Shown here: piece after piece, positions 1 through 64,000 of the stretch
Layout of the letters: each line of letters opens with the position of its first letter
Position numbering within the stretch: position 1 is the first letter of the stretch
Source: Flavihumibacter profundi
GTDB lineage: Bacteria > Bacteroidota > Bacteroidia > Chitinophagales > Chitinophagaceae
Length of the DNA stretch: 64,000 bases
Reading direction: 5' to 3'
NCBI RefSeq assembly: GCF_020076305.1
Contig: NZ_JAIQXE010000001.1
Span: 1,922,001-1,986,000 of the forward strand
Position numbers and translations under genes: made by a program
The notes under the pieces: generated by a model
What the model saw: the letters and a program-made list of their open reading frames with translations, nothing else
What the model was told of the DNA's origin: nothing
Database searches by the model: none

Positions 1-162
1 TTAAGTATTTATACACTTATCGTCGAAAGGAATGCAACCGCCATGATGTTGTTCAGGAGCCCGATTGTAAACCTTCTGGAAAGAGCAGAAAAAATACTGC
101 CAGGCATTACGCCGGAAAGCCTGAAAGATGATGAACCCCTTATGAAACCATTACCGTTATGA
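1..162 (+). CDS. nosD: NosD C-terminus (partial), nitrous oxide reductase maturation protein
   Basis: The window opens inside a frame that runs without a stop from base 1 to TGA at 160-162. The 53 visible residues contain LLERAEKILPGI and end in a charged tail with DDEPLMKP, which I recognise as the C-terminal end of NosD, the periplasmic beta-helix protein that with the NosFY transporter helps mature the copper centre of nitrous oxide reductase. The stop overlaps the nosF start as ATGA, so the two are translationally coupled. The beta-helix part lies upstream of the window, so the call rests on the tail and on the neighbouring nosF and nosY. It is an inference rather than a domain match. Confidence 0.75.
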   Translation, partial: LSIYTLIVERNATAMMLFRSPIVNLLERAEKILPGITPESLKDDEPLMKPLPL

Positions 163-866
163 TCATCGCAACTAATGTTAATAAACGATTTGGCAAACTT
201 CAGGCGCTGGATAATGTATCGCTGAATTGCAACAAGGGACAAACCATTGCCCTTATCGGACCGAATGGATCCGGGAAGACCACATTTATAAAATGCCTGC
301 TGGGCATGGTAATTCCGGATAGCGGATTCATTACAGTAAACAATAAAAATATCAGCCACGACTGGCACTACAGGAAACAAATCGGCTATATGCCACAGAT
401 GAGCCGATTTCCCGAAAACATGACCATTGAACAGGTGATTGATATGGTGAAAGATATCCGGTCAGACGCAAATGAAAGTATGGATGAGGAATTGCCGGAA
501 GCATTTGGTTTAAAAGCCCTGTATGGCAAAAGGATGCGCACACTTTCAGGAGGTACAAGGCAAAAAGTAAGTGCCTGCCTGGCATTCCTGTTCAACCCCG
601 ACATACTGATCCTGGATGAGCCAACAGCCGGACTGGACCCGGTTTCCAGCGAAATCCTTAAAGAGAAAATTATATCTGAAAAATCAAAAGGCAAGCTGAC
701 ACTTATAACCTCGCACGTACTAAGCGACCTGGATGACCTGGTTACCGAGGTGGTGTATATGCAGGATGGAAAACTCCGCTTCCACTCACCACTTACCAAG
801 TTGCAAAAAGAAACCGGAGAAGAGAAATTGAATAAAGTGATTGCACGGATTATGCAAAACCAATAA
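159..866 (+). CDS. nosF: NosF, ABC transporter ATP-binding protein
   Basis: A 235-residue ABC ATPase. Walker A GPNGSGKT is at residues 34-41, the signature LSGGTRQK starts near residue 129, and Walker B ILILDEPTAGLDP lies around 148-160. The H-loop histidine is in TSHVLSDLDD. In the nos system NosF pairs with the membrane protein NosY and the periplasmic NosD to deliver or process what is needed for the copper centre of N2O reductase. The start overlaps the nosD stop by four bases, and nosY begins eight bases after its stop, so the three form one operon. The ATPase class is certain. The nos assignment comes from gene order and could be tested by finding nosZ upstream. Confidence 0.88.
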   Translation: MIIATNVNKRFGKLQALDNVSLNCNKGQTIALIGPNGSGKTTFIKCLLGMVIPDSGFITVNNKNISHDWHYRKQIGYMPQMSRFPENMTIEQVIDMVKDIRSDANESMDEELPEAFGLKALYGKRMRTLSGGTRQKVSACLAFLFNPDILILDEPTAGLDPVSSEILKEKIISEKSKGKLTLITSHVLSDLDDLVTEVVYMQDGKLRFHSPLTKLQKETGEEKLNKVIARIMQNQ

Positions 867-874
867 ACGGCCAC

Positions 875-1642
875 ATGAAAAAGATCATTAAATATATTTT
901 ACTGGATATTCTCAGAAATAAAATAATCATTGCTTATACCCTGCTGCTTATGGTTATTTCAATGAGCCTGTTCTTACTGGAAGATAATGCCTCGAAGGCA
1001 ATGCTTGGGCTATTGAATATTACCATCATTATTGTTCCATTGGTAAGTATTATATTTTGCACGATTTACATGTATAATGCTTCTGAATTTATTGAGTTAC
1101 TGATAGCGCAACCCATCCGGAGAACCAAATTACTAACCGGGGTTTACCTCGGCCTTGTGGCCTCCCTTTTCATAGCAACCCTTATTGGCATCGGGATTCC
1201 TGTATTTATTTATAGTCCGGATACCAGTGGTTTCACCCTGCTGTTTACAGCGATCGCCTTAAGTACTGTATTTGCTTCACTGGCCTTACTTTCTGCAGTT
1301 ATGACGCGCGATAAGGCAAAGGGAATTGGTTTGGCTTTATTATTATGGTTTTATTTTTCTTTCATTTACGACGGGTTGGTGCTCATGATCCTGTTCCAGT
1401 TTGCAGATTACCCAATGGAGAAAACCATGCTGGCCCTTAGTATGCTGAATCCTATTGACCTTGGAAGGATTTTATTGTTGCTGCAACTTGATATATCTGC
1501 TATGATGGGATTTACGGGTGCGCTTTTCCGTGATTTCTTTGGCAGCAGCCAGGGAATTATATTCGCTGCCGGAAATATCATCCTCTGGATGATCCTCCCG
1601 GCACTGCTGGCCATCAATAAATTTAAAAACAAAGACCTATAG
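875..1642 (+). CDS. nosY: NosY, ABC transporter permease
   Basis: A 255-residue, very hydrophobic protein with about six predicted membrane segments, beginning with a short basic stretch and a first segment near residues 17-35. The segment with IELLIAQPIRRTKLLTGVYLG is typical of NosY-like ABC-2 permeases. It would form the membrane channel energised by NosF. It follows nosF by eight bases. The last codons are five bases from the next gene, a truncated haemoglobin, so that gene is probably co-transcribed. The ABC-2 permease type is well supported. The substrate (a sulfur species or copper-related factor in the nos literature) is not visible in the sequence. Confidence 0.85.
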   Translation: MKKIIKYILLDILRNKIIIAYTLLLMVISMSLFLLEDNASKAMLGLLNITIIIVPLVSIIFCTIYMYNASEFIELLIAQPIRRTKLLTGVYLGLVASLFIATLIGIGIPVFIYSPDTSGFTLLFTAIALSTVFASLALLSAVMTRDKAKGIGLALLLWFYFSFIYDGLVLMILFQFADYPMEKTMLALSMLNPIDLGRILLLLQLDISAMMGFTGALFRDFFGSSQGIIFAAGNIILWMILPALLAINKFKNKDL

Positions 1643-1646
1643 GTTT

Positions 1647-2039
1647 ATGGATAAAAAACATGATATCAGGAACCGGGCTGATATAGAATCACTGATCACC
1701 CGGTTTTACGATTACGTGCAGGTTGATCCTGTAATCGGGCATTTCTTTACGGAAGTGGTGAAGGTGAATTTTCAAAAGCATTTGCCTGTAATGTTCGATT
1801 TTTGGGAAAATATTTTATTTTACTCGGGCAATTACAACGGCAATCCAATGGCCGTTCACAAACACCTGCATAGTCTACACCCCTTAACAAAAGAAGACTT
1901 TGAACACTGGTTGAAATTATTTAAAGCCACTGCCCACGAGCATTTCGAAGGCCCGAATACAGAACTGATCATACAAAGGGCTATGTCTATAGCTACTACA
2001 ATGGAAATAAAATTATTACACCCTTCTTCCTTTTCCTGA
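1647..2039 (+). CDS. Group III truncated haemoglobin
   Basis: A 130-residue globin of the group III truncated type. The diagnostic block FDFWENILFYSGNYNGNP is at residues 50-67, followed by a histidine cluster (71, 73, 75, 78), with the proximal haem ligand expected in this region, and by the F/H-helix motif FEHWLKLFKATAHEHF. Members bind oxygen or NO, and have been proposed to protect against NO. It starts four bases after nosY, so it probably belongs to the nos transcript, consistent with nitrogen-oxide chemistry in this cell. The C-terminal codons lie in one arm of an inverted repeat that continues past the stop. The family call is firm, but the ligand and physiological role are inferred. 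Confidence 0.87.
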   Translation: MDKKHDIRNRADIESLITRFYDYVQVDPVIGHFFTEVVKVNFQKHLPVMFDFWENILFYSGNYNGNPMAVHKHLHSLHPLTKEDFEHWLKLFKATAHEHFEGPNTELIIQRAMSIATTMEIKLLHPSSFS

Positions 2040-2059
2040 GAATTGAAAGAAGGGTGTAA
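2016..2059. terminator. Bidirectional terminator-like hairpin between convergent genes
   Basis: A perfect 13-base inverted repeat, 2016-2028 against 2047-2059, with an 18-base loop. It overlaps the last codons of the haemoglobin gene and lies just before the convergent fasciclin gene end. There is no strong T-tract, so termination strength is uncertain. Confidence 0.5.
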
Positions 2060-2078
2060 AATGGTTTTACAAGGAGTA

Positions 2079-2648
2079 TTATTTTGCAGGAGGAAGCAAT
2101 ACTTCATCAATTACATGTACAATACCATTGCTTGCCTGGATAGAAGCGAGAATATGTGCTTTACCATTCACAGTTACCTTTCCGTCTTTCACCTGTAAGG
2201 TGATATTATCTCCATTAGCCTGGCCCAATACCTGGCCATCGGTCATTGATTCTGTTTTGATGCCACCAACATATACATGGTATTGTAAAATATTGGCAAG
2301 ACTCTCTTTATTTTCCGGCTTCATCAGGTTTTCAAGCGTTCCGGCTGGGAGTTTATCAAATGCGGCATTAGTTGGCGCGAAAACAGTGAACGGCCCTGCA
2401 TTTGATAATACATCAACTAAACTGGCAGCCTGGATAGCTTTAACCAAGGTAGTGTGCTGGTCGCTGCCTATGGCCACTTTAACGACATCCTTTTGTGATT
2501 CTTCATCTTTCACTCCGGACTGGCCAGCCTGTGTTGTTGCTGCCTGTGCAGGTTCAGTTGATGCCTCTTTTTGTTCCGGGGCATTTGTGCAGGCTGTTAC
2601 CATGGCTAAACTTACGAGACATGTGATAATTCTTGCATTGCATTTCAT
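2079..2648 (-). CDS. Fasciclin (FAS1) domain lipoprotein
   Basis: A 189-residue secreted lipoprotein. The N-terminus is a type II signal peptide with a lipobox ending MVTAC (Cys20 would be lipidated), followed by a linker rich in Glu, Ala, Thr and Gln to about residue 55. The rest is a single FAS1 domain. It shows the H1 and H2 motifs of the family, GPFTVFAPTNAAFDKLP near residues 85-101 and NGIVHVIDEVLLP at the C-terminus. FAS1 domains mediate adhesion or protein contacts. The protein is probably anchored in an envelope membrane, but no partner can be named from context. It is convergent with the haemoglobin gene and appears to be a single-gene unit. Confidence 0.9.
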   Translation of the reverse strand: MKCNARIITCLVSLAMVTACTNAPEQKEASTEPAQAATTQAGQSGVKDEESQKDVVKVAIGSDQHTTLVKAIQAASLVDVLSNAGPFTVFAPTNAAFDKLPAGTLENLMKPENKESLANILQYHVYVGGIKTESMTDGQVLGQANGDNITLQVKDGKVTVNGKAHILASIQASNGIVHVIDEVLLPPAK

Positions 2649-2728
2649 ATTGCGAAGTTTGTTGGGTTGAAAAATATCCCTAAACTAATCAGTAACATAC
2701 CTCCAGAATATGATTCTACGCATAGTGC

Positions 2729-2758
2729 AAAAAAAAGCAGGCAGTAGAAACTACCCGC
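2729..2758 (-). terminator. Intrinsic terminator of the IS1595-like gene
   Basis: On the minus strand a stem of nine positions with two imperfect pairs (arms 2737-2745 and 2750-2758) and a four-base loop is followed by eight T residues (plus-strand A-run at 2729-2736). It stands 26 bases downstream of the stop of the gene at 2784-3434. Confidence 0.75.
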
Positions 2759-2783
2759 GTTACACACATGAGAAAAAAAAAGT

Positions 2784-3434
2784 TTACGCCTGATATTGCA
2801 TATCGTGCAAGGGCTTTTTGTTGATCATTTGCATCAATTTTTGTTCCATATCTTCATTACGGTGATTGTACCTGAATTCACACTCTTTAATATGCAGGTA
2901 AAGAGTATTGCGGTTCAATCCCCTGAACTTTATTAACCGGTTCCGTGTCAATCCCCAAAATCCCGATATTTCATCATTATTGGTCTTCATTGCATGGCTG
3001 CCAAAATTATCCCGGCGGTATAACCGCCAATTGGAAAAATCAGCCACTGCGTGGATATTATCCATTTTTACCAGGGAGTCGGCGGTTTTCTGTTTCTGCC
3101 ACTCTAAAACCTGTTCTTTAGAAATTTTAGTGAGCCCGGTTGAAAACACCAATCCATTCCACCGGGTAAATCCATAAAATGGCGTTACTGGTATTCCGTC
3201 CGGTGCTTGGAAAAGAGTAATGGAGTTTTCCGGAAGTTGCTGCTGTGGAAAGGCTTCATCGCAAAACAGGGCAAGCCTGGTGCGAATCATTTTTACATAA
3301 GCGTTGATGGTTATCCGGCTTACCCCTGTTATACCCGCAATTTGTGTGGCAGTCAGGTCTTCACAAAACAGGTTAACAATTTCCCTGCATTTGCGTTCCG
3401 ACAGGTGGGCACCTTTAAGCATTTTATTCTTCAT
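2784..3434 (-). CDS. IS1595/ISXO2-like transposase-derived protein, catalytic residues apparently lost
   Basis: A 216-residue protein whose two ends match IS1595-family transposases: an N-terminal helix-turn-helix with ATQIAGITGVSRITINAYVK (about residues 29-48) and a C-terminal block with GFWGLTRNRLIKFRG and LHIKECEFRYNHR. The middle does not. The family's EVDESYFG-type first acidic motif is absent (the segment reads SITLFQAPDGIPV), and the NGIEGFW-type position that normally carries the last catalytic residue reads NDEISGFW, with Ser in place of Glu. The frame is nevertheless intact and has its own terminator. I saw no terminal inverted repeats. The likely interpretations are a domesticated DNA-binding protein or an old transposase kept open by chance. 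The family origin is inferred from recalled motifs. Confidence 0.6.
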   Translation of the reverse strand: MKNKMLKGAHLSERKCREIVNLFCEDLTATQIAGITGVSRITINAYVKMIRTRLALFCDEAFPQQQLPENSITLFQAPDGIPVTPFYGFTRWNGLVFSTGLTKISKEQVLEWQKQKTADSLVKMDNIHAVADFSNWRLYRRDNFGSHAMKTNNDEISGFWGLTRNRLIKFRGLNRNTLYLHIKECEFRYNHRNEDMEQKLMQMINKKPLHDMQYQA

Positions 3435-3554
3435 CTGGAAAGGTTTGGTTACATCGGTTTAATACGAAGAGTTTCGCAGATGAATATCTGAATTAATCAG
3501 GGCATATAAAAGCTAAAATACATAAGTGGAAAAAAGAAGGGGTGAACCGGCAGT

Positions 3555-5621
3555 TTATTTTGTCAGCAAGTTTTCAAGTCTCTGCCGCAACTTTTCCGGA
3601 GTTGGCAACATGGCATTTTCCAGCCCCAAATTCAAAGGAACGGCCGGAAGGTTCAAGGCACCCATTACTTCGACCGGAGCATCGAGCCATTTGAAGCAAT
3701 TATAGGCGATACGGCCTGCCAATGCCTCAGCAAAGGAGTTATTTTGCTGTTCTTCAGTAAGCACCAGGCACTTCCCATGCTTTTTTACTGTTGCATACAC
3801 CATTTCTTCATCTAACGGGTACAGGCAACGCAGGTCAAGAACTTCAACTTGTCCGGGTAAGGCGGCAGCTGCTGCCTTGGCCCAATATACACCCATTCCG
3901 TAGGTAATTACGCAACAGCTGTCGCCCTCTTCAACCCGCAATGCAAATGCAGGTAGTGCGATGGCTGCTTTTCCCAACGGCAATATATAATCGCGGGATG
4001 GCTCTTCCATCCGGGCTGATTCTGTTCCCGGCACTTTACTCCAGTATAATCCTTTGTGTTCCAGCATAACTACCGGATTTGGATCCAGGAAGGCAGCTTT
4101 CATAAGTCCCTTCATATCAGCTGCATTAGAAGGATAAACCACTTTAATGCCTTTGATGGATAGCAGCATTGATTCCACACTTCCGCTATGGTAAGGTCCA
4201 CCGCCTCCATAAGCACCCACTGGCACCCTGATAAGGGTTTGAACCGGGAACCTGCCGCAGCTTAGGTAACAGGATTTAGCGATTTCTGAAACCAGCTGGT
4301 TAAGTCCGGGGTAGATATAATCACCAAACTGCACTTCAACAATCGGTTTAAGTCCCACTGCGCTCAAGCCAACAGTTGATCCAATAATATAAGCTTCCTG
4401 TATTGCTGTATTAAAAACCCGGTGTGTCCCGAACTGTTCAGCAAGTGTTACGGCTTCCCTGAAAACACCACCCAGCCTTCGGCCTACATCTTCGCCGTAA
4501 AAAATTGCTTCTGGGCAGGTTTCCATAATTTCCCGTATTGCCAATAATGCGGCGTCCACCATCATGATTTTATCCCGCAATCCCGGGGTCCTTAAACCGC
4601 GTTCTTCCAGAACCGGTGTTGGCACAAATACAAATTCTGCCACTTTTGCGGGATCTGGTTCGGGGGATTCGATGGCCTGTTGAAAAGCTGTTACAATTTC
4701 CTGTTGGGCCTGTTTCTCTATCTCTGAGAGTGTTAATTCAGAAATGCCCTTCCTCCTTAATTTCCCCCTTACTATCAGCCGCGGATCTGATTTGGAGGCT
4801 TCGGCCAAATCTTCTTCGGTCCGGTAAAACTCTTTTCTTACCCCGCTGGTATGGTGCCCCAGCAAGGGTACAGTTGCCTGCACCAAAAAGGGCCTCCGCT
4901 CTTTCCTGATGGTATCGAGTACCTGCTCCAGTACGATGTAGCTTTCTTCAAAATCGCTGCCGTTGATCCGCAACCTTTCCATGCCAGGAAAAGCCCCTGC
5001 ATAGGTCCAGGCATCCGCAACACGCGATTCCTCTGCCCGGGTACTAATACCCCATTGGTTATCCTGCACCAGGTAAAGGATGGGCAGCTGGTGTAGAACG
5101 GCAAATTGAAAGGCTTCGCTTACCTCCCCTTCATTAACACTGGCATCCCCCATGGAACAGACCACCACAGGCAGTTGTCCGTTTTCAGTCTTTTTAAGCG
5201 TTCCTGGCAGGTGTTGCTCCTTATATTTAACTCCCTGGGCCAATCCGGTTGTCGGTATAGCCTGCATGCCGGTAGCACTACTTTGGTGGATGATTGTTGG
5301 TTTATTATTTCCCCTGGAATTGGGATGGGCATAATATTCCCTCCCCCCGGTAAAAGGATCATCCCTTTTGGCCAGTAATTGAAGCATCAATTCAAGAGGG
5401 GTAAATCCAAGGCCCAGTAAAAGGCTTTCATCGCGATAATATGGACTCACAAAATCTGCCGCGTCCAGGTGGTATGCAAGGGCAAGCTGGATGGCTTCGT
5501 GACCGCGTGAGGTTGAATGGACATATTTACAAACAGAACGGTGTTGTTCGTAGGTATCAGCCATATGCTGCGCAAGGCACATATGGTGATAAGCTCTTTG
5601 TAAAATTTCAGGTCCAATCAT
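3555..5621 (-). CDS. Fused 2-oxoacid dehydrogenase E1 alpha-beta (branched-chain type)
   Basis: A TPP-dependent E1 with both subunits in one chain of 688 residues. The first half carries the E1-alpha thiamine motif beginning GDASVNEGE and ending DNQWGIST. The second half, from about residue 350, is a full E1-beta with FYGEDVGRRLGGVF, the TPP-contact motif QEAYIIGSTVGLSAVG and GAYGGGGPYHSGSVE. It decarboxylates a 2-oxoacid (2-oxoisovalerate type most likely) and passes the acyl group to a lipoyl E2, which is not in the window. I place the start at the ATG at 5621. A TAtcTTTG promoter element lies at 5640-5647, so the seven-codon longer frame would begin inside the promoter. Convergence is absent, and the upstream neighbour on the same strand is a FAH-family hydrolase. 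Confidence 0.88.
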   Translation of the reverse strand: MIGPEILQRAYHHMCLAQHMADTYEQHRSVCKYVHSTSRGHEAIQLALAYHLDAADFVSPYYRDESLLLGLGFTPLELMLQLLAKRDDPFTGGREYYAHPNSRGNNKPTIIHQSSATGMQAIPTTGLAQGVKYKEQHLPGTLKKTENGQLPVVVCSMGDASVNEGEVSEAFQFAVLHQLPILYLVQDNQWGISTRAEESRVADAWTYAGAFPGMERLRINGSDFEESYIVLEQVLDTIRKERRPFLVQATVPLLGHHTSGVRKEFYRTEEDLAEASKSDPRLIVRGKLRRKGISELTLSEIEKQAQQEIVTAFQQAIESPEPDPAKVAEFVFVPTPVLEERGLRTPGLRDKIMMVDAALLAIREIMETCPEAIFYGEDVGRRLGGVFREAVTLAEQFGTHRVFNTAIQEAYIIGSTVGLSAVGLKPIVEVQFGDYIYPGLNQLVSEIAKSCYLSCGRFPVQTLIRVPVGAYGGGGPYHSGSVESMLLSIKGIKVVYPSNAADMKGLMKAAFLDPNPVVMLEHKGLYWSKVPGTESARMEEPSRDYILPLGKAAIALPAFALRVEEGDSCCVITYGMGVYWAKAAAAALPGQVEVLDLRCLYPLDEEMVYATVKKHGKCLVLTEEQQNNSFAEALAGRIAYNCFKWLDAPVEVMGALNLPAVPLNLGLENAMLPTPEKLRQRLENLLTK

Positions 5622-5639
5622 AACAGGTGTAGTCGATCG

Positions 5640-5647
5640 CAAAGATA
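5640..5647 (-). promoter_or_regulatory. Bacteroidota -7 element for the E1 alpha-beta gene
   Basis: The minus strand reads TATCTTTG, a match to TAnnTTTG, 18 bases before the ATG at 5621. It predicts a leader of about 12 bases. No TTG was found at the expected -33 position. Confidence 0.6.
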
Positions 5648-5680
5648 AACGAACACCTGTTAGCGGAAGTTGTGTATATT

Positions 5681-6292
5681 CTATTTTATTTCAACACTGA
5701 ACATGAGCTGGTCGTTCATATACCCTTCCAACTCATCTCCAACAACACATTCCCCTACACCAGCCGGGGTGCCGGTAAACACAAGGTCACCGATATTCAC
5801 AGAGAAATAATTGGAAATATGGGCAACGATCTGGTCAAAATTAAAGATCATAAGATTGGAGTTCCCCTGCTGTACGACCTCTTTGTTCTTTTGCAGGCTG
5901 AAACTGATGTCTTTTTTATTCTTGATCTCGTCGAGGTTTACCCATTTGCCGATAACGGCTGAGTTATCCCAGGCTTTGGCCTTTTCCCAGGGAAGTCCTT
6001 TTTCCTTGAGCTCATTTTGTATGTCGCGGGCGGTAAAATCAATGCCGGTAGTGATGGCATCGTAATATTTACTCGCATAACGGTCTTGTATATACTTTCC
6101 GTTTTTACAGATCCGCAAAACGAGTTCGCATTCAAAATGCAATTCATTGGTGAATTCCGGATAATAAAAAGGGGTATGCGATTGAAGCAGCGCACTTTTG
6201 GGCTTCATAAATACAACCGGTTCATCGGGAACATCATTTCCCAATTCCTTGGCGTGTGCCACATAGTTACGGCCTATACAGAATATCTTCAT
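5681..6292 (-). CDS. Fumarylacetoacetate hydrolase (FAH) family protein
   Basis: A 203-residue single-domain FAH-family enzyme. The family signatures are IFCIGRNYVAHAKELG at the N-terminus, KPKSAL near residue 33, the metal-binding acid region HFECELVLRI and GDLVFTGTPAGVGE near the C-terminus. Members of this size cleave or decarboxylate acylpyruvates and oxaloacetate-like substrates with a divalent metal. The exact substrate cannot be read here. The ATG at 6292 is chosen over an in-frame TTG two codons earlier. The next gene downstream on the strand is the 2-oxoacid dehydrogenase E1, but that gene has its own promoter. Confidence 0.85.
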   Translation of the reverse strand: MKIFCIGRNYVAHAKELGNDVPDEPVVFMKPKSALLQSHTPFYYPEFTNELHFECELVLRICKNGKYIQDRYASKYYDAITTGIDFTARDIQNELKEKGLPWEKAKAWDNSAVIGKWVNLDEIKNKKDISFSLQKNKEVVQQGNSNLMIFNFDQIVAHISNYFSVNIGDLVFTGTPAGVGECVVGDELEGYMNDQLMFSVEIK

Positions 6293-6427
6293 ATTCAATA
6301 AGGGTTTAATGATTGAAAAATCATAGATTATCAGCGGACCTCAACGGCCCTGGAATTACATAGGTATTATTGAATAAAGGCGAAAAACTGCCTGTGGTTT
6401 GCGAAAATAACCATTCAGTAGCAATAT

Positions 6428-7006
6428 TCATAACTTGTACACCACATTGTTGAACTGATTCATGGTAGTGGCCAGTCCGGCGGCTACAAATTGTTCAATC
6501 AGTTCTACGCATTTCATGCCCTTAAACACAACCAGGGGCCATTCTTCAGCGGTCCATTTGCCCAGTACGTAGTCGGCCTGGCGGCCTTTGGGGTAATTAT
6601 TCCCAATCCCAAACCGCAATTTGGGGTATTCGGTTGTGCCTAAATGTTCCTGGATGCTCCTAAGGCCGTTATGTCCGCCGTCGCTTCCCGATCCCCGGAC
6701 CCGCAGCCTTTCCAGCGGCAGGGCCAGTTCATCTACTACAACCAGTACATTTTCAAGGGGTATATTTTCCTTATCCTTCCAGTATTTAACAGACCGGCCG
6801 CTCAGGTTCATGTAGGTAGTTGGTTTTATACAAACCAATTGCTTCCCCCGCACCTTTATTTCTGCAACATCTGCCAGGCGGTCGGCCCTGAACCGGCCCT
6901 CGTGCTTTTTGACCAGTTCATCAACAATATCAAACCCGATATTATGTCGGGTATGGGCATACTCTTCGCCGATATTGCCCAGTCCAACAATCAGAAATTT
7001 ACTCAT
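6428..7006 (-). CDS. pth: Peptidyl-tRNA hydrolase
   Basis: A 192-residue Pth, the cytosolic esterase that frees tRNA from prematurely released peptidyl-tRNA. The active-site elements are visible: GLGNIGEEY near residue 8, the catalytic histidine in TRHNIGF, the tRNA-binding loop TTYMNLSG, and the aspartate and glycine-rich segment VDELALPLERLRVRGSG followed by GGHNGLRSI. Length is normal for the family. It lies downstream of rplY and prs on the same strand, a common Bacteroidota arrangement, but a terminator and two repeat arrays separate it from rplY. A weak TATCTTTC element at 7031-7038 may give it a separate promoter. Confidence 0.95.
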   Translation of the reverse strand: MSKFLIVGLGNIGEEYAHTRHNIGFDIVDELVKKHEGRFRADRLADVAEIKVRGKQLVCIKPTTYMNLSGRSVKYWKDKENIPLENVLVVVDELALPLERLRVRGSGSDGGHNGLRSIQEHLGTTEYPKLRFGIGNNYPKGRQADYVLGKWTAEEWPLVVFKGMKCVELIEQFVAAGLATTMNQFNNVVYKL

Positions 7007-7047
7007 TCCGGAGAGTTATGCGATTTGGGGGAAAGATAAGGCGATTT

Positions 7048-7075
7048 GGTGAGCAGTGAACAGTAAGTAGTAAGC
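7048..7075 (+). repeat. NGTRARY heptad array, four units (locus 1, left arm)
   Basis: Four contiguous 7-base units, all fitting NGTRARY in plus-strand orientation: 7048-7054, 7055-7061, 7062-7068 and 7069-7075. Each has TGA or TAA at its positions 3-5. It is inverted relative to the array at 7125-7159, with a terminator hairpin between them. Confidence 0.8.
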
Positions 7076-7081
7076 CGCAAA

Positions 7082-7113
7082 CAAAAAAATGCACCCTTCA
7101 ACAGGATGCATTT
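7082..7113 (-). terminator. Intrinsic terminator of rplY
   Basis: Arms 7087-7096 and 7104-7113 pair with one mismatch around a seven-base loop. On the minus strand the stem runs into a T-run formed by 7082-7089. It lies 50 bases after the rplY stop, just past the heptad array. Confidence 0.75.
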
Positions 7114-7124
7114 AACTAGGTTAT

Positions 7125-7159
7125 GCTTACCGCTCACGACTTACTGTTTACGGCTTACT
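7125..7159 (-). repeat. NGTRARY heptad array, five units (locus 1, right arm)
   Basis: Five contiguous units in minus-strand (rplY-sense) orientation: 7153-7159, 7146-7152, 7139-7145, 7132-7138 and 7125-7131, reading AGTAAGC, CGTAAAC and so on. It begins four bases after the rplY stop codon and ends before the terminator, so it would be in the 3' untranslated region of the rplY mRNA. Confidence 0.8.
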
Positions 7160-7163
7160 TCAC

Positions 7164-7745
7164 TTATTTCTTACCCTTATCAGCAGCTTCTTCCTGCTTC
7201 AATTGGCGGGTCATTACGATAGAAGCGATAGGAATACGGGGTGAGTTCAAAATCTCCATATTCTCTGCCTTTACATCTTCTACGCGGATGTTCTCGTTCA
7301 GGTCAAGGTTAGTAATATCAAGTTCAATACTTGCTTTCAGGTATTTCGGCAGGGTTTTCACTTTCAATGACTTGATCTTGGTTACCAGCTTTCCGCCTTC
7401 TTTTACTCCTTTTGGCGCACCTGTAAGGTGCAGGGGTAAAGTGGCGATCACTTTTTTGGTTTCAACCAGTTCAAGCAGGTCCACGTGGGTCAGTAAATCT
7501 GAAACTTTGTCAAATTGCAGGTCTTTGAGGATGCAGCGATACGTTTTTCCATCAATTTTCACTTCTGCTAACTGAAATTCCGGGGTGTACACCAGAGCCT
7601 TAAAAGCCTTGGCTGGGGCAACGAAATTAATTTCGGTTGCGCCTCCATAAATTACACCTGGCACTTTTTCCTCAGAGCGAAGTTGGCGGGTGGCTTTCTT
7701 CCCGGTTTCGGTCCTGAGTTGTCCTTCGATTGTAATTGTCTTCAT
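7164..7745 (-). CDS. rplY: 50S ribosomal protein L25 (Ctc/TL5 type)
   Basis: A 193-residue L25 of the long Ctc form. The 5S rRNA-binding N-domain begins ITIEGQLRTETGKKATRQLR and includes VPGVIYGG. The C-terminal TL5-type beta domain holds DLLELVETKKVIATLPLHLTG and IRVEDVKAENMEIL, and the tail is lysine-rich. It stabilises the central protuberance of the large subunit. It starts 21 bases after the prs stop on the same strand, so prs-rplY is a likely operon. Its transcript appears to end at the hairpin at 7082-7113 after a heptad array. Confidence 0.95.
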   Translation of the reverse strand: MKTITIEGQLRTETGKKATRQLRSEEKVPGVIYGGATEINFVAPAKAFKALVYTPEFQLAEVKIDGKTYRCILKDLQFDKVSDLLTHVDLLELVETKKVIATLPLHLTGAPKGVKEGGKLVTKIKSLKVKTLPKYLKASIELDITNLDLNENIRVEDVKAENMEILNSPRIPIASIVMTRQLKQEEAADKGKK

Positions 7746-7766
7746 TGTTGTTGTATTTAAAAAAAA

Positions 7767-8729
7767 TTATTGCTCCTTTTGCGCTTCCTTCCTTTGCGAA
7801 TGGATGAACAGGCTGGTAATACTCCGCTGTTCAAAGGCATTCCGTAACGCCACACCAAACAAATCTGCTACTGATAATACTTTGATCTTATCGATCTGCT
7901 GCTTCAGTGGAATTGTATCACAAACTACCAGTTCTTCCAGTACACTGTTGCCTATATTTTCATAGGCTTTGCCACTAAGTACCGGGTGCGTACACATCGC
8001 CCTTACACTCCTGGCCCCCTTTTCGAGCAGTAATCCTGCACTCTTGGCAAGGGTTCCGCCTGTATCACAGATATCATCAATAAGAACTACATTTTTGTCG
8101 GTAACATCTCCGATTACCACCATGCTGGCTATTTCGTTGGCCCGTTTCCTGTGCTTGTCACAGATCACCATTTCGGCATTGAAATAACTGGCAATTTCCC
8201 TGATCCTGTTGGCGCTACCCACGTCAGGGGCCGCAAAGGTAAGGTTTTCCAGTTTTAAATGCTCTATATAAGGAATAAAAATCACTGAACTGTCCAGGTG
8301 ATCCACCGGTATATCAAAGTAGCCCTGTATCTGCGGGGCGTGTAAGTCCATGGTTACCACCCTGTCTGCCCCTGCCGCCGTCAGCATATTGGCGATTAGT
8401 TTCGACCCGATGGCTACCCGTGGTTTATCTTTCCGGTCCTGCCGGGCATAACCGTAATAAGGAATTACCGCGACGATTTTATAGGCTGAAGCCCGCCGTG
8501 CCGCGTCTATCATCAGTAACAATTCCATCAGATTGTCTGAAGGGGAAAAAGTGCTCTGCACCAGGAAAACTACATCCCCGCGGATACTTTCCTGGTAAAC
8601 CGGCTGAATTTCCCCGTCGCTGAACTTCTGGATATTGATCTTACCCAGGGGAATGCCATAACTATTGGCGATCTTTTCTGCCAGGTATTGCGAACCGGTA
8701 CCAGAGAAAATTTTTGCGGTGGATTGCAT
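7767..8729 (-). CDS. prs: Ribose-phosphate pyrophosphokinase
   Basis: A 320-residue PRPP synthetase, which makes phosphoribosyl pyrophosphate from ribose 5-phosphate and ATP for purine, pyrimidine, histidine and NAD synthesis. Visible motifs are the N-terminal KIFSGTGSQYLAEKI, YYGYARQDRK, the metal-site region VVTMDLHAPQIQGYF and the PRPP-binding loop VLIDDICDTGGTL. The ATG at 8729 is preferred over one 13 codons earlier because all family similarity begins there and a promoter-like TAtcTTCG sits at 8748-8755. It leads the prs-rplY operon. Confidence 0.95.
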   Translation of the reverse strand: MQSTAKIFSGTGSQYLAEKIANSYGIPLGKINIQKFSDGEIQPVYQESIRGDVVFLVQSTFSPSDNLMELLLMIDAARRASAYKIVAVIPYYGYARQDRKDKPRVAIGSKLIANMLTAAGADRVVTMDLHAPQIQGYFDIPVDHLDSSVIFIPYIEHLKLENLTFAAPDVGSANRIREIASYFNAEMVICDKHRKRANEIASMVVIGDVTDKNVVLIDDICDTGGTLAKSAGLLLEKGARSVRAMCTHPVLSGKAYENIGNSVLEELVVCDTIPLKQQIDKIKVLSVADLFGVALRNAFEQRSITSLFIHSQRKEAQKEQ

Positions 8730-8747
8730 AGTAACGTGTTGGTGCGG

Positions 8748-8755
8748 CGAAGATA
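8748..8755 (-). promoter_or_regulatory. Candidate -7 element for prs
   Basis: The minus strand reads TATCTTCG, one base from TAnnTTTG, 18 bases before the prs ATG. The TTCG variant and the lack of a spaced TTG keep this tentative. Confidence 0.4.
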
Positions 8756-8788
8756 ACCAATGGACCAAAAAGAAAATAGGGCCAACAG

Positions 8789-8818
8789 AAAAAGGTTGTG
8801 TTTGTGCACAACCTTTTT
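8789..8818. terminator. Strong hairpin, terminator for the minus-strand small gene
   Basis: A perfect 12-base stem (8789-8800 with 8807-8818) with a six-base loop. A and T runs at both ends make it terminator-like on either strand. On the minus strand it lies 20 bases after the stop of the 67-residue ORF at 8838-9041, which supports that ORF being transcribed. Confidence 0.75.
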
Positions 8819-8837
8819 TAACTATTCAAATTTTGGT

Positions 8838-9041
8838 TTATCGTGATGCTACCAATACCCGGCTTCCGGTGGAACTGACGGAGATTTTAGCGGTACTGTT
8901 ATCAGCCCCTCTATGACCACTTACGGCCTTGAAAATAGCTGAACAAATAAAAATGGAAAAGAATAGCGCAACAATGTAAATCCCAATGCAGAATAACATT
9001 GATTGGAAGCCTCCCAGGGTGTTGAATGTACGGGCGTTCAT
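8838..9041 (-). CDS. Small membrane protein, 67 residues, unknown function
   Basis: A short ORF with ATG start and TAA stop, followed by a strong intrinsic terminator. Residues about 14-40 form one hydrophobic membrane segment rich in Ile, Phe and Cys. The remaining C-terminal part is polar and begins with AVSGHRGADN. I do not recognise a family. It lies alone between prs and the divergent radC gene. Support comes from the terminator, the clean hydrophobic segment and the absence of any other coding frame here. A chance ORF remains possible. Confidence 0.5.
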   Translation of the reverse strand: MNARTFNTLGGFQSMLFCIGIYIVALFFSIFICSAIFKAVSGHRGADNSTAKISVSSTGSRVLVASR

Positions 9042-9063
9042 AGTTGTGAATTTTTTGGTTTTT

Positions 9064-9097
9064 CGTCTGGATAAATTGGATATTGGATAAAGGGTTA
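9064..9097 (+). repeat. Short degenerate TGGATAN direct repeats
   Basis: Three closely spaced copies of TGGATA (starting near 9068, 9077 and 9084) occur in the radC upstream region. Similar TGGAT-type units occur on the minus strand of 55981-56060. Too short to assign a function. Confidence 0.3.
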
Positions 9098-9140
9098 AAA
9101 CCCTCTATAATGGCATAAAATTATTTTATAATCTTACTCC

Positions 9141-9833
9141 ATGCAAGAGCGGAACTACTCAATTAAATCATGGGCAAAAGACGATAGGCCAAGGGAAAAA
9201 CTACTTAGTAAAAACCCTATGGCCCTTAGTGATGCAGAGCTGATTGCTATTTTACTGAATAATGGCAGCCGCGACAAATCCGCGCTGGACCTTGCCCGTG
9301 AATTGATGCAACTGGGACGCAACAACCTGCAGGAACTGGGCAAACTTTCGGTTTTTGACCTAATGACGATTAAAGGAATCGGGGAAGCCAAAGCGGTTAT
9401 TATTACTGCCGCACTGGAATTAGGCCGTCGCCGGCAGGCTGCCCTGGCCCTGGAATGCCCGGTCATAACCGGCAGCCGCGATGTTGCCCTTTACCTGCAG
9501 CAACTGTTCCAGGACCACCACCATGAGGTTTTCGTTGTGCTGTTCCTGAACCGTGCCAATAAAATCAGGCACTTTGAAATTATCAGTTCCGGGGGGATAA
9601 CAGGCACAGTGGCCGATCCCAGGATGATCATGAAAAAAGCGATTGAACAGGAAGCAGTGGGTTTAATCTTAAGCCATAACCACCCCTCCGGCAACCTTCG
9701 TCCCAGTAAAGCAGACGAGGACCTGACCTACAAAATAAGGGAAGCCGCGAAACTGCTCGACATCAGGGTAATGGACCATATAATCGTTAGTACCGAAGGA
9801 TATTTCAGTTTTGCCGATGAAGGGCTGCTATAA
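9141..9833 (+). CDS. radC: RadC-family JAB domain protein
   Basis: A 230-residue RadC. The N-terminal helix-hairpin-helix region includes LSDAELIAILLNNGSRDKSA and LMTIKGIGEAKAVII. The C-terminal MPN+/JAMM domain has its zinc motif SHNHPSG followed by an aspartate in SKADEDLT, so the metalloprotease-type site is intact. Despite the name, its DNA-repair role is not established; JAB-domain proteins of this family are often tied to DNA metabolism and mobile elements. It stands alone on the plus strand and converges with the DUF3467 gene, with seven bases between their ends. Confidence 0.92.
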   Translation: MQERNYSIKSWAKDDRPREKLLSKNPMALSDAELIAILLNNGSRDKSALDLARELMQLGRNNLQELGKLSVFDLMTIKGIGEAKAVIITAALELGRRRQAALALECPVITGSRDVALYLQQLFQDHHHEVFVVLFLNRANKIRHFEIISSGGITGTVADPRMIMKKAIEQEAVGLILSHNHPSGNLRPSKADEDLTYKIREAAKLLDIRVMDHIIVSTEGYFSFADEGLL

Positions 9834-9840
9834 GGTAAAA

Positions 9841-10152
9841 TCAGGCCTGGGCAGCCGGACCACCAAAATTCATGGGAATCTGTACTTCTTCCAGGTCCTT
9901 GATATCGCCATTCACTTCTTCAAAACGGTCAATATTATCGATGAGCGCTTTCATGAACCGTTTTGCATGCTGTGGCGTTAAAATAATTCTTGATTTAACC
10001 CGGCTCTTGGGCGTACCAGGCATAACATTTACAAAATCAATCACGAATTCTGCGTGAGAATGGGTAATGATCGCAAGGTTGGCGTATTCACCTTCTGCCA
10101 TTTCTTCTGATATCTCAATATTCAGCTGGTTGTTAGGACTGGTATTCTCCAT
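9841..10152 (-). CDS. DUF3467 protein
   Basis: A 103-residue acidic cytosolic protein matching DUF3467, with the characteristic core GEYANLAIITHSHAEFVIDF followed by PKSRVKSRIILTPQHAKRFMKAL. The family is widespread and short and has no assigned biochemical function. A TAgcTTTG promoter element at 10171-10178 predicts a leader of about a dozen bases, so it is transcribed on its own. It converges with radC. Confidence 0.88.
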   Translation of the reverse strand: MENTSPNNQLNIEISEEMAEGEYANLAIITHSHAEFVIDFVNVMPGTPKSRVKSRIILTPQHAKRFMKALIDNIDRFEEVNGDIKDLEEVQIPMNFGGPAAQA

Positions 10153-10170
10153 GTAATAAGTTTAAAGGGA

Positions 10171-10178
10171 CAAAGCTA
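10171..10178 (-). promoter_or_regulatory. Bacteroidota -7 element for the DUF3467 gene
   Basis: The minus strand reads TAGCTTTG, a full TAnnTTTG match, 18 bases before the ATG at 10152. The same 18-base spacing is seen upstream of the E1 gene. Confidence 0.55.
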
Positions 10179-10200
10179 ATAAGAAAGCGCTATTGAACAG

Positions 10201-12222
10201 CTACCCGGTGATCATTAACTGGCATTTCCATTCTGATTTGTGTGATCCACTGATTTCATCATTGCCTGAACCTATTGTATGCCCCTTCCCATAGCTTGTT
10301 TGTGACCAGCGCAACCACCATTGCAATTGCCAATGCCGCCTATTTCCGATCCGCCCTGGTTTACCCTGTACCTGAAGGTAATATCGCAAACCCTTATCAT
10401 AAAAGGAAGGTATCGAAAAGGAATACAGGAGATCACGCTCGTAGGCATAGATCCGGGAATTATAACCACCGGTATGAAAATATTGCAGGCGGGCGGCTAA
10501 GGCCAGGGATAGTTTGCGAACCTGGTACCGCCCATCCAGAAATGCGGACCAACCAGTCTCGCGACCAGCAACACTGGAATACCAGGTAAAATCGGTCCTT
10601 GCTGCAACAATTAATAATGGATTAATTATCCTTTCTGCATGCCATCTCAGATTTGCATGTTGAATATTTAATGGAACAGGAATAGGATCGTCATTATTTT
10701 CAGGCTTCCCTGATGTCCGGTACCTTAAGTAGGTTTCCCATTTCTTTCGGCGCACCCAGGTTAACTGCATAAAGTATTCCTTTCCGAAAACTGGGGCCGT
10801 TGCCCTGAACCGCAGCCAGGGAAACCGGAAATAGTCAGCATACGCCTGCAATTGCCAGCCCGGCAATGGCGTTAACCTGAATCCGGCATAAAAACCGGTT
10901 TCATTTGTCACTTCGCTGTTCTCCAAAAAACTATGCGCATATAAGGCCTGGTAACCGGGCTGAACATGGCGGTACACCAGGGAAAGGTCTGACTTATGGT
11001 GAATGCTTAACACCATGCCCTGCAGGAATGCATAACCGGTTGCACAAGCTGCTCCCTCACCGAAAAGGAAAACATTCCGAAAAACATAACTATAATGAAC
11101 ACCCGAATTAAACCATTGGGCTCCCCTGATGGCGTATTTATTATAGGGCCTGTCCACCGGCATAAAAGGAAGGGAAAACTGGTATTTGATAACGCTGCCA
11201 CCTAAGCGAAAATGGTTTGTAGTATACTGCAAAACTGTCCCGTAGGCATATTGCGTAATACTATTCCTGTCGGCCAGTTCACCTGCCGTGCGGTGGTATC
11301 CGCTTTGGGAAATGCTGCTGAAACCTTTAGTGCCATCTGCTCCTTCCACCAGGTTAGCGGTAAGTTTTCTCGCTGACCCGAAAAAAGTTGCTTCCCAATG
11401 CCCCGACTGAAATTGCAGCGCAACACCCCGGTGAAAATTCCATTCCCCGCCCGATCTGTAGGGCTGCAAAAGGTTGCCCTGGTGATAAACATTCATTGCT
11501 TCACTGGTTTTTCCAAAAGCAAGTCCCTGCCATTGCACCAGGCCCTGGCCAATATTCAATACATAATCTCCCAGTGCAATTGTTTTCAGCAAACCAGGCC
11601 TTCGCATAAATACATGGAAGCTGCTGAAGTCACCTGGCTTCTCCCCTGCATCTTTATCGCCTGCTATTCCCCACCACAACTGCTGCTTATACTGATAGGT
11701 ATACCGGTAAAACAAACGCGCGCTACTTCCAATGTAAGCAGCCTGCTTAGCACTGTCGGCAATAAATCCTTTTGCCTTTTCCAATATATTACTGCTGCGC
11801 ATTAACAACTGGTGTTGTCCTTTGGCAACAAGAGTGCGGTATTCTTTATCACCGCCGGTGTCTTCCCTGAAACTGAGATAGGGCAATATTTTCCGTATGG
11901 TGCCGATATCCCAATATGGGATAGCCTGCAATTCATAACGATTGCGTAAAATACCGAACAGGTTGCGGTACTGCAGGAATGAACTGATTTGCATAGGCGA
12001 CAAAAAAGATAATTCTTTCAATTGCTCTTCAGTGACATGGTTTACGGAAATGGGTCGTCGCAAATAATTCACCAGCACCTGCTGAAGCTGGTCATTGTCG
12101 GGCTCCTGGTCATTAGCTTCGGTAGCTGCTTCCAGCATGCCGGCAACTTGCTCAGAAGGCTCCTGCGCGAGACCGCTGAAATGCAAAATAAGCAACAGGC
12201 TAATATATATTATCCTGTTCAT
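10201..12222 (-). CDS. Helix-hairpin-helix plus outer-membrane beta-barrel-like protein
   Basis: A 673-residue secreted protein starting at the ATG at 12222, where a signal peptide (IIYISLLLILHFSGLAQ) begins; the longer frame would bury it. Residues about 25-125 hold ComEA-like helix-hairpin-helix pairs, with ISVNHVTEEQLKELSFLSP and YELQAIPYWDIGTIRKILP. The rest is rich in alternating aromatic and polar residues typical of outer-membrane barrels, with many Tyr and Trp. It overlaps the end of the upstream gene by 23 bases, so the pair is co-translated. I do not know its function. Similar HhH-barrel proteins are common in Bacteroidota without assigned roles. Confidence 0.7.
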   Translation of the reverse strand: MNRIIYISLLLILHFSGLAQEPSEQVAGMLEAATEANDQEPDNDQLQQVLVNYLRRPISVNHVTEEQLKELSFLSPMQISSFLQYRNLFGILRNRYELQAIPYWDIGTIRKILPYLSFREDTGGDKEYRTLVAKGQHQLLMRSSNILEKAKGFIADSAKQAAYIGSSARLFYRYTYQYKQQLWWGIAGDKDAGEKPGDFSSFHVFMRRPGLLKTIALGDYVLNIGQGLVQWQGLAFGKTSEAMNVYHQGNLLQPYRSGGEWNFHRGVALQFQSGHWEATFFGSARKLTANLVEGADGTKGFSSISQSGYHRTAGELADRNSITQYAYGTVLQYTTNHFRLGGSVIKYQFSLPFMPVDRPYNKYAIRGAQWFNSGVHYSYVFRNVFLFGEGAACATGYAFLQGMVLSIHHKSDLSLVYRHVQPGYQALYAHSFLENSEVTNETGFYAGFRLTPLPGWQLQAYADYFRFPWLRFRATAPVFGKEYFMQLTWVRRKKWETYLRYRTSGKPENNDDPIPVPLNIQHANLRWHAERIINPLLIVAARTDFTWYSSVAGRETGWSAFLDGRYQVRKLSLALAARLQYFHTGGYNSRIYAYERDLLYSFSIPSFYDKGLRYYLQVQGKPGRIGNRRHWQLQWWLRWSQTSYGKGHTIGSGNDEISGSHKSEWKCQLMITG

Positions 12223-13045
12223 GTGCCGCTGTTTTCTGCTTTTTTGAAATGCCCAGTACCAACCCCGGGCTCCAGCCAATCTGGGGATGCCATTCGCTGT
12301 AAATCCGAAGGCTTATTGCCTTATGGAAATAACCGGATTCGAAACCATATCGCAATGGATTGGATTGTATACGGATAGCCAGCCTCCAGGCTTCAAGTAG
12401 TTGGTATTGCAGAGAAATGCTTGCAACTAAACCCTCATAAACTGTGAAATAGACACTCCCATCTGTGTACAACTGGCCGCTCCAGTCCTTCCCCATACCA
12501 CCACCTATCAGCCACAGCCTTGAAGTTTTATACGGTAATTGAATTGCCGCGCTATGATAAAAAAGGCCGGCGGAAAACCCATTATTGAACCACTGGAGAC
12601 CAGTCGCAGCCTGCAATCCGGACCTTGCCGAAAAACCGCTGAACTTACCGGTCAGGTATAGAAAACTAACCCCAAGCTGCCAATGGGAATTGAGGTGCAG
12701 GCCATAGCCTAACCCATAATGGATTTCGTTAAAACTGGCATTACCGAAACGACTGATAACAAGTCCGGCACCGCTGCCATTTGCTACCGGCCAACCGGCA
12801 AAAGCCTGCAGCTCTGAAAGTTCATTAATATAAAATGGCTTTTGTGAAACCAGAAGTAAAGCCGGCCTGGACAGACTTGCAAATGCAGCAGGATTCACAA
12901 ATGGAGCAGCAGGAGAATTAAAAATATGGCTCCAGGTCCCAGCAGCGGGCTGCCAACCCTTTAAGGTTAAATAACCATTTTGTGCCTTTGCTGTAAAGAA
13001 TAATAAAAATGTACCAACTAACGCCCTGACAATTTTCATAGGCAC
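12200..13045 (-). CDS. PorV/PorQ-like outer-membrane protein, unknown role
   Basis: A 281-residue protein with an N-terminal signal peptide (KIVRALVGTFLLFFTAKAQ). The body has NSPAAPFVNPAAFASLSRPAL, then repeated beta strands with many Gly, Tyr, Phe and Trp, such as YGLGYGLHLNSHWQLGVSF. This pattern resembles the PorV/PorQ-type outer-membrane barrels, but similarity is compositional rather than motif-level. The start could be the first or the third codon (ATG at 13045 or 13039). It leads a two-gene unit with the HhH-barrel protein downstream, so they probably act together at the outer membrane. Confidence 0.6.
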   Translation of the reverse strand: MPMKIVRALVGTFLLFFTAKAQNGYLTLKGWQPAAGTWSHIFNSPAAPFVNPAAFASLSRPALLLVSQKPFYINELSELQAFAGWPVANGSGAGLVISRFGNASFNEIHYGLGYGLHLNSHWQLGVSFLYLTGKFSGFSARSGLQAATGLQWFNNGFSAGLFYHSAAIQLPYKTSRLWLIGGGMGKDWSGQLYTDGSVYFTVYEGLVASISLQYQLLEAWRLAIRIQSNPLRYGFESGYFHKAISLRIYSEWHPQIGWSPGLVLGISKKQKTAAHEQDNIY

Positions 13046-13113
13046 AAGAAAGGACTTCCTGCTGGCGGGGACAAGAGTGATTGAACGGTAAAATAAACAG
13101 GAAGAAACGGTTC

Positions 13114-13761
13114 TTATTCCTGGGCAAAACGAACAAGTTCAACAACTTCCTGCATACTACGGAAATTTGTTTTATGCTCTTTTGCATATTGCAATACCTG
13201 GTCAGTTTTCTTCCCGAATATATGGGCGATCTGTTTTTCGTTATTTGCCTTATACAATTTTTCGCCGTCCTTAATCCAATAAATCGTTACAACAGTATAG
13301 TTTATATCTTCCCTTACCTGCCCGTTAACATAAACATCTGTTACCGTATTAAACACCGTATTCTGGTCCTGCTTTCCGCTTGTGATATGGTCGACGGTGG
13401 CCACTTTGTGCAAAGGCTTTGCTTCATAAGACACCACCAATGGCAGGGGAGTATAATCAATGAGCATGTAAAATTTCATCCCAACAGGTATAAAAAGGTT
13501 GTGTTGAAGGTATACTGTATCAACATCTTCAATATTGGTTAGGGTCATTGATTTCTGGTCTGCATAGTATACAATGGATTGCTCAAATGCATTATAGTTC
13601 AAAGAGGCCGTTGTTCTTTGACCGGATTTTAACAGCACCATTCCATCTGAAAACCCAGGATAAAGAAATCCCGCATCAACCATTGTTTTCTGAACAGCCT
13701 GGTATTGGGCTTGTGCAGAGTTCAGGTTTATAATTACTAATATGGTCAATAGCCGTTTCAT
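13114..13761 (-). CDS. Secreted protein of unknown function
   Basis: A 215-residue protein with a signal peptide (LLTILVIINLNSAQAQ). The mature part contains SGQRTTASLNYNAFEQSIVYY and later EDINYTVVTIYWIKDGEKLYKANNEKQI. These resemble small Bacteroidota proteins that describe surface or envelope state, but no named domain is recognised. The start at 13761 is preferred over one seven codons upstream because a -7-like CAtcTTTG sits at 13780-13787 and the signal peptide begins here. It is on the same strand as the following barrel-like genes, separated by 68 bases. Confidence 0.6.
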   Translation of the reverse strand: MKRLLTILVIINLNSAQAQYQAVQKTMVDAGFLYPGFSDGMVLLKSGQRTTASLNYNAFEQSIVYYADQKSMTLTNIEDVDTVYLQHNLFIPVGMKFYMLIDYTPLPLVVSYEAKPLHKVATVDHITSGKQDQNTVFNTVTDVYVNGQVREDINYTVVTIYWIKDGEKLYKANNEKQIAHIFGKKTDQVLQYAKEHKTNFRSMQEVVELVRFAQE

Positions 13762-13779
13762 ACTAAAAGGATTATTATA

Positions 13780-13787
13780 CAAAGATG
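13780..13787 (-). promoter_or_regulatory. Candidate -7 element for the secreted protein at 13114-13761
   Basis: The minus strand reads CATCTTTG, one mismatch from TAnnTTTG, 18 bases before the chosen ATG. Spacing matches other promoters in the window. Confidence 0.4.
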
Positions 13788-13796
13788 ACGATAATA

Positions 13797-13836
13797 AAAT
13801 AAAAAAGAACAGGCTACCAAAACTGGTAACCTGTTC
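13797..13836 (-). terminator. Intrinsic terminator of the sus-type operon
   Basis: Arms 13807-13819 and 13824-13836 pair with one mismatch around a four-base loop. On the minus strand the stem is followed by a T-rich run (plus-strand 13797-13806). It lies 23 bases after the end of the DUF1735 gene. Confidence 0.85.
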
Positions 13837-13859
13837 AAAACTAGATTTAAAAAACAGTT

Positions 13860-14777
13860 TTACTTATAGTATATATCAGTACAGTTCCGGAATGCTGAAC
13901 CGTTGAAAACTACATAATTGATAGTTATATGCGTGTAGTCCGCATTTACAACAACAGTAGGTTGGGTAACCATAGTGATTCCGTTATCTGTAAATGCACC
14001 TTTAATTTCATCCGGAGCAATAACTGCATTAAATTCAGATAAAACACCCGCCGCATTTTTAAAAGTAAGCAGGTAGTTAGGCTGTACATAATATCCAGTT
14101 GGCATTTTAATGCTTGTTGGGTTTACAGGGGAGAATACAGTTGTTTCCCCTGTAAAAGATCCACCTGCAGGGGCACCACTTCCGTCCTGGTTATTTTTCC
14201 TGATAAAGTCCCAGCCCCATGTTCCTGCAAGGGGGTTACCAATAACATGGAAATAAATTGTACCAAAATTACTGCTGATGGTCTGACCGCTGGCATCAGT
14301 AACCACAACAGGTAACATGTAACTTTTTGTAATATCAATTTTAGAAGGATAGAAGACTATCTCCATGGGAACAAAAGCTGTACCCGCTTTAATTACACCG
14401 GAAGTAGCAACGAAATCATACAAAGAATCCGGCATGAGTTCGTAAGCGATTGAATCCGTTGAGAAATGGTCCAATACTTTAGATTGGTCCACACCAATAG
14501 TTACAGCTATGTCAGAACTTGGAACAACTCCACTAATTGCAACATTGTAATGGGCAGTGTCCTTTTCGTCAGTACCTGGGTAAGTTAATGCACCACCGGA
14601 AAAATATTGCATGCCAGAGTTGATGGTTGTTCCGCTACCATTTTCAATAAACTGAAGGGTAACAACTTTACCAGTCAAATCATTCGGATCGACATTCATT
14701 GCCCCCTGCTTCAAACATGAAGCCAGGCCTAAAGCAACTGCTATGAGGGGGAGAATTATTTTAAAATATTTTTTCAT
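13860..14777 (-). CDS. DUF1735 (BT_3987-type) surface lipoprotein
   Basis: A 305-residue lipoprotein with a type II signal peptide ending LGLASC. The N-terminal half is a DUF1735-like beta domain (DIAVTIGVDQSKVLDHF, then YELMPDSLYDF), and the C-terminal half holds PLAGTWGWDFIRKN and a lipocalin-like strand set. In sus-type loci such proteins are accessory surface binding proteins. It is the last gene of the operon after susC and susD, followed by a terminator. The carbohydrate or peptide ligand cannot be inferred, because no hydrolase gene accompanies the locus. Confidence 0.8.
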   Translation of the reverse strand: MKKYFKIILPLIAVALGLASCLKQGAMNVDPNDLTGKVVTLQFIENGSGTTINSGMQYFSGGALTYPGTDEKDTAHYNVAISGVVPSSDIAVTIGVDQSKVLDHFSTDSIAYELMPDSLYDFVATSGVIKAGTAFVPMEIVFYPSKIDITKSYMLPVVVTDASGQTISSNFGTIYFHVIGNPLAGTWGWDFIRKNNQDGSGAPAGGSFTGETTVFSPVNPTSIKMPTGYYVQPNYLLTFKNAAGVLSEFNAVIAPDEIKGAFTDNGITMVTQPTVVVNADYTHITINYVVFNGSAFRNCTDIYYK

Positions 14778-14799
14778 ATTCCTAACTATTTTAATAAAA

Positions 14800-16365
14800 T
14801 TATTGAGCCCAGAAAATTAAGGAAGCCGTCGGCGTAATTCCGGTTGGCATATTCGCTCCATTATAAGATCCTTCTGAAGTCGGATACAGAATCCTGGTAG
14901 GTAATTTATCAGGACGGGGACTTTCAGAAACAATTGATGCGAATGTGGTGTAATCATCACCCGGCGTTTTAATAGTTGGGTATTGGGTGCGGCGATAATC
15001 ATTCCATGCTTCCTGGCTGTTTACAAAATTCAGCGCTATATATTTTTGGGTAATAATGGCTTCAATTTTTTGTTCAGTAGTGGTAGCAAAATCAAAATTC
15101 ACCAACGGACTTGAATAATTATCAGTGAAGTATTTATTTGCATCGGCATCAGGATTACCGCTGATAGACTTATTAGGAAGCTGGTACAAATAATTAAAAG
15201 AAGCTTTTACACCTTTTTGAAACAGTTCTTTTGCATCACCAGAAGATAAAATACCTCTAACAACAGCTTCGGCCTGCAGGAAATAGCTTTCCGCAGCAAT
15301 CATAACAGGGAATCCGGCATCAGGTCCTTTTAACACTCCCGTAGTATTACCCGAAGATTTTCCATCACGGTTGTCAGATGGGTACCAGAAACTTCCACCA
15401 GGGCTCTTCTGGATATCATCACCTTCATGTCCGAGCCTGTTTGTACCCGTATTAGGGAACAGGTAATAGATTGCTTTACCACGTCCGGTATCGGCTAATG
15501 TATGACCATCATACATACCCATAATAAAGGTAGTAGGAATCCAAGCCTTGTTACCAGGGGTACCAGTATAATCAAACGCCCAGTTAGACCATTTAGGATT
15601 TTGCTTATTTGCATCACGAACATAACCTGGATTGATGAGTGCATCAGTTTCCAGGAATCCGGCGGGATCAAAAGAAGTGTTGGTAAAAGTTACTTTTCCA
15701 TTACCACGCACCATCAGCCTTAGTTTAATGGTATTGGCCAATTGCAACCATTTGTTCATATCACCACCAAACATAACATCTGATTTGCCTAAATCAAGTA
15801 CTGTTTCTGTAGTAGACATTCCTTCATGAATGGTAGCGATTGCAGCATCCAGTAGAATGGCAAGGCTATCATAAACAGCCGGACCCAGATCGTATTTAGG
15901 GGTCAGGATATTGGCCCCTTGCAATGCTTCAGAATAAGGAACATCATTATTAGCATCTACCAGCAATTGGAATTCAAATGCTTTCATGATATTGGCTGCA
16001 GCATTAAAATTACTATACAAAGGTAATTGGCCCTCCTTTTTAGTGTAATTGATAATAGCCTGGTAATCATTCAGGTTATCATAAGTAGCAGGCCAAAGGT
16101 TTGTATACTCTGTTGTGAAGAGATAGGTAATGTTTGCACCAAAACCGCCATAACCGCCGGCATTGGCACTATAGCCACCTATTTGTGCACCCATTGTATT
16201 GTAACCATTGAGAACACTGGCCGTATTGGTCAGGGCCTGTGGTAAAACCAGTTCAGCCGTTGCTGTTGTTGCCTGGTTGGGATTATCATTAATATCCAAC
16301 TGCTTTGAGCAGGAGGTTCCCAATACCGCAGTTGCAACTATAAAACTTGCAAATATTTTTTTCAT
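14800..16365 (-). CDS. SusD/RagB-family outer-membrane lipoprotein
   Basis: A 521-residue SusD homologue of the SusD-like_2 type. The start at 16365 gives a signal peptide with lipobox VLGTSC. Family features include NPNQATTATAELVLPQALT near the mature N-terminus, NYTKKEGQLPLYSNFNAAA, YFLQAEAVVRGI in the TPR-like part and AWNDYRRTQYP near the C-terminus. It would bind ligand at the cell surface and lid the SusC transporter encoded 92 bases upstream. The ligand is unknown; partners of this SusD subtype often handle peptides or glycans. Confidence 0.92.
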   Translation of the reverse strand: MKKIFASFIVATAVLGTSCSKQLDINDNPNQATTATAELVLPQALTNTASVLNGYNTMGAQIGGYSANAGGYGGFGANITYLFTTEYTNLWPATYDNLNDYQAIINYTKKEGQLPLYSNFNAAANIMKAFEFQLLVDANNDVPYSEALQGANILTPKYDLGPAVYDSLAILLDAAIATIHEGMSTTETVLDLGKSDVMFGGDMNKWLQLANTIKLRLMVRGNGKVTFTNTSFDPAGFLETDALINPGYVRDANKQNPKWSNWAFDYTGTPGNKAWIPTTFIMGMYDGHTLADTGRGKAIYYLFPNTGTNRLGHEGDDIQKSPGGSFWYPSDNRDGKSSGNTTGVLKGPDAGFPVMIAAESYFLQAEAVVRGILSSGDAKELFQKGVKASFNYLYQLPNKSISGNPDADANKYFTDNYSSPLVNFDFATTTEQKIEAIITQKYIALNFVNSQEAWNDYRRTQYPTIKTPGDDYTTFASIVSESPRPDKLPTRILYPTSEGSYNGANMPTGITPTASLIFWAQ

Positions 16366-16457
16366 AATTATATATTTTATTGACGTTTCCAAACAAATTC
16401 AATAGTAATTACTTACTTCTGGCTTGCTTAGTTATACATCAATTTCAGGGTACTGCA

Positions 16458-19400
16458 TTAGAATTTTAAAGAAATGGTTGCTCCATAAAAACGTGATGGT
16501 GGTGCAGAGTCCAGACCAGTAATACCAACACCATTGTTATCAACACCGGAAGTGCTGTACTCAGGATCAGTATAGAGGTTATCCTTTGCCATCCACAGGA
16601 ACAAATTTCGACCCTGCAGGCTAATGGTAGCTCCTTTAAATACTTTGGTAGATGCCAGAGTTTTTGCAGGTATGTCATATGAAATAGACAATTCCCGCAA
16701 TTTCCAGAAATCACCATTAGTTACGTAGTTTGAAGTTACATCCCTGTTGATACCATCTGTCCAGAAACCGTTGTTACCATTTCCATTGGCAATTGCAACA
16801 GTTTTATTTTCAATATATACCCCTGGTTTGGTTGGGTCTTCATACACTGAATTCGGGTATACAAAGCTCTTCCTGTCGTAGGCAGCTGTCCTGAAACCGG
16901 TACCAGACCAGTCCATTTCTGTTCCCATACTATTGAAGATTTTGTAACCGGCGCGGTGTTCAAAGAGGAAAGCCAAACGGAAATTTTTGTAACGAACCTG
17001 GCCATCAAGGCTAAGCCTGTTTCTCGGTGTAGCATTTCCCAGAACAATAATCTGGTCAGTTTTTGAAGGCAAACCTGTGGTTGCGTCAACAATAACCTTC
17101 CCTTCAGTAGTCCTCTTATAATCAAATCCCATAATAACCGGAAAAGAATATCCTGCTACCGCATAAGAAGCACCGGATCCTGCTGCAGAAAGGGAAAGTT
17201 TAGGCAGGTCAGCACTGATATAGTTTACATTGTTTTCCAGGTAAGTATAGTTACCACCAACAGTGATGTTCCAGTCTTTATTCCTGAAAGCAACAACGTG
17301 GGCGGTTACCTCAGCACCTTTACTCTGGGTTTGACCTGTATTAGTTAACAAACTACTAAAACCGGTTGTGGTTGAAATAGAAGTCCTAACGGTTTGGTCA
17401 TCTGTTTTTGTATTGAAGAAAGTTACTGTAGAAGTGAAGCGATCAGAAAACAAGTTCAAATCAAAACCGGCTTCAAATCCCTTGGTAATTTCAGGTCTGA
17501 GGTTGTTGGACACCAACCCGTTGTCAACACCATAACCAGCTAAGGTTCCATAAGGGAAGCCATTGCTTGGAGAATAGGTAGGCATCAATTGGTAAGCACC
17601 AAAATTAACACCATCACCCAGGTTTACGTTACCGGTTTTTGACCAACCACCCCTAACCTTCAGGTAACTGATTACTTTGCTGGAATGGAGCATATCAATT
17701 GCATCACTGGCAATGAAAGATCCTTCAATAGATGGGTAGAAGAAAGAACGGTTAGCTTCAGCCAATCTAGAATCCCAGTCGTTACGGCCAGTCGCCTGTA
17801 AGAACAGGAAATTCTTATAGCCAATATTTATTTTTCCATAAGCACCATATTGCCTTGTCATATAATTGGACTCAGCTGCATATGGAGTACCAACCCCGTT
17901 GCTCACATTGAACAAATCAGGAATAATCAATCCATTTGCCGCGACATTTACATATTTCGACTGGTTCTGGTTGAATTGTCCACCAGCCACTATACCGAAG
18001 TTGAAATCACCCTGCCGCTTGTTGTATTGTGCAAACAGGTCAGTAACCAGGTTGGTTGTATAGGCCATTCCGTCAGAAACTGAAGCCGGGATATCAGATT
18101 TAGAACTCTGGTCTGTATTCTCAGCATATGTAGTATAATTGAAGGCACCTACAGTATTCTTACTCGAAGCATTCCTGGTAGAAATACCTTGGCGGGCAAC
18201 GAAATCCAAACCTTGGATCGGGGTATATTTTAACTCAATATTCGCAGTCAAATAATCATTCCGCTGTTTGGAACGGTAGTTATCTTTTGTGAAATAAGGG
18301 TTTTGGTACCATGGGTTATAGAAACCATTGGGATTTGCAAACTTATCAGTTTGCCAGTTTTTATATTTGGTGATATCCACGTTGGAAGGCATGTTCAGCA
18401 TATTACCATACATGCTACCTGTTTGGGTAGTGATATCATACCTGTTTTGTGTATAACCTGAAGAATAGGTAAACATTAAGGTCTTACCCAGTCTGCGAGT
18501 ACCGTTGATCCGAACGTTAGTCCTGTTGTATTTATCAGCAGGAGTAGTTCCTTCAGCAGAAACATATTGTCCGGATAAATAGAAAGTTGAATTCTCGTCA
18601 CCATTAGAAACAGAGAAATCAGTCTGGCTGGTCAGCCCTTTTTCCCAGAATTTATTATGGCCATCATTATAGGCATAAACTGCTGAGTCCTGGGATCCAT
18701 CTTCAAGGGGCGGTCCTAAGGGTCTTTTCACACCATCAAACCTTGGTCCATAAGACTGGTTTTCCAGGTAGTTGAAAACAGGATCACCACTTGAATTAAC
18801 ACCATAAGCAGTACCACCAGCACCAAATTCCCTTTGGATCTTTGGAAAGAAGGCCACTTGTTCCTGTGTTACAGTTTGAGAAAGACTAACACTTGTTACA
18901 CCTTTCTTTCCTTTTTTGGTAGTTACAATAACCGCACCGTTAGATGCCTGGCTACCATATAATGCTGCAGCACCGGCACCGTTCAACACTACGATATCCT
19001 CAACATCTTCAGGGTTAAGGTTACCCAGTACCGTGTTCGGTACCACTACGTTATCCAATACAACAAGTGCCTGGTTATTACCAGTCAAAGAGCGCTGGCC
19101 CCTTAACACCAAACGGTAGCTTGGGTTAACACCACCACCGGTTCCACTGATCTGGAAACCGGCAACTTTACCCTGCAGGCCACCGGCAACATTGGTTGCT
19201 TTTGCCTGGTTAAGCACTTCGCCTTTTACCTGGGTAGTTGCACTTCCAAGTTCTTTACGCCTTGATTTAAGACCACCGGCAGTAACAATTACTTCTTCCA
19301 TTACGGAACCGGTTAGTTTAACAGACACAATGCTCACCCCTTCAACAGATACTTCTTTAGTTCCGAATCCTGCAGAAGAAATGATAATTGCTGTTTCCTT

Positions 19401-19592
19401 GTCTACGTTAATCTTAAAATCACCCTGTGCATCGGCAGTAACCATGGTTTTCCCATCTTTTACCTTAACCGTTGCAAAAGGGATGGGCTGCCCTTTATCA
19501 TCAGTGACCTTTCCAGTCACTGTTTTTGCTTGCCCGAAGGATAGCCCGCATAACAACGTGGCCATCACTACCAGAGATAGGAGTTTTCTCAT
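16458..19592 (-). CDS. SusC/RagA-family TonB-dependent outer-membrane transporter
   Basis: A 1044-residue SusC homologue. The order is a signal peptide (LLSLVVMATLLCGLSFGQ), a carboxypeptidase-regulatory-like domain (TVTGKVTDDKGQPIPFATV), a short VEEVIVTAGG segment, the plug domain with LRGQRSLTGNNQALVVLDN and NDVE-type ILNGAGAAALYGSQASNGA, and then a 22-strand-type barrel. The chain ends in Phe (ATISLKF), as expected for a BAM substrate. It imports a ligand with energy from TonB-ExbBD. It is first of the susC-susD-DUF1735 operon. No sigma/anti-sigma pair or hybrid regulator is adjacent, so its control is not visible. Confidence 0.95.
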   Translation of the reverse strand: MRKLLSLVVMATLLCGLSFGQAKTVTGKVTDDKGQPIPFATVKVKDGKTMVTADAQGDFKINVDKETAIIISSAGFGTKEVSVEGVSIVSVKLTGSVMEEVIVTAGGLKSRRKELGSATTQVKGEVLNQAKATNVAGGLQGKVAGFQISGTGGGVNPSYRLVLRGQRSLTGNNQALVVLDNVVVPNTVLGNLNPEDVEDIVVLNGAGAAALYGSQASNGAVIVTTKKGKKGVTSVSLSQTVTQEQVAFFPKIQREFGAGGTAYGVNSSGDPVFNYLENQSYGPRFDGVKRPLGPPLEDGSQDSAVYAYNDGHNKFWEKGLTSQTDFSVSNGDENSTFYLSGQYVSAEGTTPADKYNRTNVRINGTRRLGKTLMFTYSSGYTQNRYDITTQTGSMYGNMLNMPSNVDITKYKNWQTDKFANPNGFYNPWYQNPYFTKDNYRSKQRNDYLTANIELKYTPIQGLDFVARQGISTRNASSKNTVGAFNYTTYAENTDQSSKSDIPASVSDGMAYTTNLVTDLFAQYNKRQGDFNFGIVAGGQFNQNQSKYVNVAANGLIIPDLFNVSNGVGTPYAAESNYMTRQYGAYGKINIGYKNFLFLQATGRNDWDSRLAEANRSFFYPSIEGSFIASDAIDMLHSSKVISYLKVRGGWSKTGNVNLGDGVNFGAYQLMPTYSPSNGFPYGTLAGYGVDNGLVSNNLRPEITKGFEAGFDLNLFSDRFTSTVTFFNTKTDDQTVRTSISTTTGFSSLLTNTGQTQSKGAEVTAHVVAFRNKDWNITVGGNYTYLENNVNYISADLPKLSLSAAGSGASYAVAGYSFPVIMGFDYKRTTEGKVIVDATTGLPSKTDQIIVLGNATPRNRLSLDGQVRYKNFRLAFLFEHRAGYKIFNSMGTEMDWSGTGFRTAAYDRKSFVYPNSVYEDPTKPGVYIENKTVAIANGNGNNGFWTDGINRDVTSNYVTNGDFWKLRELSISYDIPAKTLASTKVFKGATISLQGRNLFLWMAKDNLYTDPEYSTSGVDNNGVGITGLDSAPPSRFYGATISLKF

Positions 19593-19904
19593 GTTTGTGT
19601 GTGTTTAAAAATAGAAGTTGTGAAATTAGGGAGTAAATCCTTTGTTAAATTTGTTGAAAAGATAATTATTACGGTAAATAATATAGAAAGTGTATTACTT
19701 ATCAAATAACCATCATTCGAACTCCCATTTAACCAAGACTTAACTTTGCCATGGATTGCTGCATCCTTGTTAAAAAATCTCCAAAATCAGCTTGTATAAA
19801 AGCCAAATATTCTATAAAAATCATTCGGCCTGAAAGGATTAACCGGCTAATTTGGGACAATTCTTTTCTTTTCCCCCTTCAATTTGGCTTATTACCTTTG
19901 CGCC
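19593..19904. other. Intergenic region between susC and folD
   Basis: A 312-base divergent promoter region. It holds the folD promoter (19893-19900) and a second full TAnnTTTG match, TAACTTTG at 19741-19748. The latter is followed two bases later by an ATG at 19751, which opens a 91-codon frame overlapping folD; I do not accept that frame as a gene. No clear susC promoter and no repeat array were found. Confidence 0.6.
19893..19900 (+). promoter_or_regulatory. Bacteroidota -7 element for folD, near-leaderless
   Basis: TACCTTTG ends four bases before the folD ATG at 19905. Transcription starting about six to seven bases downstream would begin at or beside the start codon, giving a leaderless message. 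Confidence 0.6.
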
Positions 19905-20780
19905 ATGAAAATTTTAGACGGACAACTGGTCTCCCGGGCCACAAAAGACGAACTGAAAATCAAGGTTGCGCAACTGGTTACAGAGGGAAAAAAAATACCA
20001 CACCTGGCAGCCGTATTGGTAGGTAATAATGGCGCCAGTGAAACCTATGTTGGTGCAAAAGTTAAATCCTGTGAAGAAATAGGCTTTAAATCCACTCTGG
20101 TGCGCCTCGAAGAAAATATCAGCGAGAACAAATTACTGTCAGTCATAGAAGACCTGAACAACGATCCCGATATTGACGGAATCCTGGTCCAGCTTCCCCT
20201 GCCGAAACATATATCCGACGAAAAAGTGATCAATGCCATTCATCCCTCTAAAGATGTAGATGGTTTCCACCCTATAAATGTGGGCAAAATGGTCCAGGGA
20301 CTGGATACTTTTATCCCGGCTACCCCATATGGCATTATGCTGATGCTTGAATATTATAAGATCAATACCAAGGGCCTCCATGCTGTGGTGATTGGCCGTA
20401 GCAATATCGTTGGCCGCCCCATGAGCATCCTGCTTAGCCGCTCGGGCCAGCCGGGTAATTGCACGGTAACCCTTACCCATTCCCATACCCGCAACCTGAA
20501 GGAGCTTTGCGAGTCGGCCGATATTATCGTTGCCGCCCTGGGTATCCCCGAATTTGTAAAGGGGGATATGGTTAAGGATGGCGCGATAGTTATTGACGTA
20601 GGCATTACCCGCGTACCAGACCCATCAAAAAAATCGGGATTTGCCCTTAAAGGAGATGTTGATTTCGCTGAAGTTTCACCAAAATGCAGCTTTATCACCC
20701 CGGTACCCGGAGGCGTTGGCCCAATGACCATCGCCGCCCTGATGAAAAACACCTTTAAGGCCTGCGTTGATAAAAACTAA
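19905..20780 (+). CDS. folD: Bifunctional methylenetetrahydrofolate dehydrogenase / cyclohydrolase
   Basis: A 291-residue FolD, interconverting 5,10-methylene- and 10-formyl-tetrahydrofolate for purine and formyl-Met synthesis. Diagnostic segments are [16 protein letters not shown] with catalytic Lys54, [12 protein letters not shown], the NADP site [14 protein letters not shown] and [10 protein letters not shown] near the C-terminus. The ATG at 19905 is chosen because family homology starts there and the promoter is immediately upstream. queE begins 36 bases after its stop and may be co-transcribed. Confidence 0.96.
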
Positions 20781-20805
20781 CCGACACATATATATTATAT
20801 ATATC

Positions 20806-20820
20806 ACAATTATTAATTGT
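20806..20820. repeat. Perfect 7-base inverted repeat at the queE start
   Basis: ACAATTA and TAATTGT flank a single T at 20806-20820 and overlap the proposed TTG start of queE (20817-20819). It could be an operator or an AT-rich chance palindrome. Confidence 0.35.
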
Positions 20821-21425
20821 CAGTCTTGAAAACATTGCCCGTTATGGAATCCTTCTACACCCTGCAGGGGGAGGGATATCACCAGGGCCGGGCTGCATAT
20901 TTTATACGGCTCGGTGGCTGTGACGTGGGTTGTGTATGGTGTGATGTGAAAGATTCCTGGGATGCTGATAAACATCCCCAGGTTCCAATAGACCAGATTG
21001 TTGCAGAGGCTGCAGCTTTCCCGGGAAGACTGGCTGTTATTACCGGCGGCGAACCGCTGCTGCACCAATTGGATGAACTTACCCTCGCCCTGAAGGCAGC
21101 CGGATTTGAAACTAATATTGAAACTTCGGGCTCCAGCCCGATGAGTGGACACTGGGACTGGGTTTGCCTTTCCCCGAAGAAATTCAAGTTCCCCCTGCCC
21201 GAAGTTGTTGCTGCTGCCGATGAATTGAAAGTGGTCATTTTTAACAAATCGGATTTTAGCTGGGCTGAACAATATGCTTCCCAGGTAAAGCCCGGCTGCA
21301 AACTTTATCTCCAGCCAGAGTGGGATAAAAAAGACCAGGTAATGCCCCTTATTATTGATTACATAAAGAACCACCCCAAGTGGACATTGAGTATTCAGAG
21401 CCATAAATATATTAACGTACCATAA
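20817..21425 (+). CDS. queE: 7-carboxy-7-deazaguanine synthase QueE
   Basis: A 202-residue radical SAM enzyme of the short QueE type. The [4Fe-4S] cysteines are in GGCDVGCVWCD (Cys35, Cys39, Cys42; CX3CX2C spacing, as seen in QueE) and the substrate region reads ESFYTLQGEGYHQGRAAYF. It converts 6-carboxy-tetrahydropterin, the QueD product, to 7-carboxy-7-deazaguanine on the route to preQ0 and queuosine. The start is given as TTG at 20817; an internal ATG at 20844 would remove nine residues. A heptad array begins two bases after the stop codon. Confidence 0.92.
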   Translation: MSVLKTLPVMESFYTLQGEGYHQGRAAYFIRLGGCDVGCVWCDVKDSWDADKHPQVPIDQIVAEAAAFPGRLAVITGGEPLLHQLDELTLALKAAGFETNIETSGSSPMSGHWDWVCLSPKKFKFPLPEVVAAADELKVVIFNKSDFSWAEQYASQVKPGCKLYLQPEWDKKDQVMPLIIDYIKNHPKWTLSIQSHKYINVP

Positions 21426-21427
21426 GG

Positions 21428-21455
21428 CGTAAGCAGTGAACGGTAAGTCGTAAAT
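21428..21455 (+). repeat. NGTRARY heptad array, four units (locus 2)
   Basis: Four contiguous units at 21428-21434, 21435-21441, 21442-21448 and 21449-21455, starting CGTAAGC and ending CGTAAAT, in the sense orientation of queE. It lies immediately after the queE stop. No clear terminator follows before the next gene. Confidence 0.8.
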
Positions 21456-21561
21456 TGGTTTTATAGGTAATTTGAGACAGGCCAGTATAGGACTAGCATA
21501 TGGTAAATTCGCGATCCACTAATTTGGCCTAAATTTCGTTCTACTACTATTATTGTCACCT

Positions 21562-23478
21562 ATGCAAAAGCACATTATACCCATATTATTCTTTTTCCTA
21601 CTGACTTCCCCAATTTTCGCCCAGGTATACAAGCCCGAAAAAGTAAGTCCCAAAGCAGTTAAGCTCTACCAGGAGGGAATCCAGCTGGCAGAAAACAACC
21701 TTTTCAGGGAAGGCATTGCCAAACTGCAACAGGCAGTGGGCATTTATCCGGGCTATGCAGACGCATGGTTATCTATTGCCGGAATGTATGGCGAACTCAA
21801 AGATTATGACAATTCCATCTTAAATTACCAGAAAGCGGAAGCGATTGACTCAGACTATTTCCGTGATTACAACCTGCCGTATTCCATAAACCTTGCCGGC
21901 AAAGGCCGTTTCGAAGATGCCCTGCATGCCGTGAACCGCTTCATGACCGTCAATAACCTTAATGAAGCCAGCCAAAGGGCAGCTGCTTACCGGCGCCGCT
22001 GTTACCAGTTTGCCATTGACCAGGCAAAAAATCCGGATATCGCTAATTACATGTTCAGCCCGGTTAACCTGGGCGATAGTGTAAACAGTGCTGTCTCTGA
22101 ATATTACCCAGCCCTAACCATCGATAACCAGCAACTGATTTTCACCCGCCGGGTAAATAACTATAATGAAGACTTTTATGAAACCAGGCGCAATGGCAAT
22201 AATTGGAGTGCGGCCCGTGGACTTACCGGCATGATCAACTCAAACCTGAATGAAGGGGCGCAGTCAATCTCCCAGGATGGCGAATGGCTGATATTCACAG
22301 GCTGCAATTTTCCTGAAGGCATGGGCAGTTGCGACCTGTATATTTCTTACCTCACGCCTGATGGCTGGAGTGAACCAGAAAACCTGGGTAACAAAATCAA
22401 TACGGATGCCTGGGAATCTGCACCCAGCCTTTCACCCGACAAACGCGATCTCTATTTTGCCAGCCGCCGGCCCGATGGGTATGGTGGCAGTGATATTTAT
22501 GTAAGCCACCTCTTACCAGGCGGCCGGTGGAGTGAACCTGAAAACCTTGGTCCTGAAATCAATACCAGCGGGGATGAAAGTTGCCCGTTTATCCATGCCG
22601 ATAACCAGAGCCTGTATTTCACCTCAAACGGATTGACCGGTTATGGTGGTGACGATTTGTTCATGGCCCGTAAAGGGCCAAAAGGCAGTTTCAGCCTGCC
22701 CCGTAACCTTGGTTACCCCATCAACACCATAGAAAACGAAGGCAGCCTGGTGATTACTGCTGACGGCAGCACCGCTTATTATGCAAGCGACCGAAGTGAC
22801 AGCAGAGGCGGACTCGATTTATATACTTTCACCATGAGGCCCGACGTTCGCCCGATAAAAACCCTTTGGGTAAAAGGTCGGGTACTGGATGCGAAAACAA
22901 GTAAAGGATTGCCTTCAGCTGTTGAACTAACGGACATAAGCACACGACAATTGGTTAGCAGGATCCAAACAGACGAAACAGGCAACTACCTGATCACATT
23001 ACCTGTTGGCAGGGACTATGCCTTTAATGTAAACCGGAAAGGCTACCTGATCTATTCTGAAAACTTCCCGCTAAGTGAGAAAGCGCCTGATTCAACCTAT
23101 CATATTGATATACCGCTGCAACCCTTAACGGCCAATGCAACCGTAGTACTGAAGAATATTTTCTTTGATATTAACAGCACCAACCTGGGCAATAATTCTG
23201 CTGCAGAACTTGACCAGCTGGTACATTTGCTTAAAGAGAACCCAACACTCCAGATACAAATAAACGGGCATACTGATAATGTGGGAAAGGCAGCGGATAA
23301 CCTGACACTTTCCAATGGCCGTGCACAATCTGTTGTAGCCTACCTCATCAAAAGTGGCATCGATGCCAAAAGGCTTAGATTCAAGGGATTTGGTGCTACC
23401 CAGCCCATTGCTGATAATACAACAGAAGAAGGCCGTGCAAGCAATCGCCGCACAGAATTGAAGGTTGTGGCAGATTAA
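21562..23478 (+). CDS. OmpA-family protein with TPR, PD40 and carboxypeptidase-like domains
   Basis: A 638-residue envelope protein. The order is a signal peptide (IIPILFFFLLTSPIFAQ), TPR-like helices (about residues 25-125), WD40-like PD40 beta-propeller repeats (about 160-420, with SQDGEWLIFTGCNF, SPDKRDLYFASRRPDGYGG and TADGSTAYYASDRSD), a carboxypeptidase-regulatory domain (about 435-510) and a C-terminal OmpA peptidoglycan-binding domain with INGHTDNVG and ALGATQ-type FKGFGATQPI. This is the architecture of PorE-type and other T9SS-linked periplasmic proteins. The ATG at 21562 is chosen over an in-frame TTG three codons earlier. Whether it is PorE itself is not shown by the sequence. Confidence 0.85.
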   Translation: MQKHIIPILFFFLLTSPIFAQVYKPEKVSPKAVKLYQEGIQLAENNLFREGIAKLQQAVGIYPGYADAWLSIAGMYGELKDYDNSILNYQKAEAIDSDYFRDYNLPYSINLAGKGRFEDALHAVNRFMTVNNLNEASQRAAAYRRRCYQFAIDQAKNPDIANYMFSPVNLGDSVNSAVSEYYPALTIDNQQLIFTRRVNNYNEDFYETRRNGNNWSAARGLTGMINSNLNEGAQSISQDGEWLIFTGCNFPEGMGSCDLYISYLTPDGWSEPENLGNKINTDAWESAPSLSPDKRDLYFASRRPDGYGGSDIYVSHLLPGGRWSEPENLGPEINTSGDESCPFIHADNQSLYFTSNGLTGYGGDDLFMARKGPKGSFSLPRNLGYPINTIENEGSLVITADGSTAYYASDRSDSRGGLDLYTFTMRPDVRPIKTLWVKGRVLDAKTSKGLPSAVELTDISTRQLVSRIQTDETGNYLITLPVGRDYAFNVNRKGYLIYSENFPLSEKAPDSTYHIDIPLQPLTANATVVLKNIFFDINSTNLGNNSAAELDQLVHLLKENPTLQIQINGHTDNVGKAADNLTLSNGRAQSVVAYLIKSGIDAKRLRFKGFGATQPIADNTTEEGRASNRRTELKVVAD

Positions 23479-23536
23479 CCGTTTTTTCACGCTGGCAGGA
23501 ACTGATCCGGAAGGTTATTTTTAACCAAAAGACCTT

Positions 23537-24646
23537 ATGCCTTCCGAAAAAATGTTCCAGGTTGCACTTACTCTTGTACCTCATATCGGATATGTACATG
23601 CGAAAACACTGGTGGAACATTTCCATAGTGCTTCCGCCATATTTTCTGCGAACATACGGGAACTGGAATCCCTTGAAGGAATAGGTGAAATAAGGGCCAG
23701 GTCTGTCAGGCAGTTCCAGAAATTTGGCGACTGCGAAAAGATATTGCAGCAGGTAGAAGCACATGAACTTGAGACCCTTTTCCTTGGGGATGAAAATTAT
23801 CCGCCCCGTTTGATGAACTGTTATGACCCACCCACACTGTTGTATTGCAAAGGAAATATTTCACTGAAGAACCAGCGCACGGTGGCCATCATCGGAACCC
23901 GGCACCATAGCGAATACGGCCGGCAGCAAACTGAGAAATTCGTAAAAGAACTGGCGCAGAAAAATATAACAATTATCAGTGGCATGGCTTATGGAATAGA
24001 TGGACTGGCCCATAAATCGGCCATCAAGTATGGGTTGCCTACCATTGGCATACTGGCACATGGGCTTGATGCCATTTATCCCCCGGAACATTATAGTTTG
24101 GCCAGGGATATATTGAAACAAAATGGAGGTCTGCTTACAGAATTCCCGATCGGGGTCAAACCCGAGAAACACCATTTCCCTATTCGGAACCGGATCGTTG
24201 CGGGACTAAGCGAGGCTGTTGTAATAATGGAAACCGGCATTAAAGGCGGCAGTATGATCACCGCATCGCTTGCCACGGGTTACCATAGTGAAGTCTATGC
24301 GTTCCCAGGCAGGGCGGGTGATACAAAAAGCAGCGGCTGCAATTTGCTGATCAGGAAAAACAAGGCAACACTTATAACCGATGCGGCTACATTCCTGACC
24401 GAAAAAGCCTGGGGTGATGGAAGCGCTAAAGCAGGGGTCCAGACACAAATTCCCCTGCCATATGACCTGGATCCGGCCGAGAATATTATTTTGCATTTGC
24501 TGAGTGTACATGCGGTTTTACCTATCGATGAGCTTTATATTAAAACAGGTCTAAGCGCAGGCATGGCAGCCTCGGCGATATTGTCGCTGGAGTTGAAAAA
24601 TATCATAGAAATGATGCCGGGAAAGCGTTACAGGCTTTGCACCTAG
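23537..24646 (+). CDS. dprA: DNA processing protein DprA
   Basis: A 369-residue DprA, which loads RecA on incoming single-stranded DNA in transformation. The N-terminal helix-hairpin-helix part includes LESLEGIGEIRARSV. The Rossmann-like core shows VAIIGTRHHSEYGRQ, IISGMAYGIDGLAHKSAI and ETGIKGGSMITASLATGY. The C-terminal winged-helix (DprA_WH) region covers roughly the last 60 residues. It starts 58 bases after the OmpA-family gene. Complete family length, so natural competence genes may exist elsewhere. Confidence 0.95.
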   Translation: MPSEKMFQVALTLVPHIGYVHAKTLVEHFHSASAIFSANIRELESLEGIGEIRARSVRQFQKFGDCEKILQQVEAHELETLFLGDENYPPRLMNCYDPPTLLYCKGNISLKNQRTVAIIGTRHHSEYGRQQTEKFVKELAQKNITIISGMAYGIDGLAHKSAIKYGLPTIGILAHGLDAIYPPEHYSLARDILKQNGGLLTEFPIGVKPEKHHFPIRNRIVAGLSEAVVIMETGIKGGSMITASLATGYHSEVYAFPGRAGDTKSSGCNLLIRKNKATLITDAATFLTEKAWGDGSAKAGVQTQIPLPYDLDPAENIILHLLSVHAVLPIDELYIKTGLSAGMAASAILSLELKNIIEMMPGKRYRLCT

Positions 24647-24664
24647 ACTTTTCAAAAAAATGAT

Positions 24665-24696
24665 TTGGCGCGAATTTACCGGCTGCACTATCTTTG
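24665..24696 (+). promoter_or_regulatory. guaB promoter, leaderless type
   Basis: TTG at 24665-24667 and TATCTTTG at 24689-24696 are 21 bases apart, matching the Bacteroidota -33/-7 pair. The ATG at 24700 lies three bases after the -7 element, so the transcript is predicted to start at or next to the start codon. Confidence 0.7.
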
Positions 24697-24699
24697 CAC

Positions 24700-26202
24700 A
24701 TGGCAATAAGAAAGAACTCCACCCCCCACCTGGATCTGTCACACAAATTTTTTGGAGAAGGGCTGACCTTCGATGATGTTCTGCTGGTTCCTGCTTACTC
24801 GCAGGTTTTACCCCGCGAAGTAAATATCAAGACCAGACTCACCAAAAGTATTAGCCTGAATGTCCCGATGCTCTCAGCAGCTATGGATACAGTAACTGAA
24901 GTCAACCTGGCCATTGCACTGGCCCGGGAAGGCGGTATCGGTATTCTCCATAAAAACATGAGTATTGAAAGGCAGGCCGAACAGGTTCGCAAAGTAAAAA
25001 GAAGTGAAAGTGGCATGATTATCGACCCGGTAACCCTGCTGGAAGACGCCACAATCAGTGACGCCCTTCGCCTGATGAAAGAAAATAAAATCGGTGGTAT
25101 ACCCATCATCGATAAGAAGAATAAACTGATGGGGATTCTCACGAACCGAGACCTTCGTTTTGAAACCGTTCGCTCTAAAAAAGTGAGCGAAGTGATGACG
25201 AAAACAAACCTGGTTACTGCACCCGAGGGCACCGACCTGAAGAAAGCGGAAAAAATCCTGCAACAATATAAGATCGAAAAATTACCGGTGGTTAAAAAAG
25301 ACGGCACATTAGCCGGACTGATTACTTACCGCGATATACTGCAACTGCAAAGTTTCCCGCACGCCAATAAAGATGGTTATGGCAGGCTGCTGGCAGGTGC
25401 CGCAATTGGCATTACCAAAGATATGCTCGACCGAGTTGCCGCCCTGCAGCATGTAGGCGTTGATGTTATTACCTTAGACAGTGCCCATGGTCATTCAAAA
25501 GGGGTTATAGAGGCCCTTAAAAATGTAAAAAAGAATTTCAAGACACTCCAGGTTATCGCCGGAAATGTGGGTACAGCAGAAGGCGCAAGGGCGCTGGCAG
25601 AAGCCGGAGCGGATTGTGTAAAAATTGGAATTGGCCCGGGGTCTATCTGTACAACGCGAATCGTTGCAGGATCCGGTGTTCCACAACTCACGGCTATCAT
25701 GGAAGCCTACAGCGCATTAAAGCCATTAGGTATTCCGTTGATTGCGGATGGTGGTATCCGTTATACAGGCGATATGGTGAAAGCCCTTGCTGCCGGTGCC
25801 GATTGCGTAATGATGGGTAGTATTTTCGCCGGTGTGGAAGAGAGTCCGGGTGATACCATCATTTATGAAGGCCGAAAATTCAAGGAATACCGTGGTATGG
25901 GATCTATTGGCGCCATGGCCCAGGGTTCCAGCGACCGCTATTTCCAGGATGTCGAGGATGACATTAAAAAACTGGTACCAGAAGGCATTGAAGGCCGGGT
26001 AGCCTATAAAGGATACCTTAAAGAAGTGGTAGCACAATTTGTAGGCGGACTTCGGGCTGGTATGGGTTATTGTGGTGCCAAAGACCTGGAAACCCTGCAG
26101 TCTTCTGCACGCTTTACCAAAATCACCAATGCCGGCATGCAGGAAAGCCATGCTCACGATATCGATATCACAAAAGAAGCACCGAATTATTCCCGTAAAT
26201 AA
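24700..26202 (+). CDS. guaB: Inosine-5'-monophosphate dehydrogenase
   Basis: A 500-residue IMPDH, converting IMP to XMP with NAD, the committed step to GMP. The barrel begins with [13 protein letters not shown]. Two CBS domains are inserted at about residues 95-215 ([33 protein letters not shown]). The catalytic loop [15 protein letters not shown] holds the nucleophilic Cys near residue 317, and the flap region reads [10 protein letters not shown]. The start at 24700 avoids the TTG inside the promoter. A perfect hairpin follows 39 bases after the stop, before lnt. Confidence 0.97.
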
Positions 26203-26241
26203 CCAGTTAGCATAACCTAACCAAATGGTTAAATAGCAGAC

Positions 26242-26273
26242 AGTTTGAATGGTTATCTTTAACCATTCAAACT
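26242..26273. promoter_or_regulatory. Perfect 14-base hairpin between guaB and lnt
   Basis: Arms 26242-26255 and 26260-26273 are exactly complementary around the loop TCTT. There is no T-tract on the plus strand, so it is a poor intrinsic terminator. A -7-like TATCTTTA (26254-26261) is centred in it, raising the alternative of an operator for lnt. Confidence 0.55.
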
Positions 26274-26287
26274 AAAATGCTGTTGTC

Positions 26288-27904
26288 TTGAAAAAGCTGC
26301 ATCCCGTTATTTTATCTGTTTCATCCGGATTATTGTTAGCAGCCGCATGGCCGCCTTTGCCCACTACCTTACTTATCTTCCTTGCTTTTATACCACTTTT
26401 CTTCCTATTGGAAAAAGGACTGTCCAGGTTTCGTTTCCTGGGCTGGGTTTACATTTCTATGATCATATGGAATTCGATCACCACCTGGTGGATGTGGAAT
26501 TCCACTGGTCCGGGTTCTGTTGCAGCTATTGTAGTGAATAGCCTGTTCATGTGTTTACCCTGGCTGGCGTTTTACAATGCGCACAAAAGACTGGGACCCA
26601 AATACAGCTACTGGACTTTCATTGCCTGCTGGATGACCTTTGAATATATACATCTCAACTGGGAACTCAGCTGGCCCTGGCTTACACTTGGGAATGTTTT
26701 TGCAACCCGGCCCGAATGGGTGCAATGGTACCAGTTCACAGGAACAAGTGGCGGATCATTATGGGTTTTGGTTATTAATGTTCTGCTTTTCAAAAAGGTA
26801 CTTTCTGCAAGCAGTAACCGAAAATTACTTAAAAGGTCCCTGCCTTTGTTTCTTATAGCCACAATAGGTATTCCACTGGCTTTTTCCTATATGGTAAGAG
26901 CTTACAATATGCAATTGGATGCCGCTGCTAAAGGTAGTAAAACCCTAAATAACATTGTAGTAGTCCAGCCCAATATCGATCCCTACCAGAAGTTTGAAAC
27001 CGGCACCCAGGAAGCCCAGTTGTCAACACTGATACGCCTGAGTGAAGCCGGCATTGACAGTAATACGGCCCTGGTAGTTTGGCCCGAAACCGCTATCAAT
27101 TTGCCTAATGGTATTGAGGAAGACAGTATCAGGAAAAATTACCTGGTCAATCCTGTGTGGGGATTCCTGAAGAAGCATCCCCATGTAAAACTATTATCCG
27201 GTGTTGAAGGGTACCGCATGTACCGGGGTGGGGAACATACTGTTTATTCAAGGCAAATACCTAACACAGATATATGGTATGATGCTTTTAATACCGCTGC
27301 AATGCTTGATTCCACGGGAATCATTATGCGTTACCATAAATCAAAGCTGGTACCCGGAGTTGAAATGCTGCCCTCCTTCCTCCGTTTTATGGGTCCCTGG
27401 TTTGAGCAGTTTGGTGGCACAACGGGTGGATATGCCAGGCAGGATGAAAGGACAGTACTAAAAGATCCCTCAAATAGTTATGCCATTGCTCCGGCTGTTT
27501 GTTATGAAAGCATATATGGTGAATTCATGACCGGCTTTATAAGGAGGGGCGCCAATATTATTTGCATTATCACCAACGACGGTTGGTGGGGAAACACCAG
27601 CGGGCACAAACAACACCTGTCCTATGCGCGGCTGCGGGCTATTGAGAGCAGGCGTTGGGTAGTACGCAGCGCTAATACCGGCATAAGTGCATTTATTGAC
27701 CCATATGGAGAAATCCTGCAACCCCAGCCCTGGGCAACGGAAGCGGTAATTAAACAGGCTGTTCCTGTTCGTGACCATCTTACTTTTTATGTAAGGTTCG
27801 GGGATATAATCTCTAAAATTATGATTGCATTGGCGATTATATTGTTGGGTTATTCCACCTTTGTAATGGCCACCACCATAAGAAGGAAAAAAACGGCAAT
27901 ATGA
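26288..27904 (+). CDS. lnt: Apolipoprotein N-acyltransferase
   Basis: A 538-residue Lnt with an N-terminal set of membrane segments and a C-terminal nitrilase domain. Catalytic elements are VVWPETA (Glu near residue 266), YHKSKLVPGVEMLP (Lys near 353) and APAVCYESIYGEF (Cys near 405). It adds the third acyl chain to lipoproteins at the inner membrane, fitting the many lipoproteins in this window. The start is a TTG at 26288 directly before KKLHPVILSVSSG. The stop overlaps the next gene as ATGA. Confidence 0.93.
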   Translation: MKKLHPVILSVSSGLLLAAAWPPLPTTLLIFLAFIPLFFLLEKGLSRFRFLGWVYISMIIWNSITTWWMWNSTGPGSVAAIVVNSLFMCLPWLAFYNAHKRLGPKYSYWTFIACWMTFEYIHLNWELSWPWLTLGNVFATRPEWVQWYQFTGTSGGSLWVLVINVLLFKKVLSASSNRKLLKRSLPLFLIATIGIPLAFSYMVRAYNMQLDAAAKGSKTLNNIVVVQPNIDPYQKFETGTQEAQLSTLIRLSEAGIDSNTALVVWPETAINLPNGIEEDSIRKNYLVNPVWGFLKKHPHVKLLSGVEGYRMYRGGEHTVYSRQIPNTDIWYDAFNTAAMLDSTGIIMRYHKSKLVPGVEMLPSFLRFMGPWFEQFGGTTGGYARQDERTVLKDPSNSYAIAPAVCYESIYGEFMTGFIRRGANIICIITNDGWWGNTSGHKQHLSYARLRAIESRRWVVRSANTGISAFIDPYGEILQPQPWATEAVIKQAVPVRDHLTFYVRFGDIISKIMIALAIILLGYSTFVMATTIRRKKTAI

Positions 27905-28665
27905 TGAATTATAGCACTATCGGAAATGGTCAACCGCTGGTATTGATTCACGGCTTTGGGGAAGACAGCCGTATCTGGGAGCAGCAGGTTGAAGTATTGC
28001 AGCTTTCTTGCAGGCTGGTCATTCCCGATTTACCGGGAGCTGGCAAATCGCCTTTAACATTACCCTTAAGCATTGACTCAATGGCTGATGGCATTTTGGC
28101 CATTTTAGATAAAGAGAAGATAGAAAAAGCAATAATCATTGGGCATTCTATGGGTGGTTATATTACCCTCGCCTTTGCTGAAAAATACCCAGGCAGGTTA
28201 AAAGGATTCGGCCTTATCCATTCTACGGCCTATGCCGATAACCCTGTTAAAAAGGAAGCCCGGTTGAAAAACATTGAATTTATCCGGCAACACGGTTCCG
28301 CTACTTTCCTTGCCTCGACCTTTCCCAACCTGTTTGCCTTAAAAAACAGGTCGGCAATGGTGAAAACCATAGAAAACCTGGCTTGCAGCAATGCTTATAT
28401 ACCATCGGCGGCACTAATTGCGTTTACAGAAGCTATGATGGCCCGTCCGGATCGCCGGGAAATACTCCGGAATATAAAAATCCCGGTACTTTTTATCGTT
28501 GGGCAGGAAGACCAGGCTGTTCCCTTTGCTGACAGCATGCAACAGGTCTATCTTCCTGATTTGTCCTATATTCATATACTCAAACAATCCGGCCATATGG
28601 GCATGTTAGAGGAAAATGAAAAATGTACCCAAGCCATTTTGCAGTTTGTGCAGATGGTGCGGTGA
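27901..28665 (+). CDS. Alpha/beta hydrolase
   Basis: A 254-residue alpha/beta-hydrolase fold enzyme. The oxyanion region HGFGEDSRIWEQQVE, the nucleophile elbow IIGHSMGGYI (Ser near residue 83), the acid in GQEDQAVPF and the base in SGHMGMLEE are all in order, so it should be active. No substrate-specific motif is evident. It overlaps lnt by four bases and is co-translated with it, which might point to an acyl-ester or lipid-linked role, but that is conjecture. Confidence 0.88.
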   Translation: MMNYSTIGNGQPLVLIHGFGEDSRIWEQQVEVLQLSCRLVIPDLPGAGKSPLTLPLSIDSMADGILAILDKEKIEKAIIIGHSMGGYITLAFAEKYPGRLKGFGLIHSTAYADNPVKKEARLKNIEFIRQHGSATFLASTFPNLFALKNRSAMVKTIENLACSNAYIPSAALIAFTEAMMARPDRREILRNIKIPVLFIVGQEDQAVPFADSMQQVYLPDLSYIHILKQSGHMGMLEENEKCTQAILQFVQMVR

Positions 28666-28683
28666 GCAGCTATAATTAGACAT

Positions 28684-31338
28684 ATGAAAACATGCGGCTT
28701 ACTACTTCTTGCTTTTCTCGCTGCAATTACAACTGCAAATGCTGCGCATATCCGCGGAGGTGAAATAACCTACAAATACCTGGGCCCCGGATCCGACGCT
28801 GGCACATCAAAATATGAACTGACCCTTAAATTATACGTGGATTGCCGGGCGAATAATCCAGGACAACTGGACGAATCCATAAATTTCACCATATTTGATA
28901 AAGCAACCGGTGGGTATGTTTCACCGGCAGTCTTTGCGCCTTTTACTTCGGAAAGATATATTCAGTATGACCCAAATTCCAATCCGTGTATCCTTAACCC
29001 GCCAAGGGATATTTGTTACCGTTTGCGATTCTACCAGGCAACTGTTACACTAAAGAATTCAGCACAGGGATATACCGTTGCTTTCCAGCGCTGTTGCCGG
29101 ATTGCTGATATTATAAATGTTGCAGGAAATAGTGGTAATACCGGGGCAACCTATTCCTGCGAAATCCCTGGTACTGATGTATTGGGCAATGCACCAATGA
29201 ATTCAAGCCCGATTTTTAATCCAAATGATGCCATTGCAATCTGTGCCGGCTCTGCATTTACTTTTGATTTTTCGGCAACTGACCCCGACGGGACAGATGT
29301 GATGGTTTATGCCCTTTGCGATGCTTACAAGGGTGGCGGTACCACTCCAGGTGAATGCACCAATTGTACTTCACCTTCTCCAACTTCAAATCCCCCATTT
29401 GAAAAAATTTCTTACCGGCAGGGGTATTCAGGAGCTTCCCCTCTTGGTCCCAATGTTAAAATTGATGCGAAAACCGGTTTGTTGTCGGGATTTGCGCCAA
29501 GGGTCGTTGGACAATATGTGGTTACCGCTTGTGTCAGTGAATACCGTCAGGGAAAATTGATTAATACCCACCGCAAAGACATCCATATATCCGTATCGGA
29601 TTGCCAGCCCCTGAAAGCTGTGCTGGATCCTGATTACCATTTTTGTGACGACTTCAACGTAACCCTGCAGAACGGCCAGGTTAATCCGTCTGGCTCTACC
29701 TATATCTGGAATTACGGGGATGGAACCAAGCCCGATACAGTAAAAACCGCATTGGGCCAGGTGCAACACCAATACGCAGATACCGGGACCTATACAGTAA
29801 GCCTTTTCATTTCCCTCGCAAATGGCCAATGTATTGACCAGACAACTACGCTTGCTAAAGTGTATCCCGGATTTTTTCCTGGTTTCCTGAAAACGGGCTC
29901 CTGTTTATTAACGCCATTTAATTTTATTGATACAACTAAAACCCGCTATGGCAAGGTAGATAAATGGACCTGGGATTTTGGTGATGAAACAACAGATGCA
30001 GATGTTTCCAGCTTGCAGAGACCAAGTTATAAATACAATTCTCTTGGTATAAAAGCCGTTACGCTCACCGTTGGCAATAGCTTTGGTTGTTTAAAAACAG
30101 TTTCAGAAGAAGTCGAAGTGAGAGACAAGCCCTCACTGGTACTGCCCTTCAGGGATACGCTTATTTGCAGCATCGATACCTTGCAATTAAATGCCACTGG
30201 TCCGGGTACCCTGAACCCTCAATACAACTGGACTCCCCTTTACAATATCATTACCCCGAATAGCCCTAACCCATTAGTATATCCGAAAACTAATACATAC
30301 TATACCGTGAGGCTTTCAGACAACGGATGTACGGCGGTTGATTCAGTACATGTGCGTGTAGTAGACCAGGTAACATTAGGTGTCAGCAATGACAGCACAA
30401 TATGTTTAACTGACCCGGTGCAATTGCATGCTTCCGGAGACGGATTGAAATTCTCCTGGACGCCAGCTGCTACACTTAACGATGCAAGCCTTCCTAACCC
30501 GATTGCAACACCAACTGCCACTACAACCTATACAGTAATAGCCAGTATTGGAAAATGCAATAAATCAGCAAGCATTGACATAAAAACTGTTCCTTATCCT
30601 CTGGCTCTTGCTGGTGACGATGTGGTAATTTGCTATGATGATACAGTTGCGCTGCATGCAACCATTTCCGGATCGGCTTTTAGCTGGTCGCCTGCAAGCA
30701 CCCTGATTGGAGCTAATACTACAGACCCCCTGGCCCATCCTTTGCGTTCTACAAAATATACCCTGACGGTAACGGATAATATCGGTTGTCCCAAACCAGG
30801 CATAGACACTGTTACTGTGTTTGTTAAGCCGCTGGTAAAAGCATTTGCCGGAAATGACACAGCTATTGTTATAGGTCAGCCCCTTCAATTGCAGGCAACG
30901 GGAGGCGAAATTTACAACTGGAGCCCCGGTACGGGATTGAATTTCACCAATATCTCCAACCCGGTTGCAACGCTATCGAAAAACCAAACCTACTCTGTAC
31001 GTGTCAGTACTATTGAAGATTGCTTCGCTTTTGATACAATCAACATCACTGTATTCACAACAAATCCTGATATTTTTGTTCCCAACGCCTTTACTCCTGG
31101 GGGGGCTACAAATAATATTTTCCGTCCAAAACCAGTAGGTATATCAAACCTTGATTATTTCAGGGTTTATAACAGGTATGGTCAAATGGTGTACAGCACT
31201 TCAGAAGTTGGACGGGGCTGGGATGGAAGGATTAGCGGAGTGATGCAGGGCACCGGTACCTATGTGTGGATGGTTCAGGGAAAGGATTTTACCGGAAAAA
31301 CGATTACCAAGAAGGGTACAATGGTGTTGATAAGGTAA
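28684..31338 (+). CDS. PKD-domain surface protein with T9SS type B (gliding-associated) C-terminal domain
   Basis: An 884-residue secreted protein. A signal peptide (LLLLAFLAAITTANA) is followed by AHIRGGEITYKYLG, the usual start of this Bacteroidota family. PKD-type domains appear from about residue 310, with GDGTKPDTV-like and WTWDFGDETTD segments. Several repeats with the theme SWTPAATLNDASLPNPIATPT follow. The last about 90 residues (IFVPNAFTPGG, FRVYNRYGQMVYS, GWDGRISGVMQGTGTYVW) form a CHU_C/type B sorting domain. It should be exported by the type IX system, whose SprA is encoded nearby. Its adhesin or other role is inferred only from domain type. Confidence 0.9.
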   Translation: MKTCGLLLLAFLAAITTANAAHIRGGEITYKYLGPGSDAGTSKYELTLKLYVDCRANNPGQLDESINFTIFDKATGGYVSPAVFAPFTSERYIQYDPNSNPCILNPPRDICYRLRFYQATVTLKNSAQGYTVAFQRCCRIADIINVAGNSGNTGATYSCEIPGTDVLGNAPMNSSPIFNPNDAIAICAGSAFTFDFSATDPDGTDVMVYALCDAYKGGGTTPGECTNCTSPSPTSNPPFEKISYRQGYSGASPLGPNVKIDAKTGLLSGFAPRVVGQYVVTACVSEYRQGKLINTHRKDIHISVSDCQPLKAVLDPDYHFCDDFNVTLQNGQVNPSGSTYIWNYGDGTKPDTVKTALGQVQHQYADTGTYTVSLFISLANGQCIDQTTTLAKVYPGFFPGFLKTGSCLLTPFNFIDTTKTRYGKVDKWTWDFGDETTDADVSSLQRPSYKYNSLGIKAVTLTVGNSFGCLKTVSEEVEVRDKPSLVLPFRDTLICSIDTLQLNATGPGTLNPQYNWTPLYNIITPNSPNPLVYPKTNTYYTVRLSDNGCTAVDSVHVRVVDQVTLGVSNDSTICLTDPVQLHASGDGLKFSWTPAATLNDASLPNPIATPTATTTYTVIASIGKCNKSASIDIKTVPYPLALAGDDVVICYDDTVALHATISGSAFSWSPASTLIGANTTDPLAHPLRSTKYTLTVTDNIGCPKPGIDTVTVFVKPLVKAFAGNDTAIVIGQPLQLQATGGEIYNWSPGTGLNFTNISNPVATLSKNQTYSVRVSTIEDCFAFDTINITVFTTNPDIFVPNAFTPGGATNNIFRPKPVGISNLDYFRVYNRYGQMVYSTSEVGRGWDGRISGVMQGTGTYVWMVQGKDFTGKTITKKGTMVLIR

Positions 31339-31383
31339 AGAAATGAATTGTGAATGGGCAAGTAAAAAAAGAATAGAGATTCC

Positions 31384-32148
31384 ATGAAAAATATAGTGTT
31401 GGTTACTGGTGCAACCTCTGGTTTTGGGAAAGCATGTGCAGAGAAATTTGCAGCAGAAAAGTATGCGGTAATAATTACAGGTCGCAGGCAAGACAGGCTG
31501 CTCCGTTTACAGCAGGAAATTGAATCGAAATACGGCGTCGCCTGCCTCCCCCTTTTATTTGATGTACGCGACAAGAAAGCAGTTTTTGACATTATTCAAT
31601 CTATTCCTGAAGAATGGCAATCCATTAATATCCTTGTTAATAATGCAGGGTTAGCCCTGGGCCGCGATTACTTTGAAGAAGCTGATATGGATGATTGGGA
31701 AACCATGATCGATACCAACCTGAAAGGCTTATTATATGTAAGCCGGGCCGTCCTGCCTTTTATGATCAAAGCTGGTGTAGGTCATATCATCAATATTGGT
31801 TCTATTGCTGCAAAGGAAGTGTATGAAAAAGGAAATGTTTATTGTGCCTCCAAATCTGCCGTAGATGCTGTTTCACAGGGTATGCGGATTGATTTGTTAC
31901 GACATGGTATAAAGGTAACCGCAATTCACCCTGGTGCAGTGGAAACGGAATTTTCCCTGGTTCGTTTTAAAGGAGATGCAGAAAAAGCTGATGCAGTTTA
32001 TGCCGGCTACAAACCCCTAAATGCAAAAGATATAGCCGACACAGTATGGTATTGCGCTTCATTGCCTGCACATGTTTGTATTAACGACCTGGTGATTACA
32101 TGCACCGCCCAGGCGAACGCTACTATTACTTTGAAAAAATTCAGTTAG
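31384..32148 (+). CDS. SDR-family oxidoreductase (YdfG-like)
   Basis: A 254-residue short-chain dehydrogenase/reductase. The NADP-binding TGATSGFGKACAEKF is at residues about 8-22, followed by GRRQDRL, NNAGLALGRDYF, the catalytic serine in NIGSIAA and the YxxxK pair in VYCASKSAVDAV. YdfG-type members reduce serine and 3-hydroxy acids, and the GLALG-containing form is typical of that subgroup, but the substrate is not certain. It is convergent with sprA, 44 bases away. Confidence 0.9.
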   Translation: MKNIVLVTGATSGFGKACAEKFAAEKYAVIITGRRQDRLLRLQQEIESKYGVACLPLLFDVRDKKAVFDIIQSIPEEWQSINILVNNAGLALGRDYFEEADMDDWETMIDTNLKGLLYVSRAVLPFMIKAGVGHIINIGSIAAKEVYEKGNVYCASKSAVDAVSQGMRIDLLRHGIKVTAIHPGAVETEFSLVRFKGDAEKADAVYAGYKPLNAKDIADTVWYCASLPAHVCINDLVITCTAQANATITLKKFS

Positions 32149-32175
32149 TGCAACTGCTATTAGTTATAATACCCT

Positions 32176-32192
32176 TTATCGAAATCCGATAA
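32176..32192. terminator. Weak hairpin between SDR and sprA
   Basis: Six-base arms 32176-32181 and 32187-32192 with a five-base loop lie between the convergent ends. No strong T-run follows, so this is only a candidate terminator. Confidence 0.25.
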
Positions 32193-35100
32193 TTACTGTG
32201 CCAATGAAATCCTTATTTGCAATCCGGCCCGGGTTGTTGTAATTGGCGCCGAGGTTGAGATTTTGGGCTCTGTCCGGCGCTGGTCGAAGAACAACCGAAG
32301 GTTGATGCGGTTATTCAATACGTAATCGATGGATGGCGAAATGGTGATCACCTTTTGACCGGCGGTTGGAAGTGCGGTCTCCTGATCGAGACGGCTATTT
32401 GCCGTGGCATCATCCCGCAAACTAAAATCCAGCTTTACACTCAGGTCATTCGACAATTCCTTGGCAGATTCTTTCATACCCGGCAACTTAAATTTAAAGG
32501 GCATTTTCAAACCTCGTGTCCTGTAGCCGATGCCAATAGTAAATTCTTTTGACCTTGCTTCACTCAACTGAAAATCTATAAGACTCAGGCTGAGCATACG
32601 GCTTTTTTTGTATTCAAACCTCGCCAGAAGCTGGTTTGTAAATTGCATGTCGATATCAATCAATGGGGCGAATGCTTCTGAAATGGTAATATTCGGCACC
32701 AGGAAATAAGGATAGAAATTTCCAGTAGCAGTATCTATGAATCCAGGCGCATTATAGCTCAACGGATCCTGGTACAAGAGATTATTGTTAAAACTATTCA
32801 TTCCCAGGGTGCTGTTATAGCCATGGGTAATAGTAACACTGGTAAAGGTTTTTTCCAGGCCCGGAATCCGCGTCAGTCCTGTGTAACTAAGCCTCCAGTT
32901 CGGCATAGGAAATATACCCTGGAATGGATTTGAACGCACATTGGAATTTTCTTCCTTCACAAGTGGAATGGTATGGGGATCTTTATTCGTGTATGCTGCA
33001 ATAAACGATGGGATCAATACATCCTGCGAATAGCGGCCATACCCGGTATAATAACCATCTGGTAAAAACTTTTTGTTGTCTGGCAATTCATTCCAGTACT
33101 GGTTTTGCTCTGCATTCCTTTGTGAAAGGATGATCCTGTTATCCTCGAATCGCTTAAAGGTCTCCGTTACCTCATTCGGCTTGAATTTTCCAAACAAAGT
33201 CTGGAATGAAATAAAAGTTACACTAAATGAACCTGCAACGTATGGGCTAAGATGTGCAAAACTACCATTGCCCACAGTGTCTTTATACAATTCAGAATAA
33301 TTTTTTCCAAAGGTCTTGTCGAGGTTTATATCAATAACAAGGTCCCTCACCGGAATTAATTGTGCAGTTATACTTAACCGTTGGTTAAAGTCCTGCCGGT
33401 TCAGGTTATTAAGCAGCGGATTAGTTGTAATAAGGTTTCGATGTGCCAAATTATTGATGAAACTGGTATCAGGCTGCTTACCAAATACAAATCCCCAACC
33501 CGGCGCATTGGAAGACGGGTTCATACCCAGTATTTTCGTACTGTCGGTATAACCAGCCAATGCGGTAGTTCCGATCTCACTATACTGAATACTAACCCTT
33601 TTTACAGAAATAATTAATCTGCCAATAACTTTTACAACTGTGGGCAGTTGTGGCAAATCATTCGGATCACGCTTTACTTTTTCTTTCTTCCTGCCACCGT
33701 TTGTACTATCAACTCCTTTCTTAGACGCAGTTGGTGCGGGCGCCGCAGGTGCTGCATCCCAGTCCAGCGCACGCAGGTACCTCGACTTATTATATAACCT
33801 CGTAAGATCCATTTCGCTGGTAAGATTTTTCTCCTGGGCATTGCCTACAAAATTCCCAAGGCTTTTCGCAAACGGATCAAGTGAGGCCGAAAGCCAGTTA
33901 TAGCGGGCCAGGTAGCCTATACGAACAGTTGTCCAGTCAAGTATTGGAACTTTGGCCGTCGGCAGGGTATATGTAAGGTTTGCCGTATGGTCATAGGTAA
34001 CATTTCTTCCACCCTTCCAGAATAATCCCCACATTTTCTTCTTCTGTTCCTGGTCAAGCCTACCCGAATCTTCATCCACCCTTGCACGGTTAACTGCAGT
34101 GAAATCAAAATTCAAGGACCGGGTTATATCCCAGCGTAAATTATAATAACGGTCAAACGTGAAATACTTGTCATAAGTTTCGGGTATAACACCTTTGGGT
34201 CCGCCTACATTCCTTGGCCTTATGGCTCCGAACTGCCTGTTCACATCACTCCGGAAACTCAATAAGGATGGGGCATAATTAATATTAAAATCCTTCACCA
34301 GGTCCAGCCATTTTGAACTGTTTTTCATAGACTTCTTGAAGGGTTCCCAATACTTTGGCGTCGTTGTGAAATTATAACCCAGCCCTGCACGGTGCCGGCT
34401 CATTTCTTCTGATTCTATCAATGGACTATACCGCTGTGTTTTTGTAAGTGAGTAACTGACATCAAAATTTTCAAGACTGTATATTTTTTGTTTCTTACCA
34501 TTGGTATTCACCTTTCGTACGTTGGTGAAATTGATGGTTTTGGTGGTTGTTAAATCAATTGATTCCTTCCTGATAGAATCGCGGTTTGATCCAGCCGCAT
34601 CCAATTTACTTTTTAATTTTACATCCAGGTCATAAGGGTCGAATTCAGGCGTTAGTACAACCTGGGAATATCCAGCATACACAGGTATAGAAATGCCTGC
34701 CTTTGCCGGCAACAATTTACCTAATTCCAGATTTGTAGCAGCATCAAACTGGGTGAAGTCTTCCTTGCTCCTTTCATTTGCGCGCTGTTCCAGGTTACCA
34801 AAACCTACACTGCGTGCAGCGCCGGATAAAGACACAGTACCGAGATCGGCCATTTTAATATCCACCCTTCCGGTTGCAGCCCATCCCAGGTTTTCATTGA
34901 TTTCTGACAACCGTAATTCATTAAACCATGCTTCAGTACAAACTGTTCCGGTTGTATTGTTTACTATACCCAGGAACATTCCCCGTACTTCACCCATATT
35001 GGGATTTCCAAAAATCGCATACGTTTTACCGTCAGCATCAGTTTCCTTATAATAAAGATTGGGTTGGCCAACATTATTCCTGCGGATCTTCAGGTCGATA

Positions 35101-38100
35101 AGTCTCTGTATAGTAAGATCGAGTTCATTTTCCAATGGCCAGACAATATCGGCTTTCGCATCAGAGTATTGGCCTTCCGGTGTGATTTTAAGGGGAATCC
35201 TCACTTCATAGTAGTTACCAACAAAGTCATTCCCGATCCGGATAATTGCAGAAAGGTCATTGTCCTTCACTGCCGGTGAACCAATAACACTTTCAGCATG
35301 CACAAACATTTTCAATTGTCCGTACTGACGTAAATCAAGGTTCAGGGTTTTGAAAACGCCCCGGCCTTCACCTCCTTTTAGTCCGCATAACTGTATGCTC
35401 ATGGCCTGCTCATTTTGCTGGATGTTCACATTATTATTACTGCGTTCCTGCACACGCTGAATGCCCGGAGGAATCACATAGTTCACCGGCCTCCGACTGG
35501 CATTCTCTTCAATATTCACAGCAAGCACATTAAAACTGGTGGTATTATTCGCCGGCAGGGGTTTATAAATTCCTGTTGTATCCAGTTCAAAAGAAAAGCG
35601 ACGCCACTGGTTCCTTACCAGCTCCAGTTTGGCGAAACGGGTTACAATTGAATCTTCAAACCCGGTCATGAACATCCTGATAAAACGGATAGATTTAAAA
35701 TCGGGAATTTCGCCAACCTTTTTTTCATAGTCAGCTACGGGAATACGGAACAAATACCATTTCTGGTCCACCCCATCGGAAGTAAACTCCCTTTTATCTG
35801 TGATATAGTTTTGTCCAACTGTTAAACTTTGCGGGGTAAGCTGCACTTTATACTGGAAATATTCCTCAAGTTCATTCAGGGTATTATCGTGGTTAAGGTC
35901 TTCCTGGTCTGGATACAATGTAAATGCTGTCGTTACTGTTGAATTATTATCTGCAATAGGCGAGTTACCATGCGGATTATTGATCGCTTTATAGCGTGCA
36001 AGTATGTCTGCTTTTGTATCGTCGTAAGACTGGTCACGGTAGTTCTTGAAATTATCATTTGAAGGGTCTTTCTGGGCAATTTGGTATGCTTCTGAACCTG
36101 TACCAAAATTTGCTGCTAACTGGTTTAGGTAACCATTGAACTTCCTTCTTTCATCATCGTCATTCAATCCGTCGAATCCAACATCCTGGTAAGGCCGGTC
36201 TGACGGGTCATTGCTGAAAGCAGTGGTCACCTGGATCGGGTTATTAGGTACCCTTCCCCATTTGGTGGAAGAATCTACTGCTGCCTGGATATTTGGTGTG
36301 GGTAACCCGTTTTCGAAAAAACGCCGACCATCTTTTAATACGTCTTCAGATACGTTACCGAGGTTAAAATAAAGCTGTCCACCCGGACTATTAGGTTGTT
36401 TTAAAAAAGGATCCTGCATCCAGAATTCAATAAATTCCACATTACCGGTTTCAAAGTCAACCTGGTCCAGTGCACGCATAATACCACCCCATCTTTTGGA
36501 GGGGTTCAGCAGTTTTCCGTTCGGCGCAACACTACCCTGACGTGCGTCAAAATTATATGGCCCTCTTTCTGTTGGATAAAATGCCATATCAAAAGTAATC
36601 AGCTGGGCAGTTCCATAGTCCGGTGTTTTAGCAGGAAACAATTGCTGCTGCAAAATTGCCTTAATCCTTGGGTCGGAATAATCCTGGTAACCTGATACAG
36701 GGTTATTAGGCGACCGTTTATCCTGTAAAGTGGGTTCAATATTGTACCATGAAAATTTAGCGCGGTTAAATCCATAGGCAAGGGAATCTGTATATGACCC
36801 CTCCGGAAAAAGTCCGTTGCCCTGGGGTGTTGAGGCAATTGACCAGTTTATCAATGGAAAACGCAGGTCAATTGTATTTCGGGTTCCTTCAAAATCATCA
36901 ATATATATCAAGCCAGAGCCGCCTTTTCCAATTTGCGGTGCATGGCCGGGTTTCAGGATTGCACCTTCCCCATAAGCCGTTATTGTACTCATTTGGTTGG
37001 TGGTATAAAATGGGATCTTGTCGAGCCAGCGGGTCAGGCGGGGTGCTTCTGCATGGTAACTAAAATCCATTCCGTACATTTTGTTACGGATGGGGTCTTC
37101 ATTATAATTCATCTTGGTAAAAAATGGTTGCTCACCAAGCCCCACCATTTGTCCGCCAATGGTTAACGATTCCTTCGCAGAATTTTTGATCTGGTAATCC
37201 CAGCGCAGGCCCATGTAATTCCGCTGCTGGACACCGAATGTGGCATTGTTTTCAAATTGCACATTCACTGGTATGCCCGAATTCAGGATTGCCTGGTTAA
37301 TAATCTTTACCGACCCGAGGTTATAATCAACTATATAATCGATGCCCTCCACCAAGTTTCGGCCGCCCGCTGAAACGCTTACAGATCCTTGCGGAACATT
37401 AAATGCGCCCAATGAAATATCCGTAGAAGCCTGCCCCTTGGCAGTTCCGCTAATGATGTAACGGTCGAGATTGGCATAGGTTTTGGCAATTTCCTTAATC
37501 GTATCGTAGAGTGGTTGGAAGATATACTTATCGCGAAGTTCCTGCGATGCGCCCTGGAAGGCGATACTGTCCAGGTCGCGGCCAAAAGGTTCGAGCAAAG
37601 GGAAAATAACCCTTGCCTGGTTGGAGATCATAGTATACCCTTCAATATAGTCAAATACACCATCAGGTTGCGGGTCGCGGTTATTATTCAACCGGTCGAG
37701 GTTAAGTATAGTAATCAGGGGCACCCCGGTTTTCGGCCCTTCCGGCAAATACCTTTTTGTACCCAGGCTGGGTTCTTCATATAATACGTTCAATTTGAAA
37801 TCGGTGGGCTGTATGCTGGAAATATAGCCCCCATCGCGGGTACGCAATGCATACACGTTTTTCATCATCAGGTCAAAAATGGGCAATACCGTTCTTTGTG
37901 ATGTTGCTTTAAGCAATTTCAGGAACAGCACTTTGGGGTTACCTGCAATAATTGCGGTGGTATCAGGGGGTATATCCTGAGAAAACTCACCTACCTGGTA
38001 TATTTTCCCATTGTAGGTATATTGAAAGGCAACGCCCAAAACTTCATCGGACTGAAGCGGCTGGTTCAGGGAAATGAACCCCACCTGGGGATTAAAGTAA

Positions 38101-39398
38101 TAATCTGCTGGTCCCAGTTTCCGGGCAAAGGTCTTTTCAAAATCCTGCACGGGTTTCAGGCCAAGGCTGGCCAGTTTGGTGGTCACCTGAGCAGAATTCC
38201 GGCTGCTCGGATCGCTTATCAGTGCGTTATAGAGCCCGTTAACTGTATTGGACGGAAGGATTTCGGGACCTGGTGTTGCAGGATAATTATAAGGATTTTT
38301 TTCACCCAGGTCGGCAAGGGCTACCACATCACGTGTTTCAGTAGTAGCGCCGGTCCGGTTTGTCACCCACACTTCAATACGCAAAATATTGGTCAGGGAG
38401 TTCACCGCAGGAAGGTTACCCATTGCCTTATTAAATCTCTGCCTGAAATATTGCGCCAACAAGAAGTGCCGGTTCTCTTCATAGTCATCGGCTTTAAATT
38501 CGAACTGGGTTGTGGCGGCACCACCAATTAATCCCAGCGATTGCCGCTGGGCGCGCTGGTTGGCCAATACTGTAGTAATAAATAATTTACCAAACTGCAG
38601 TTGGGTTTTAATACCAAACAAAGACTGTGCACCTGGAATCAGGGATCCTTTAGTGGAAAATGCTACGTTACCAGCTTCAACGCGCTTAATAATTTCATCG
38701 GATGTACCGGTATAATCGAGCTTCAGCTGATTTTCAAAATCAAAATTGGCCTGGGTATTATAAGATATCGGGAGTTTCAGTTTACTGCCCACATTACCAA
38801 GTACACTCAGGTTGGCATTCATATCAAAGTCAAATCCACCGCTTTTGCGGGCCCGCTCGGGAAGTGTCGGGTTTTTTATATTTTGTCCCTGGTATCCTGC
38901 CGTGATATCCACATTGCCCTGGGGCCGGATATCAATTTTTCCATTACCGAAAATGCGATTGAAAAAAGACTCCGAGATATTAAGTTTGGGCTTGATCCTT
39001 TTCCGGTTCAATTCACTAAGCACATCTGCCCTTTTTCGGAAATACTCCTCCTCCTGTTGTTTGGCGCTGAAACGGAGGTATTCCTCAAAACTCATATAGG
39101 TTGGGGTACGGTAATATTTGTTGCCAATTTTTTCAATAATAAAATATTGGCGGGTAGCGGGATCATACTCAACTGTCCTTTTGAGGTTCGATGGGTCTTT
39201 CAGGTCGAAAGGGTTCCGGTTGGGCTCTCCAATCGGGTCTGACCTGCGGTCTTTAAGAGGAAAGGGCAAAGTATCGAGGGCCTTTTGCTTTGTGGGATCT
39301 TGCTGCCAGGTATGCGCAAACGCTAATTGACTACTACTGAATAAGGTCAGCAGCAGCATAAATATCCATCGCACACAACGGTTCAAATGATTGCCCAC
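32193..39398 (-). CDS. sprA: SprA, type IX secretion outer-membrane translocon
   Basis: A 2401-residue giant outer-membrane protein. The size, N-terminal signal segment (IFMLLLTLFSSSQLAFA), the region RTVEYDPATRQYFIIEKIG, and the many barrel strands with GLRWDYQIKNSAKESL and YIDDFEGTRNTIDLRFPL are characteristic of SprA (Sov), the main channel of the T9SS. GTG at 39398 is used as start; an internal ATG at 39359 would also give a signal peptide. ruvA is 46 bases upstream on the same strand, a pairing known in Bacteroidota. It would export the type B-sorted protein encoded at 28684. Confidence 0.95.
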   Translation of the reverse strand: MGNHLNRCVRWIFMLLLTLFSSSQLAFAHTWQQDPTKQKALDTLPFPLKDRRSDPIGEPNRNPFDLKDPSNLKRTVEYDPATRQYFIIEKIGNKYYRTPTYMSFEEYLRFSAKQQEEEYFRKRADVLSELNRKRIKPKLNISESFFNRIFGNGKIDIRPQGNVDITAGYQGQNIKNPTLPERARKSGGFDFDMNANLSVLGNVGSKLKLPISYNTQANFDFENQLKLDYTGTSDEIIKRVEAGNVAFSTKGSLIPGAQSLFGIKTQLQFGKLFITTVLANQRAQRQSLGLIGGAATTQFEFKADDYEENRHFLLAQYFRQRFNKAMGNLPAVNSLTNILRIEVWVTNRTGATTETRDVVALADLGEKNPYNYPATPGPEILPSNTVNGLYNALISDPSSRNSAQVTTKLASLGLKPVQDFEKTFARKLGPADYYFNPQVGFISLNQPLQSDEVLGVAFQYTYNGKIYQVGEFSQDIPPDTTAIIAGNPKVLFLKLLKATSQRTVLPIFDLMMKNVYALRTRDGGYISSIQPTDFKLNVLYEEPSLGTKRYLPEGPKTGVPLITILNLDRLNNNRDPQPDGVFDYIEGYTMISNQARVIFPLLEPFGRDLDSIAFQGASQELRDKYIFQPLYDTIKEIAKTYANLDRYIISGTAKGQASTDISLGAFNVPQGSVSVSAGGRNLVEGIDYIVDYNLGSVKIINQAILNSGIPVNVQFENNATFGVQQRNYMGLRWDYQIKNSAKESLTIGGQMVGLGEQPFFTKMNYNEDPIRNKMYGMDFSYHAEAPRLTRWLDKIPFYTTNQMSTITAYGEGAILKPGHAPQIGKGGSGLIYIDDFEGTRNTIDLRFPLINWSIASTPQGNGLFPEGSYTDSLAYGFNRAKFSWYNIEPTLQDKRSPNNPVSGYQDYSDPRIKAILQQQLFPAKTPDYGTAQLITFDMAFYPTERGPYNFDARQGSVAPNGKLLNPSKRWGGIMRALDQVDFETGNVEFIEFWMQDPFLKQPNSPGGQLYFNLGNVSEDVLKDGRRFFENGLPTPNIQAAVDSSTKWGRVPNNPIQVTTAFSNDPSDRPYQDVGFDGLNDDDERRKFNGYLNQLAANFGTGSEAYQIAQKDPSNDNFKNYRDQSYDDTKADILARYKAINNPHGNSPIADNNSTVTTAFTLYPDQEDLNHDNTLNELEEYFQYKVQLTPQSLTVGQNYITDKREFTSDGVDQKWYLFRIPVADYEKKVGEIPDFKSIRFIRMFMTGFEDSIVTRFAKLELVRNQWRRFSFELDTTGIYKPLPANNTTSFNVLAVNIEENASRRPVNYVIPPGIQRVQERSNNNVNIQQNEQAMSIQLCGLKGGEGRGVFKTLNLDLRQYGQLKMFVHAESVIGSPAVKDNDLSAIIRIGNDFVGNYYEVRIPLKITPEGQYSDAKADIVWPLENELDLTIQRLIDLKIRRNNVGQPNLYYKETDADGKTYAIFGNPNMGEVRGMFLGIVNNTTGTVCTEAWFNELRLSEINENLGWAATGRVDIKMADLGTVSLSGAARSVGFGNLEQRANERSKEDFTQFDAATNLELGKLLPAKAGISIPVYAGYSQVVLTPEFDPYDLDVKLKSKLDAAGSNRDSIRKESIDLTTTKTINFTNVRKVNTNGKKQKIYSLENFDVSYSLTKTQRYSPLIESEEMSRHRAGLGYNFTTTPKYWEPFKKSMKNSSKWLDLVKDFNINYAPSLLSFRSDVNRQFGAIRPRNVGGPKGVIPETYDKYFTFDRYYNLRWDITRSLNFDFTAVNRARVDEDSGRLDQEQKKKMWGLFWKGGRNVTYDHTANLTYTLPTAKVPILDWTTVRIGYLARYNWLSASLDPFAKSLGNFVGNAQEKNLTSEMDLTRLYNKSRYLRALDWDAAPAAPAPTASKKGVDSTNGGRKKEKVKRDPNDLPQLPTVVKVIGRLIISVKRVSIQYSEIGTTALAGYTDSTKILGMNPSSNAPGWGFVFGKQPDTSFINNLAHRNLITTNPLLNNLNRQDFNQRLSITAQLIPVRDLVIDINLDKTFGKNYSELYKDTVGNGSFAHLSPYVAGSFSVTFISFQTLFGKFKPNEVTETFKRFEDNRIILSQRNAEQNQYWNELPDNKKFLPDGYYTGYGRYSQDVLIPSFIAAYTNKDPHTIPLVKEENSNVRSNPFQGIFPMPNWRLSYTGLTRIPGLEKTFTSVTITHGYNSTLGMNSFNNNLLYQDPLSYNAPGFIDTATGNFYPYFLVPNITISEAFAPLIDIDMQFTNQLLARFEYKKSRMLSLSLIDFQLSEARSKEFTIGIGYRTRGLKMPFKFKLPGMKESAKELSNDLSVKLDFSLRDDATANSRLDQETALPTAGQKVITISPSIDYVLNNRINLRLFFDQRRTEPKISTSAPITTTRAGLQIRISLAQ

Positions 39399-39444
39399 AG
39401 TCTTTTTCCCAGGTAATTAGTTAAGTAGAAATGCTACTATAGGC

Positions 39445-40029
39445 TTAGAGATTTTTAAGTGCTGATTTAATAATGTCTTCAACTTTACCGGACTGCTGGT
39501 TGCCACTGAGTACTTTGCGGAGGGCCATTTCAGCAGCCGGACGTGCAATACCCAATGCCAATAAAGCATTTAACGCATCCTGCTCAGCTGTATTGCCTGA
39601 GGAAACTGAATTATTCACTTCCAGCGACTGGCGGGTAAGCTTATCTTTCAATTCCAATATTATCCGTTCTGCCGTTTTTTTGCCAATACCTTTTACAGCC
39701 TCTAACTGACGGGCATTCCCCTGGATAATAGAACGGGAAATTTCATCAGGTTTCATGGAAGAAAGCACCATACGGGCTGTTGATGCACCAACCCCATTTA
39801 CACCAAGTAATAAAAGGAACATTTCTTTTTCTGCCGGTTCTGCAAAACCATAAAGGATATGTGCATCTTCCCTGATATGAAGATAGGTAAACAATTGTCC
39901 CTGTTTCTTCTCCTGTATGGCCCCATAGGTATTTAATGAAATAAAAACCTCATATCCTACACCCTGTACATCAAGGTGCACATAGGTTGGTGTTATTAAA
40001 CTGAATTGTCCCTTCAAGTAAGCGATCAT
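39445..40029 (-). CDS. ruvA: Holliday junction branch migration protein RuvA
   Basis: A 194-residue RuvA. The N-terminal OB-type domain begins MIAYLKGQFSLITPTYVHLD. The tandem helix-hairpin-helix region includes LLLGVNGVGASTARMVLSSM and AVKGIGKKTAERIILELKDK. The C-terminal third domain (about 145-194) is shorter in conservation and should contact RuvB. It binds four-way junctions for RuvB-driven migration. Same-strand neighbour of sprA; ruvB is not in the window. Confidence 0.96.
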   Translation of the reverse strand: MIAYLKGQFSLITPTYVHLDVQGVGYEVFISLNTYGAIQEKKQGQLFTYLHIREDAHILYGFAEPAEKEMFLLLLGVNGVGASTARMVLSSMKPDEISRSIIQGNARQLEAVKGIGKKTAERIILELKDKLTRQSLEVNNSVSSGNTAEQDALNALLALGIARPAAEMALRKVLSGNQQSGKVEDIIKSALKNL

Positions 40030-40082
40030 AGGTGCAAAATAAACTATTCACCACTTGCTACCAACTACCCTGCCAAAGCTTG

Positions 40083-40113
40083 TTGAGGTTACCATCAAAT
40101 TGCCTTAATTTTG
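40083..40113 (+). promoter_or_regulatory. fabH promoter
   Basis: TTG at 40083-40085 and TAATTTTG at 40106-40113 are 20 bases apart, a good Bacteroidota -33/-7 pair. The fabH ATG at 40135 is 21 bases after the -7 element, predicting a leader of roughly 15 bases. Confidence 0.65.
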
Positions 40114-40134
40114 GGCGCTTTTGAAATTTAACGC

Positions 40135-41127
40135 ATGACCAATAAAATTACAGCCGCCATCACTGCTGTTGGCGGATTTGTTCCTGAAGACAAGCTGACC
40201 AATTTTGATTTGGAGAAAATGGTGGACACCAATGATGAATGGATCCGCACCCGTACTGGCATTTCAGAACGCCGCATCTTAAAGGGTGAAGGGAAAGCGA
40301 CTTCAGACATGGTGGTTCCTGCGGTACTTGACCTTTGCCGGAAAAGAGGCATCGAACCATCAGAAATAGATTGCATGATAGTGGCAACCGTCACCCCCGA
40401 TATGGTTTTTCCGGCCACTGCAAATATTGTTTGTGATAAAATTGGCGCCATAAATGCCTGGGGATTTGACTTAGGTGCCGCTTGTTCCGGATTTCTTTTT
40501 GCCCTGACAACAGGCGCTTCTTATATAGAAAGCGGCCGCTATAAAAAAGTTGTGGTTGTAGGCGCTGATAAAATGAGTGCCATCATAGATTATACCGACC
40601 GTAATACCTGTGTGATTTTTGGAGATGGTGCCGGTGCCGTTTTACTGGAACCCAATACTGATGGATTTGGTGTTTTAGACAGCATCCTGAAAAGTGATGG
40701 CAGCGGCAGGCATTACCTGAATATGAAAGCAGGCGGTTCCGCCCACCCTGCGTCTATTGAAACCGTAACAAACCGGCAGCATTTCGCTTACCAGGAAGGA
40801 AAAACTGTTTTCAAATTTGCGGTAAAAGGGATGGCCGATGTAAGCGCTGAATTATTAGAACGAAATAACCTCACTGGTGAAGACATTGCCTGGCTGGTAC
40901 CCCACCAGGCTAACCTGCGCATTATTGATGCAACAGCAGCCCGAATGGGACTGGACCACGACAAAGTGATGATCAATATCCAACGTTTTGGCAATACCAC
41001 AGCCGGAACAATTCCACTTTGCCTTTGGGAATGGCAAAACCAGCTCAAAAAGGGCGATAACCTTGTTTTAGCTGCTTTTGGCGGGGGCTTCACCTGGGGT
41101 GCCACACTGGTGAAGTGGGCCTACTAG
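40135..41127 (+). CDS. fabH: 3-oxoacyl-ACP synthase III (FabH)
   Basis: A 330-residue FabH, condensing acyl-CoA with malonyl-ACP to begin fatty-acid synthesis. The triad is visible: Cys117 in [11 protein letters not shown], His in VPHQANLRI and Asn in [11 protein letters not shown]. The N-terminal [15 protein letters not shown] segment is also typical. In Bacteroidota the enzyme often accepts branched primers, which would fit with the branched-chain E1 at 3555, though that link is inference. The gene is alone on its strand with its own promoter. Confidence 0.95.
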
Positions 41128-41157
41128 AAAGGTTCGAAGGGGTTTGTTTTTTCTAAA

Positions 41158-42204
41158 TCAGCTCTCCTCCTCATAATACAGTTTGTAAAACTTCTTCCCC
41201 GTTTCTTCGTCATAGCCACGTTCAATAAGATCACGGCGTCCATGGATATAAACGTGAAAATTCTTGTCCAGCTTTAAAACAGTCTTAAAAAGCCTGGCCT
41301 GTTTTTTCAAGGCCATCCCGTTAATATCGAAACTTTCATCAATTGCATAATTACGGCTAGCTTCAAAATTTTTTTTATAGTCCATAAATGTATCAACCAC
41401 ATCGGGGTGATGGATCACTTCATCTGCAAATTCCTGCAAATTAAACTGCTCCCTGGTTTTGAAATAATCCATGGACTTATTCAGCAGGTCTATCTGGTCA
41501 GATTTTGACACATCGAATTTTTCAGCATACTCATTTTCAATGAACAGTTTACAGAGACCCAGGGCCTGGTTGGTATGGTGATAGCTATCAGAATACGGCT
41601 TAACCTGCAGGAAATCATTTACCCAGTATTGTGTGTCCTGCTGTTTATTAGTATTATCCACTACACATACCTTATACCCGTCATTTTCATTGGTACGGAA
41701 AACCAGGCAGCCTTTATCAAGTTTATTGATATTGATGCCGTCTTCGGCAGAAAGTTCCCAGCCTGAACCATGCGCAAAAACTTTCAGGAAGGTCTCCTTG
41801 GTTTCTGACTTGAAAATACCCAGTGCTTTTCGCTCCTCGCCTTCAAAAGATATTTTATCAAATAATGCCACATAAAGTTCCCCTTCTTTAACCCGGACAT
41901 GTGTTGATTTCTGGTATAGGAGCTGGGCCAGGTAAACTGATTGCTGCTGAAAGGAAGCCGGGTCATCGAAAACCTGCTTCACATAAGCATATACTTCATT
42001 CATATCCAGGTTACTGATATGGGTAAAATGGTAGCAGTCATGTTCATTGAAGGGCGCCAGGAAATAACGGCAGAGCAGGCCACGTACAATTTCATCGTTC
42101 AGGGTAAGGGCGTTGGCAGATAGCTTCAGTTCTTCTCCGCGGGTTGGATTGCCAATTTTATGAACAATGGCTTTTTCTAAGGTAACAGCATCGATTCCGG
42201 TCAT
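41158..42204 (-). CDS. Nucleoid-associated protein (NdpA/YejK family)
   Basis: A 348-residue protein of the 37-kDa nucleoid-associated family. The recognisable parts are AIVHKIGNPTRGEELKLSAN at the N-terminus, LLCRYFLAPFNEHDCYHF, and IYQKSTHVRVKEGELYVALF-type LYQKSTHVRVKEGELY. It binds the nucleoid in E. coli; function in Bacteroidota is not well defined. It overlaps the upstream secreted-protein gene by four bases (TCA/ATG on the minus strand), so the two are co-transcribed. It ends 31 bases from the convergent fabH stop. Confidence 0.85.
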   Translation of the reverse strand: MTGIDAVTLEKAIVHKIGNPTRGEELKLSANALTLNDEIVRGLLCRYFLAPFNEHDCYHFTHISNLDMNEVYAYVKQVFDDPASFQQQSVYLAQLLYQKSTHVRVKEGELYVALFDKISFEGEERKALGIFKSETKETFLKVFAHGSGWELSAEDGININKLDKGCLVFRTNENDGYKVCVVDNTNKQQDTQYWVNDFLQVKPYSDSYHHTNQALGLCKLFIENEYAEKFDVSKSDQIDLLNKSMDYFKTREQFNLQEFADEVIHHPDVVDTFMDYKKNFEASRNYAIDESFDINGMALKKQARLFKTVLKLDKNFHVYIHGRRDLIERGYDEETGKKFYKLYYEEES

Positions 42205-42761
42205 GGCGCGAAGATAGCTTCTTTGTCATTTCTTTCCACTAAGGTGCGGTTCTCCTGCAATTCCTTAAAGCGGCTCCGGAATCGTTTGAAGGCTTCCCAT
42301 TCCTGGAATGGCTGCAGCGGATAACCCGGATTTCCAAGAGTGGTATGCTGTAGCAAAGATTGGTTATGGAAAAAGCCAACAGAACCCCAAACGATCCTGT
42401 CTTCTTCTTTAGGGGGATAAACAATTTCATATTCCTCCATACAAACCAGCTGGTCATTATCAAGATAAAATACTTCCTGGTGTTCGAGGGAATCAACAAA
42501 ATAATGCACTTCAAAAATAATTACTTTTCGGTCTTTCAGTGTATAATGCCAAATCTCATTAATCCGTCGGTTCGCGGGATTGAATTTATTGAGCCGGAAT
42601 GTGTATTGTGACATCAGGGAAAGGCTATCGGCAATTTGCACCACACGATCAATTTTCGCGCGCCAGTCGGCCGCCTGGGCAAATGAAAATACTGGCAGGA
42701 AAACAAATCCTGCAGCAATAATCCATGTACCAGGATACCGGTATGATTTGGGCCTTTGCAT
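42201..42761 (-). CDS. Secreted protein of unknown function
   Basis: A 186-residue protein with an N-terminal hydrophobic signal (YPGTWIIAAGFVFLPVFSFAQA). The mature part has ADSLSLMSQYTFRLNKFNP, then VIIFEVHYFVDSLEHQEVFYL and DNDQLVCMEEYEIVYPP, a pattern of alternating strands. No named domain is recognised. It is the first gene of a two-gene unit with the nucleoid-associated protein, with a four-base overlap. Being secreted, it is unlikely to share a compartment with its partner. Confidence 0.65.
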   Translation of the reverse strand: MQRPKSYRYPGTWIIAAGFVFLPVFSFAQAADWRAKIDRVVQIADSLSLMSQYTFRLNKFNPANRRINEIWHYTLKDRKVIIFEVHYFVDSLEHQEVFYLDNDQLVCMEEYEIVYPPKEEDRIVWGSVGFFHNQSLLQHTTLGNPGYPLQPFQEWEAFKRFRSRFKELQENRTLVERNDKEAIFAP

Positions 42762-42800
42762 ATAATAGTACTGGATTAGAAGTTACGAAAAAATGAGGAA

Positions 42801-43301
42801 TTATTCACCCTTCACTTCACGCGCCCAATGTACAAAATCAGTTTGCGGAATTGCATTCACCTCTAGTGAACGAAGCATGGTCACCAATTGCCCGCGATGA
42901 TAAGTGCCATGGTTGAAAAGATGGGCGATAACCTGGTATAGTGGCTGTTCAAATTTATCGCCCTTGCTATTGGAATATTCGAACAGGCTGTGCAGTTCTT
43001 CTTCGCCGGTTTCCTTTACCCATTTTTCCCATGCAGCGTCCTGTGCCAATAAATGATCAATTAATTCTTTTGTAGTCCCAGAAAAATATTTCGAAGGAAT
43101 ATTAATTGGGGACGCTGCCTGCACCCTTTGCCACCAAATACTATCTGCATCCCACATATGCAGCAAAGTTTTATGCAGGGAAGGGAAACTTCCCGGAACA
43201 GTCCTGGTAAAGTTTACAATATCGAGGGTCAGAATGCAGTCAGTTAATTGTGTATTGGCCCAAATATTGTAAGCAGCAAATTCCTGTAAGAGCGACTTCA
43301 T
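42801..43301 (-). CDS. DinB-family protein
   Basis: A 166-residue four-helix DinB-like protein. Putative metal-binding histidines lie in LLHMWDADSIWWQRV (near residue 48) and in IAHLFNHGTYHRGQLV (near residues 126-137), a H/H/H arrangement of the DinB/YfiT fold. Such proteins are mostly uncharacterised; some are thiol transferases. It is separated from the trans-sulfuration gene, which is divergent, by 51 bases. Confidence 0.88.
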   Translation of the reverse strand: MKSLLQEFAAYNIWANTQLTDCILTLDIVNFTRTVPGSFPSLHKTLLHMWDADSIWWQRVQAASPINIPSKYFSGTTKELIDHLLAQDAAWEKWVKETGEEELHSLFEYSNSKGDKFEQPLYQVIAHLFNHGTYHRGQLVTMLRSLEVNAIPQTDFVHWAREVKGE

Positions 43302-43311
43302 GGTTTTGAGT

Positions 43312-43319
43312 TAAATTTG
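43312..43319 (+). promoter_or_regulatory. Candidate -7 element for the trans-sulfuration gene
   Basis: TAAATTTG at 43312-43319 matches TAnnTTTG and lies 33 bases before the ATG at 43353. No TTG at the proper spacing was found. Confidence 0.4.
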
Positions 43320-43352
43320 GAGATTCTCTTAAAATTAAAAGTTGTTTACCGA

Positions 43353-44582
43353 ATGGCGAATAAACAGTTTAAAATGACCGGAAAGGGTTCTGTAGCAGTA
43401 CATGGCGGCAATGAACCTGATCCCAAATATGCCCATCTTACGCCAATTTACGCGAGCTCCACATTTTATTTTGACACTGCCCAACAAGGCATGGAAAGAT
43501 TTGCCGGCAGCGATAAAACCCAGATTTATTCCCGTTGGGGGAACCCCACCCATACTGTGGCGGAACAAAAGATCGCGGCCCTTGAAGCACATGGACTAAG
43601 CAACGAAAAAGGGGAACCGCTTGAGCTCAAAGCTTTATTACATGCAAGCGGACAAGCAGCAATGACTACCCTGTTCATGAGCAATCTTTCTGCCGGGGAT
43701 GTTGTGCTCACACATTATTCCCTCTACGGAGGCACCCAGGAATTGCTCACCAAAGTTTTGCATGAAAATGGCATATTAACCATCATTGCCGATCTGCGCG
43801 ACCCCATTAAGGCAGAAAAAGCAATGCAGGAAAACCCGGCCATCAAAATGGTGCATATTGAAACTCCTGCAAACCCGACCCTTCAATGCATAGACCTTGA
43901 AATGATTACCAACCTTGCCAGGCGATATAAACTGCTGGTAAGTGTAGATAATACTTTTGCCACGCCCTACCTGCAGCAACCATTCAGGTATGCAGTTGAT
44001 TTTGTATTTCACTCCACTACGAAATTTCTAAACGGTCATGGAACGGCGATAGGTGGCGTACTTTTAGGACGCGACCTCTCTTTTATGGCAGGCAAGGCCT
44101 GGAAATGGTATGCATTATTGGGGGGCAATGCCAACCCATTTGATGCTTACCTGCTCACACAAGGAATGAAGACCCTGGAATTGCGGATGGACCGGCATTG
44201 CAGCAATGCAATGGCAGTAGCACAATACCTTGAAAAACATCCTGCCATTGAGAAAGTCATTTATACCGGTTTAAAATCCCATCCCGATCATGCTGTGGCC
44301 ATGAAACAAATGCGCCATCCGGGTGGTATGTTAAGTTATGAATTGAAAGGTGGTGTAGAAGCAGGAAAAAAATTCATCGACCGGCTGCAATTATGCACCC
44401 GGGCCGTTTCGCTGGGCACAGTAGATACATTGATTTCTCATCCTGCTTCCATGTCGCACGCCGGCATCCCTAAAGCTGAAAGGGAAAAATATGGCATTAC
44501 CGACGGACTCATCCGAATGAGTGTAGGCATTGAAAATATTGAAGATATCCTGGAAGACCTTCGCCAGTCACTGGAAGGATAA
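43353..44582 (+). CDS. Trans-sulfuration family PLP enzyme (Cys/Met metabolism)
   Basis: A 409-residue Cys/Met-metabolism PLP-dependent enzyme. Family motifs include THLTPIYASSTFYF-type HLTPIYASSTFYFDT, IYSRWGNPTH, the PLP lysine in FHSTTKFLNGHG, and TLISHPASMSHAGIP. It is a cystathionine gamma-synthase, cystathionine gamma-lyase or methionine gamma-lyase; the motifs do not decide. The start at 43353 is preferred over one 12 codons upstream, where homology is absent. With the cystathionine beta-synthase at 54368 it would complete reverse trans-sulfuration if it is the gamma-lyase. It is followed by a heptad array and a GNAT gene. Confidence 0.88.
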   Translation: MANKQFKMTGKGSVAVHGGNEPDPKYAHLTPIYASSTFYFDTAQQGMERFAGSDKTQIYSRWGNPTHTVAEQKIAALEAHGLSNEKGEPLELKALLHASGQAAMTTLFMSNLSAGDVVLTHYSLYGGTQELLTKVLHENGILTIIADLRDPIKAEKAMQENPAIKMVHIETPANPTLQCIDLEMITNLARRYKLLVSVDNTFATPYLQQPFRYAVDFVFHSTTKFLNGHGTAIGGVLLGRDLSFMAGKAWKWYALLGGNANPFDAYLLTQGMKTLELRMDRHCSNAMAVAQYLEKHPAIEKVIYTGLKSHPDHAVAMKQMRHPGGMLSYELKGGVEAGKKFIDRLQLCTRAVSLGTVDTLISHPASMSHAGIPKAEREKYGITDGLIRMSVGIENIEDILEDLRQSLEG

Positions 44583-44588
44583 GCCGGT

Positions 44589-44616
44589 ATTCACGATTTA
44601 CTATTCACGATTCACA
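44589..44616 (-). repeat. NGTRARY heptad array, four units (locus 3)
   Basis: Four contiguous units in minus-strand orientation, 44610-44616, 44603-44609, 44596-44602 and 44589-44595, with the all-T/A version RGTRAAT. It starts seven bases after the stop of the trans-sulfuration gene and 12 bases before the GNAT ATG. It is inverted relative to both genes and has no partner arm. Confidence 0.7.
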
Positions 44617-44627
44617 CCTCCCTCCCC

Positions 44628-45074
44628 ATGATCTCTATAAGAAAAGCAACTCCAGAAGACTGTCCAAGGCTACTCGAACTTATCCGGGAACTTGCCTATT
44701 ATGAAAAAGCCCCCCGGGAAGTAACTGTTACCCTGGATCATTTCATCGATAGTGGTTTCGGCCTAAACCCTGTTTGGTGGGCCCTTGTAGCTGAAGTAAA
44801 TGGCAGGATTGAAGGGTTTGCTTTATACTATATACGGTACAGCACCTGGAAAGGCCAACGCATGTACCTGGAGGATCTTTTGGTAACAGAAGCCATGCGG
44901 GGAAGAGGATTAGGCAAAATATTATTTGACCAACTCATTGAAGAAGCCAGGGAAAAAGGATTTAATGGTATTTCCTGGCAGGTGCTGGACTGGAATGAAC
45001 CGGCAATTAATTTTTATAAAAAATTCCCCACCAAATTTGATGGGGAATGGATCAATTGTTCCCTGGAAATTTGA
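44628..45074 (+). CDS. GNAT-family N-acetyltransferase
   Basis: A 148-residue single-domain GNAT. The N-terminal ISIRKATPEDCPRLLELIRE, the conserved LEDLLVTEAMRGRGLGKILF with the pyrophosphate-binding RGRGLGK near residue 90, and the tail VLDWNEPAINFYKKF are typical of the diamine-acetyltransferase-like subgroup. The acceptor is unknown. It lies 45 bases after the trans-sulfuration gene and could be in its operon. A near-perfect 26-base palindrome (45023-45048) is inside its last codons. Confidence 0.88.
   Translation: MISIRKATPEDCPRLLELIRELAYYEKAPREVTVTLDHFIDSGFGLNPVWWALVAEVNGRIEGFALYYIRYSTWKGQRMYLEDLLVTEAMRGRGLGKILFDQLIEEAREKGFNGISWQVLDWNEPAINFYKKFPTKFDGEWINCSLEI
45023..45048. repeat. Near-perfect 26-base palindrome in the GNAT coding end
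   Basis: ATTCCCCA (45023-45030) and TGGGGAAT (45041-45048) flank a CAAA/TTTG core, with one non-pairing position (45031/45040). It sits in the last ten codons of the GNAT gene and could act as a transcription-termination or protein-binding site. Confidence 0.5.
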
Positions 45075-45088
45075 AAAGCAATTTTGTA

Positions 45089-45979
45089 TCAGTTAATACC
45101 GTCAACCACCATTGTTTTATCAATCTTGGCTACCAGGCCTTGTAAAACTTTACCTGGTCCCACTTCTGTAAAACGGGACGCTCCATCTTTAATCATGGAC
45201 TGAACGCTTTGTGTCCACCGGACAGCACCAGTCAATTGGTTGATCAGGTTTTCCTTGATCTCATCTTTATCGAGTACAGCCCTGGCCACTACGTTTTGGT
45301 AAACGGCACAGGTGGGTTGCTGAAATTTTGTTGCTTCAATTGCGGTTCTCAGTTCTTCACGTGCTGGTTGCATAAGTGGGGAATGGAAAGCACCACCAAC
45401 TGGCAATACCAACGCCCTTTTTGCACCTGCAGCTTTCATTTGTTCACAGGCAATCTCAATACCTTTTACAGATCCGCTGATTACCAGCTGGCCCGGACAA
45501 TTATAATTTGCAGGAACAACTACTTCGCCCGTTTCTGCATATACTTTCGCACAAATCTCTTCAACTTTTGCATCATCCAATGCCAGCACCGCGGCCATGG
45601 TTGAAGGTTGCAATTCACAGGCTTTTTGCATGGCATTGGCCCTTAAAGAAACCAGCCTCAGTGCATCTTCGAAACTCAAAGTACCATTTGCAACCAGGGC
45701 AGAAAACTCACCCAGGGAGTGCCCTGCCACCATATCCGGACGATTCTGTTCGATACTGCGGTATGCAATAACGGAATGCAGGAAAACTGCAGGTTGTGTA
45801 ACATTGGTTTTGCGCAGGTCTTCTTCACTTCCACCGAACATGATATCAGAAATACGGAATTTTAATAGTTCATTGGCCTGCTCAAAAAGTTTCTTCGCAA
45901 AAGCGCTATTATTATAATGCTCTTTCCCCATACCCGGGAATTGGGAACCCTGACCAGGAAAAACATAAGCATGCTTCAT
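45089..45979 (-). CDS. fabD: ACP S-malonyltransferase (FabD)
   Basis: A 296-residue FabD, moving malonyl from CoA to ACP. Motifs are YVFPGQGSQFPGMG (Gln near residue 10), the nucleophile VAGHSLGEFSALV (Ser88), and GAFHSPLM with the catalytic His. The start at 45979 is used rather than one 21 codons upstream, because a full promoter (46001-46030) sits between. It is monocistronic on current evidence, converging with GNAT at 15 bases. Confidence 0.95.
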   Translation of the reverse strand: MKHAYVFPGQGSQFPGMGKEHYNNSAFAKKLFEQANELLKFRISDIMFGGSEEDLRKTNVTQPAVFLHSVIAYRSIEQNRPDMVAGHSLGEFSALVANGTLSFEDALRLVSLRANAMQKACELQPSTMAAVLALDDAKVEEICAKVYAETGEVVVPANYNCPGQLVISGSVKGIEIACEQMKAAGAKRALVLPVGGAFHSPLMQPAREELRTAIEATKFQQPTCAVYQNVVARAVLDKDEIKENLINQLTGAVRWTQSVQSMIKDGASRFTEVGPGKVLQGLVAKIDKTMVVDGIN

Positions 45980-46000
45980 AAATGGACTATTAATGATGGG

Positions 46001-46030
46001 CAAAAATAAAAAAGTTTGGCAGGCTTCCAA
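46001..46030 (-). promoter_or_regulatory. fabD promoter
   Basis: The minus strand carries TTG (plus CAA at 46028-46030), 19 bases and then TATTTTTG (plus 46001-46008). The ATG is 21 bases beyond the -7 element. The TTG lies in the loop of the folE terminator hairpin, so the two signals overlap. Confidence 0.7.
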
Positions 46031-46044
46031 CCGATCTGCCAAAC
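46008..46044 (-). terminator. folE terminator overlapping the fabD promoter
   Basis: Perfect 9-base arms 46014-46022 and 46036-46044 with a 13-base loop. On the minus strand the hairpin is followed directly by T residues (plus 46008-46013), and those Ts are part of the TATTTTTG element region. It lies 31 bases after the folE stop. Confidence 0.75.
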
Positions 46045-46075
46045 CATTCTGAAAATAGTTCCCAATTATGTGCAG

Positions 46076-46672
46076 TTAACTAAGCTTTGACGTAATAAGC
46101 TTGGTGAACTCACTACGTGTTTCCGCCTTTTCAAATTCACCCCAAAAAGCCGAAGTTGTGGTTACTGAATTTTGTTTTTGCACCCCACGCATCATCATAC
46201 AAAGGTGTTTGGCTTCAATTACCACCGCTACACCAATAGGGTTCAGTGATTCTTTAATAGCATTAAGGATTTGTGTGGTAAGCCGCTCCTGCACCTGCAG
46301 GCGCCTGCTGTACACATCCACTACCCGGGCAATTTTGCTAAGGCCGGTAATATGTCCGTTGGGTATATAGGCGATATGTGCCTTTCCGAAAAATGGCAGC
46401 ATATGGTGTTCGCACATACTGTATAATTCAATATCTTTTACAATAATCATCTCGCTCACCTGTTCAGTGAATTTCGCCGAATCCAGGATGGCTTTTGCAT
46501 CCATCTGGTAGCCTTGGGTAAGGTATTGCATAGCTTTCGCCAATCTTTCCGGTGTTTTTTGCAGCCCTTCCCTATCCGGATCCTCTCCTAGCAAGGATAA
46601 AGACTTGCGGTAACTTTCCATCAAACCAGAAGTAATATCTTCTTCATACTGTTCAACCTTGTGATATGCCAT
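46076..46672 (-). CDS. folE: GTP cyclohydrolase I
   Basis: A 198-residue FolE, forming 7,8-dihydroneopterin triphosphate from GTP for folate and for preQ0 synthesis. The zinc site is visible as [19 protein letters not shown] (Cys87, His90) and [10 protein letters not shown] (Cys near 158), and the core [15 protein letters not shown] is typical. It starts 25 bases after queD on the same strand; the pair forms a small operon that could feed both pathways, with QueE encoded at 20817. Confidence 0.96.
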
Positions 46673-46697
46673 TATTTTTCTTTTAAATCTTCAGCAG

Positions 46698-47120
46698 TTA
46701 AATTTCTGATCCATTATATTCAACAAAATTCCTTTCTGTTTCGTACAACCGAACCATCAGCTTCTGGGCAGGGTCAATATGGGGTCGCAGCAATTCGTAA
46801 ATCACTATAGCGATATTTTCAGCGGTTGGGTTTACTGACCTGAATTCTTTTGTATCGAGGTTAAGGTTCCTGTGATCAAACCTGTTGAGTACCTCACGGG
46901 TAATAATATCTGACAATACTTTCATGTCAATCACAAAACCAGTAACAGGATTTGGCTCACCAACCACTTTCACCACCAAATCATAATTATGCCCATGGTA
47001 ATTGGGATAACTGCATTTCCCGAAAACTGCAAAATTCTGCGCATCGTCCCAATCAGGGTTATGCAGCCTGTGGGCAGCATTAAAATGTTCTTTTCTAAAG
47101 ACAGCTACTTTTTTTCCCAT
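46698..47120 (-). CDS. queD: 6-carboxytetrahydropterin synthase QueD
   Basis: A 140-residue member of the 6-pyruvoyl-tetrahydropterin synthase family. The N-terminal zinc-binding histidine is in FNAAHRLHNPDW, followed by the catalytic Cys and the two zinc ligands in GKCSYPNYHGHNYDLV. The downstream FDHRNLNLD and Glu-rich C-terminal segment are also typical. In this context, with folE adjacent and queE in the window, QueD activity is more likely than sepiapterin or pyruvoyl-type activity, although the latter cannot be ruled out by sequence alone. Confidence 0.9.
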   Translation of the reverse strand: MGKKVAVFRKEHFNAAHRLHNPDWDDAQNFAVFGKCSYPNYHGHNYDLVVKVVGEPNPVTGFVIDMKVLSDIITREVLNRFDHRNLNLDTKEFRSVNPTAENIAIVIYELLRPHIDPAQKLMVRLYETERNFVEYNGSEI

Positions 47121-47312
47121 AATTTTTTATTACCGGGTGCTAAATTTTTCCGGAAGTGTGCCGGGCAACTTGTTTAGCGTCGCGTGCAATGAAGACTAAC
47201 AAGCCTGAAAGTGTATTGTTTAAAAAAATAATTTTCCTTCTGGCAAAAGGCTAATTTACAATATCTCCCCGATTTGAACGGATTTGCGACATTTGCCCAT
47301 AAACCTCAAGGC

Positions 47313-47969
47313 ATGCATTGTTTATTGGTCGCTTCAACCGCTGCAGAAATAACCCCATTTACAGAACACCTGGCCGGTACAGAAAAGCTCGACCATATCG
47401 ATTTTGATATAGATATCCTGATTACAGGGGTTGGCAGTAATGCTGCAACCTACAACCTAACCAGGTACCTTCAGGTAAAACGCCCGGATTTGGTCATCCA
47501 GGCCGGGGTAGCAGGATGTTTTTCTGCTAAAACCAATCTTGGGACAGTTTTCGCGGTAACCCATGATGTATTTGCTGACCAGGGAGTACAGGAAAAATCG
47601 GGGTTCAGGGATATTTTCGACCTCAAACTGGCTTCTCCCAATGAGTTACCCTACAAAAAAGGGGTATTGGCTAATCCTTATGGAAGCATGGTTAAAAGAA
47701 CCAGGTTAAAAAAAGCGCGGGCGGTGACCGTTAATGAAATCACAACCCAAAAGAAAAAGTCGGCATATTATATAGAAAAATACCGGGCCGAAGTTGAATC
47801 AATGGAGGGAGCCTCCCTGCATTTTGTTTGCCTCCAGGAGGAAATTACTTTCCTGCAGATCCGCTGTATCTCCAATCTTGTTGGCGAAAGAAATAAAAAG
47901 AAATGGAACCTTCCCCTTGCCATCGAAAATCTGAACAAGGAACTGATCCGGTTGTTAGAATCCCTTTAA
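47313..47969 (+). CDS. mqnB: Futalosine hydrolase
   Basis: A 218-residue nucleoside-hydrolase-fold enzyme (MTA/SAH nucleosidase superfamily) assigned as MqnB. The start at 47313 gives MHCLLVASTAAEITPF. The purine-site GVAGCFSAKTNLGTVFAV and EVESMEGASLHFVCLQE (the catalytic acid region) are conserved. It cleaves the hypoxanthine from futalosine to dehypoxanthine futalosine. The mqnD stop-start spacing of nine bases makes the pair an operon; mqnA, mqnC and mqnE are not in the window. Confidence 0.9.
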   Translation: MHCLLVASTAAEITPFTEHLAGTEKLDHIDFDIDILITGVGSNAATYNLTRYLQVKRPDLVIQAGVAGCFSAKTNLGTVFAVTHDVFADQGVQEKSGFRDIFDLKLASPNELPYKKGVLANPYGSMVKRTRLKKARAVTVNEITTQKKKSAYYIEKYRAEVESMEGASLHFVCLQEEITFLQIRCISNLVGERNKKKWNLPLAIENLNKELIRLLESL

Positions 47970-47978
47970 TCCTTTACC

Positions 47979-48776
47979 ATGACAATTTCCCTGGGCTTTT
48001 CTCCATGTCCGAACGACACTTTTATTTTTGATGCGCTCGTAAATGGCCTTATTGATAAGGACCCCCTGGAGTTTACGCTTGCCCTGGAAGATGTGCAAAC
48101 TCTGAACGAATGGGCTATTGCAGGGAAGCTGGATTGTACTAAAATAAGTTATGGGGTATTGCCTCTTGTTCAAGACAATTACCGACTATTGGAGTCAGGG
48201 GGTGCACTTGGAACGGGAGTTGGGCCTTTGCTCATTGCCAGGCAGCCTGTGCCTTTGGAAGAAATCCCGCATTTGCGTATAGCCATTCCCGGTAAAAATA
48301 CCACAGCCCATCTTTTGTTTTCAATGGCATTCCCCGATGCGAGAAAAAAGGAATTTCTGGTCTTTCATGATATTGAACAGGCTGTCCTCGATGGCCGGGC
48401 AGATGCAGGGGTAATCATCCATGAAAACAGGTTTACATATGCCCAAAAAGGGCTCCATAAATTAATCGACCTGGGCGAGTACTGGGAACAGCAATTGAAT
48501 TGTCCCATTCCACTCGGAGGTATTGTGGCCCGGAAAACACTGCCTGCCGAAACCATTCGGCAATTAGACCGGCTCATCGCAGAAAGTATCCGGTTCAGCT
48601 GGAAACAATATCCGAGGCTATCTGATTTTATCCGCAAACATGCCCAGGAAATGAGTGAGGAAGTGATGCGCCAGCATATCAATTTATATGTGAACGAATA
48701 TTCCCAGGCCTTAGGCCCCAACGGACATAAAGCAGTAGAACAACTACTGGTTACATACAAAAAACTACAAGGCTGA
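47979..48776 (+). CDS. mqnD: 1,4-dihydroxy-6-naphthoate synthase
   Basis: A 265-residue periplasmic-binding-fold enzyme of the MqnA/MqnD family. MqnD-type features are FSPCPNDTFIFDAL at the N-terminus and LDCTKISYGVLP, and the shared fold includes LGTGVGPLLIARQPV and HENRFTYAQKGL. It cleaves cyclic dehypoxanthine futalosine to 1,4-dihydroxy-6-naphthoate for menaquinone. It is the partner of mqnB and overlaps the end of the convergent photolyase gene by 12 bases. Confidence 0.92.
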   Translation: MTISLGFSPCPNDTFIFDALVNGLIDKDPLEFTLALEDVQTLNEWAIAGKLDCTKISYGVLPLVQDNYRLLESGGALGTGVGPLLIARQPVPLEEIPHLRIAIPGKNTTAHLLFSMAFPDARKKEFLVFHDIEQAVLDGRADAGVIIHENRFTYAQKGLHKLIDLGEYWEQQLNCPIPLGGIVARKTLPAETIRQLDRLIAESIRFSWKQYPRLSDFIRKHAQEMSEEVMRQHINLYVNEYSQALGPNGHKAVEQLLVTYKKLQG

Positions 48777-50087
48777 TTTACCTTTCAAAGCAATACTGTA
48801 TTGTTCAAGGCAACGCTTGCGTGCAAACTCGTGGTCAACAATGGGTATGGGATAATTGAAACTGTCCAGTTCAGGCACCCATTTTCGGATATATTCGCCC
48901 TGCGGGTCAAATTTTTTAGCTTGCAAATATGGATTGAATATCCTGAAATAAGGTGCGGCGTCACAGCCACTTCCCGAAGCCCATTGCCATCCTCCATTAT
49001 TAGCGGCAAAATCATAATCAAGTAATTTTTTTGCGAAATAGGCCTCGCCCCATCTCCAGTCGATCAGTAAATGCTTGGTCAAAAAAGAAGCAACGATCAT
49101 GCGTACCCTATTGTGCATATAACCGGTCGCGTTCAGTTCCCGCATCCCTGCATCTACAATCGGGTAGCCCGTGCGGCCTTCACGCCAGGCGGTAAATTCG
49201 GCTTCATTATTACGCCAGGAAATTAAATCGTATTCAGCCCTGAATGCCTTACCCCTCGACACTTGCGGAAAATTCCAGAGGACCATCTGGTAAAATTCCC
49301 GCCAGATCAGTTCATTCAAATATGTATCATTCAATTCGCGCGCCCTGGCGACAAGGTGCCTGATGCTTATTGTACCAAACCGCAAATGAACGCCTAACCT
49401 GGAAGTCCCTTCAATGGCCGGAAAATCGCGTTGCTCTGAATATTTCCTTGCCATTTCTGTTTTGAGCATTTTGCCAGGGAAAGGTTGATCCAAAGGTTCA
49501 AAACCCATCGATGCCAGCGTTGGCAATGGTTTCCGGGCTTGTTGTAAAAATGCTGTATAGTGTTTTTGTACAGGAAACTGCGCAAAATCCTGGGGCTGCA
49601 GGGCTGCTTTCCAGCGTCGGCTATAGGGAGTAAAAACTGCATAGGGCTTACCACCCTCCTTTACCACTTCAGTTTTTTCAAAGATTACCTGGTCTTTATA
49701 ATGATGAAAAGTGGTGCCATGCTGTTGTAACAATTTTTCAACGGCAATATCACGGTCTTGTGCATATGCTTCGTAATCATGGTTAGTAAAAACCTGCTGT
49801 ACGGAATAGTCTTTGAGCAATTCTTTAAACATGGCCGTGGGTTCACCATACCGGACATCAAGAGTGCTACCCAGGGTTACCAGCTTTTCCTGCATCTCTT
49901 CCAGGGCCTGGTGAATGAATTCTACACGTCGGTCTTTTCTATCTTCCAGGTCATCCAAAATATTCTTGTCAAAAATAAAAACGGGCAAAACAGGAAGGCC
50001 GCTGCGTAATGCATGGTAAAGGGCTGCATTGTCGGTTAGCCGGAGATCGCGGCGAAACCACATTATGGCAATAGGTGTATGAGGCAT
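48765..50087 (-). CDS. phrB: Deoxyribodipyrimidine photolyase
   Basis: A 440-residue cryptochrome/photolyase family protein. The N-terminal alpha/beta domain begins IAIMWFRRDLRLTDN, and the FAD-binding part includes WREFYQMVLWNFPQVS, GRTGYPIVDAGMRELNATG, YMHNRVRMIVASFLTKHLL and NNGGWQWASGSGCDAAPYF, all typical of CPD photolyases. It would use light to split cyclobutane dimers. The start at 50087 precedes the first conserved strand; an earlier ATG adds eight unsupported residues. It ends inside the last codons of mqnD on the opposite strand. Confidence 0.93.
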   Translation of the reverse strand: MPHTPIAIMWFRRDLRLTDNAALYHALRSGLPVLPVFIFDKNILDDLEDRKDRRVEFIHQALEEMQEKLVTLGSTLDVRYGEPTAMFKELLKDYSVQQVFTNHDYEAYAQDRDIAVEKLLQQHGTTFHHYKDQVIFEKTEVVKEGGKPYAVFTPYSRRWKAALQPQDFAQFPVQKHYTAFLQQARKPLPTLASMGFEPLDQPFPGKMLKTEMARKYSEQRDFPAIEGTSRLGVHLRFGTISIRHLVARARELNDTYLNELIWREFYQMVLWNFPQVSRGKAFRAEYDLISWRNNEAEFTAWREGRTGYPIVDAGMRELNATGYMHNRVRMIVASFLTKHLLIDWRWGEAYFAKKLLDYDFAANNGGWQWASGSGCDAAPYFRIFNPYLQAKKFDPQGEYIRKWVPELDSFNYPIPIVDHEFARKRCLEQYSIALKGKSAL

Positions 50088-50139
50088 CCGGGAATTTAAG
50101 GTAGAGAACAAAATGACCAGCTATTGGTTCAGCAGACTT

Positions 50140-50991
50140 TCAACCAGCTAAAAAAAGTGGCCGGATAAATTGTTCATACAATGAGCGGGTAAATTCCTTA
50201 CCCAGTCTCTTTTCGTTCAAACTACCAACCCACCGGATACCATAGGTAGAATTTGTGAGAAATATTTCATCTGCAGACAATAATGTATCGGAAGTTAAAG
50301 CCCCATCAATAAAAGGAATATTATTTTCAGCCATTTTATCCAGCAGGTACCTCCGCATTATACCGGCAACAGGTCCTTCTGGCAGGGATGGCGTTATAAT
50401 TTTACCATCTGTCACAGCAAAAATATTGGCAATTGTGGTATCACAAATCCGGCCATTGGTATTCAACAGTATGGCGTCGTTCCATTTCTGGTGCTTGGCT
50501 TCCAGGGCACCCATTATGTAAGGCAGGTAATTATTGGTTTTACAATTGGCCAAAATGTCTGCTGCTTTTTGGGCTTTGCCATGAATGCCTATTACCAGGC
50601 CATTCTCATTCCAATGGTGATTTGCTTCAGGTAATGCCCAGGTTTGGATTACATGATGGGGATAATGGTTTTCGGGATCATGCAATCCGCCGTTGCCGCG
50701 GAATACCATCAACCGCACCCGGCCAAGATGGGCGTGCCCATTTCTATGGGCCAGCTGCAAAATTTTATCGAGCAGGTAGCCGGGTGTAAAATAACCCGGA
50801 CAATCAAATTCCAGAAGGCGCAGTGCCGCAAACATTCTTTCCATATGCCATTCCCCCAACTGGAGCTGGTCGCGGTTAACTTTCATGGTTTCAAATATGC
50901 CATCACCATACCGCAAGCCGCGGCTACCGGCACCAACAATTAATTTATCATCGCGGTAGAACTGGCCATCATGAAAAAGTAAATGGGACAT
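50140..50991 (-). CDS. Aminotransferase class IV family protein
   Basis: A 283-residue class IV PLP enzyme, the fold of 4-amino-4-deoxychorismate lyase (PabC), branched-chain aminotransferase and D-amino-acid transaminase. Clear family parts are GLRYGDGIFETMKV, the PLP-lysine region ILANCKTNNYLPYIMGA, and ADEIFLTNSTYGIRWV. The GDGIFET start is common to PabC, and the folate genes in the window make that attractive, but a specific assignment needs a phylogeny. It is on the same strand as, and upstream of, phrB with 52 bases between. Confidence 0.82.
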   Translation of the reverse strand: MSHLLFHDGQFYRDDKLIVGAGSRGLRYGDGIFETMKVNRDQLQLGEWHMERMFAALRLLEFDCPGYFTPGYLLDKILQLAHRNGHAHLGRVRLMVFRGNGGLHDPENHYPHHVIQTWALPEANHHWNENGLVIGIHGKAQKAADILANCKTNNYLPYIMGALEAKHQKWNDAILLNTNGRICDTTIANIFAVTDGKIITPSLPEGPVAGIMRRYLLDKMAENNIPFIDGALTSDTLLSADEIFLTNSTYGIRWVGSLNEKRLGKEFTRSLYEQFIRPLFLAG

Positions 50992-51048
50992 GGTTTAGAA
51001 TGTTTCAATCCTAAACCTACAACAGATTTACTTTCCCCGCCCACTTAA

Positions 51049-51204
51049 CTATAAACGGAGTTGATTTTGCTTTATCAGCTGGCGGGTAATTACGCCTATA
51101 ACAACCAAAATTAATCCGGCCAGCAAGACCGGAATAACCGGAAAGAGCATCAGCTGCAGCTTTACAGAAGCAGCTGATCCGAAATTTGAAGTATTTATTT
51201 GCAT
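51049..51204 (-). CDS. Small single-span membrane protein, 51 residues
   Basis: A short ORF from ATG at 51204 to TAG at 51049, encoding 51 residues that begin MQINTSNFGSA. The stretch LFPVIPVLLAGLILVVIGV is an unbroken membrane segment followed by a basic tail (TRQLIKQNQ). It lies in the otherwise unused 320-base gap between the class IV aminotransferase and tex, on the same strand as both. I do not recognise a family. The clean hydrophobic-then-basic layout argues for a real peptide, but a chance ORF is possible. Confidence 0.45.
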   Translation of the reverse strand: MQINTSNFGSAASVKLQLMLFPVIPVLLAGLILVVIGVITRQLIKQNQLRL

Positions 51205-51311
51205 GGAATAAGGTTATGCCAGCAAACCTACTAATTTCATGTTATCCAAATATGAAGAAAACCATCCTTTCATACCCGTATTTTTCCCCTTGCTACTTAG
51301 TAGTATCCAAA

Positions 51312-53594
51312 TCAGTCTTTAAATTTCTTCTTTAGCTCTGCCAGCTTGGACTGGAAGGGATTATTGGCCACTGGCTGGGGCTTTTTTTCAGGTTGCCTGT
51401 AGCTAGCCGATTCCTTTCTTTGGGGGGCCGCTTCCCTTTTCCCAACAGCCGGCTCTTTTTTCAGGTGCTCTTTCATGGATAACCCTATCCTTTTCCGGGC
51501 GATATCGACTTCAGTAACAGTCACAGTTACCTTTTGCTGCAGTTTCACCACCTCGGCAGGATCACTGACATAAGTATTGCTTAACTGGGAAATATGCACC
51601 AACCCGTCTTGCTTTACGCCGATATCCACAAAAACCCCAAACTTGGTGATATTGGTAATAATTCCCGGAACCACCTGCCCCACTTTAAGGTCTTCCATAG
51701 TCTTAATAGTTTCATCAAAGCGGAATTCCTCAATTGGTGCCCTGGGATCGCGGCCCGGTTTTTCCAGTTCTTTCAAAATATCATCAATCGTGAATTCACC
51801 CACAGTTTCACTGATATATTTCTTCTTATTGATTTGGCGGCGCAATTCTGGTTGCTTAACGAGGTCTGCAACAGAACAACCTAAATCTTTGGCCATATCT
51901 TCCACAACATGGTAAGCTTCGGGGTGAACGGCACTATTGTCCAGTGGATTAGCGGCGTCGCGTATACGTAAAAATCCTGCGCATTGCTCGAACGTTTTTG
52001 GCCCCATCAGGCTCACTTTCCTTACTTCATCCCTGGTATGGAAAGCCCCGTTTTTTGCCCTGTACTCCACAATATTTTTCGCCAGTGTTGCACTTAATCC
52101 GGATACATACATCAACAAATGTTTACTGGCCGTATTAAGGTCTACACCCACATGGTTTACGCAACTCTCCACCACTTTGTCGAGACTCTCTTTAAGGCGG
52201 GGCTGGTTTACATCATGCTGGTATTGTCCGACACCGATAGATTTCGCATCGATCTTTACCAGTTCACTCAGCGGATCCAGCAAACGGCGGCCAATACTAA
52301 CGGCACCACGAACGGTAACATCATAATCAGGGAATTCCTCACGGGCAACATCAGACGCTGAGTATATTGAAGCGCCACTTTCATTTACCTGGAAAACGCT
52401 GATGGGTTTCCCGAAATCAATACTGCGCACCAATGTTTCTGTTTCCCGGCCGGCGGTACCATTTCCAATGCCTATTGCTTCAATATCGTAACGATCTGCC
52501 AGTTGCTTCAGGGTGCTTACACTACCCTGCCAGTCATTTTGCGGCGGATGTGGATAGATGGCGGTATTATACACAAGGTTGCCCTGCGCATCAAGGCAAA
52601 CCAGCTTGCAACCGGTCCTGAATCCCGGGTCCAAAGCAAGCACCCGCTTTGTTCCCAGCGGAGAAGCCAATAGTAATTGCCGCAGGTTTTCTGCAAATAC
52701 CCGGATAGCTTCTTCGTCAGCAGCCGTCTTACTACTCATCCTGAATTCATTCTCAATAGATGGTTTGAGCAGTCGGTCGAAACTGTCGGCGATTGCTTGC
52801 TTTACTTCAGCCGCTGCAACGGATGCAGGCTTAACAAAAATTCTTTCCAACGCATCTACACCTTCTGATTTATCGATATTGATATCCATTATCAAAAACC
52901 CTTCCTTCTCGCCGCGGCGTATGGCAAGGATGCGGTGAGACGGACAATGCGAAAGAGGCTCGCTGAATTCAAAATAATCGCGGTATTTCTGGGCATCTGC
53001 TTCTTCCTTTTTAGAATTCAATATGCGGGAAGCCAGTATAGCTGAATCCTGGAATTGTTTACGGATACTATTCCGGGCCTGCTCATTTTCAGCAATCCAT
53101 TCTGCAATAATATCCCTTGCACCCTGTAAAGCTTCCTTCTCATCTTTCACCTCCTCCGTTATGTATGCAGCAGCAGCTGCCTGCGGATCGTCCTGGCCCT
53201 GTTCGAAAATCAATTTCGCCAGGGGCTCCAGGCCTTTTTCCATAGCCTGAGTGGCGCGGGTTTTCCGCTTAGGTTTGTAGGGCAGGTAAATATCTTCAAG
53301 TGCGGTTGCATCCATACAGCCTTCAACCCTTGCCTTCAACTCTTCCGTTAATTTTCCCAGTCCTTCAATTGTCTTCAGGATTGTCTCTTTTCGTTTATCC
53401 AGTTCCGTGAAATATTTTACTTCTTCTACTATATTATTGATGGCAACTTCATCGAGATTGCCTGTCGCTTCCTTCCGGTACCTCGACATAAAAGGTACTG
53501 TTGCTCCTTCTGCCTGTAGTTCATATACATTATTGACCTGCTTTACGAATAAGGATAATTTTTGCGCGATGATATTAATATACTTCGGTTCCAT
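51312..53594 (-). CDS. tex: Tex-family RNA-binding protein
   Basis: A 760-residue Tex (toxin expression) family protein. The N-terminal helical region has EGATVPFMSRYRKEATGNLDEV-type VPFMSRYRKEATGNLDEV, then the YqgF-like segment RVLALDPGFRTGCKLVCLD, helix-hairpin-helix elements (GVDLNTASKHLLMYVSGLS) and a C-terminal S1 domain (GVFVDIGVKQDGLVHISQLS). The last about 70 residues are Lys/Pro rich. It binds RNA and affects transcription. Its promoter element TACATTTG at 53615-53622 is directly downstream of a heptad array at 53633-53660. Confidence 0.94.
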   Translation of the reverse strand: MEPKYINIIAQKLSLFVKQVNNVYELQAEGATVPFMSRYRKEATGNLDEVAINNIVEEVKYFTELDKRKETILKTIEGLGKLTEELKARVEGCMDATALEDIYLPYKPKRKTRATQAMEKGLEPLAKLIFEQGQDDPQAAAAAYITEEVKDEKEALQGARDIIAEWIAENEQARNSIRKQFQDSAILASRILNSKKEEADAQKYRDYFEFSEPLSHCPSHRILAIRRGEKEGFLIMDINIDKSEGVDALERIFVKPASVAAAEVKQAIADSFDRLLKPSIENEFRMSSKTAADEEAIRVFAENLRQLLLASPLGTKRVLALDPGFRTGCKLVCLDAQGNLVYNTAIYPHPPQNDWQGSVSTLKQLADRYDIEAIGIGNGTAGRETETLVRSIDFGKPISVFQVNESGASIYSASDVAREEFPDYDVTVRGAVSIGRRLLDPLSELVKIDAKSIGVGQYQHDVNQPRLKESLDKVVESCVNHVGVDLNTASKHLLMYVSGLSATLAKNIVEYRAKNGAFHTRDEVRKVSLMGPKTFEQCAGFLRIRDAANPLDNSAVHPEAYHVVEDMAKDLGCSVADLVKQPELRRQINKKKYISETVGEFTIDDILKELEKPGRDPRAPIEEFRFDETIKTMEDLKVGQVVPGIITNITKFGVFVDIGVKQDGLVHISQLSNTYVSDPAEVVKLQQKVTVTVTEVDIARKRIGLSMKEHLKKEPAVGKREAAPQRKESASYRQPEKKPQPVANNPFQSKLAELKKKFKD

Positions 53595-53614
53595 TTGCTT
53601 CTTTTTCAGGATGG

Positions 53615-53622
53615 CAAATGTA
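53615..53622 (-). promoter_or_regulatory. Bacteroidota -7 element for tex
   Basis: The minus strand reads TACATTTG, a full TAnnTTTG match, 20 bases before the tex ATG at 53594. The expected -33 position falls within the neighbouring heptad array, which has no TTG there. Confidence 0.5.
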
Positions 53623-53632
53623 GGGAAAAGAT

Positions 53633-53660
53633 GGTGAGCGATAAACGGTAAGTCGTAAGC
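53633..53660 (+). repeat. NGTRARY heptad array, four units (locus 4, left arm)
   Basis: Units at 53633-53639, 53640-53646, 53647-53653 and 53654-53660, one of them with A instead of G at the second position (GATAAAC). Plus-strand orientation, inverted relative to 53676-53696. It covers the -33 region of the tex promoter. Confidence 0.8.
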
Positions 53661-53675
53661 GGATTACCCCTTTTT

Positions 53676-53696
53676 GCTCACCGCTTACTGCTCACC
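53676..53696 (-). repeat. NGTRARY heptad array, three units, providing the hydrolase stop codon
   Basis: Units at 53690-53696, 53683-53689 and 53676-53682 on the minus strand (GGTGAGC, AGTAAGC, GGTGAGC). The TAA stop of the 53685-54332 hydrolase is in the second unit, and its last residues Gly-Glu-Gln are encoded by the first. Confidence 0.8.
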
Positions 53697-54332
53697 CAAA
53701 ATCATCCCCAGTATCCTGTTTACTTCGGCTGCCCGGTTCATCACCATCAAATGCCCGCCACCCTTAATGATATGTGTCGGATGAACAAATCTTACAGGCA
53801 GGAGCTTATCCGACGAACCATGAATATGGTAAAATTTACCATGTGTTTCAGGTCCATCCCAGGTTAAAATGGCACCTAGTGCCCACCGAATAAAATGAGG
53901 ATCAGTTTCGGAAATGATTTTCCTTAACAGTTCCTTGTCGTCCCGGGATTCTGTAGTGAATAACCTTTTAGCAAGGGATGCATTTTTAAACAAGCTGATG
54001 GGTATGATATTCTGGAGTTTTAATGGTGCAAGTATTTTAAAATATGGCGGAAGATTTTTCGGGGATGGCAAACTGGAAATGAGGATTGTTTTCGCCGGTT
54101 TAAATAACCGGCTGATTTCAGCTGCAAGCATCCCACCAAAAGATAAACCCACCATGACATAAGGCTCAGCAGTATTTATTGAATTTGCCAATCTTTGCGC
54201 ATAATGTGGCAGGCTTTCTTCTTTGGCAGGTTCAAGCCAATCGATGTTCACCATTTCATAACCTCCTGGCAATTCAATGTTTTTGAACACACGCTTATCT
54301 GCCCCGAGCCCGGGTATAAAATACACTTTCAT
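53685..54332 (-). CDS. Alpha/beta hydrolase
   Basis: A 215-residue alpha/beta-hydrolase-fold protein starting at the ATG at 54332 (KVYFIPGLGADKRVFKNIE). The nucleophile elbow is MVGLSFGGMLAAE and the C-terminal histidine is in IIKGGGHLMVMNRAA; an acidic residue precedes it in IHGSSDKLLPVR. Substrate unknown. The C-terminal residues and TAA stop are supplied by the heptad array at 53676-53696, so the array forms part of the coding sequence. It is divergent from the cystathionine beta-synthase gene, with 35 bases between their starts. Confidence 0.85.
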   Translation of the reverse strand: MKVYFIPGLGADKRVFKNIELPGGYEMVNIDWLEPAKEESLPHYAQRLANSINTAEPYVMVGLSFGGMLAAEISRLFKPAKTILISSLPSPKNLPPYFKILAPLKLQNIIPISLFKNASLAKRLFTTESRDDKELLRKIISETDPHFIRWALGAILTWDGPETHGKFYHIHGSSDKLLPVRFVHPTHIIKGGGHLMVMNRAAEVNRILGMILGEQ

Positions 54333-54350
54333 TGCACTCTTTCTTAAGCT

Positions 54351-54358
54351 TACCTTTG
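54351..54358 (+). promoter_or_regulatory. Bacteroidota -7 element for the cystathionine beta-synthase gene
   Basis: TACCTTTG at 54351-54358 is followed nine bases later by the ATG at 54368, so the message would be almost leaderless. A TTG at 54332-54334 is 16 bases upstream, shorter than usual. Confidence 0.5.
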
Positions 54359-54367
54359 CCGCCAATA

Positions 54368-55738
54368 ATGGCATTTATGGATATCAAAAACAACATCCTG
54401 GAAACGATAGGCAATACGCCTCTGATCAGGTTGAATAAAATTACGAAAGACATTCCGGGCACTATCCTGGCCAAGGTAGATTATTTTAACCCTGGTAACT
54501 CTATTAAAGACCGGATGGCGTTGAAGATGGTAGAAGTGGCTGAAAAAGAAGGCAAGCTAAAACCTGGCGGCACCATCATTGAGTGTACCAGTGGAAATAC
54601 CGGAATGGGATTGGCCCTTGCCGCTATTGTGAAAGGGTACAAATGTATTTTCACCACTACGGACAAACAAAGTAAGGAAAAAATGGATATCCTCAAAGCT
54701 GTTGGTGCAGAGGTGATTGTTTGTCCCACGAATGTTGAACCCGATGACCCGCGCTCTTATTATTCCATTGCCCGCCGGCTCGCTAAAGAAATTCCGAATT
54801 CCTTTCATGCCAACCAATATGATAACCTGGCTAACCGGCTGGCGCATTATGAAACCACCGGCCCTGAACTATGGCACCAAACAGACGGTACTATTACACA
54901 CCTTGTTTGTACGGCAGGAACTGGTGGTACTGTAACCGGCACTGCACAATACCTGAAAGAGAAAAACCCGGATATCCAGGTCTGGGCGATAGACGTTTAC
55001 GGGTCATTGCTCACAAAATACTTCCGCACGGGCATAATTGATATGAATGAAGTCCATCCTTACGTATCTGAAGGTTTCGGTGAAGACTTTGTACCCGAAA
55101 ACTACGACATGAGCGTGATTGATCATTTTGAACAGGTTACTGATAAAGATGGCGCCATCGTTGCACGGAGGCTCGCCAAGGAGGAGGGACTGTTCTGTGG
55201 TTATAGTGCCGGCAGTTGTTTGCAGGGTTTACTGCAGTTGAAAGAAAGGTTAAAACCAAGTGACGTAGTAGTTTGCATATTTCATGACCATGGGAGCCGC
55301 TATGTCGGAAAAATCTATAATGACCAATGGATGCAGGAAAGGGGTTTCCTGGATGTGAAGACATTTAAGGATATCGTAAGCGGTAGGGGTAAAAGCCAGA
55401 AGCTGATCAGTATTGAACCTACACACACCGTAGCAGAAGCGGTTGAACTAATGCGGAAATACGATATTGAACATATACCGGTTATATATAGCGACCAGAT
55501 CCTTGGCTCAATAAGCGAAAACGGATTGTTCGGAAAAGTCTTTTCAAATCCGGATATCAAGCAGGCCGCGGTTCAGTCTGTATTGGAACCAGCCTTCCCG
55601 ATTGTTGATTTCCAGACCCCGGTGGAGAAGCTCAGTACATTGATTAACAAGGAGAATGGAGCAGTTTTAAGCAAAGATGAAGTAGGGAATTTTCATATAT
55701 TAACGAAGTACGACGTTTTACAGGCACTTGGCAAGTAA
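54368..55738 (+). CDS. cbs: Cystathionine beta-synthase
   Basis: A 456-residue PLP enzyme with a C-terminal CBS-domain pair. The PLP lysine is in NPGNSIKDRMALKMVE, the phosphate-binding loop in ECTSGNTGMGLALAA, and GTGGTVTGTAQYL follows. The last about 110 residues (ISIEPTHTVAEAVELMRKYD, LTKYDVLQALGK) form the regulatory module. It would condense serine and homocysteine to cystathionine, or act as a cysteine synthase; the CBS pair favours the first. The start could be ATG at 54368 or 54377. A terminator follows 25 bases after the stop. Confidence 0.9.
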   Translation: MAFMDIKNNILETIGNTPLIRLNKITKDIPGTILAKVDYFNPGNSIKDRMALKMVEVAEKEGKLKPGGTIIECTSGNTGMGLALAAIVKGYKCIFTTTDKQSKEKMDILKAVGAEVIVCPTNVEPDDPRSYYSIARRLAKEIPNSFHANQYDNLANRLAHYETTGPELWHQTDGTITHLVCTAGTGGTVTGTAQYLKEKNPDIQVWAIDVYGSLLTKYFRTGIIDMNEVHPYVSEGFGEDFVPENYDMSVIDHFEQVTDKDGAIVARRLAKEEGLFCGYSAGSCLQGLLQLKERLKPSDVVVCIFHDHGSRYVGKIYNDQWMQERGFLDVKTFKDIVSGRGKSQKLISIEPTHTVAEAVELMRKYDIEHIPVIYSDQILGSISENGLFGKVFSNPDIKQAAVQSVLEPAFPIVDFQTPVEKLSTLINKENGAVLSKDEVGNFHILTKYDVLQALGK

Positions 55739-55763
55739 AGCGCTGAAATCACTAAAATGCAAT

Positions 55764-55796
55764 CCGGGTAAGGCTTTCAGGCCACCCGGTTTTTTT
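55764..55796 (+). terminator. Intrinsic terminator of the cystathionine beta-synthase gene
   Basis: Arms CCGGGT (55764-55769) and ACCCGG (55784-55789), with an inner GGC/GCC stem, are followed by seven T residues at 55790-55796. Confidence 0.88.
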
Positions 55797-56429
55797 GTGC
55801 GCCGGCATTTCGCGTAAAACTACGTTAGCGATTGGCGTATACTCACGTTTGTGTATTTGTACTTATTACGATTTCAGGGGTAAATACCGAAGTGTTAAAA
55901 TTGAGCAAATGCGCTCTAGGCCAACAATTAAAGCGCCCCTACATTTGTATCAGAAGTTGATTGATAGTATTTCAATCGTATCCAATATCCAGAGAAACCG
56001 AATCCAGAAAAATCCAAAAGTCCAGAAATCCAAAATCGAATTCAATACCTAAGAAAAAAACCAGGAGAAAATCCAATATCAGTCAACTTCCTTTTTTATT
56101 CCTAAATCCTAAGAAAAAACCAAACTGTAGAAATCAGCATCCAATCCATTGAAAAACCGAACGCGAAAACCCATGAAACCAGAGCCAAAACCAATGTCCA
56201 GTAACCGAGCGTCCAAATCTCAGTAAGTTTAGAATTGGTTTCATGTATCCAATGTTCCGGTGAAAAAACCGACCAAGTCCTTTAAAACCACTTATCCAAT
56301 CCTGGCGAATGCCATGAGATGAATCCGGTACCCTCCTGCCCTGCTGCTCGTCCAAGCTAGTAAGGCAGGGGGCCGAAAGTGGTCTCTTCTCCTTCCCTTT
56401 TACCTCCTTATTTTGCAGAAAATTTCCTG
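55797..56429. other. Gene-poor, A/C-skewed intergenic region
   Basis: About 630 bases with no credible ORF. From about 55960 to 56300 the plus strand is strongly skewed to A and C (45 of 60 bases in 55981-56040), with many short AATCC, TCCAAA and TCCAGA words; on the other strand these read TGGAT-like. A 16-base imperfect direct repeat occurs at 56048-56063 and 56108-56122, 60 bases apart. A 9-base stem (56332-56340 with 56364-56372) lies just before the BtuF-like gene. A promoter-like TACATTTG is at 55940-55947. I cannot assign a function; a non-coding RNA or a decayed region are possible. Confidence 0.6.
56332..56372 (+). promoter_or_regulatory. Stem-loop upstream of the BtuF-like gene
   Basis: Nine-base arms 56332-56340 and 56364-56372, including one G-T pair, enclose a 23-base loop. 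It precedes the gene at 56430 by about 57 bases. The conserved sequence of a cobalamin riboswitch was not recognised, so no named class is claimed. Confidence 0.35.
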
Positions 56430-57230
56430 ATGTCGCTGTTTACCGATCAAACCGGCAGGACTATTGATTTACCCGCTGTTCCCCGGCGGATTATTTCCTT
56501 GGTGCCTTCCCAAACAGAATATTTATATAACCTGGGACTTACAGATGAAGTAATCGGGATTACCAATTTCTGCATTCATCCAAATAGCTGGCGGAGCAGT
56601 AAAAAACGGATTGGCGGGACAAAAAACATCCATCTTGAGGAAATCCTGGCCCTGCGACCCGACCTGGTGATCGCCAATAAAGAAGAAAATGTAAAGGAGC
56701 AGGTAATGGCCCTGGCCGAAAAGTTACCGGTATGGGTTAGTGACGTGGCAGATTTGGACAGCGCCCTTGAAATGATGGCTGTTATAGGGCAAATGACCGG
56801 AAAGGAAATTGCGGGTGCAGGTATTTGCAGGGAAATCGTGTCAGGATTCGCACAATTAGCCAAATCTGCGCCAATCGCTCCTTTGCGTACTGCTTACCTT
56901 ATCTGGAAAGATCCATATATGACTGTAGGCGGCGATACTTTTATCCATGATATGCTAACGCGTTGCGGATGCATAAATATATTCGCGTACGCGTCCCGTT
57001 ATCCTGCCACCACCCTGGAGCAAATCCGCTATTCAGGCTTGCAATTAATACTGCTGTCTTCTGAGCCTTATCCATTTGGCCAAAAACATATCGCAGAGAT
57101 TCAGGCAGAACTACCGGAAACCCAAATCCTGCTTGTCAATGGTGAATATTTTAGCTGGTATGGAAGCCGGCTGACCGGTGCGGCTGCATATTTCCAAAGG
57201 CTAATGAAGCAATTTCAAAAACCCTGGTAA
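56430..57230 (+). CDS. BtuF-like metal/cobalamin-receptor-fold protein, no signal peptide
   Basis: A 266-residue helical-backbone metal receptor (TroA/BtuF type). From the ATG at 56430 it runs MSLFTDQTGRTIDLP, VPRRIISLVPSQTEYLYNLG, IGGTKNIHLEEILALRPDLVI, then TRCGCINIFAYASRYPATTLE and LSSEPYPFGQKHI. These are family features. There is no signal peptide or lipobox at either candidate start, so it would be cytoplasmic unless the gene starts further upstream. No permease or ATPase gene is adjacent. It is unclear whether it binds cobalamin or another ligand. Confidence 0.8.
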   Translation: MSLFTDQTGRTIDLPAVPRRIISLVPSQTEYLYNLGLTDEVIGITNFCIHPNSWRSSKKRIGGTKNIHLEEILALRPDLVIANKEENVKEQVMALAEKLPVWVSDVADLDSALEMMAVIGQMTGKEIAGAGICREIVSGFAQLAKSAPIAPLRTAYLIWKDPYMTVGGDTFIHDMLTRCGCINIFAYASRYPATTLEQIRYSGLQLILLSSEPYPFGQKHIAEIQAELPETQILLVNGEYFSWYGSRLTGAAAYFQRLMKQFQKPW

Positions 57231-57246
57231 AATCCGGGGCTTTTTC
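57217..57246 (+). terminator. Intrinsic terminator of the BtuF-like gene
   Basis: CCCTGG (57222-57227) and CCGGGG (57234-57239) pair through one G-T, with AAAA before and CTTTTT after. The first arm covers the last coding bases; the stop codon is in the loop. Confidence 0.65.
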
Positions 57247-57306
57247 AACCTGCTATTTGACTCCGAAGCAGGCCTGTGTATTGTTTTTTCCCGTATTTTC
57301 CCTTAA

Positions 57307-58416
57307 ATGTTAGCGAAATACTTCCATAATGATCAATCCCAGGGCGAAAGTGTAAAGCCTTCCCGCAAAAAACCGATGTTCCCGGTTGGGGAACAACTTC
57401 GTGCCTTCCTGAAATTACATGGTCGTGAGGTAAAACTACCTGTAGCTTACCGTGACCTGCAAAGATTCATCTACTCGGTTCCGCATAAAGACAAAGAAGG
57501 AAAGGATACCTTATGGGAAACCGTGGTGTATGATAAACGGGAGTGGGACTATATCCGCGAAGGGCTGGTGCGTATTTACGCCATCCTGAAAACGGAGGGT
57601 GACATGAGTTTCAGCAAGCACCTGGATGTATCCCGGATCGATTATTGCGCTTTCGGGAACTCACAACCTTTCCGCATCCGGATCGTCAATAAGTTCAACG
57701 ATAATTACGACCATTATTATATAAAGATTGCCGATGCCTCCAGGATATACGGATTGGAACTGGAACATATGCTTTCACCCAACCGGATTACCTTCTTCAC
57801 CAGCCACCAGACCCTTGTGGAGGAACATATTCCCGGTATTCCCGGTGACACCTTCATTAATCAATACCTGGACCGGTCCGATACCAATAAAATAAGGCTG
57901 GCCAAGGAATTTGTGAAATTCAATGAGCGCTGTTTTGTTCGCCTGCTGGGTGATATGCGCAGTTACAATTTTGTGGTAGATATCACCCCAGATATAGAAG
58001 ACTTTCAATACCGTATCAGGGCAATTGATTTCGACCAGCAGTCCTATGAAGGCAGAAAAAATTTATACCTGCCCCAGTTTTTTAAGGAAAACAATCCTTT
58101 GGTAGATATGGTCCTTAAATACCTGAACAAAGACTCCATAGAACAATACCAGAGCGAAGAGAGGACGATGATGACCTTCCGGCTGGTAACGGCACGGTAT
58201 CGTATGAAGGAAATTTTGGATATCATGGGACAGGATAAAATTTCAACCCCTGAGAAAATTTACCAGCTGGGACAGGAACTGAGTGATTTCCATGGCGGCA
58301 AACCCAACCTTTTAAAATGCCATTCAATGGGTCAGCTGGTGAAAGAACACCTCAAAGTGTGCCTGCGGAAAAACCTGCTGCTTATACCCCGGATCCAGGG
58401 AAGAACCGGGGATTAA
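57307..58416 (+). CDS. Uncharacterised protein with kinase/APH-like catalytic pattern
   Basis: A 369-residue protein I cannot name. Its layout matches the protein-kinase/aminoglycoside-phosphotransferase fold: HYYIKIADASR (Lys140 as a beta-3-like lysine), a hinge-like LVEEHIPGIPGD (residues 170-181), a catalytic-loop-like LGDMRSYNFVVD with Asp216 and Asn221 in the D-x4-N spacing, and IRAIDFDQQ (Asp241, Asp243) in the position of the metal-binding DFG/DFD motif. The usual His before the Asp is a Gly. An N-terminal basic region (residues 10-30) precedes it. It lies between the BtuF-like gene and the class II aldolase. Kinase-like fold is inferred from motif order only. Confidence 0.6.
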   Translation: MLAKYFHNDQSQGESVKPSRKKPMFPVGEQLRAFLKLHGREVKLPVAYRDLQRFIYSVPHKDKEGKDTLWETVVYDKREWDYIREGLVRIYAILKTEGDMSFSKHLDVSRIDYCAFGNSQPFRIRIVNKFNDNYDHYYIKIADASRIYGLELEHMLSPNRITFFTSHQTLVEEHIPGIPGDTFINQYLDRSDTNKIRLAKEFVKFNERCFVRLLGDMRSYNFVVDITPDIEDFQYRIRAIDFDQQSYEGRKNLYLPQFFKENNPLVDMVLKYLNKDSIEQYQSEERTMMTFRLVTARYRMKEILDIMGQDKISTPEKIYQLGQELSDFHGGKPNLLKCHSMGQLVKEHLKVCLRKNLLLIPRIQGRTGD

Positions 58417-58434
58417 TACCCCGATTTAACCAAA

Positions 58435-58509
58435 ATGCGGCCTATTACTGGCAGGTTCCTTATATTAGCGTTCTTTTTTACGATTGTATTTGCCTGTAGT
58501 GATTCTTAA
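58435..58509 (+). CDS. Putative mini-lipoprotein or leader peptide, 24 residues
   Basis: A 24-codon ORF from ATG at 58435 to TAA at 58507-58509. After MRPITGR it has a hydrophobic core (FLILAFFFTIVFA) ending at Cys and SDS, the layout of a type II signal peptide with its lipobox cysteine at residue 21. If real it yields a four-residue lipidated peptide; it might instead be a remnant of a longer lipoprotein or a leader for fbaA, which starts 18 bases later. No family is known to me. Confidence 0.35.
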   Translation: MRPITGRFLILAFFFTIVFACSDS

Positions 58510-58527
58510 AACCAACTAAAAAAACAG

Positions 58528-59595
58528 ATGAAAAAGTACAGCGCCGGCGTATTATTCGGTGAAGAACTCGAAGCCTTATATAAGGACGCCAAAGCCAACA
58601 AATTTGCCCTTCCAGCGGTAAATACCATCGGTACAGATTCTATTAATGCCGTCCTGGAAACCGCTGCGAAAGTTAATTCCCCTGTAATTGTGCAATTCTC
58701 CAACGGAGGTGCCCAGTTTATGGCAGGGAAAGGAATGCCTAACGACCAGATGCAGGCGAATATTTCCGGTGCCATTTCCGGTGCACTGCATATCCATAAT
58801 GTTGCCAGGTACTATGGTGTTCCCGTAGTGCTGCACACCGACCATGCATCCCACAAATGGCTTCCCTGGATTACTGCCTTAATTGATGCCGGTGAAGCTT
58901 ATTTTGCAGAAAAAGGCACACCTCTTTTCAGTTCACATATGCTTGACCTTTCTGAAGAAAGCCTGGAAGAGAATATCCAGACTTCGGTACAATATTTCAA
59001 AAGGATGAAGCCCCTGGGAATGGGCATTGAAATTGAACTCGGAGTAACCGGCGGTGAAGAGGATGGCGTTGATAACAGTGGTGTTGAAAACGACAAACTG
59101 TACACTCAGCCACAACATGTTGCCTATGCTTATGAAGAGTTGGGTAAAGTCGGCAATTTATTTACAGTTGCCGCCGCATTCGGAAACGTGCATGGTGTGT
59201 ATAGTCCGGGTAATGTTGAACTTCGTCCCGAAATCCTGCACAATAGCCAGATTTACATCCAGGAACAATACAAAACAGGTGAAAAGCCCGTGTATTTTGT
59301 ATTCCATGGAGGAAGCGGTTCAGCAAAAGAACAAATTGCTGAAGCTTTGGGCTATGGTGTAATCAAAATGAATATCGATACCGATATGCAATGGGCATTC
59401 TGGGAAGGTGTTCTGGGTTACTACAAAAAGAACGAGGCTTACCTGCAAGGCCAGCTCGGTAACCCTGAAGGCCCGAATAAGCCCAATAAAAAATACTATG
59501 ATCCACGTGCCTGGTTGCGCAAAGGCCAGGATACATTTGTAGCCCGTTTGGAAGAAGCCTTCCGGGACCTGAATTGTATTAACAGGAATGCGTAA
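58528..59595 (+). CDS. fbaA: Fructose-bisphosphate aldolase, class II
   Basis: A 355-residue class II (zinc) aldolase. Conserved elements are FALPAVNTIGTDSINAVLE, the zinc-site VVLHTDHASHKWLPW, GIEIELGVTGGEEDGVDN, and the second zinc region with FHGGSGSAKEQ and NIDTDMQWAFW. It splits fructose 1,6-bisphosphate in glycolysis and gluconeogenesis. The TAA stop is part of the first unit of a heptad array that begins at 59591, and a terminator follows at 59637-59664. A class I aldolase gene comes next. Confidence 0.95.
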   Translation: MKKYSAGVLFGEELEALYKDAKANKFALPAVNTIGTDSINAVLETAAKVNSPVIVQFSNGGAQFMAGKGMPNDQMQANISGAISGALHIHNVARYYGVPVVLHTDHASHKWLPWITALIDAGEAYFAEKGTPLFSSHMLDLSEESLEENIQTSVQYFKRMKPLGMGIEIELGVTGGEEDGVDNSGVENDKLYTQPQHVAYAYEELGKVGNLFTVAAAFGNVHGVYSPGNVELRPEILHNSQIYIQEQYKTGEKPVYFVFHGGSGSAKEQIAEALGYGVIKMNIDTDMQWAFWEGVLGYYKKNEAYLQGQLGNPEGPNKPNKKYYDPRAWLRKGQDTFVARLEEAFRDLNCINRNA

Positions 59596-59618
59596 GCGGT
59601 AAATCGTAAATCGTGAGA
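59591..59618 (+). repeat. NGTRARY heptad array, four units, providing the fbaA stop codon
   Basis: Units 59591-59597, 59598-59604, 59605-59611 and 59612-59618 (the last ends in A). The fbaA stop TAA is at 59593-59595 in the first unit. It lies between the coding region and the terminator, in the fbaA sense orientation. Confidence 0.8.
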
Positions 59619-59636
59619 TTTAGGAATGTATATGGA

Positions 59637-59664
59637 AGCTACCCGATCGGGGTAGCTTTTTTTT
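59637..59664 (+). terminator. Intrinsic terminator of fbaA
   Basis: Perfect arms AGCTACCC (59637-59644) and GGGTAGCT (59650-59657) with a five-base loop are followed by seven further T residues. Confidence 0.92.
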
Positions 59665-59740
59665 GCCTTATATAGAAGGAGCCGGTTTCGGCAGCAGGTT
59701 TTCGTAACTTTAATCAGGGTCGAATATTAAACTTTAAACC

Positions 59741-60799
59741 ATGCCAGATAGTCGTATAACCTCGCTGCTGGGTGATAAGGCAGCCTACCTGCTTGATCAT
59801 CAGTGTACCACCATCTCCCGGGCACAACTAACCCTGCCCTCGCCCAACCATATCGAGGAGGTATGGATGAACAGTAACCGGGGTAACCGGGTATTGAGAA
59901 GCCTTCAGCAATTGTTATCACATGGCCGGCTTGCTGATACAGGCTATTGTTCCATATTTCCCGTTGACCAGGGCATTGAACATAGCGCGGGTTCAGCCTT
60001 TGCACCAAACCCCATGTATTTCGACCCGGAAAATATTATCAAACTGGCTATTGAAGGCGGTTGCAATGGCGTTGCCTCCACTTTCGGCGTATTGGGAATC
60101 ATGAGCCGAAAATATGCCCACCGCATCCCTTTTATTGTAAAAATCAACCACAATGAATTCCTGAGTTACCCTAACAGATATGACCAAACGATGTTCGGAA
60201 CTATCCGCTCGGCATGGAACATGGGTGCCATTGCTGTTGGTGCCACAGTCTATTGGGGAAGTGCTGAAAGTACCCGCCAGCTCAGGGAAGTTGCAGAAGC
60301 ATTTGAACTGGCACATGAGCTGGGTATGGCGACTATTCTTTGGTGTTATACCCGTAATGCTGCATTTAAAGTTGATGGCGTGGATTACCATAGTGCTGCT
60401 GATTTCACGGGTCAGGCCAATCACCTTGGCGTTACTTTACAGGCTGATATTATAAAACAAAAAATACCAGTCAATAATGGCGGCTACCTGGCCACAAAAC
60501 ATGGCAAAACCAGCAAACTTGTGTATGAAAAATTAACTACCGACCACCCGATTGATTTATGCCGCTACCAACTGGCTAATTGCTATATGGGTAAAATCGG
60601 GCTGATTAACTCCGGCGGGGAAAGCAAAGGCAGCAGCGATCTTGCTGAAGCGGTTGAAACGGCCATCATCAACAAACGCGCAGGCGGCATGGGATTGATT
60701 TTAGGCAGGAAAGCCTTTCAGCGCCCCTTCGCAGATGGCCTGGAATTGCTGCATGCCGTTCAGGATGTATACCTGGACAGGGAAATAACTCTTGCATAA
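59741..60799 (+). CDS. fbaB: Fructose-bisphosphate aldolase, class I (FbaB/DhnA type)
   Basis: A 352-residue class I aldolase of the bacterial DhnA type. Features are [35 protein letters not shown] and the Schiff-base lysine context [15 protein letters not shown]. It performs the same reaction as the class II enzyme upstream without metal. The strong terminator between them implies separate transcription. Expression under different carbon or metal conditions is a reasonable, but unshown, reason for having both. Confidence 0.92.
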
Positions 60800-60810
60800 C
60801 CGTGAAGACT

Positions 60811-61593
60811 TTACACTTCCCCCGACATGCAGAATATTTCAAAATATTTATCTGGCTGCTTTTCAAACCATCCTACAAATTCTTTATAAGGCTGAAAGCT
60901 GCTAAACAAAAGAGTACGATCATCTTTTGAACAATTAAACCGCGCGCGGCTATCAAGTCGAAACAACAATTGCAGGCATTGCAAAGTTTCTGCATAAAAT
61001 GCCGGAAGGTTGGCTTCAAAGCTCAATAGGGAAACAGGTTTTGAAAGTCCGCGCAATACTTCAAGTTCCAGGCCTTCTACATCAATTTTAATAAAATCGG
61101 GAAGACCGTAAACTTTTATCAGCTCGTCTAATGTAACCGTATGGATAGATTGAATGGCATCGAATTGTATTTGTCCCTCTTCATCTGTTAAGCCATGCAA
61201 CATCTCTTTCCTTTTAACACTGAGTGTTGATAATGACCTTCCATGCGCCGGAGATAAAAATAACTTTGCAGTCCCTGTGCGATCAGATAGCGCATCACCC
61301 CTGACAATAACTTTTTTTTCCCCCTGGAAACGGGCAGTCAGTATTCTTAAATTCTCCGGATCTGGCTCACAGGCTACAACTCGGTTCCCCATTTGCAGGA
61401 ATACAGCTGTCAGGTCGCCAACATTGGCGCCGATATCAAAAACCAACCCTTTTGAAATTCCAGGCAATTGCGAGTAATATTGGAAAGTTTGTTCCTGTTG
61501 CGTTTTTATTTCAGGGTGCCTTATGCGGGTGAAAAGCTTTCCAGGCCAGGAAAATTTCAGGAGGTAATACCAATATGGTTTATGGCGGGCCAC
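60811..61593 (-). CDS. FkbM-family methyltransferase
   Basis: A 260-residue SAM-dependent methyltransferase of the FkbM family. The SAM site reads LVFDIGANVGDLTAVFLQMG (about residues 50-69) and VACEPDPENLRIL, and DFIKIDVEGLELEVLRGLS is the characteristic acidic motif. FkbM enzymes methylate hydroxyls of polyketides or sugars. The start is GTG at 61593, overlapping the TAG stop of the radical SAM gene by one base (TAGTG), a strong coupling signal. No polyketide or glycosyltransferase gene is nearby, so the substrate is unknown. Confidence 0.88.
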   Translation of the reverse strand: MARHKPYWYYLLKFSWPGKLFTRIRHPEIKTQQEQTFQYYSQLPGISKGLVFDIGANVGDLTAVFLQMGNRVVACEPDPENLRILTARFQGEKKVIVRGDALSDRTGTAKLFLSPAHGRSLSTLSVKRKEMLHGLTDEEGQIQFDAIQSIHTVTLDELIKVYGLPDFIKIDVEGLELEVLRGLSKPVSLLSFEANLPAFYAETLQCLQLLFRLDSRARFNCSKDDRTLLFSSFQPYKEFVGWFEKQPDKYFEIFCMSGEV

Positions 61594-62657
61594 TAAATGT
61601 CAATTTTCTTGCAGTCGATATAATGGCACTTTTTACAAAAATCGGGTGTTTCATTCTTCAGCCATTTTCGCCTGAAATCCTGGAAGCCTTCACTGTTAAG
61701 AACCGGCATTAGGCCTTGTTTAAATACATTCCCGAAACTGAGTTCCTTGGGGAATGGCTTTGCGCAACAAGGTGCCATTTCCCCATTCCAGCAAACATAA
61801 AAATGTCCCCAGGGTAAACTGCAGGTCTGGAACCCTTTTTCATTCCCCAAACCGCTCCAGGTGGTTTCTACTTTTGTTTTATATTGTTTCAGTCGCTTCA
61901 CTTCTTCCTTAAAAGTTTCGCTCTGGTAAAAGTCATAATAGGAAATATCAGTACCGGAAATGCAGGCCAGGTTAAAAATGGTATAATTCACAAAACCAAT
62001 TCCGGATTCTTCTGCGAATTGTACTACTTCAGTAAGGTGAAAAAAATTCTCTTTGGTCACCACCATGTTCAGCATTACAACTGTGCTGCTGTTGCGGCAC
62101 AGATCAGCGATTTCCCGCACATTATTTTTGAACAGGTTAAAATCTGACTGGAGCCGGATGGCATTATACACTTCACCGATGCCATCAATTGAAATCTGGA
62201 TGGTATCCAGCTTGCCTGCCAGGGCAGCAACTTTTTCGATAGTTTTTGGCAAAACGGCATTGGTAGAAATAGAAATTACAATGCCTTTGTTTTTGGCTTT
62301 GATATAATCGACAATCCGGTCAATTTTTTTGTACATCAGCGTTTCACCCATACCGGTTAGCCCAATGGAATCAACATAGGGCACAAGCTCATCGATCACT
62401 TTTTTGGCCTGTTCTTCTTCCATCAGGCCCATATCCATCTCTTCCCCATAACCATATTCCCTCGGACAAATGGTACATTTCAGGTTACAGCGTGCGCTTA
62501 ATTCAAGCATCACTGTAGAAGGATGCGCCACCCTTGTTTGCCGCGCCGCTTTCAGGGCCAGGTGGTTCACCTTATTGGCAGAATAGCGGACAAAGTCGGC
62601 TCCTCCAGGTAAATGACTGGCTCTTTTCCACAAATTCTCAAAAAAACGTTTCGTCAT
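61593..62657 (-). CDS. Radical SAM/SPASM domain protein
   Basis: A 354-residue radical SAM enzyme. The [4Fe-4S] motif is ARCNLKCTICPREYG (Cys57, Cys61, Cys64; CX3CX2C), followed by GLTGMGETLM and TISI-type ISISTNAVLPKTIE. The C-terminal SPASM-type segment has several cysteines (CSLPWGHFYVCWNGEMAPCC, CKKCHYIDC). Such enzymes modify peptides, sugars or lipid parts. It is co-translated with the FkbM methyltransferase, so the two probably act on one product. Confidence 0.9.
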   Translation of the reverse strand: MTKRFFENLWKRASHLPGGADFVRYSANKVNHLALKAARQTRVAHPSTVMLELSARCNLKCTICPREYGYGEEMDMGLMEEEQAKKVIDELVPYVDSIGLTGMGETLMYKKIDRIVDYIKAKNKGIVISISTNAVLPKTIEKVAALAGKLDTIQISIDGIGEVYNAIRLQSDFNLFKNNVREIADLCRNSSTVVMLNMVVTKENFFHLTEVVQFAEESGIGFVNYTIFNLACISGTDISYYDFYQSETFKEEVKRLKQYKTKVETTWSGLGNEKGFQTCSLPWGHFYVCWNGEMAPCCAKPFPKELSFGNVFKQGLMPVLNSEGFQDFRRKWLKNETPDFCKKCHYIDCKKIDI

Positions 62658-62727
62658 CCCGGTATTCTTAATACACGAATATAAGTTGACTACTTTTATA
62701 AGACCAGTAAACCTGAAATAAAGCAGT

Positions 62728-63294
62728 ATGAAAATTGCCTACATTCTTTTCAATGACATCACCTTACTGGATTTCATTGGATTGTATGACCCGATCAGCC
62801 GTTTAAAAAACCATTTTATGCCAGGCCTCCATTGGGACACAATAGCATTCACTACTGAAATAAAAGACAACAATGGCATTACCTTAATTCCAGATAAAGT
62901 GGGAACCAGCCTTGCTGCCTATGACATGGTGTTTATTCCGGGTGGCAAAGGTACCCGCCGGTTAATCCAGGACATACCCTTTATGAAATGGATAAAATCG
63001 GCGAATGATGTACCATTAAAAACTTCGGTATGCACCGGCAGCCTGATCTGGGGGGCAGCCGGAATACTTCAAAGGCGCAAAGCCACCACTCATTTTGCAG
63101 AATACGAAACACTGAAAAATTTCGGTTGCGATGTGCTGGCCCAAAGAATTGTTGACGATGGCGATATCATTACTGCCGGCGCCGTAGCTTCCTCACTTGA
63201 CCTGGGTCTGTACCTTTGTAATAAATGGTGTGGCCGGGAAGCCGAAGAAATTATCAGGAAAAAAATGGATTACCACCCGGCCAATTTATATTAA
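62728..63294 (+). CDS. DJ-1/PfpI-family protein
   Basis: A 188-residue DJ-1/PfpI-fold protein. The core is VFIPGGKGTRRLIQD with the nucleophile elbow SVCTGSLIWGAAGIL (Cys near residue 101), and ITAGAVASSLDLGLYL. It resembles isonitrile hydratase-like and glyoxalase-III-like members; the true reaction is not evident. It overlaps the convergent M16 gene by four bases. Confidence 0.88.
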   Translation: MKIAYILFNDITLLDFIGLYDPISRLKNHFMPGLHWDTIAFTTEIKDNNGITLIPDKVGTSLAAYDMVFIPGGKGTRRLIQDIPFMKWIKSANDVPLKTSVCTGSLIWGAAGILQRRKATTHFAEYETLKNFGCDVLAQRIVDDGDIITAGAVASSLDLGLYLCNKWCGREAEEIIRKKMDYHPANLY

Positions 63295-64000
63295 AAAGCT
63301 TTATTGGGTTGCGATTTAGTTTCCACAGTCTCGGGCAACAGCACTGCTGTGTATACATTTTTTCCATCAAATAATTTCCTGGCAGTCAGCTGTATGTCCT
63401 TTACCGTTAACTTTTGCACCATCTGTTCGTATTGCAAAAAATATTTGGGATCTGAATGAATTGATCGCTGTTCCAGTAATTCGCTCAGCCAGGTCTCATT
63501 TTCCTTGATACTGGTTTTATACTCCTCCAGCCACTGCTTCTTAACTTTATCGAGGTAAGACTGCCCCGGGCCATTGGCAATAAGCTGGTTTATCTCGTGC
63601 CTGGCCGCTTTCAAAAGCGTATCAACTTTCTCTGGTCCGCAGGGCAATTGCAATACAAATGAATAATTGTTATATGGATACTTTTCTACACTGGCATACA
63701 AACCACCACCATAAATCCCCTGTATTTTTTCCCGCAATTCTTCAATGATCCTGATATTCAAAATTTCACTGATGGCCTGTGCCTTTAGTGACAGGTCATC
63801 ACTGTAGGGCTGCTCCCCGGTATAGAAAGAAAGGATCAGGCTTTTCTGCTCCCTGCCTTTATTGACAACCAGTTTCCTGTTGCCTTTTACAGGCCTTACA
63901 CCGTTGTCCCTGGGTTTAAAAACCTTGCCACTCGATGGCAAACTACCCAGGTAAGTTTCCAGCAGGGGCACCATGGAATCTATATTTAAACTGCCCACAA
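63291..64000 (-). CDS. M16-family peptidase, C-terminal part
   Basis: The last 235 or so residues of an insulinase/pitrilysin-family protein, running off the window end in the upstream direction. The visible part has LLETYLGSLPSS, then an NAGREQKSLILSFYTG-like NKGREQKSLILSFYTG, ISEILNIRIIEELREK and IQGIYGGGLYASVEKYPYNN, which belong to the second half of M16 chains. The zinc site HXXEH is on the missing N-terminal half, so activity cannot be judged. The start is outside the window. Confidence 0.85.
   Translation of the reverse strand, partial: VGSLNIDSMVPLLETYLGSLPSSGKVFKPRDNGVRPVKGNRKLVVNKGREQKSLILSFYTGEQPYSDDLSLKAQAISEILNIRIIEELREKIQGIYGGGLYASVEKYPYNNYSFVLQLPCGPEKVDTLLKAARHEINQLIANGPGQSYLDKVKKQWLEEYKTSIKENETWLSELLEQRSIHSDPKYFLQYEQMVQKLTVKDIQLTARKLFDGKNVYTAVLLPETVETKSQPNKAF

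Follow-up and report, generated by a model that had tools for sequence, protein, structure and literature searches.

Polar NGTRARY heptad arrays at gene borders of Flavihumibacter resemble the heptamer repeats of Xanthomonas and Nostoc

Heptamer tandem repeats in intergenic spacers are known from cyanobacteria, where the STRR sequences have a unit different from the NGTRARY heptad considered here. The GGGAATC repeats of Xanthomonas and the GGGGA(C/T)T repeats of Nostoc lie at gene borders and have been read through the G-quadruplexes proposed for them (Rehm et al., 2015, PMC4692102), and TAACTGA direct repeats were reported from Beggiatoaceae, Cyanobacteria and some Bacteroidetes (MacGregor, 2015, PMC4679880). 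The NGTRARY arrays of Flavihumibacter are of the same kind as the Xanthomonas and Nostoc repeats, which are the closest described. In both cases heterogeneous heptamer units form dispersed, mostly intergenic arrays with a mode of four units, and sites are conserved although array length and sequence differ among species; convergent pairs are shared with the Xanthomonas repeats. The strand rule is also the same, and according to PMC4692102 it covers the Nostoc repeats too: they lie up to 50 bp after stops in sense or before starts in antisense orientation, and NGTRARY likewise reads on the sense strand after a stop and on the antisense strand before a start. The differences are that the NGTRARY core contains stop codons, unlike the units of Xanthomonas and Nostoc, and that several unit types occur within one bacterial family. 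The TAACTGA repeats resemble the NGTRARY arrays as intergenic heptamer arrays with forward-strand stops and a sporadic distribution. However, according to PMC4679880, they have one fixed unit, lie in Beggiatoaceae mostly just before starts in forward orientation, and include one indirect repeat against 169 direct sets, unlike the head-to-head pairs of NGTRARY arrays. An earlier note on this DNA had known of no described family with this unit. This holds for the unit itself, since no paper on the NGTRARY unit or on heptads of Chitinophagaceae was found in the open-licence literature; repeats of the same kind had nevertheless been described as a family (PMC4692102).

The window, that is the whole stretch of DNA analysed, comprises 64,000 nt of a Flavihumibacter genome (G000). 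The seven arrays at five loci counted previously were recovered, six of them with at least three strict units and the seventh with one off-consensus unit. Their non-random character was borne out by simulation, as the 30 windows simulated per Markov order (1, 2, 3 and 5) contained none. The window had no Rfam match at gathering scores. Between the genes for ribosomal protein L25 (rplY, 7164..7745, minus strand, Pfam PF01386 and PF14693) and peptidyl-tRNA hydrolase (pth, 6428..7006, minus strand, Pfam PF01195), the order described earlier was found: directly after the L25 stop come five strict units on the sense strand (7125..7159, minus strand), followed by an intrinsic-terminator-like hairpin of 11 pairs with a T tail (7113 to 7087, minus strand) and four inverted strict units (7048..7075, plus strand), which lie upstream of the pth start, antisense to pth, and read away from it. 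An imperfect fifth unit (CGCAAAC, 7076-7082, plus strand) extends the pth-side array to 7082, and 7048-7082 and 7125-7159 form a head-to-head pair with the hairpin in its loop. TGA or TAA at positions 3-5, claimed for every unit of this locus, is present in all strict units but not in the imperfect one. Of the other arrays, one of four units (21428..21455, plus strand) lies on the sense strand 2 nt past a stop, and another (44589..44616, minus strand) occupies a spacer of 45 nt and is antisense to a plus-strand gene that starts 11 nt further on; a plus-strand stop lies 6 nt ahead of it. A second pair consists of a left arm of four units, one of them off consensus (GATAAAC; 53633..53660, plus strand), and a right arm of three units (53676..53696, minus strand). 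The last array (59591..59618, plus strand) is made of three strict units (59591-59611) and an imperfect one, and its first TAA also terminates the upstream gene, so that the arrays are nearly, but not entirely, intergenic.

Searching the window's own genome with the NGTRARY regular expression, the check suggested in the earlier note, gave 239 overlapping three-unit and 138 four-unit matches, the difference being 101 in-phase runs of at least three units; match positions cover the first 100 places. The reversed pattern gave 31 and 15 matches (difference 16), a control that is not free of true arrays because, by inspection, (GTGAATG)n fits it too. The anatomy of the arrays was examined in 464 kb containing 56 arrays, namely the window and 20 stretches chosen because they bear arrays, and for this reason array densities rest on whole-genome counts only. 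Gene borders were those of our own crude ORF caller, not of an annotation. Periodicity was determined with a transition-tolerant scan in place of a stricter one, which missed the window arrays because their units are degenerate. Period-7 runs numbered 46 in the array-chosen G000 spacers, compared with 0.2 in shuffles, and 57 in 737 spacers of 80 named relatives, compared with 0 in one shuffle each. In the same 737 spacers, the counts for other periods were 10 vs 3 in shuffles (period 8), 6 vs 1 (period 10) and 5 vs 1 (period 11).

Selection of runs independently of the motif led to the same unit, with 56 of 59 period-7 runs from G000 fitting NGTRARY (fit of at least 0.75). Variation of the units is confined to fixed positions: among the interior units of G000, to which these counts were restricted (n=195), G2 was found in 194, T3 in 189 (G in 6), R4, A5 and R6 in all 195 and Y7 in 191, while position 1 was free. 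Strict unit numbers in the 56 arrays peaked at four (three units in 9 arrays, four in 27, five in 11 and more in 9), with a detection floor of three units. Within an array, adjacent units resembled each other to a degree that none of 1000 permutations reached. Such likeness and the dominance of period 7 would be expected from ordinary replication slippage at neutral heptanucleotide repeats, the process proposed for long simple sequence repeats by Mrazek and colleagues (as cited in PMC4679880 and PMC4692102). Slippage alone, however, does not yield the same degenerate unit at many loci, nor polarity and head-to-head pairs, and we regard it as a distinctly improbable explanation. Unit preference differed between genomes. 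In the sampled stretches of G000, GTGAAT (109), GTAAGC (50) and GTGAGC (35) prevailed among 294 units, and in those of the sister genome G013, GTGAAC (20) and GTAAAC (14) among 47; GTRAGC is thus favoured in the former and GTRAAC in the latter. GTGAAT arrays are common in both, and hence this unit is not exclusive to one genome. The arrays at L062 (9530-9613) and L055 (17977-18039) have mostly GTGAGC/GTAAGC units on the gene-proximal side and GTGAAT units on the loop side, as if they were layers of different age.

The arrays are closely tied to gene ends. No more than 10 nt separated 39 of the 56 G000 arrays from a gene end (20.3 expected with random placement), and just one array was centred deeper than 60 nt within an ORF, although ORF-free DNA made up only 6.8% of the sample. 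The nearest gene end was a start codon for 17 of the 56. Outward reading from the nearest gene end was seen in 45 arrays; the 11 that violate this rule mostly lie in very short spacers or are far arms of pairs. All pairs defined by the motif were head-to-head (16/16 in G000 and 4/4 in G013), which together with the genome-wide matches upholds the dispersed, inverted arrangement first noticed in the window. A motif-free scan, which takes period 7 or 8 and the sign of G minus C as polarity, found 37 of 38 pairs head-to-head (G000 14/14, G013 5/5, G034 and G017 together 7/7, named relatives 11/12) and no pairs in the stretches of G005, G007, G008 and G012. The G-rich strand thus points out of the gene towards the spacer. 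Since the head-to-head arrangement was present whether the flanking genes were convergent (8/8), divergent (2/2) or co-directional (27/28), polarity seems independent of transcription. In total, 125 of 156 arms in five sets read outward and 31 inward, 20 of the latter being among the 65 arms of named relatives. Arrays after stops had G>C on the sense strand in 28/30 cases in the relatives, 26/34 in G000, 12/13 in G013 and 16/17 in G034 and G017, and no comparable skew was seen at 543 array-free stops of the relatives (224 G>C, 278 G<C). Depletion between divergent genes was not significant (5/46 spacers vs 23/96, p=0.075), and the rarity in such spacers reported in PMC4692102 is therefore only a trend in our data.

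One of the two readings proposed originally was an all-frame translational stop downstream of genes. All sense frames are indeed stopped by 25/34 after-stop arrays in G000, 7/13 in G013, 14/17 in G034 and G017 and 12/30 in named relatives, compared with 21%, 8%, 24% and 22% of the respective shuffles, an excess due in part to the overlap of arrays with the natural stop. However, in the 17 arrays nearest a start the GTRA core lies on the antisense strand and stops have no evident use there, and units lacking a sense-strand stop (AGGAAGC, AGGGAGC, AGTCGGG and AGCTGCA) occur in the same architecture, as do the stop-free GGGAATC and GGGGATT of Xanthomonas and Nostoc. Stops in all sense frames were not kept across orthologues and relatives, as the 12/30 in the named relatives illustrates. 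The purine at position 4, viewed in the earlier note as what preserves TAA or TGA, is invariant in the 195 interior units of the own genome but gives way to C in the L25-pth spacers of relatives (GTCAGAC, GTCAAAA), and G at position 3 (AGGAAGC) was found in orthologous spacers other than L25-pth. We reject a stop function, which is barely credible, since units that have no stop maintain the same architecture; the stop codons look like a side effect of the GTRA core and not its purpose. Three-tetrad G-quadruplexes fare no better, in that none of the 56 arrays has four GGG runs and 14 have four GG runs. The border architecture known from Xanthomonas and Nostoc is thus present here with units free of GGG tracts and with a diversity of unit types inside one family, and the direction of transcription seems to have no bearing on it. 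Neither stop codons nor three-tetrad quadruplexes are therefore likely to explain such repeats in general. The pattern instead suggests that some process of amplification or recognition deposits polar heptads along gene borders in phyla that are only distantly related.

Paired arms raised the possibility that a hairpin is what selection maintains, either an RNA terminator or insulator or a DNA cruciform, with the arms pairing around the spacer centre. Predicted folds are compatible with this: in 19 of 20 pairs the fold surpassed that of mononucleotide shuffles, with z from -5.0 to -14.4 (-0.5 in the remaining pair), and at the L25 locus the arms enclose the terminator-like hairpin, which is nested in the predicted fold of 7040-7166 (minus strand; z -7.3 against dinucleotide shuffles). 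An arm-swap test also leaned towards pairing, native arms scoring better than cross-species arms at 4 of 5 loci with one tie, but was not significant (p=0.125), and with the first scoring no locus had both arms above threshold. Against selection for a hairpin, unit order was not matched between the arms beyond permutation (best register p=0.21, 20 pairs), and mismatches were of the G-U type and the A-C type 14 times each when read on the plus strand without regard to gene direction. Moreover, many arrays are single and unpaired, two pairs lie between divergent genes, and a perfect-stem T-tailed hairpin was present in the loop of only 4 of 16 pairs, by a strict test that misses the L25 hairpin. 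Among these few pairs no significant sign of compensatory or ordered pairing between arms was obtained. The arms of a pair did share unit type in G000 (0.838 vs 0.744, p=0.0013, 16 pairs), a similarity not seen in the 4 pairs of G013 (p=1.0). Given that unit type but not order is shared, the hairpin seems to be a by-product that follows from two arms of one polarity and is not itself selected, and a selected structure would be quite unlikely. That one arm arose from the other by fold-back copying was rejected as well; such copying predicts matched unit order, and the gene-proximal and loop-proximal registers gave p=0.07 and p=0.44, respectively, besides the 0.21 of the best register (20 pairs).

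We then compared relatives. Three-unit NGTRARY matches were present in 27 of 59 near genomes, the own genome included. Loads were heavy in G000 (239), G013 (144), G017 (312) and G034 (226) and lighter in G012 (43, with 35 for the reversed control), G021 (38) and G014 (28). The 14 other genomes of the same genus had 0 to 5 matches in 11 cases and 0 or 1 in 9. Four-unit matches occurred in 52 of 296 drawn Bacteroidota genomes, and only G000 and G034 exceeded 30 matches. This patchy distribution belongs to the unit, not to period-7 runs. In G034 and G017, the stretches held only 0 and 1 motif arrays, yet 17 after-stop arrays of period 7 or 8. The L25-pth spacer of 13 same-genus genomes contained a period-7 or -8 run in 9, which in G001 is the terminator stem itself; units included CGTGAGA, GGTGAAA, AGTCAAA and octads GAGTGAAT. 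No such runs were found in this spacer in G002, G007 and G010, and that of G013 has kept two units, below threshold. Spacers of the named relatives (737 spacers, 80 loci) held AGCTGCA, AGTCGGG and GATGCTA among other unit types.

Between G000 and G013, sites mostly persist while units change. Runs were found in both genomes at 14 of 68 orthologous spacers, in one only at 5 and 2 and in neither at 47; the shared site at L055 (7810-8549), which is counted in the 14, is by eye an ordinary conserved leader. Both arms of the L055 pair at 6684-6750 consist mostly of NGTRARC in G000 and of AGKRAGC in G013, and at L048 (9300-9399) heptads at one site correspond to octads at its orthologue. The comparison of the two genomes, in which sites mostly stay and units change, thereby provides a testable system. 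A separate case is the G013 spacer (L181) orthologous to L055 17988-18158, which by eye contains an inverted pair of 11-base units of the TGCCAACCATG type where the window's genome has a heptad pair.

We favour, at somewhat less than even odds (roughly 0.47), a repeat that spreads by amplification in trans, lengthens locally and is tolerated only at spacer edges. Copies of the variant active in a genome would reach new as well as existing sites in trans and overwrite older units, a step that we infer from shared units only; local duplication of units would afterwards lengthen the arrays. Purifying selection would clear arrays from coding sequence, with the consequence that they survive at spacer edges, often abutting or supplying a stop codon. 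The GTRA core would account for the stop codons and arms of the same polarity for the hairpin, neither being a selected function. Several findings count against copying in trans: no agent of copying was found, GTGAAT is shared with G013, the arm similarity is absent there (4 pairs), and there are the 11 nearest-edge exceptions in 56, the 31 inward arms in 156 and the shared site that is an ordinary leader. In addition, the fixed-position degeneracy resembles a recognised motif more than drift, and for this reason a recognised motif is the main rival. Each heptad would then be bound by a putative protein with affinity for DNA or RNA; tandem units would provide avidity and their polarity a direction, the arrays would mark gene borders, and the unit would drift with its binder. 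The near-invariant G2 and A5, the purine and pyrimidine classes at positions 4, 6 and 7, the mode of four units (27/56 strict), the polarity independent of transcription and the sites kept between two species all agree with recognition. On the other hand, the motif would have had to change jointly at many loci between G000 and G013, orthologous sites differ in having a single arm or a pair, no binder is known, and no more than one match occurs in 9 of the 14 other genomes of the genus. Recognition is on balance an unlikely account. A more specific proposal adds a writer that acts in trans, possibly a reverse transcriptase or a templated polymerase extending 3' ends, from which DNA ends in spacers would receive a G-rich heptad particular to the lineage; head-to-head polarity would reflect fused telomere-like ends, the unit would switch with the template, and the Xanthomonas, Nostoc and Chitinophagaceae repeats would stem from a single class of such writers. 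The terminator-like hairpins between arms at some loci, such as L25, speak against such a writer, which we consider very improbable.

REP and BIME elements, which are associated with RAYT transposases, are similar to the NGTRARY arrays in being dispersed, extragenic and paired in inverted orientation with a species-specific consensus; REPs are not known to be heptad tandems. The REP-like nature suggested for the arrays therefore stands as regards dispersal and inverted pairing but not as regards the transposase, as neither G000 nor its sister G013 has a match to PF01797 (Y1 transposase). A RAYT-driven REP is thereby rejected for G000 and the array-rich G013. PF01797 matches were found in 36 of the 59 genomes searched, among them the array-rich G034 with 4 and G017 with 1 just over the cut-off.

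Other Bacteroidota have abundant heptad arrays of a different unit: the reversed pattern gave 368 matches in G176, 259 in G168, 186 in G191 and 122 in G156, genomes in which the true pattern gave none. In G007, a same-genus genome without NGTRARY matches, a spacer contains an octad run of CACTAAGA/CACTAAGG/CGCTAAG (L076, 13340-13368). Finally, two long spacers of Foetidibacter luteolus (L105, 6438-8042) carry several inverted period-7 runs of the GGTGAGT/GGTGAAT and GAACAAG types.
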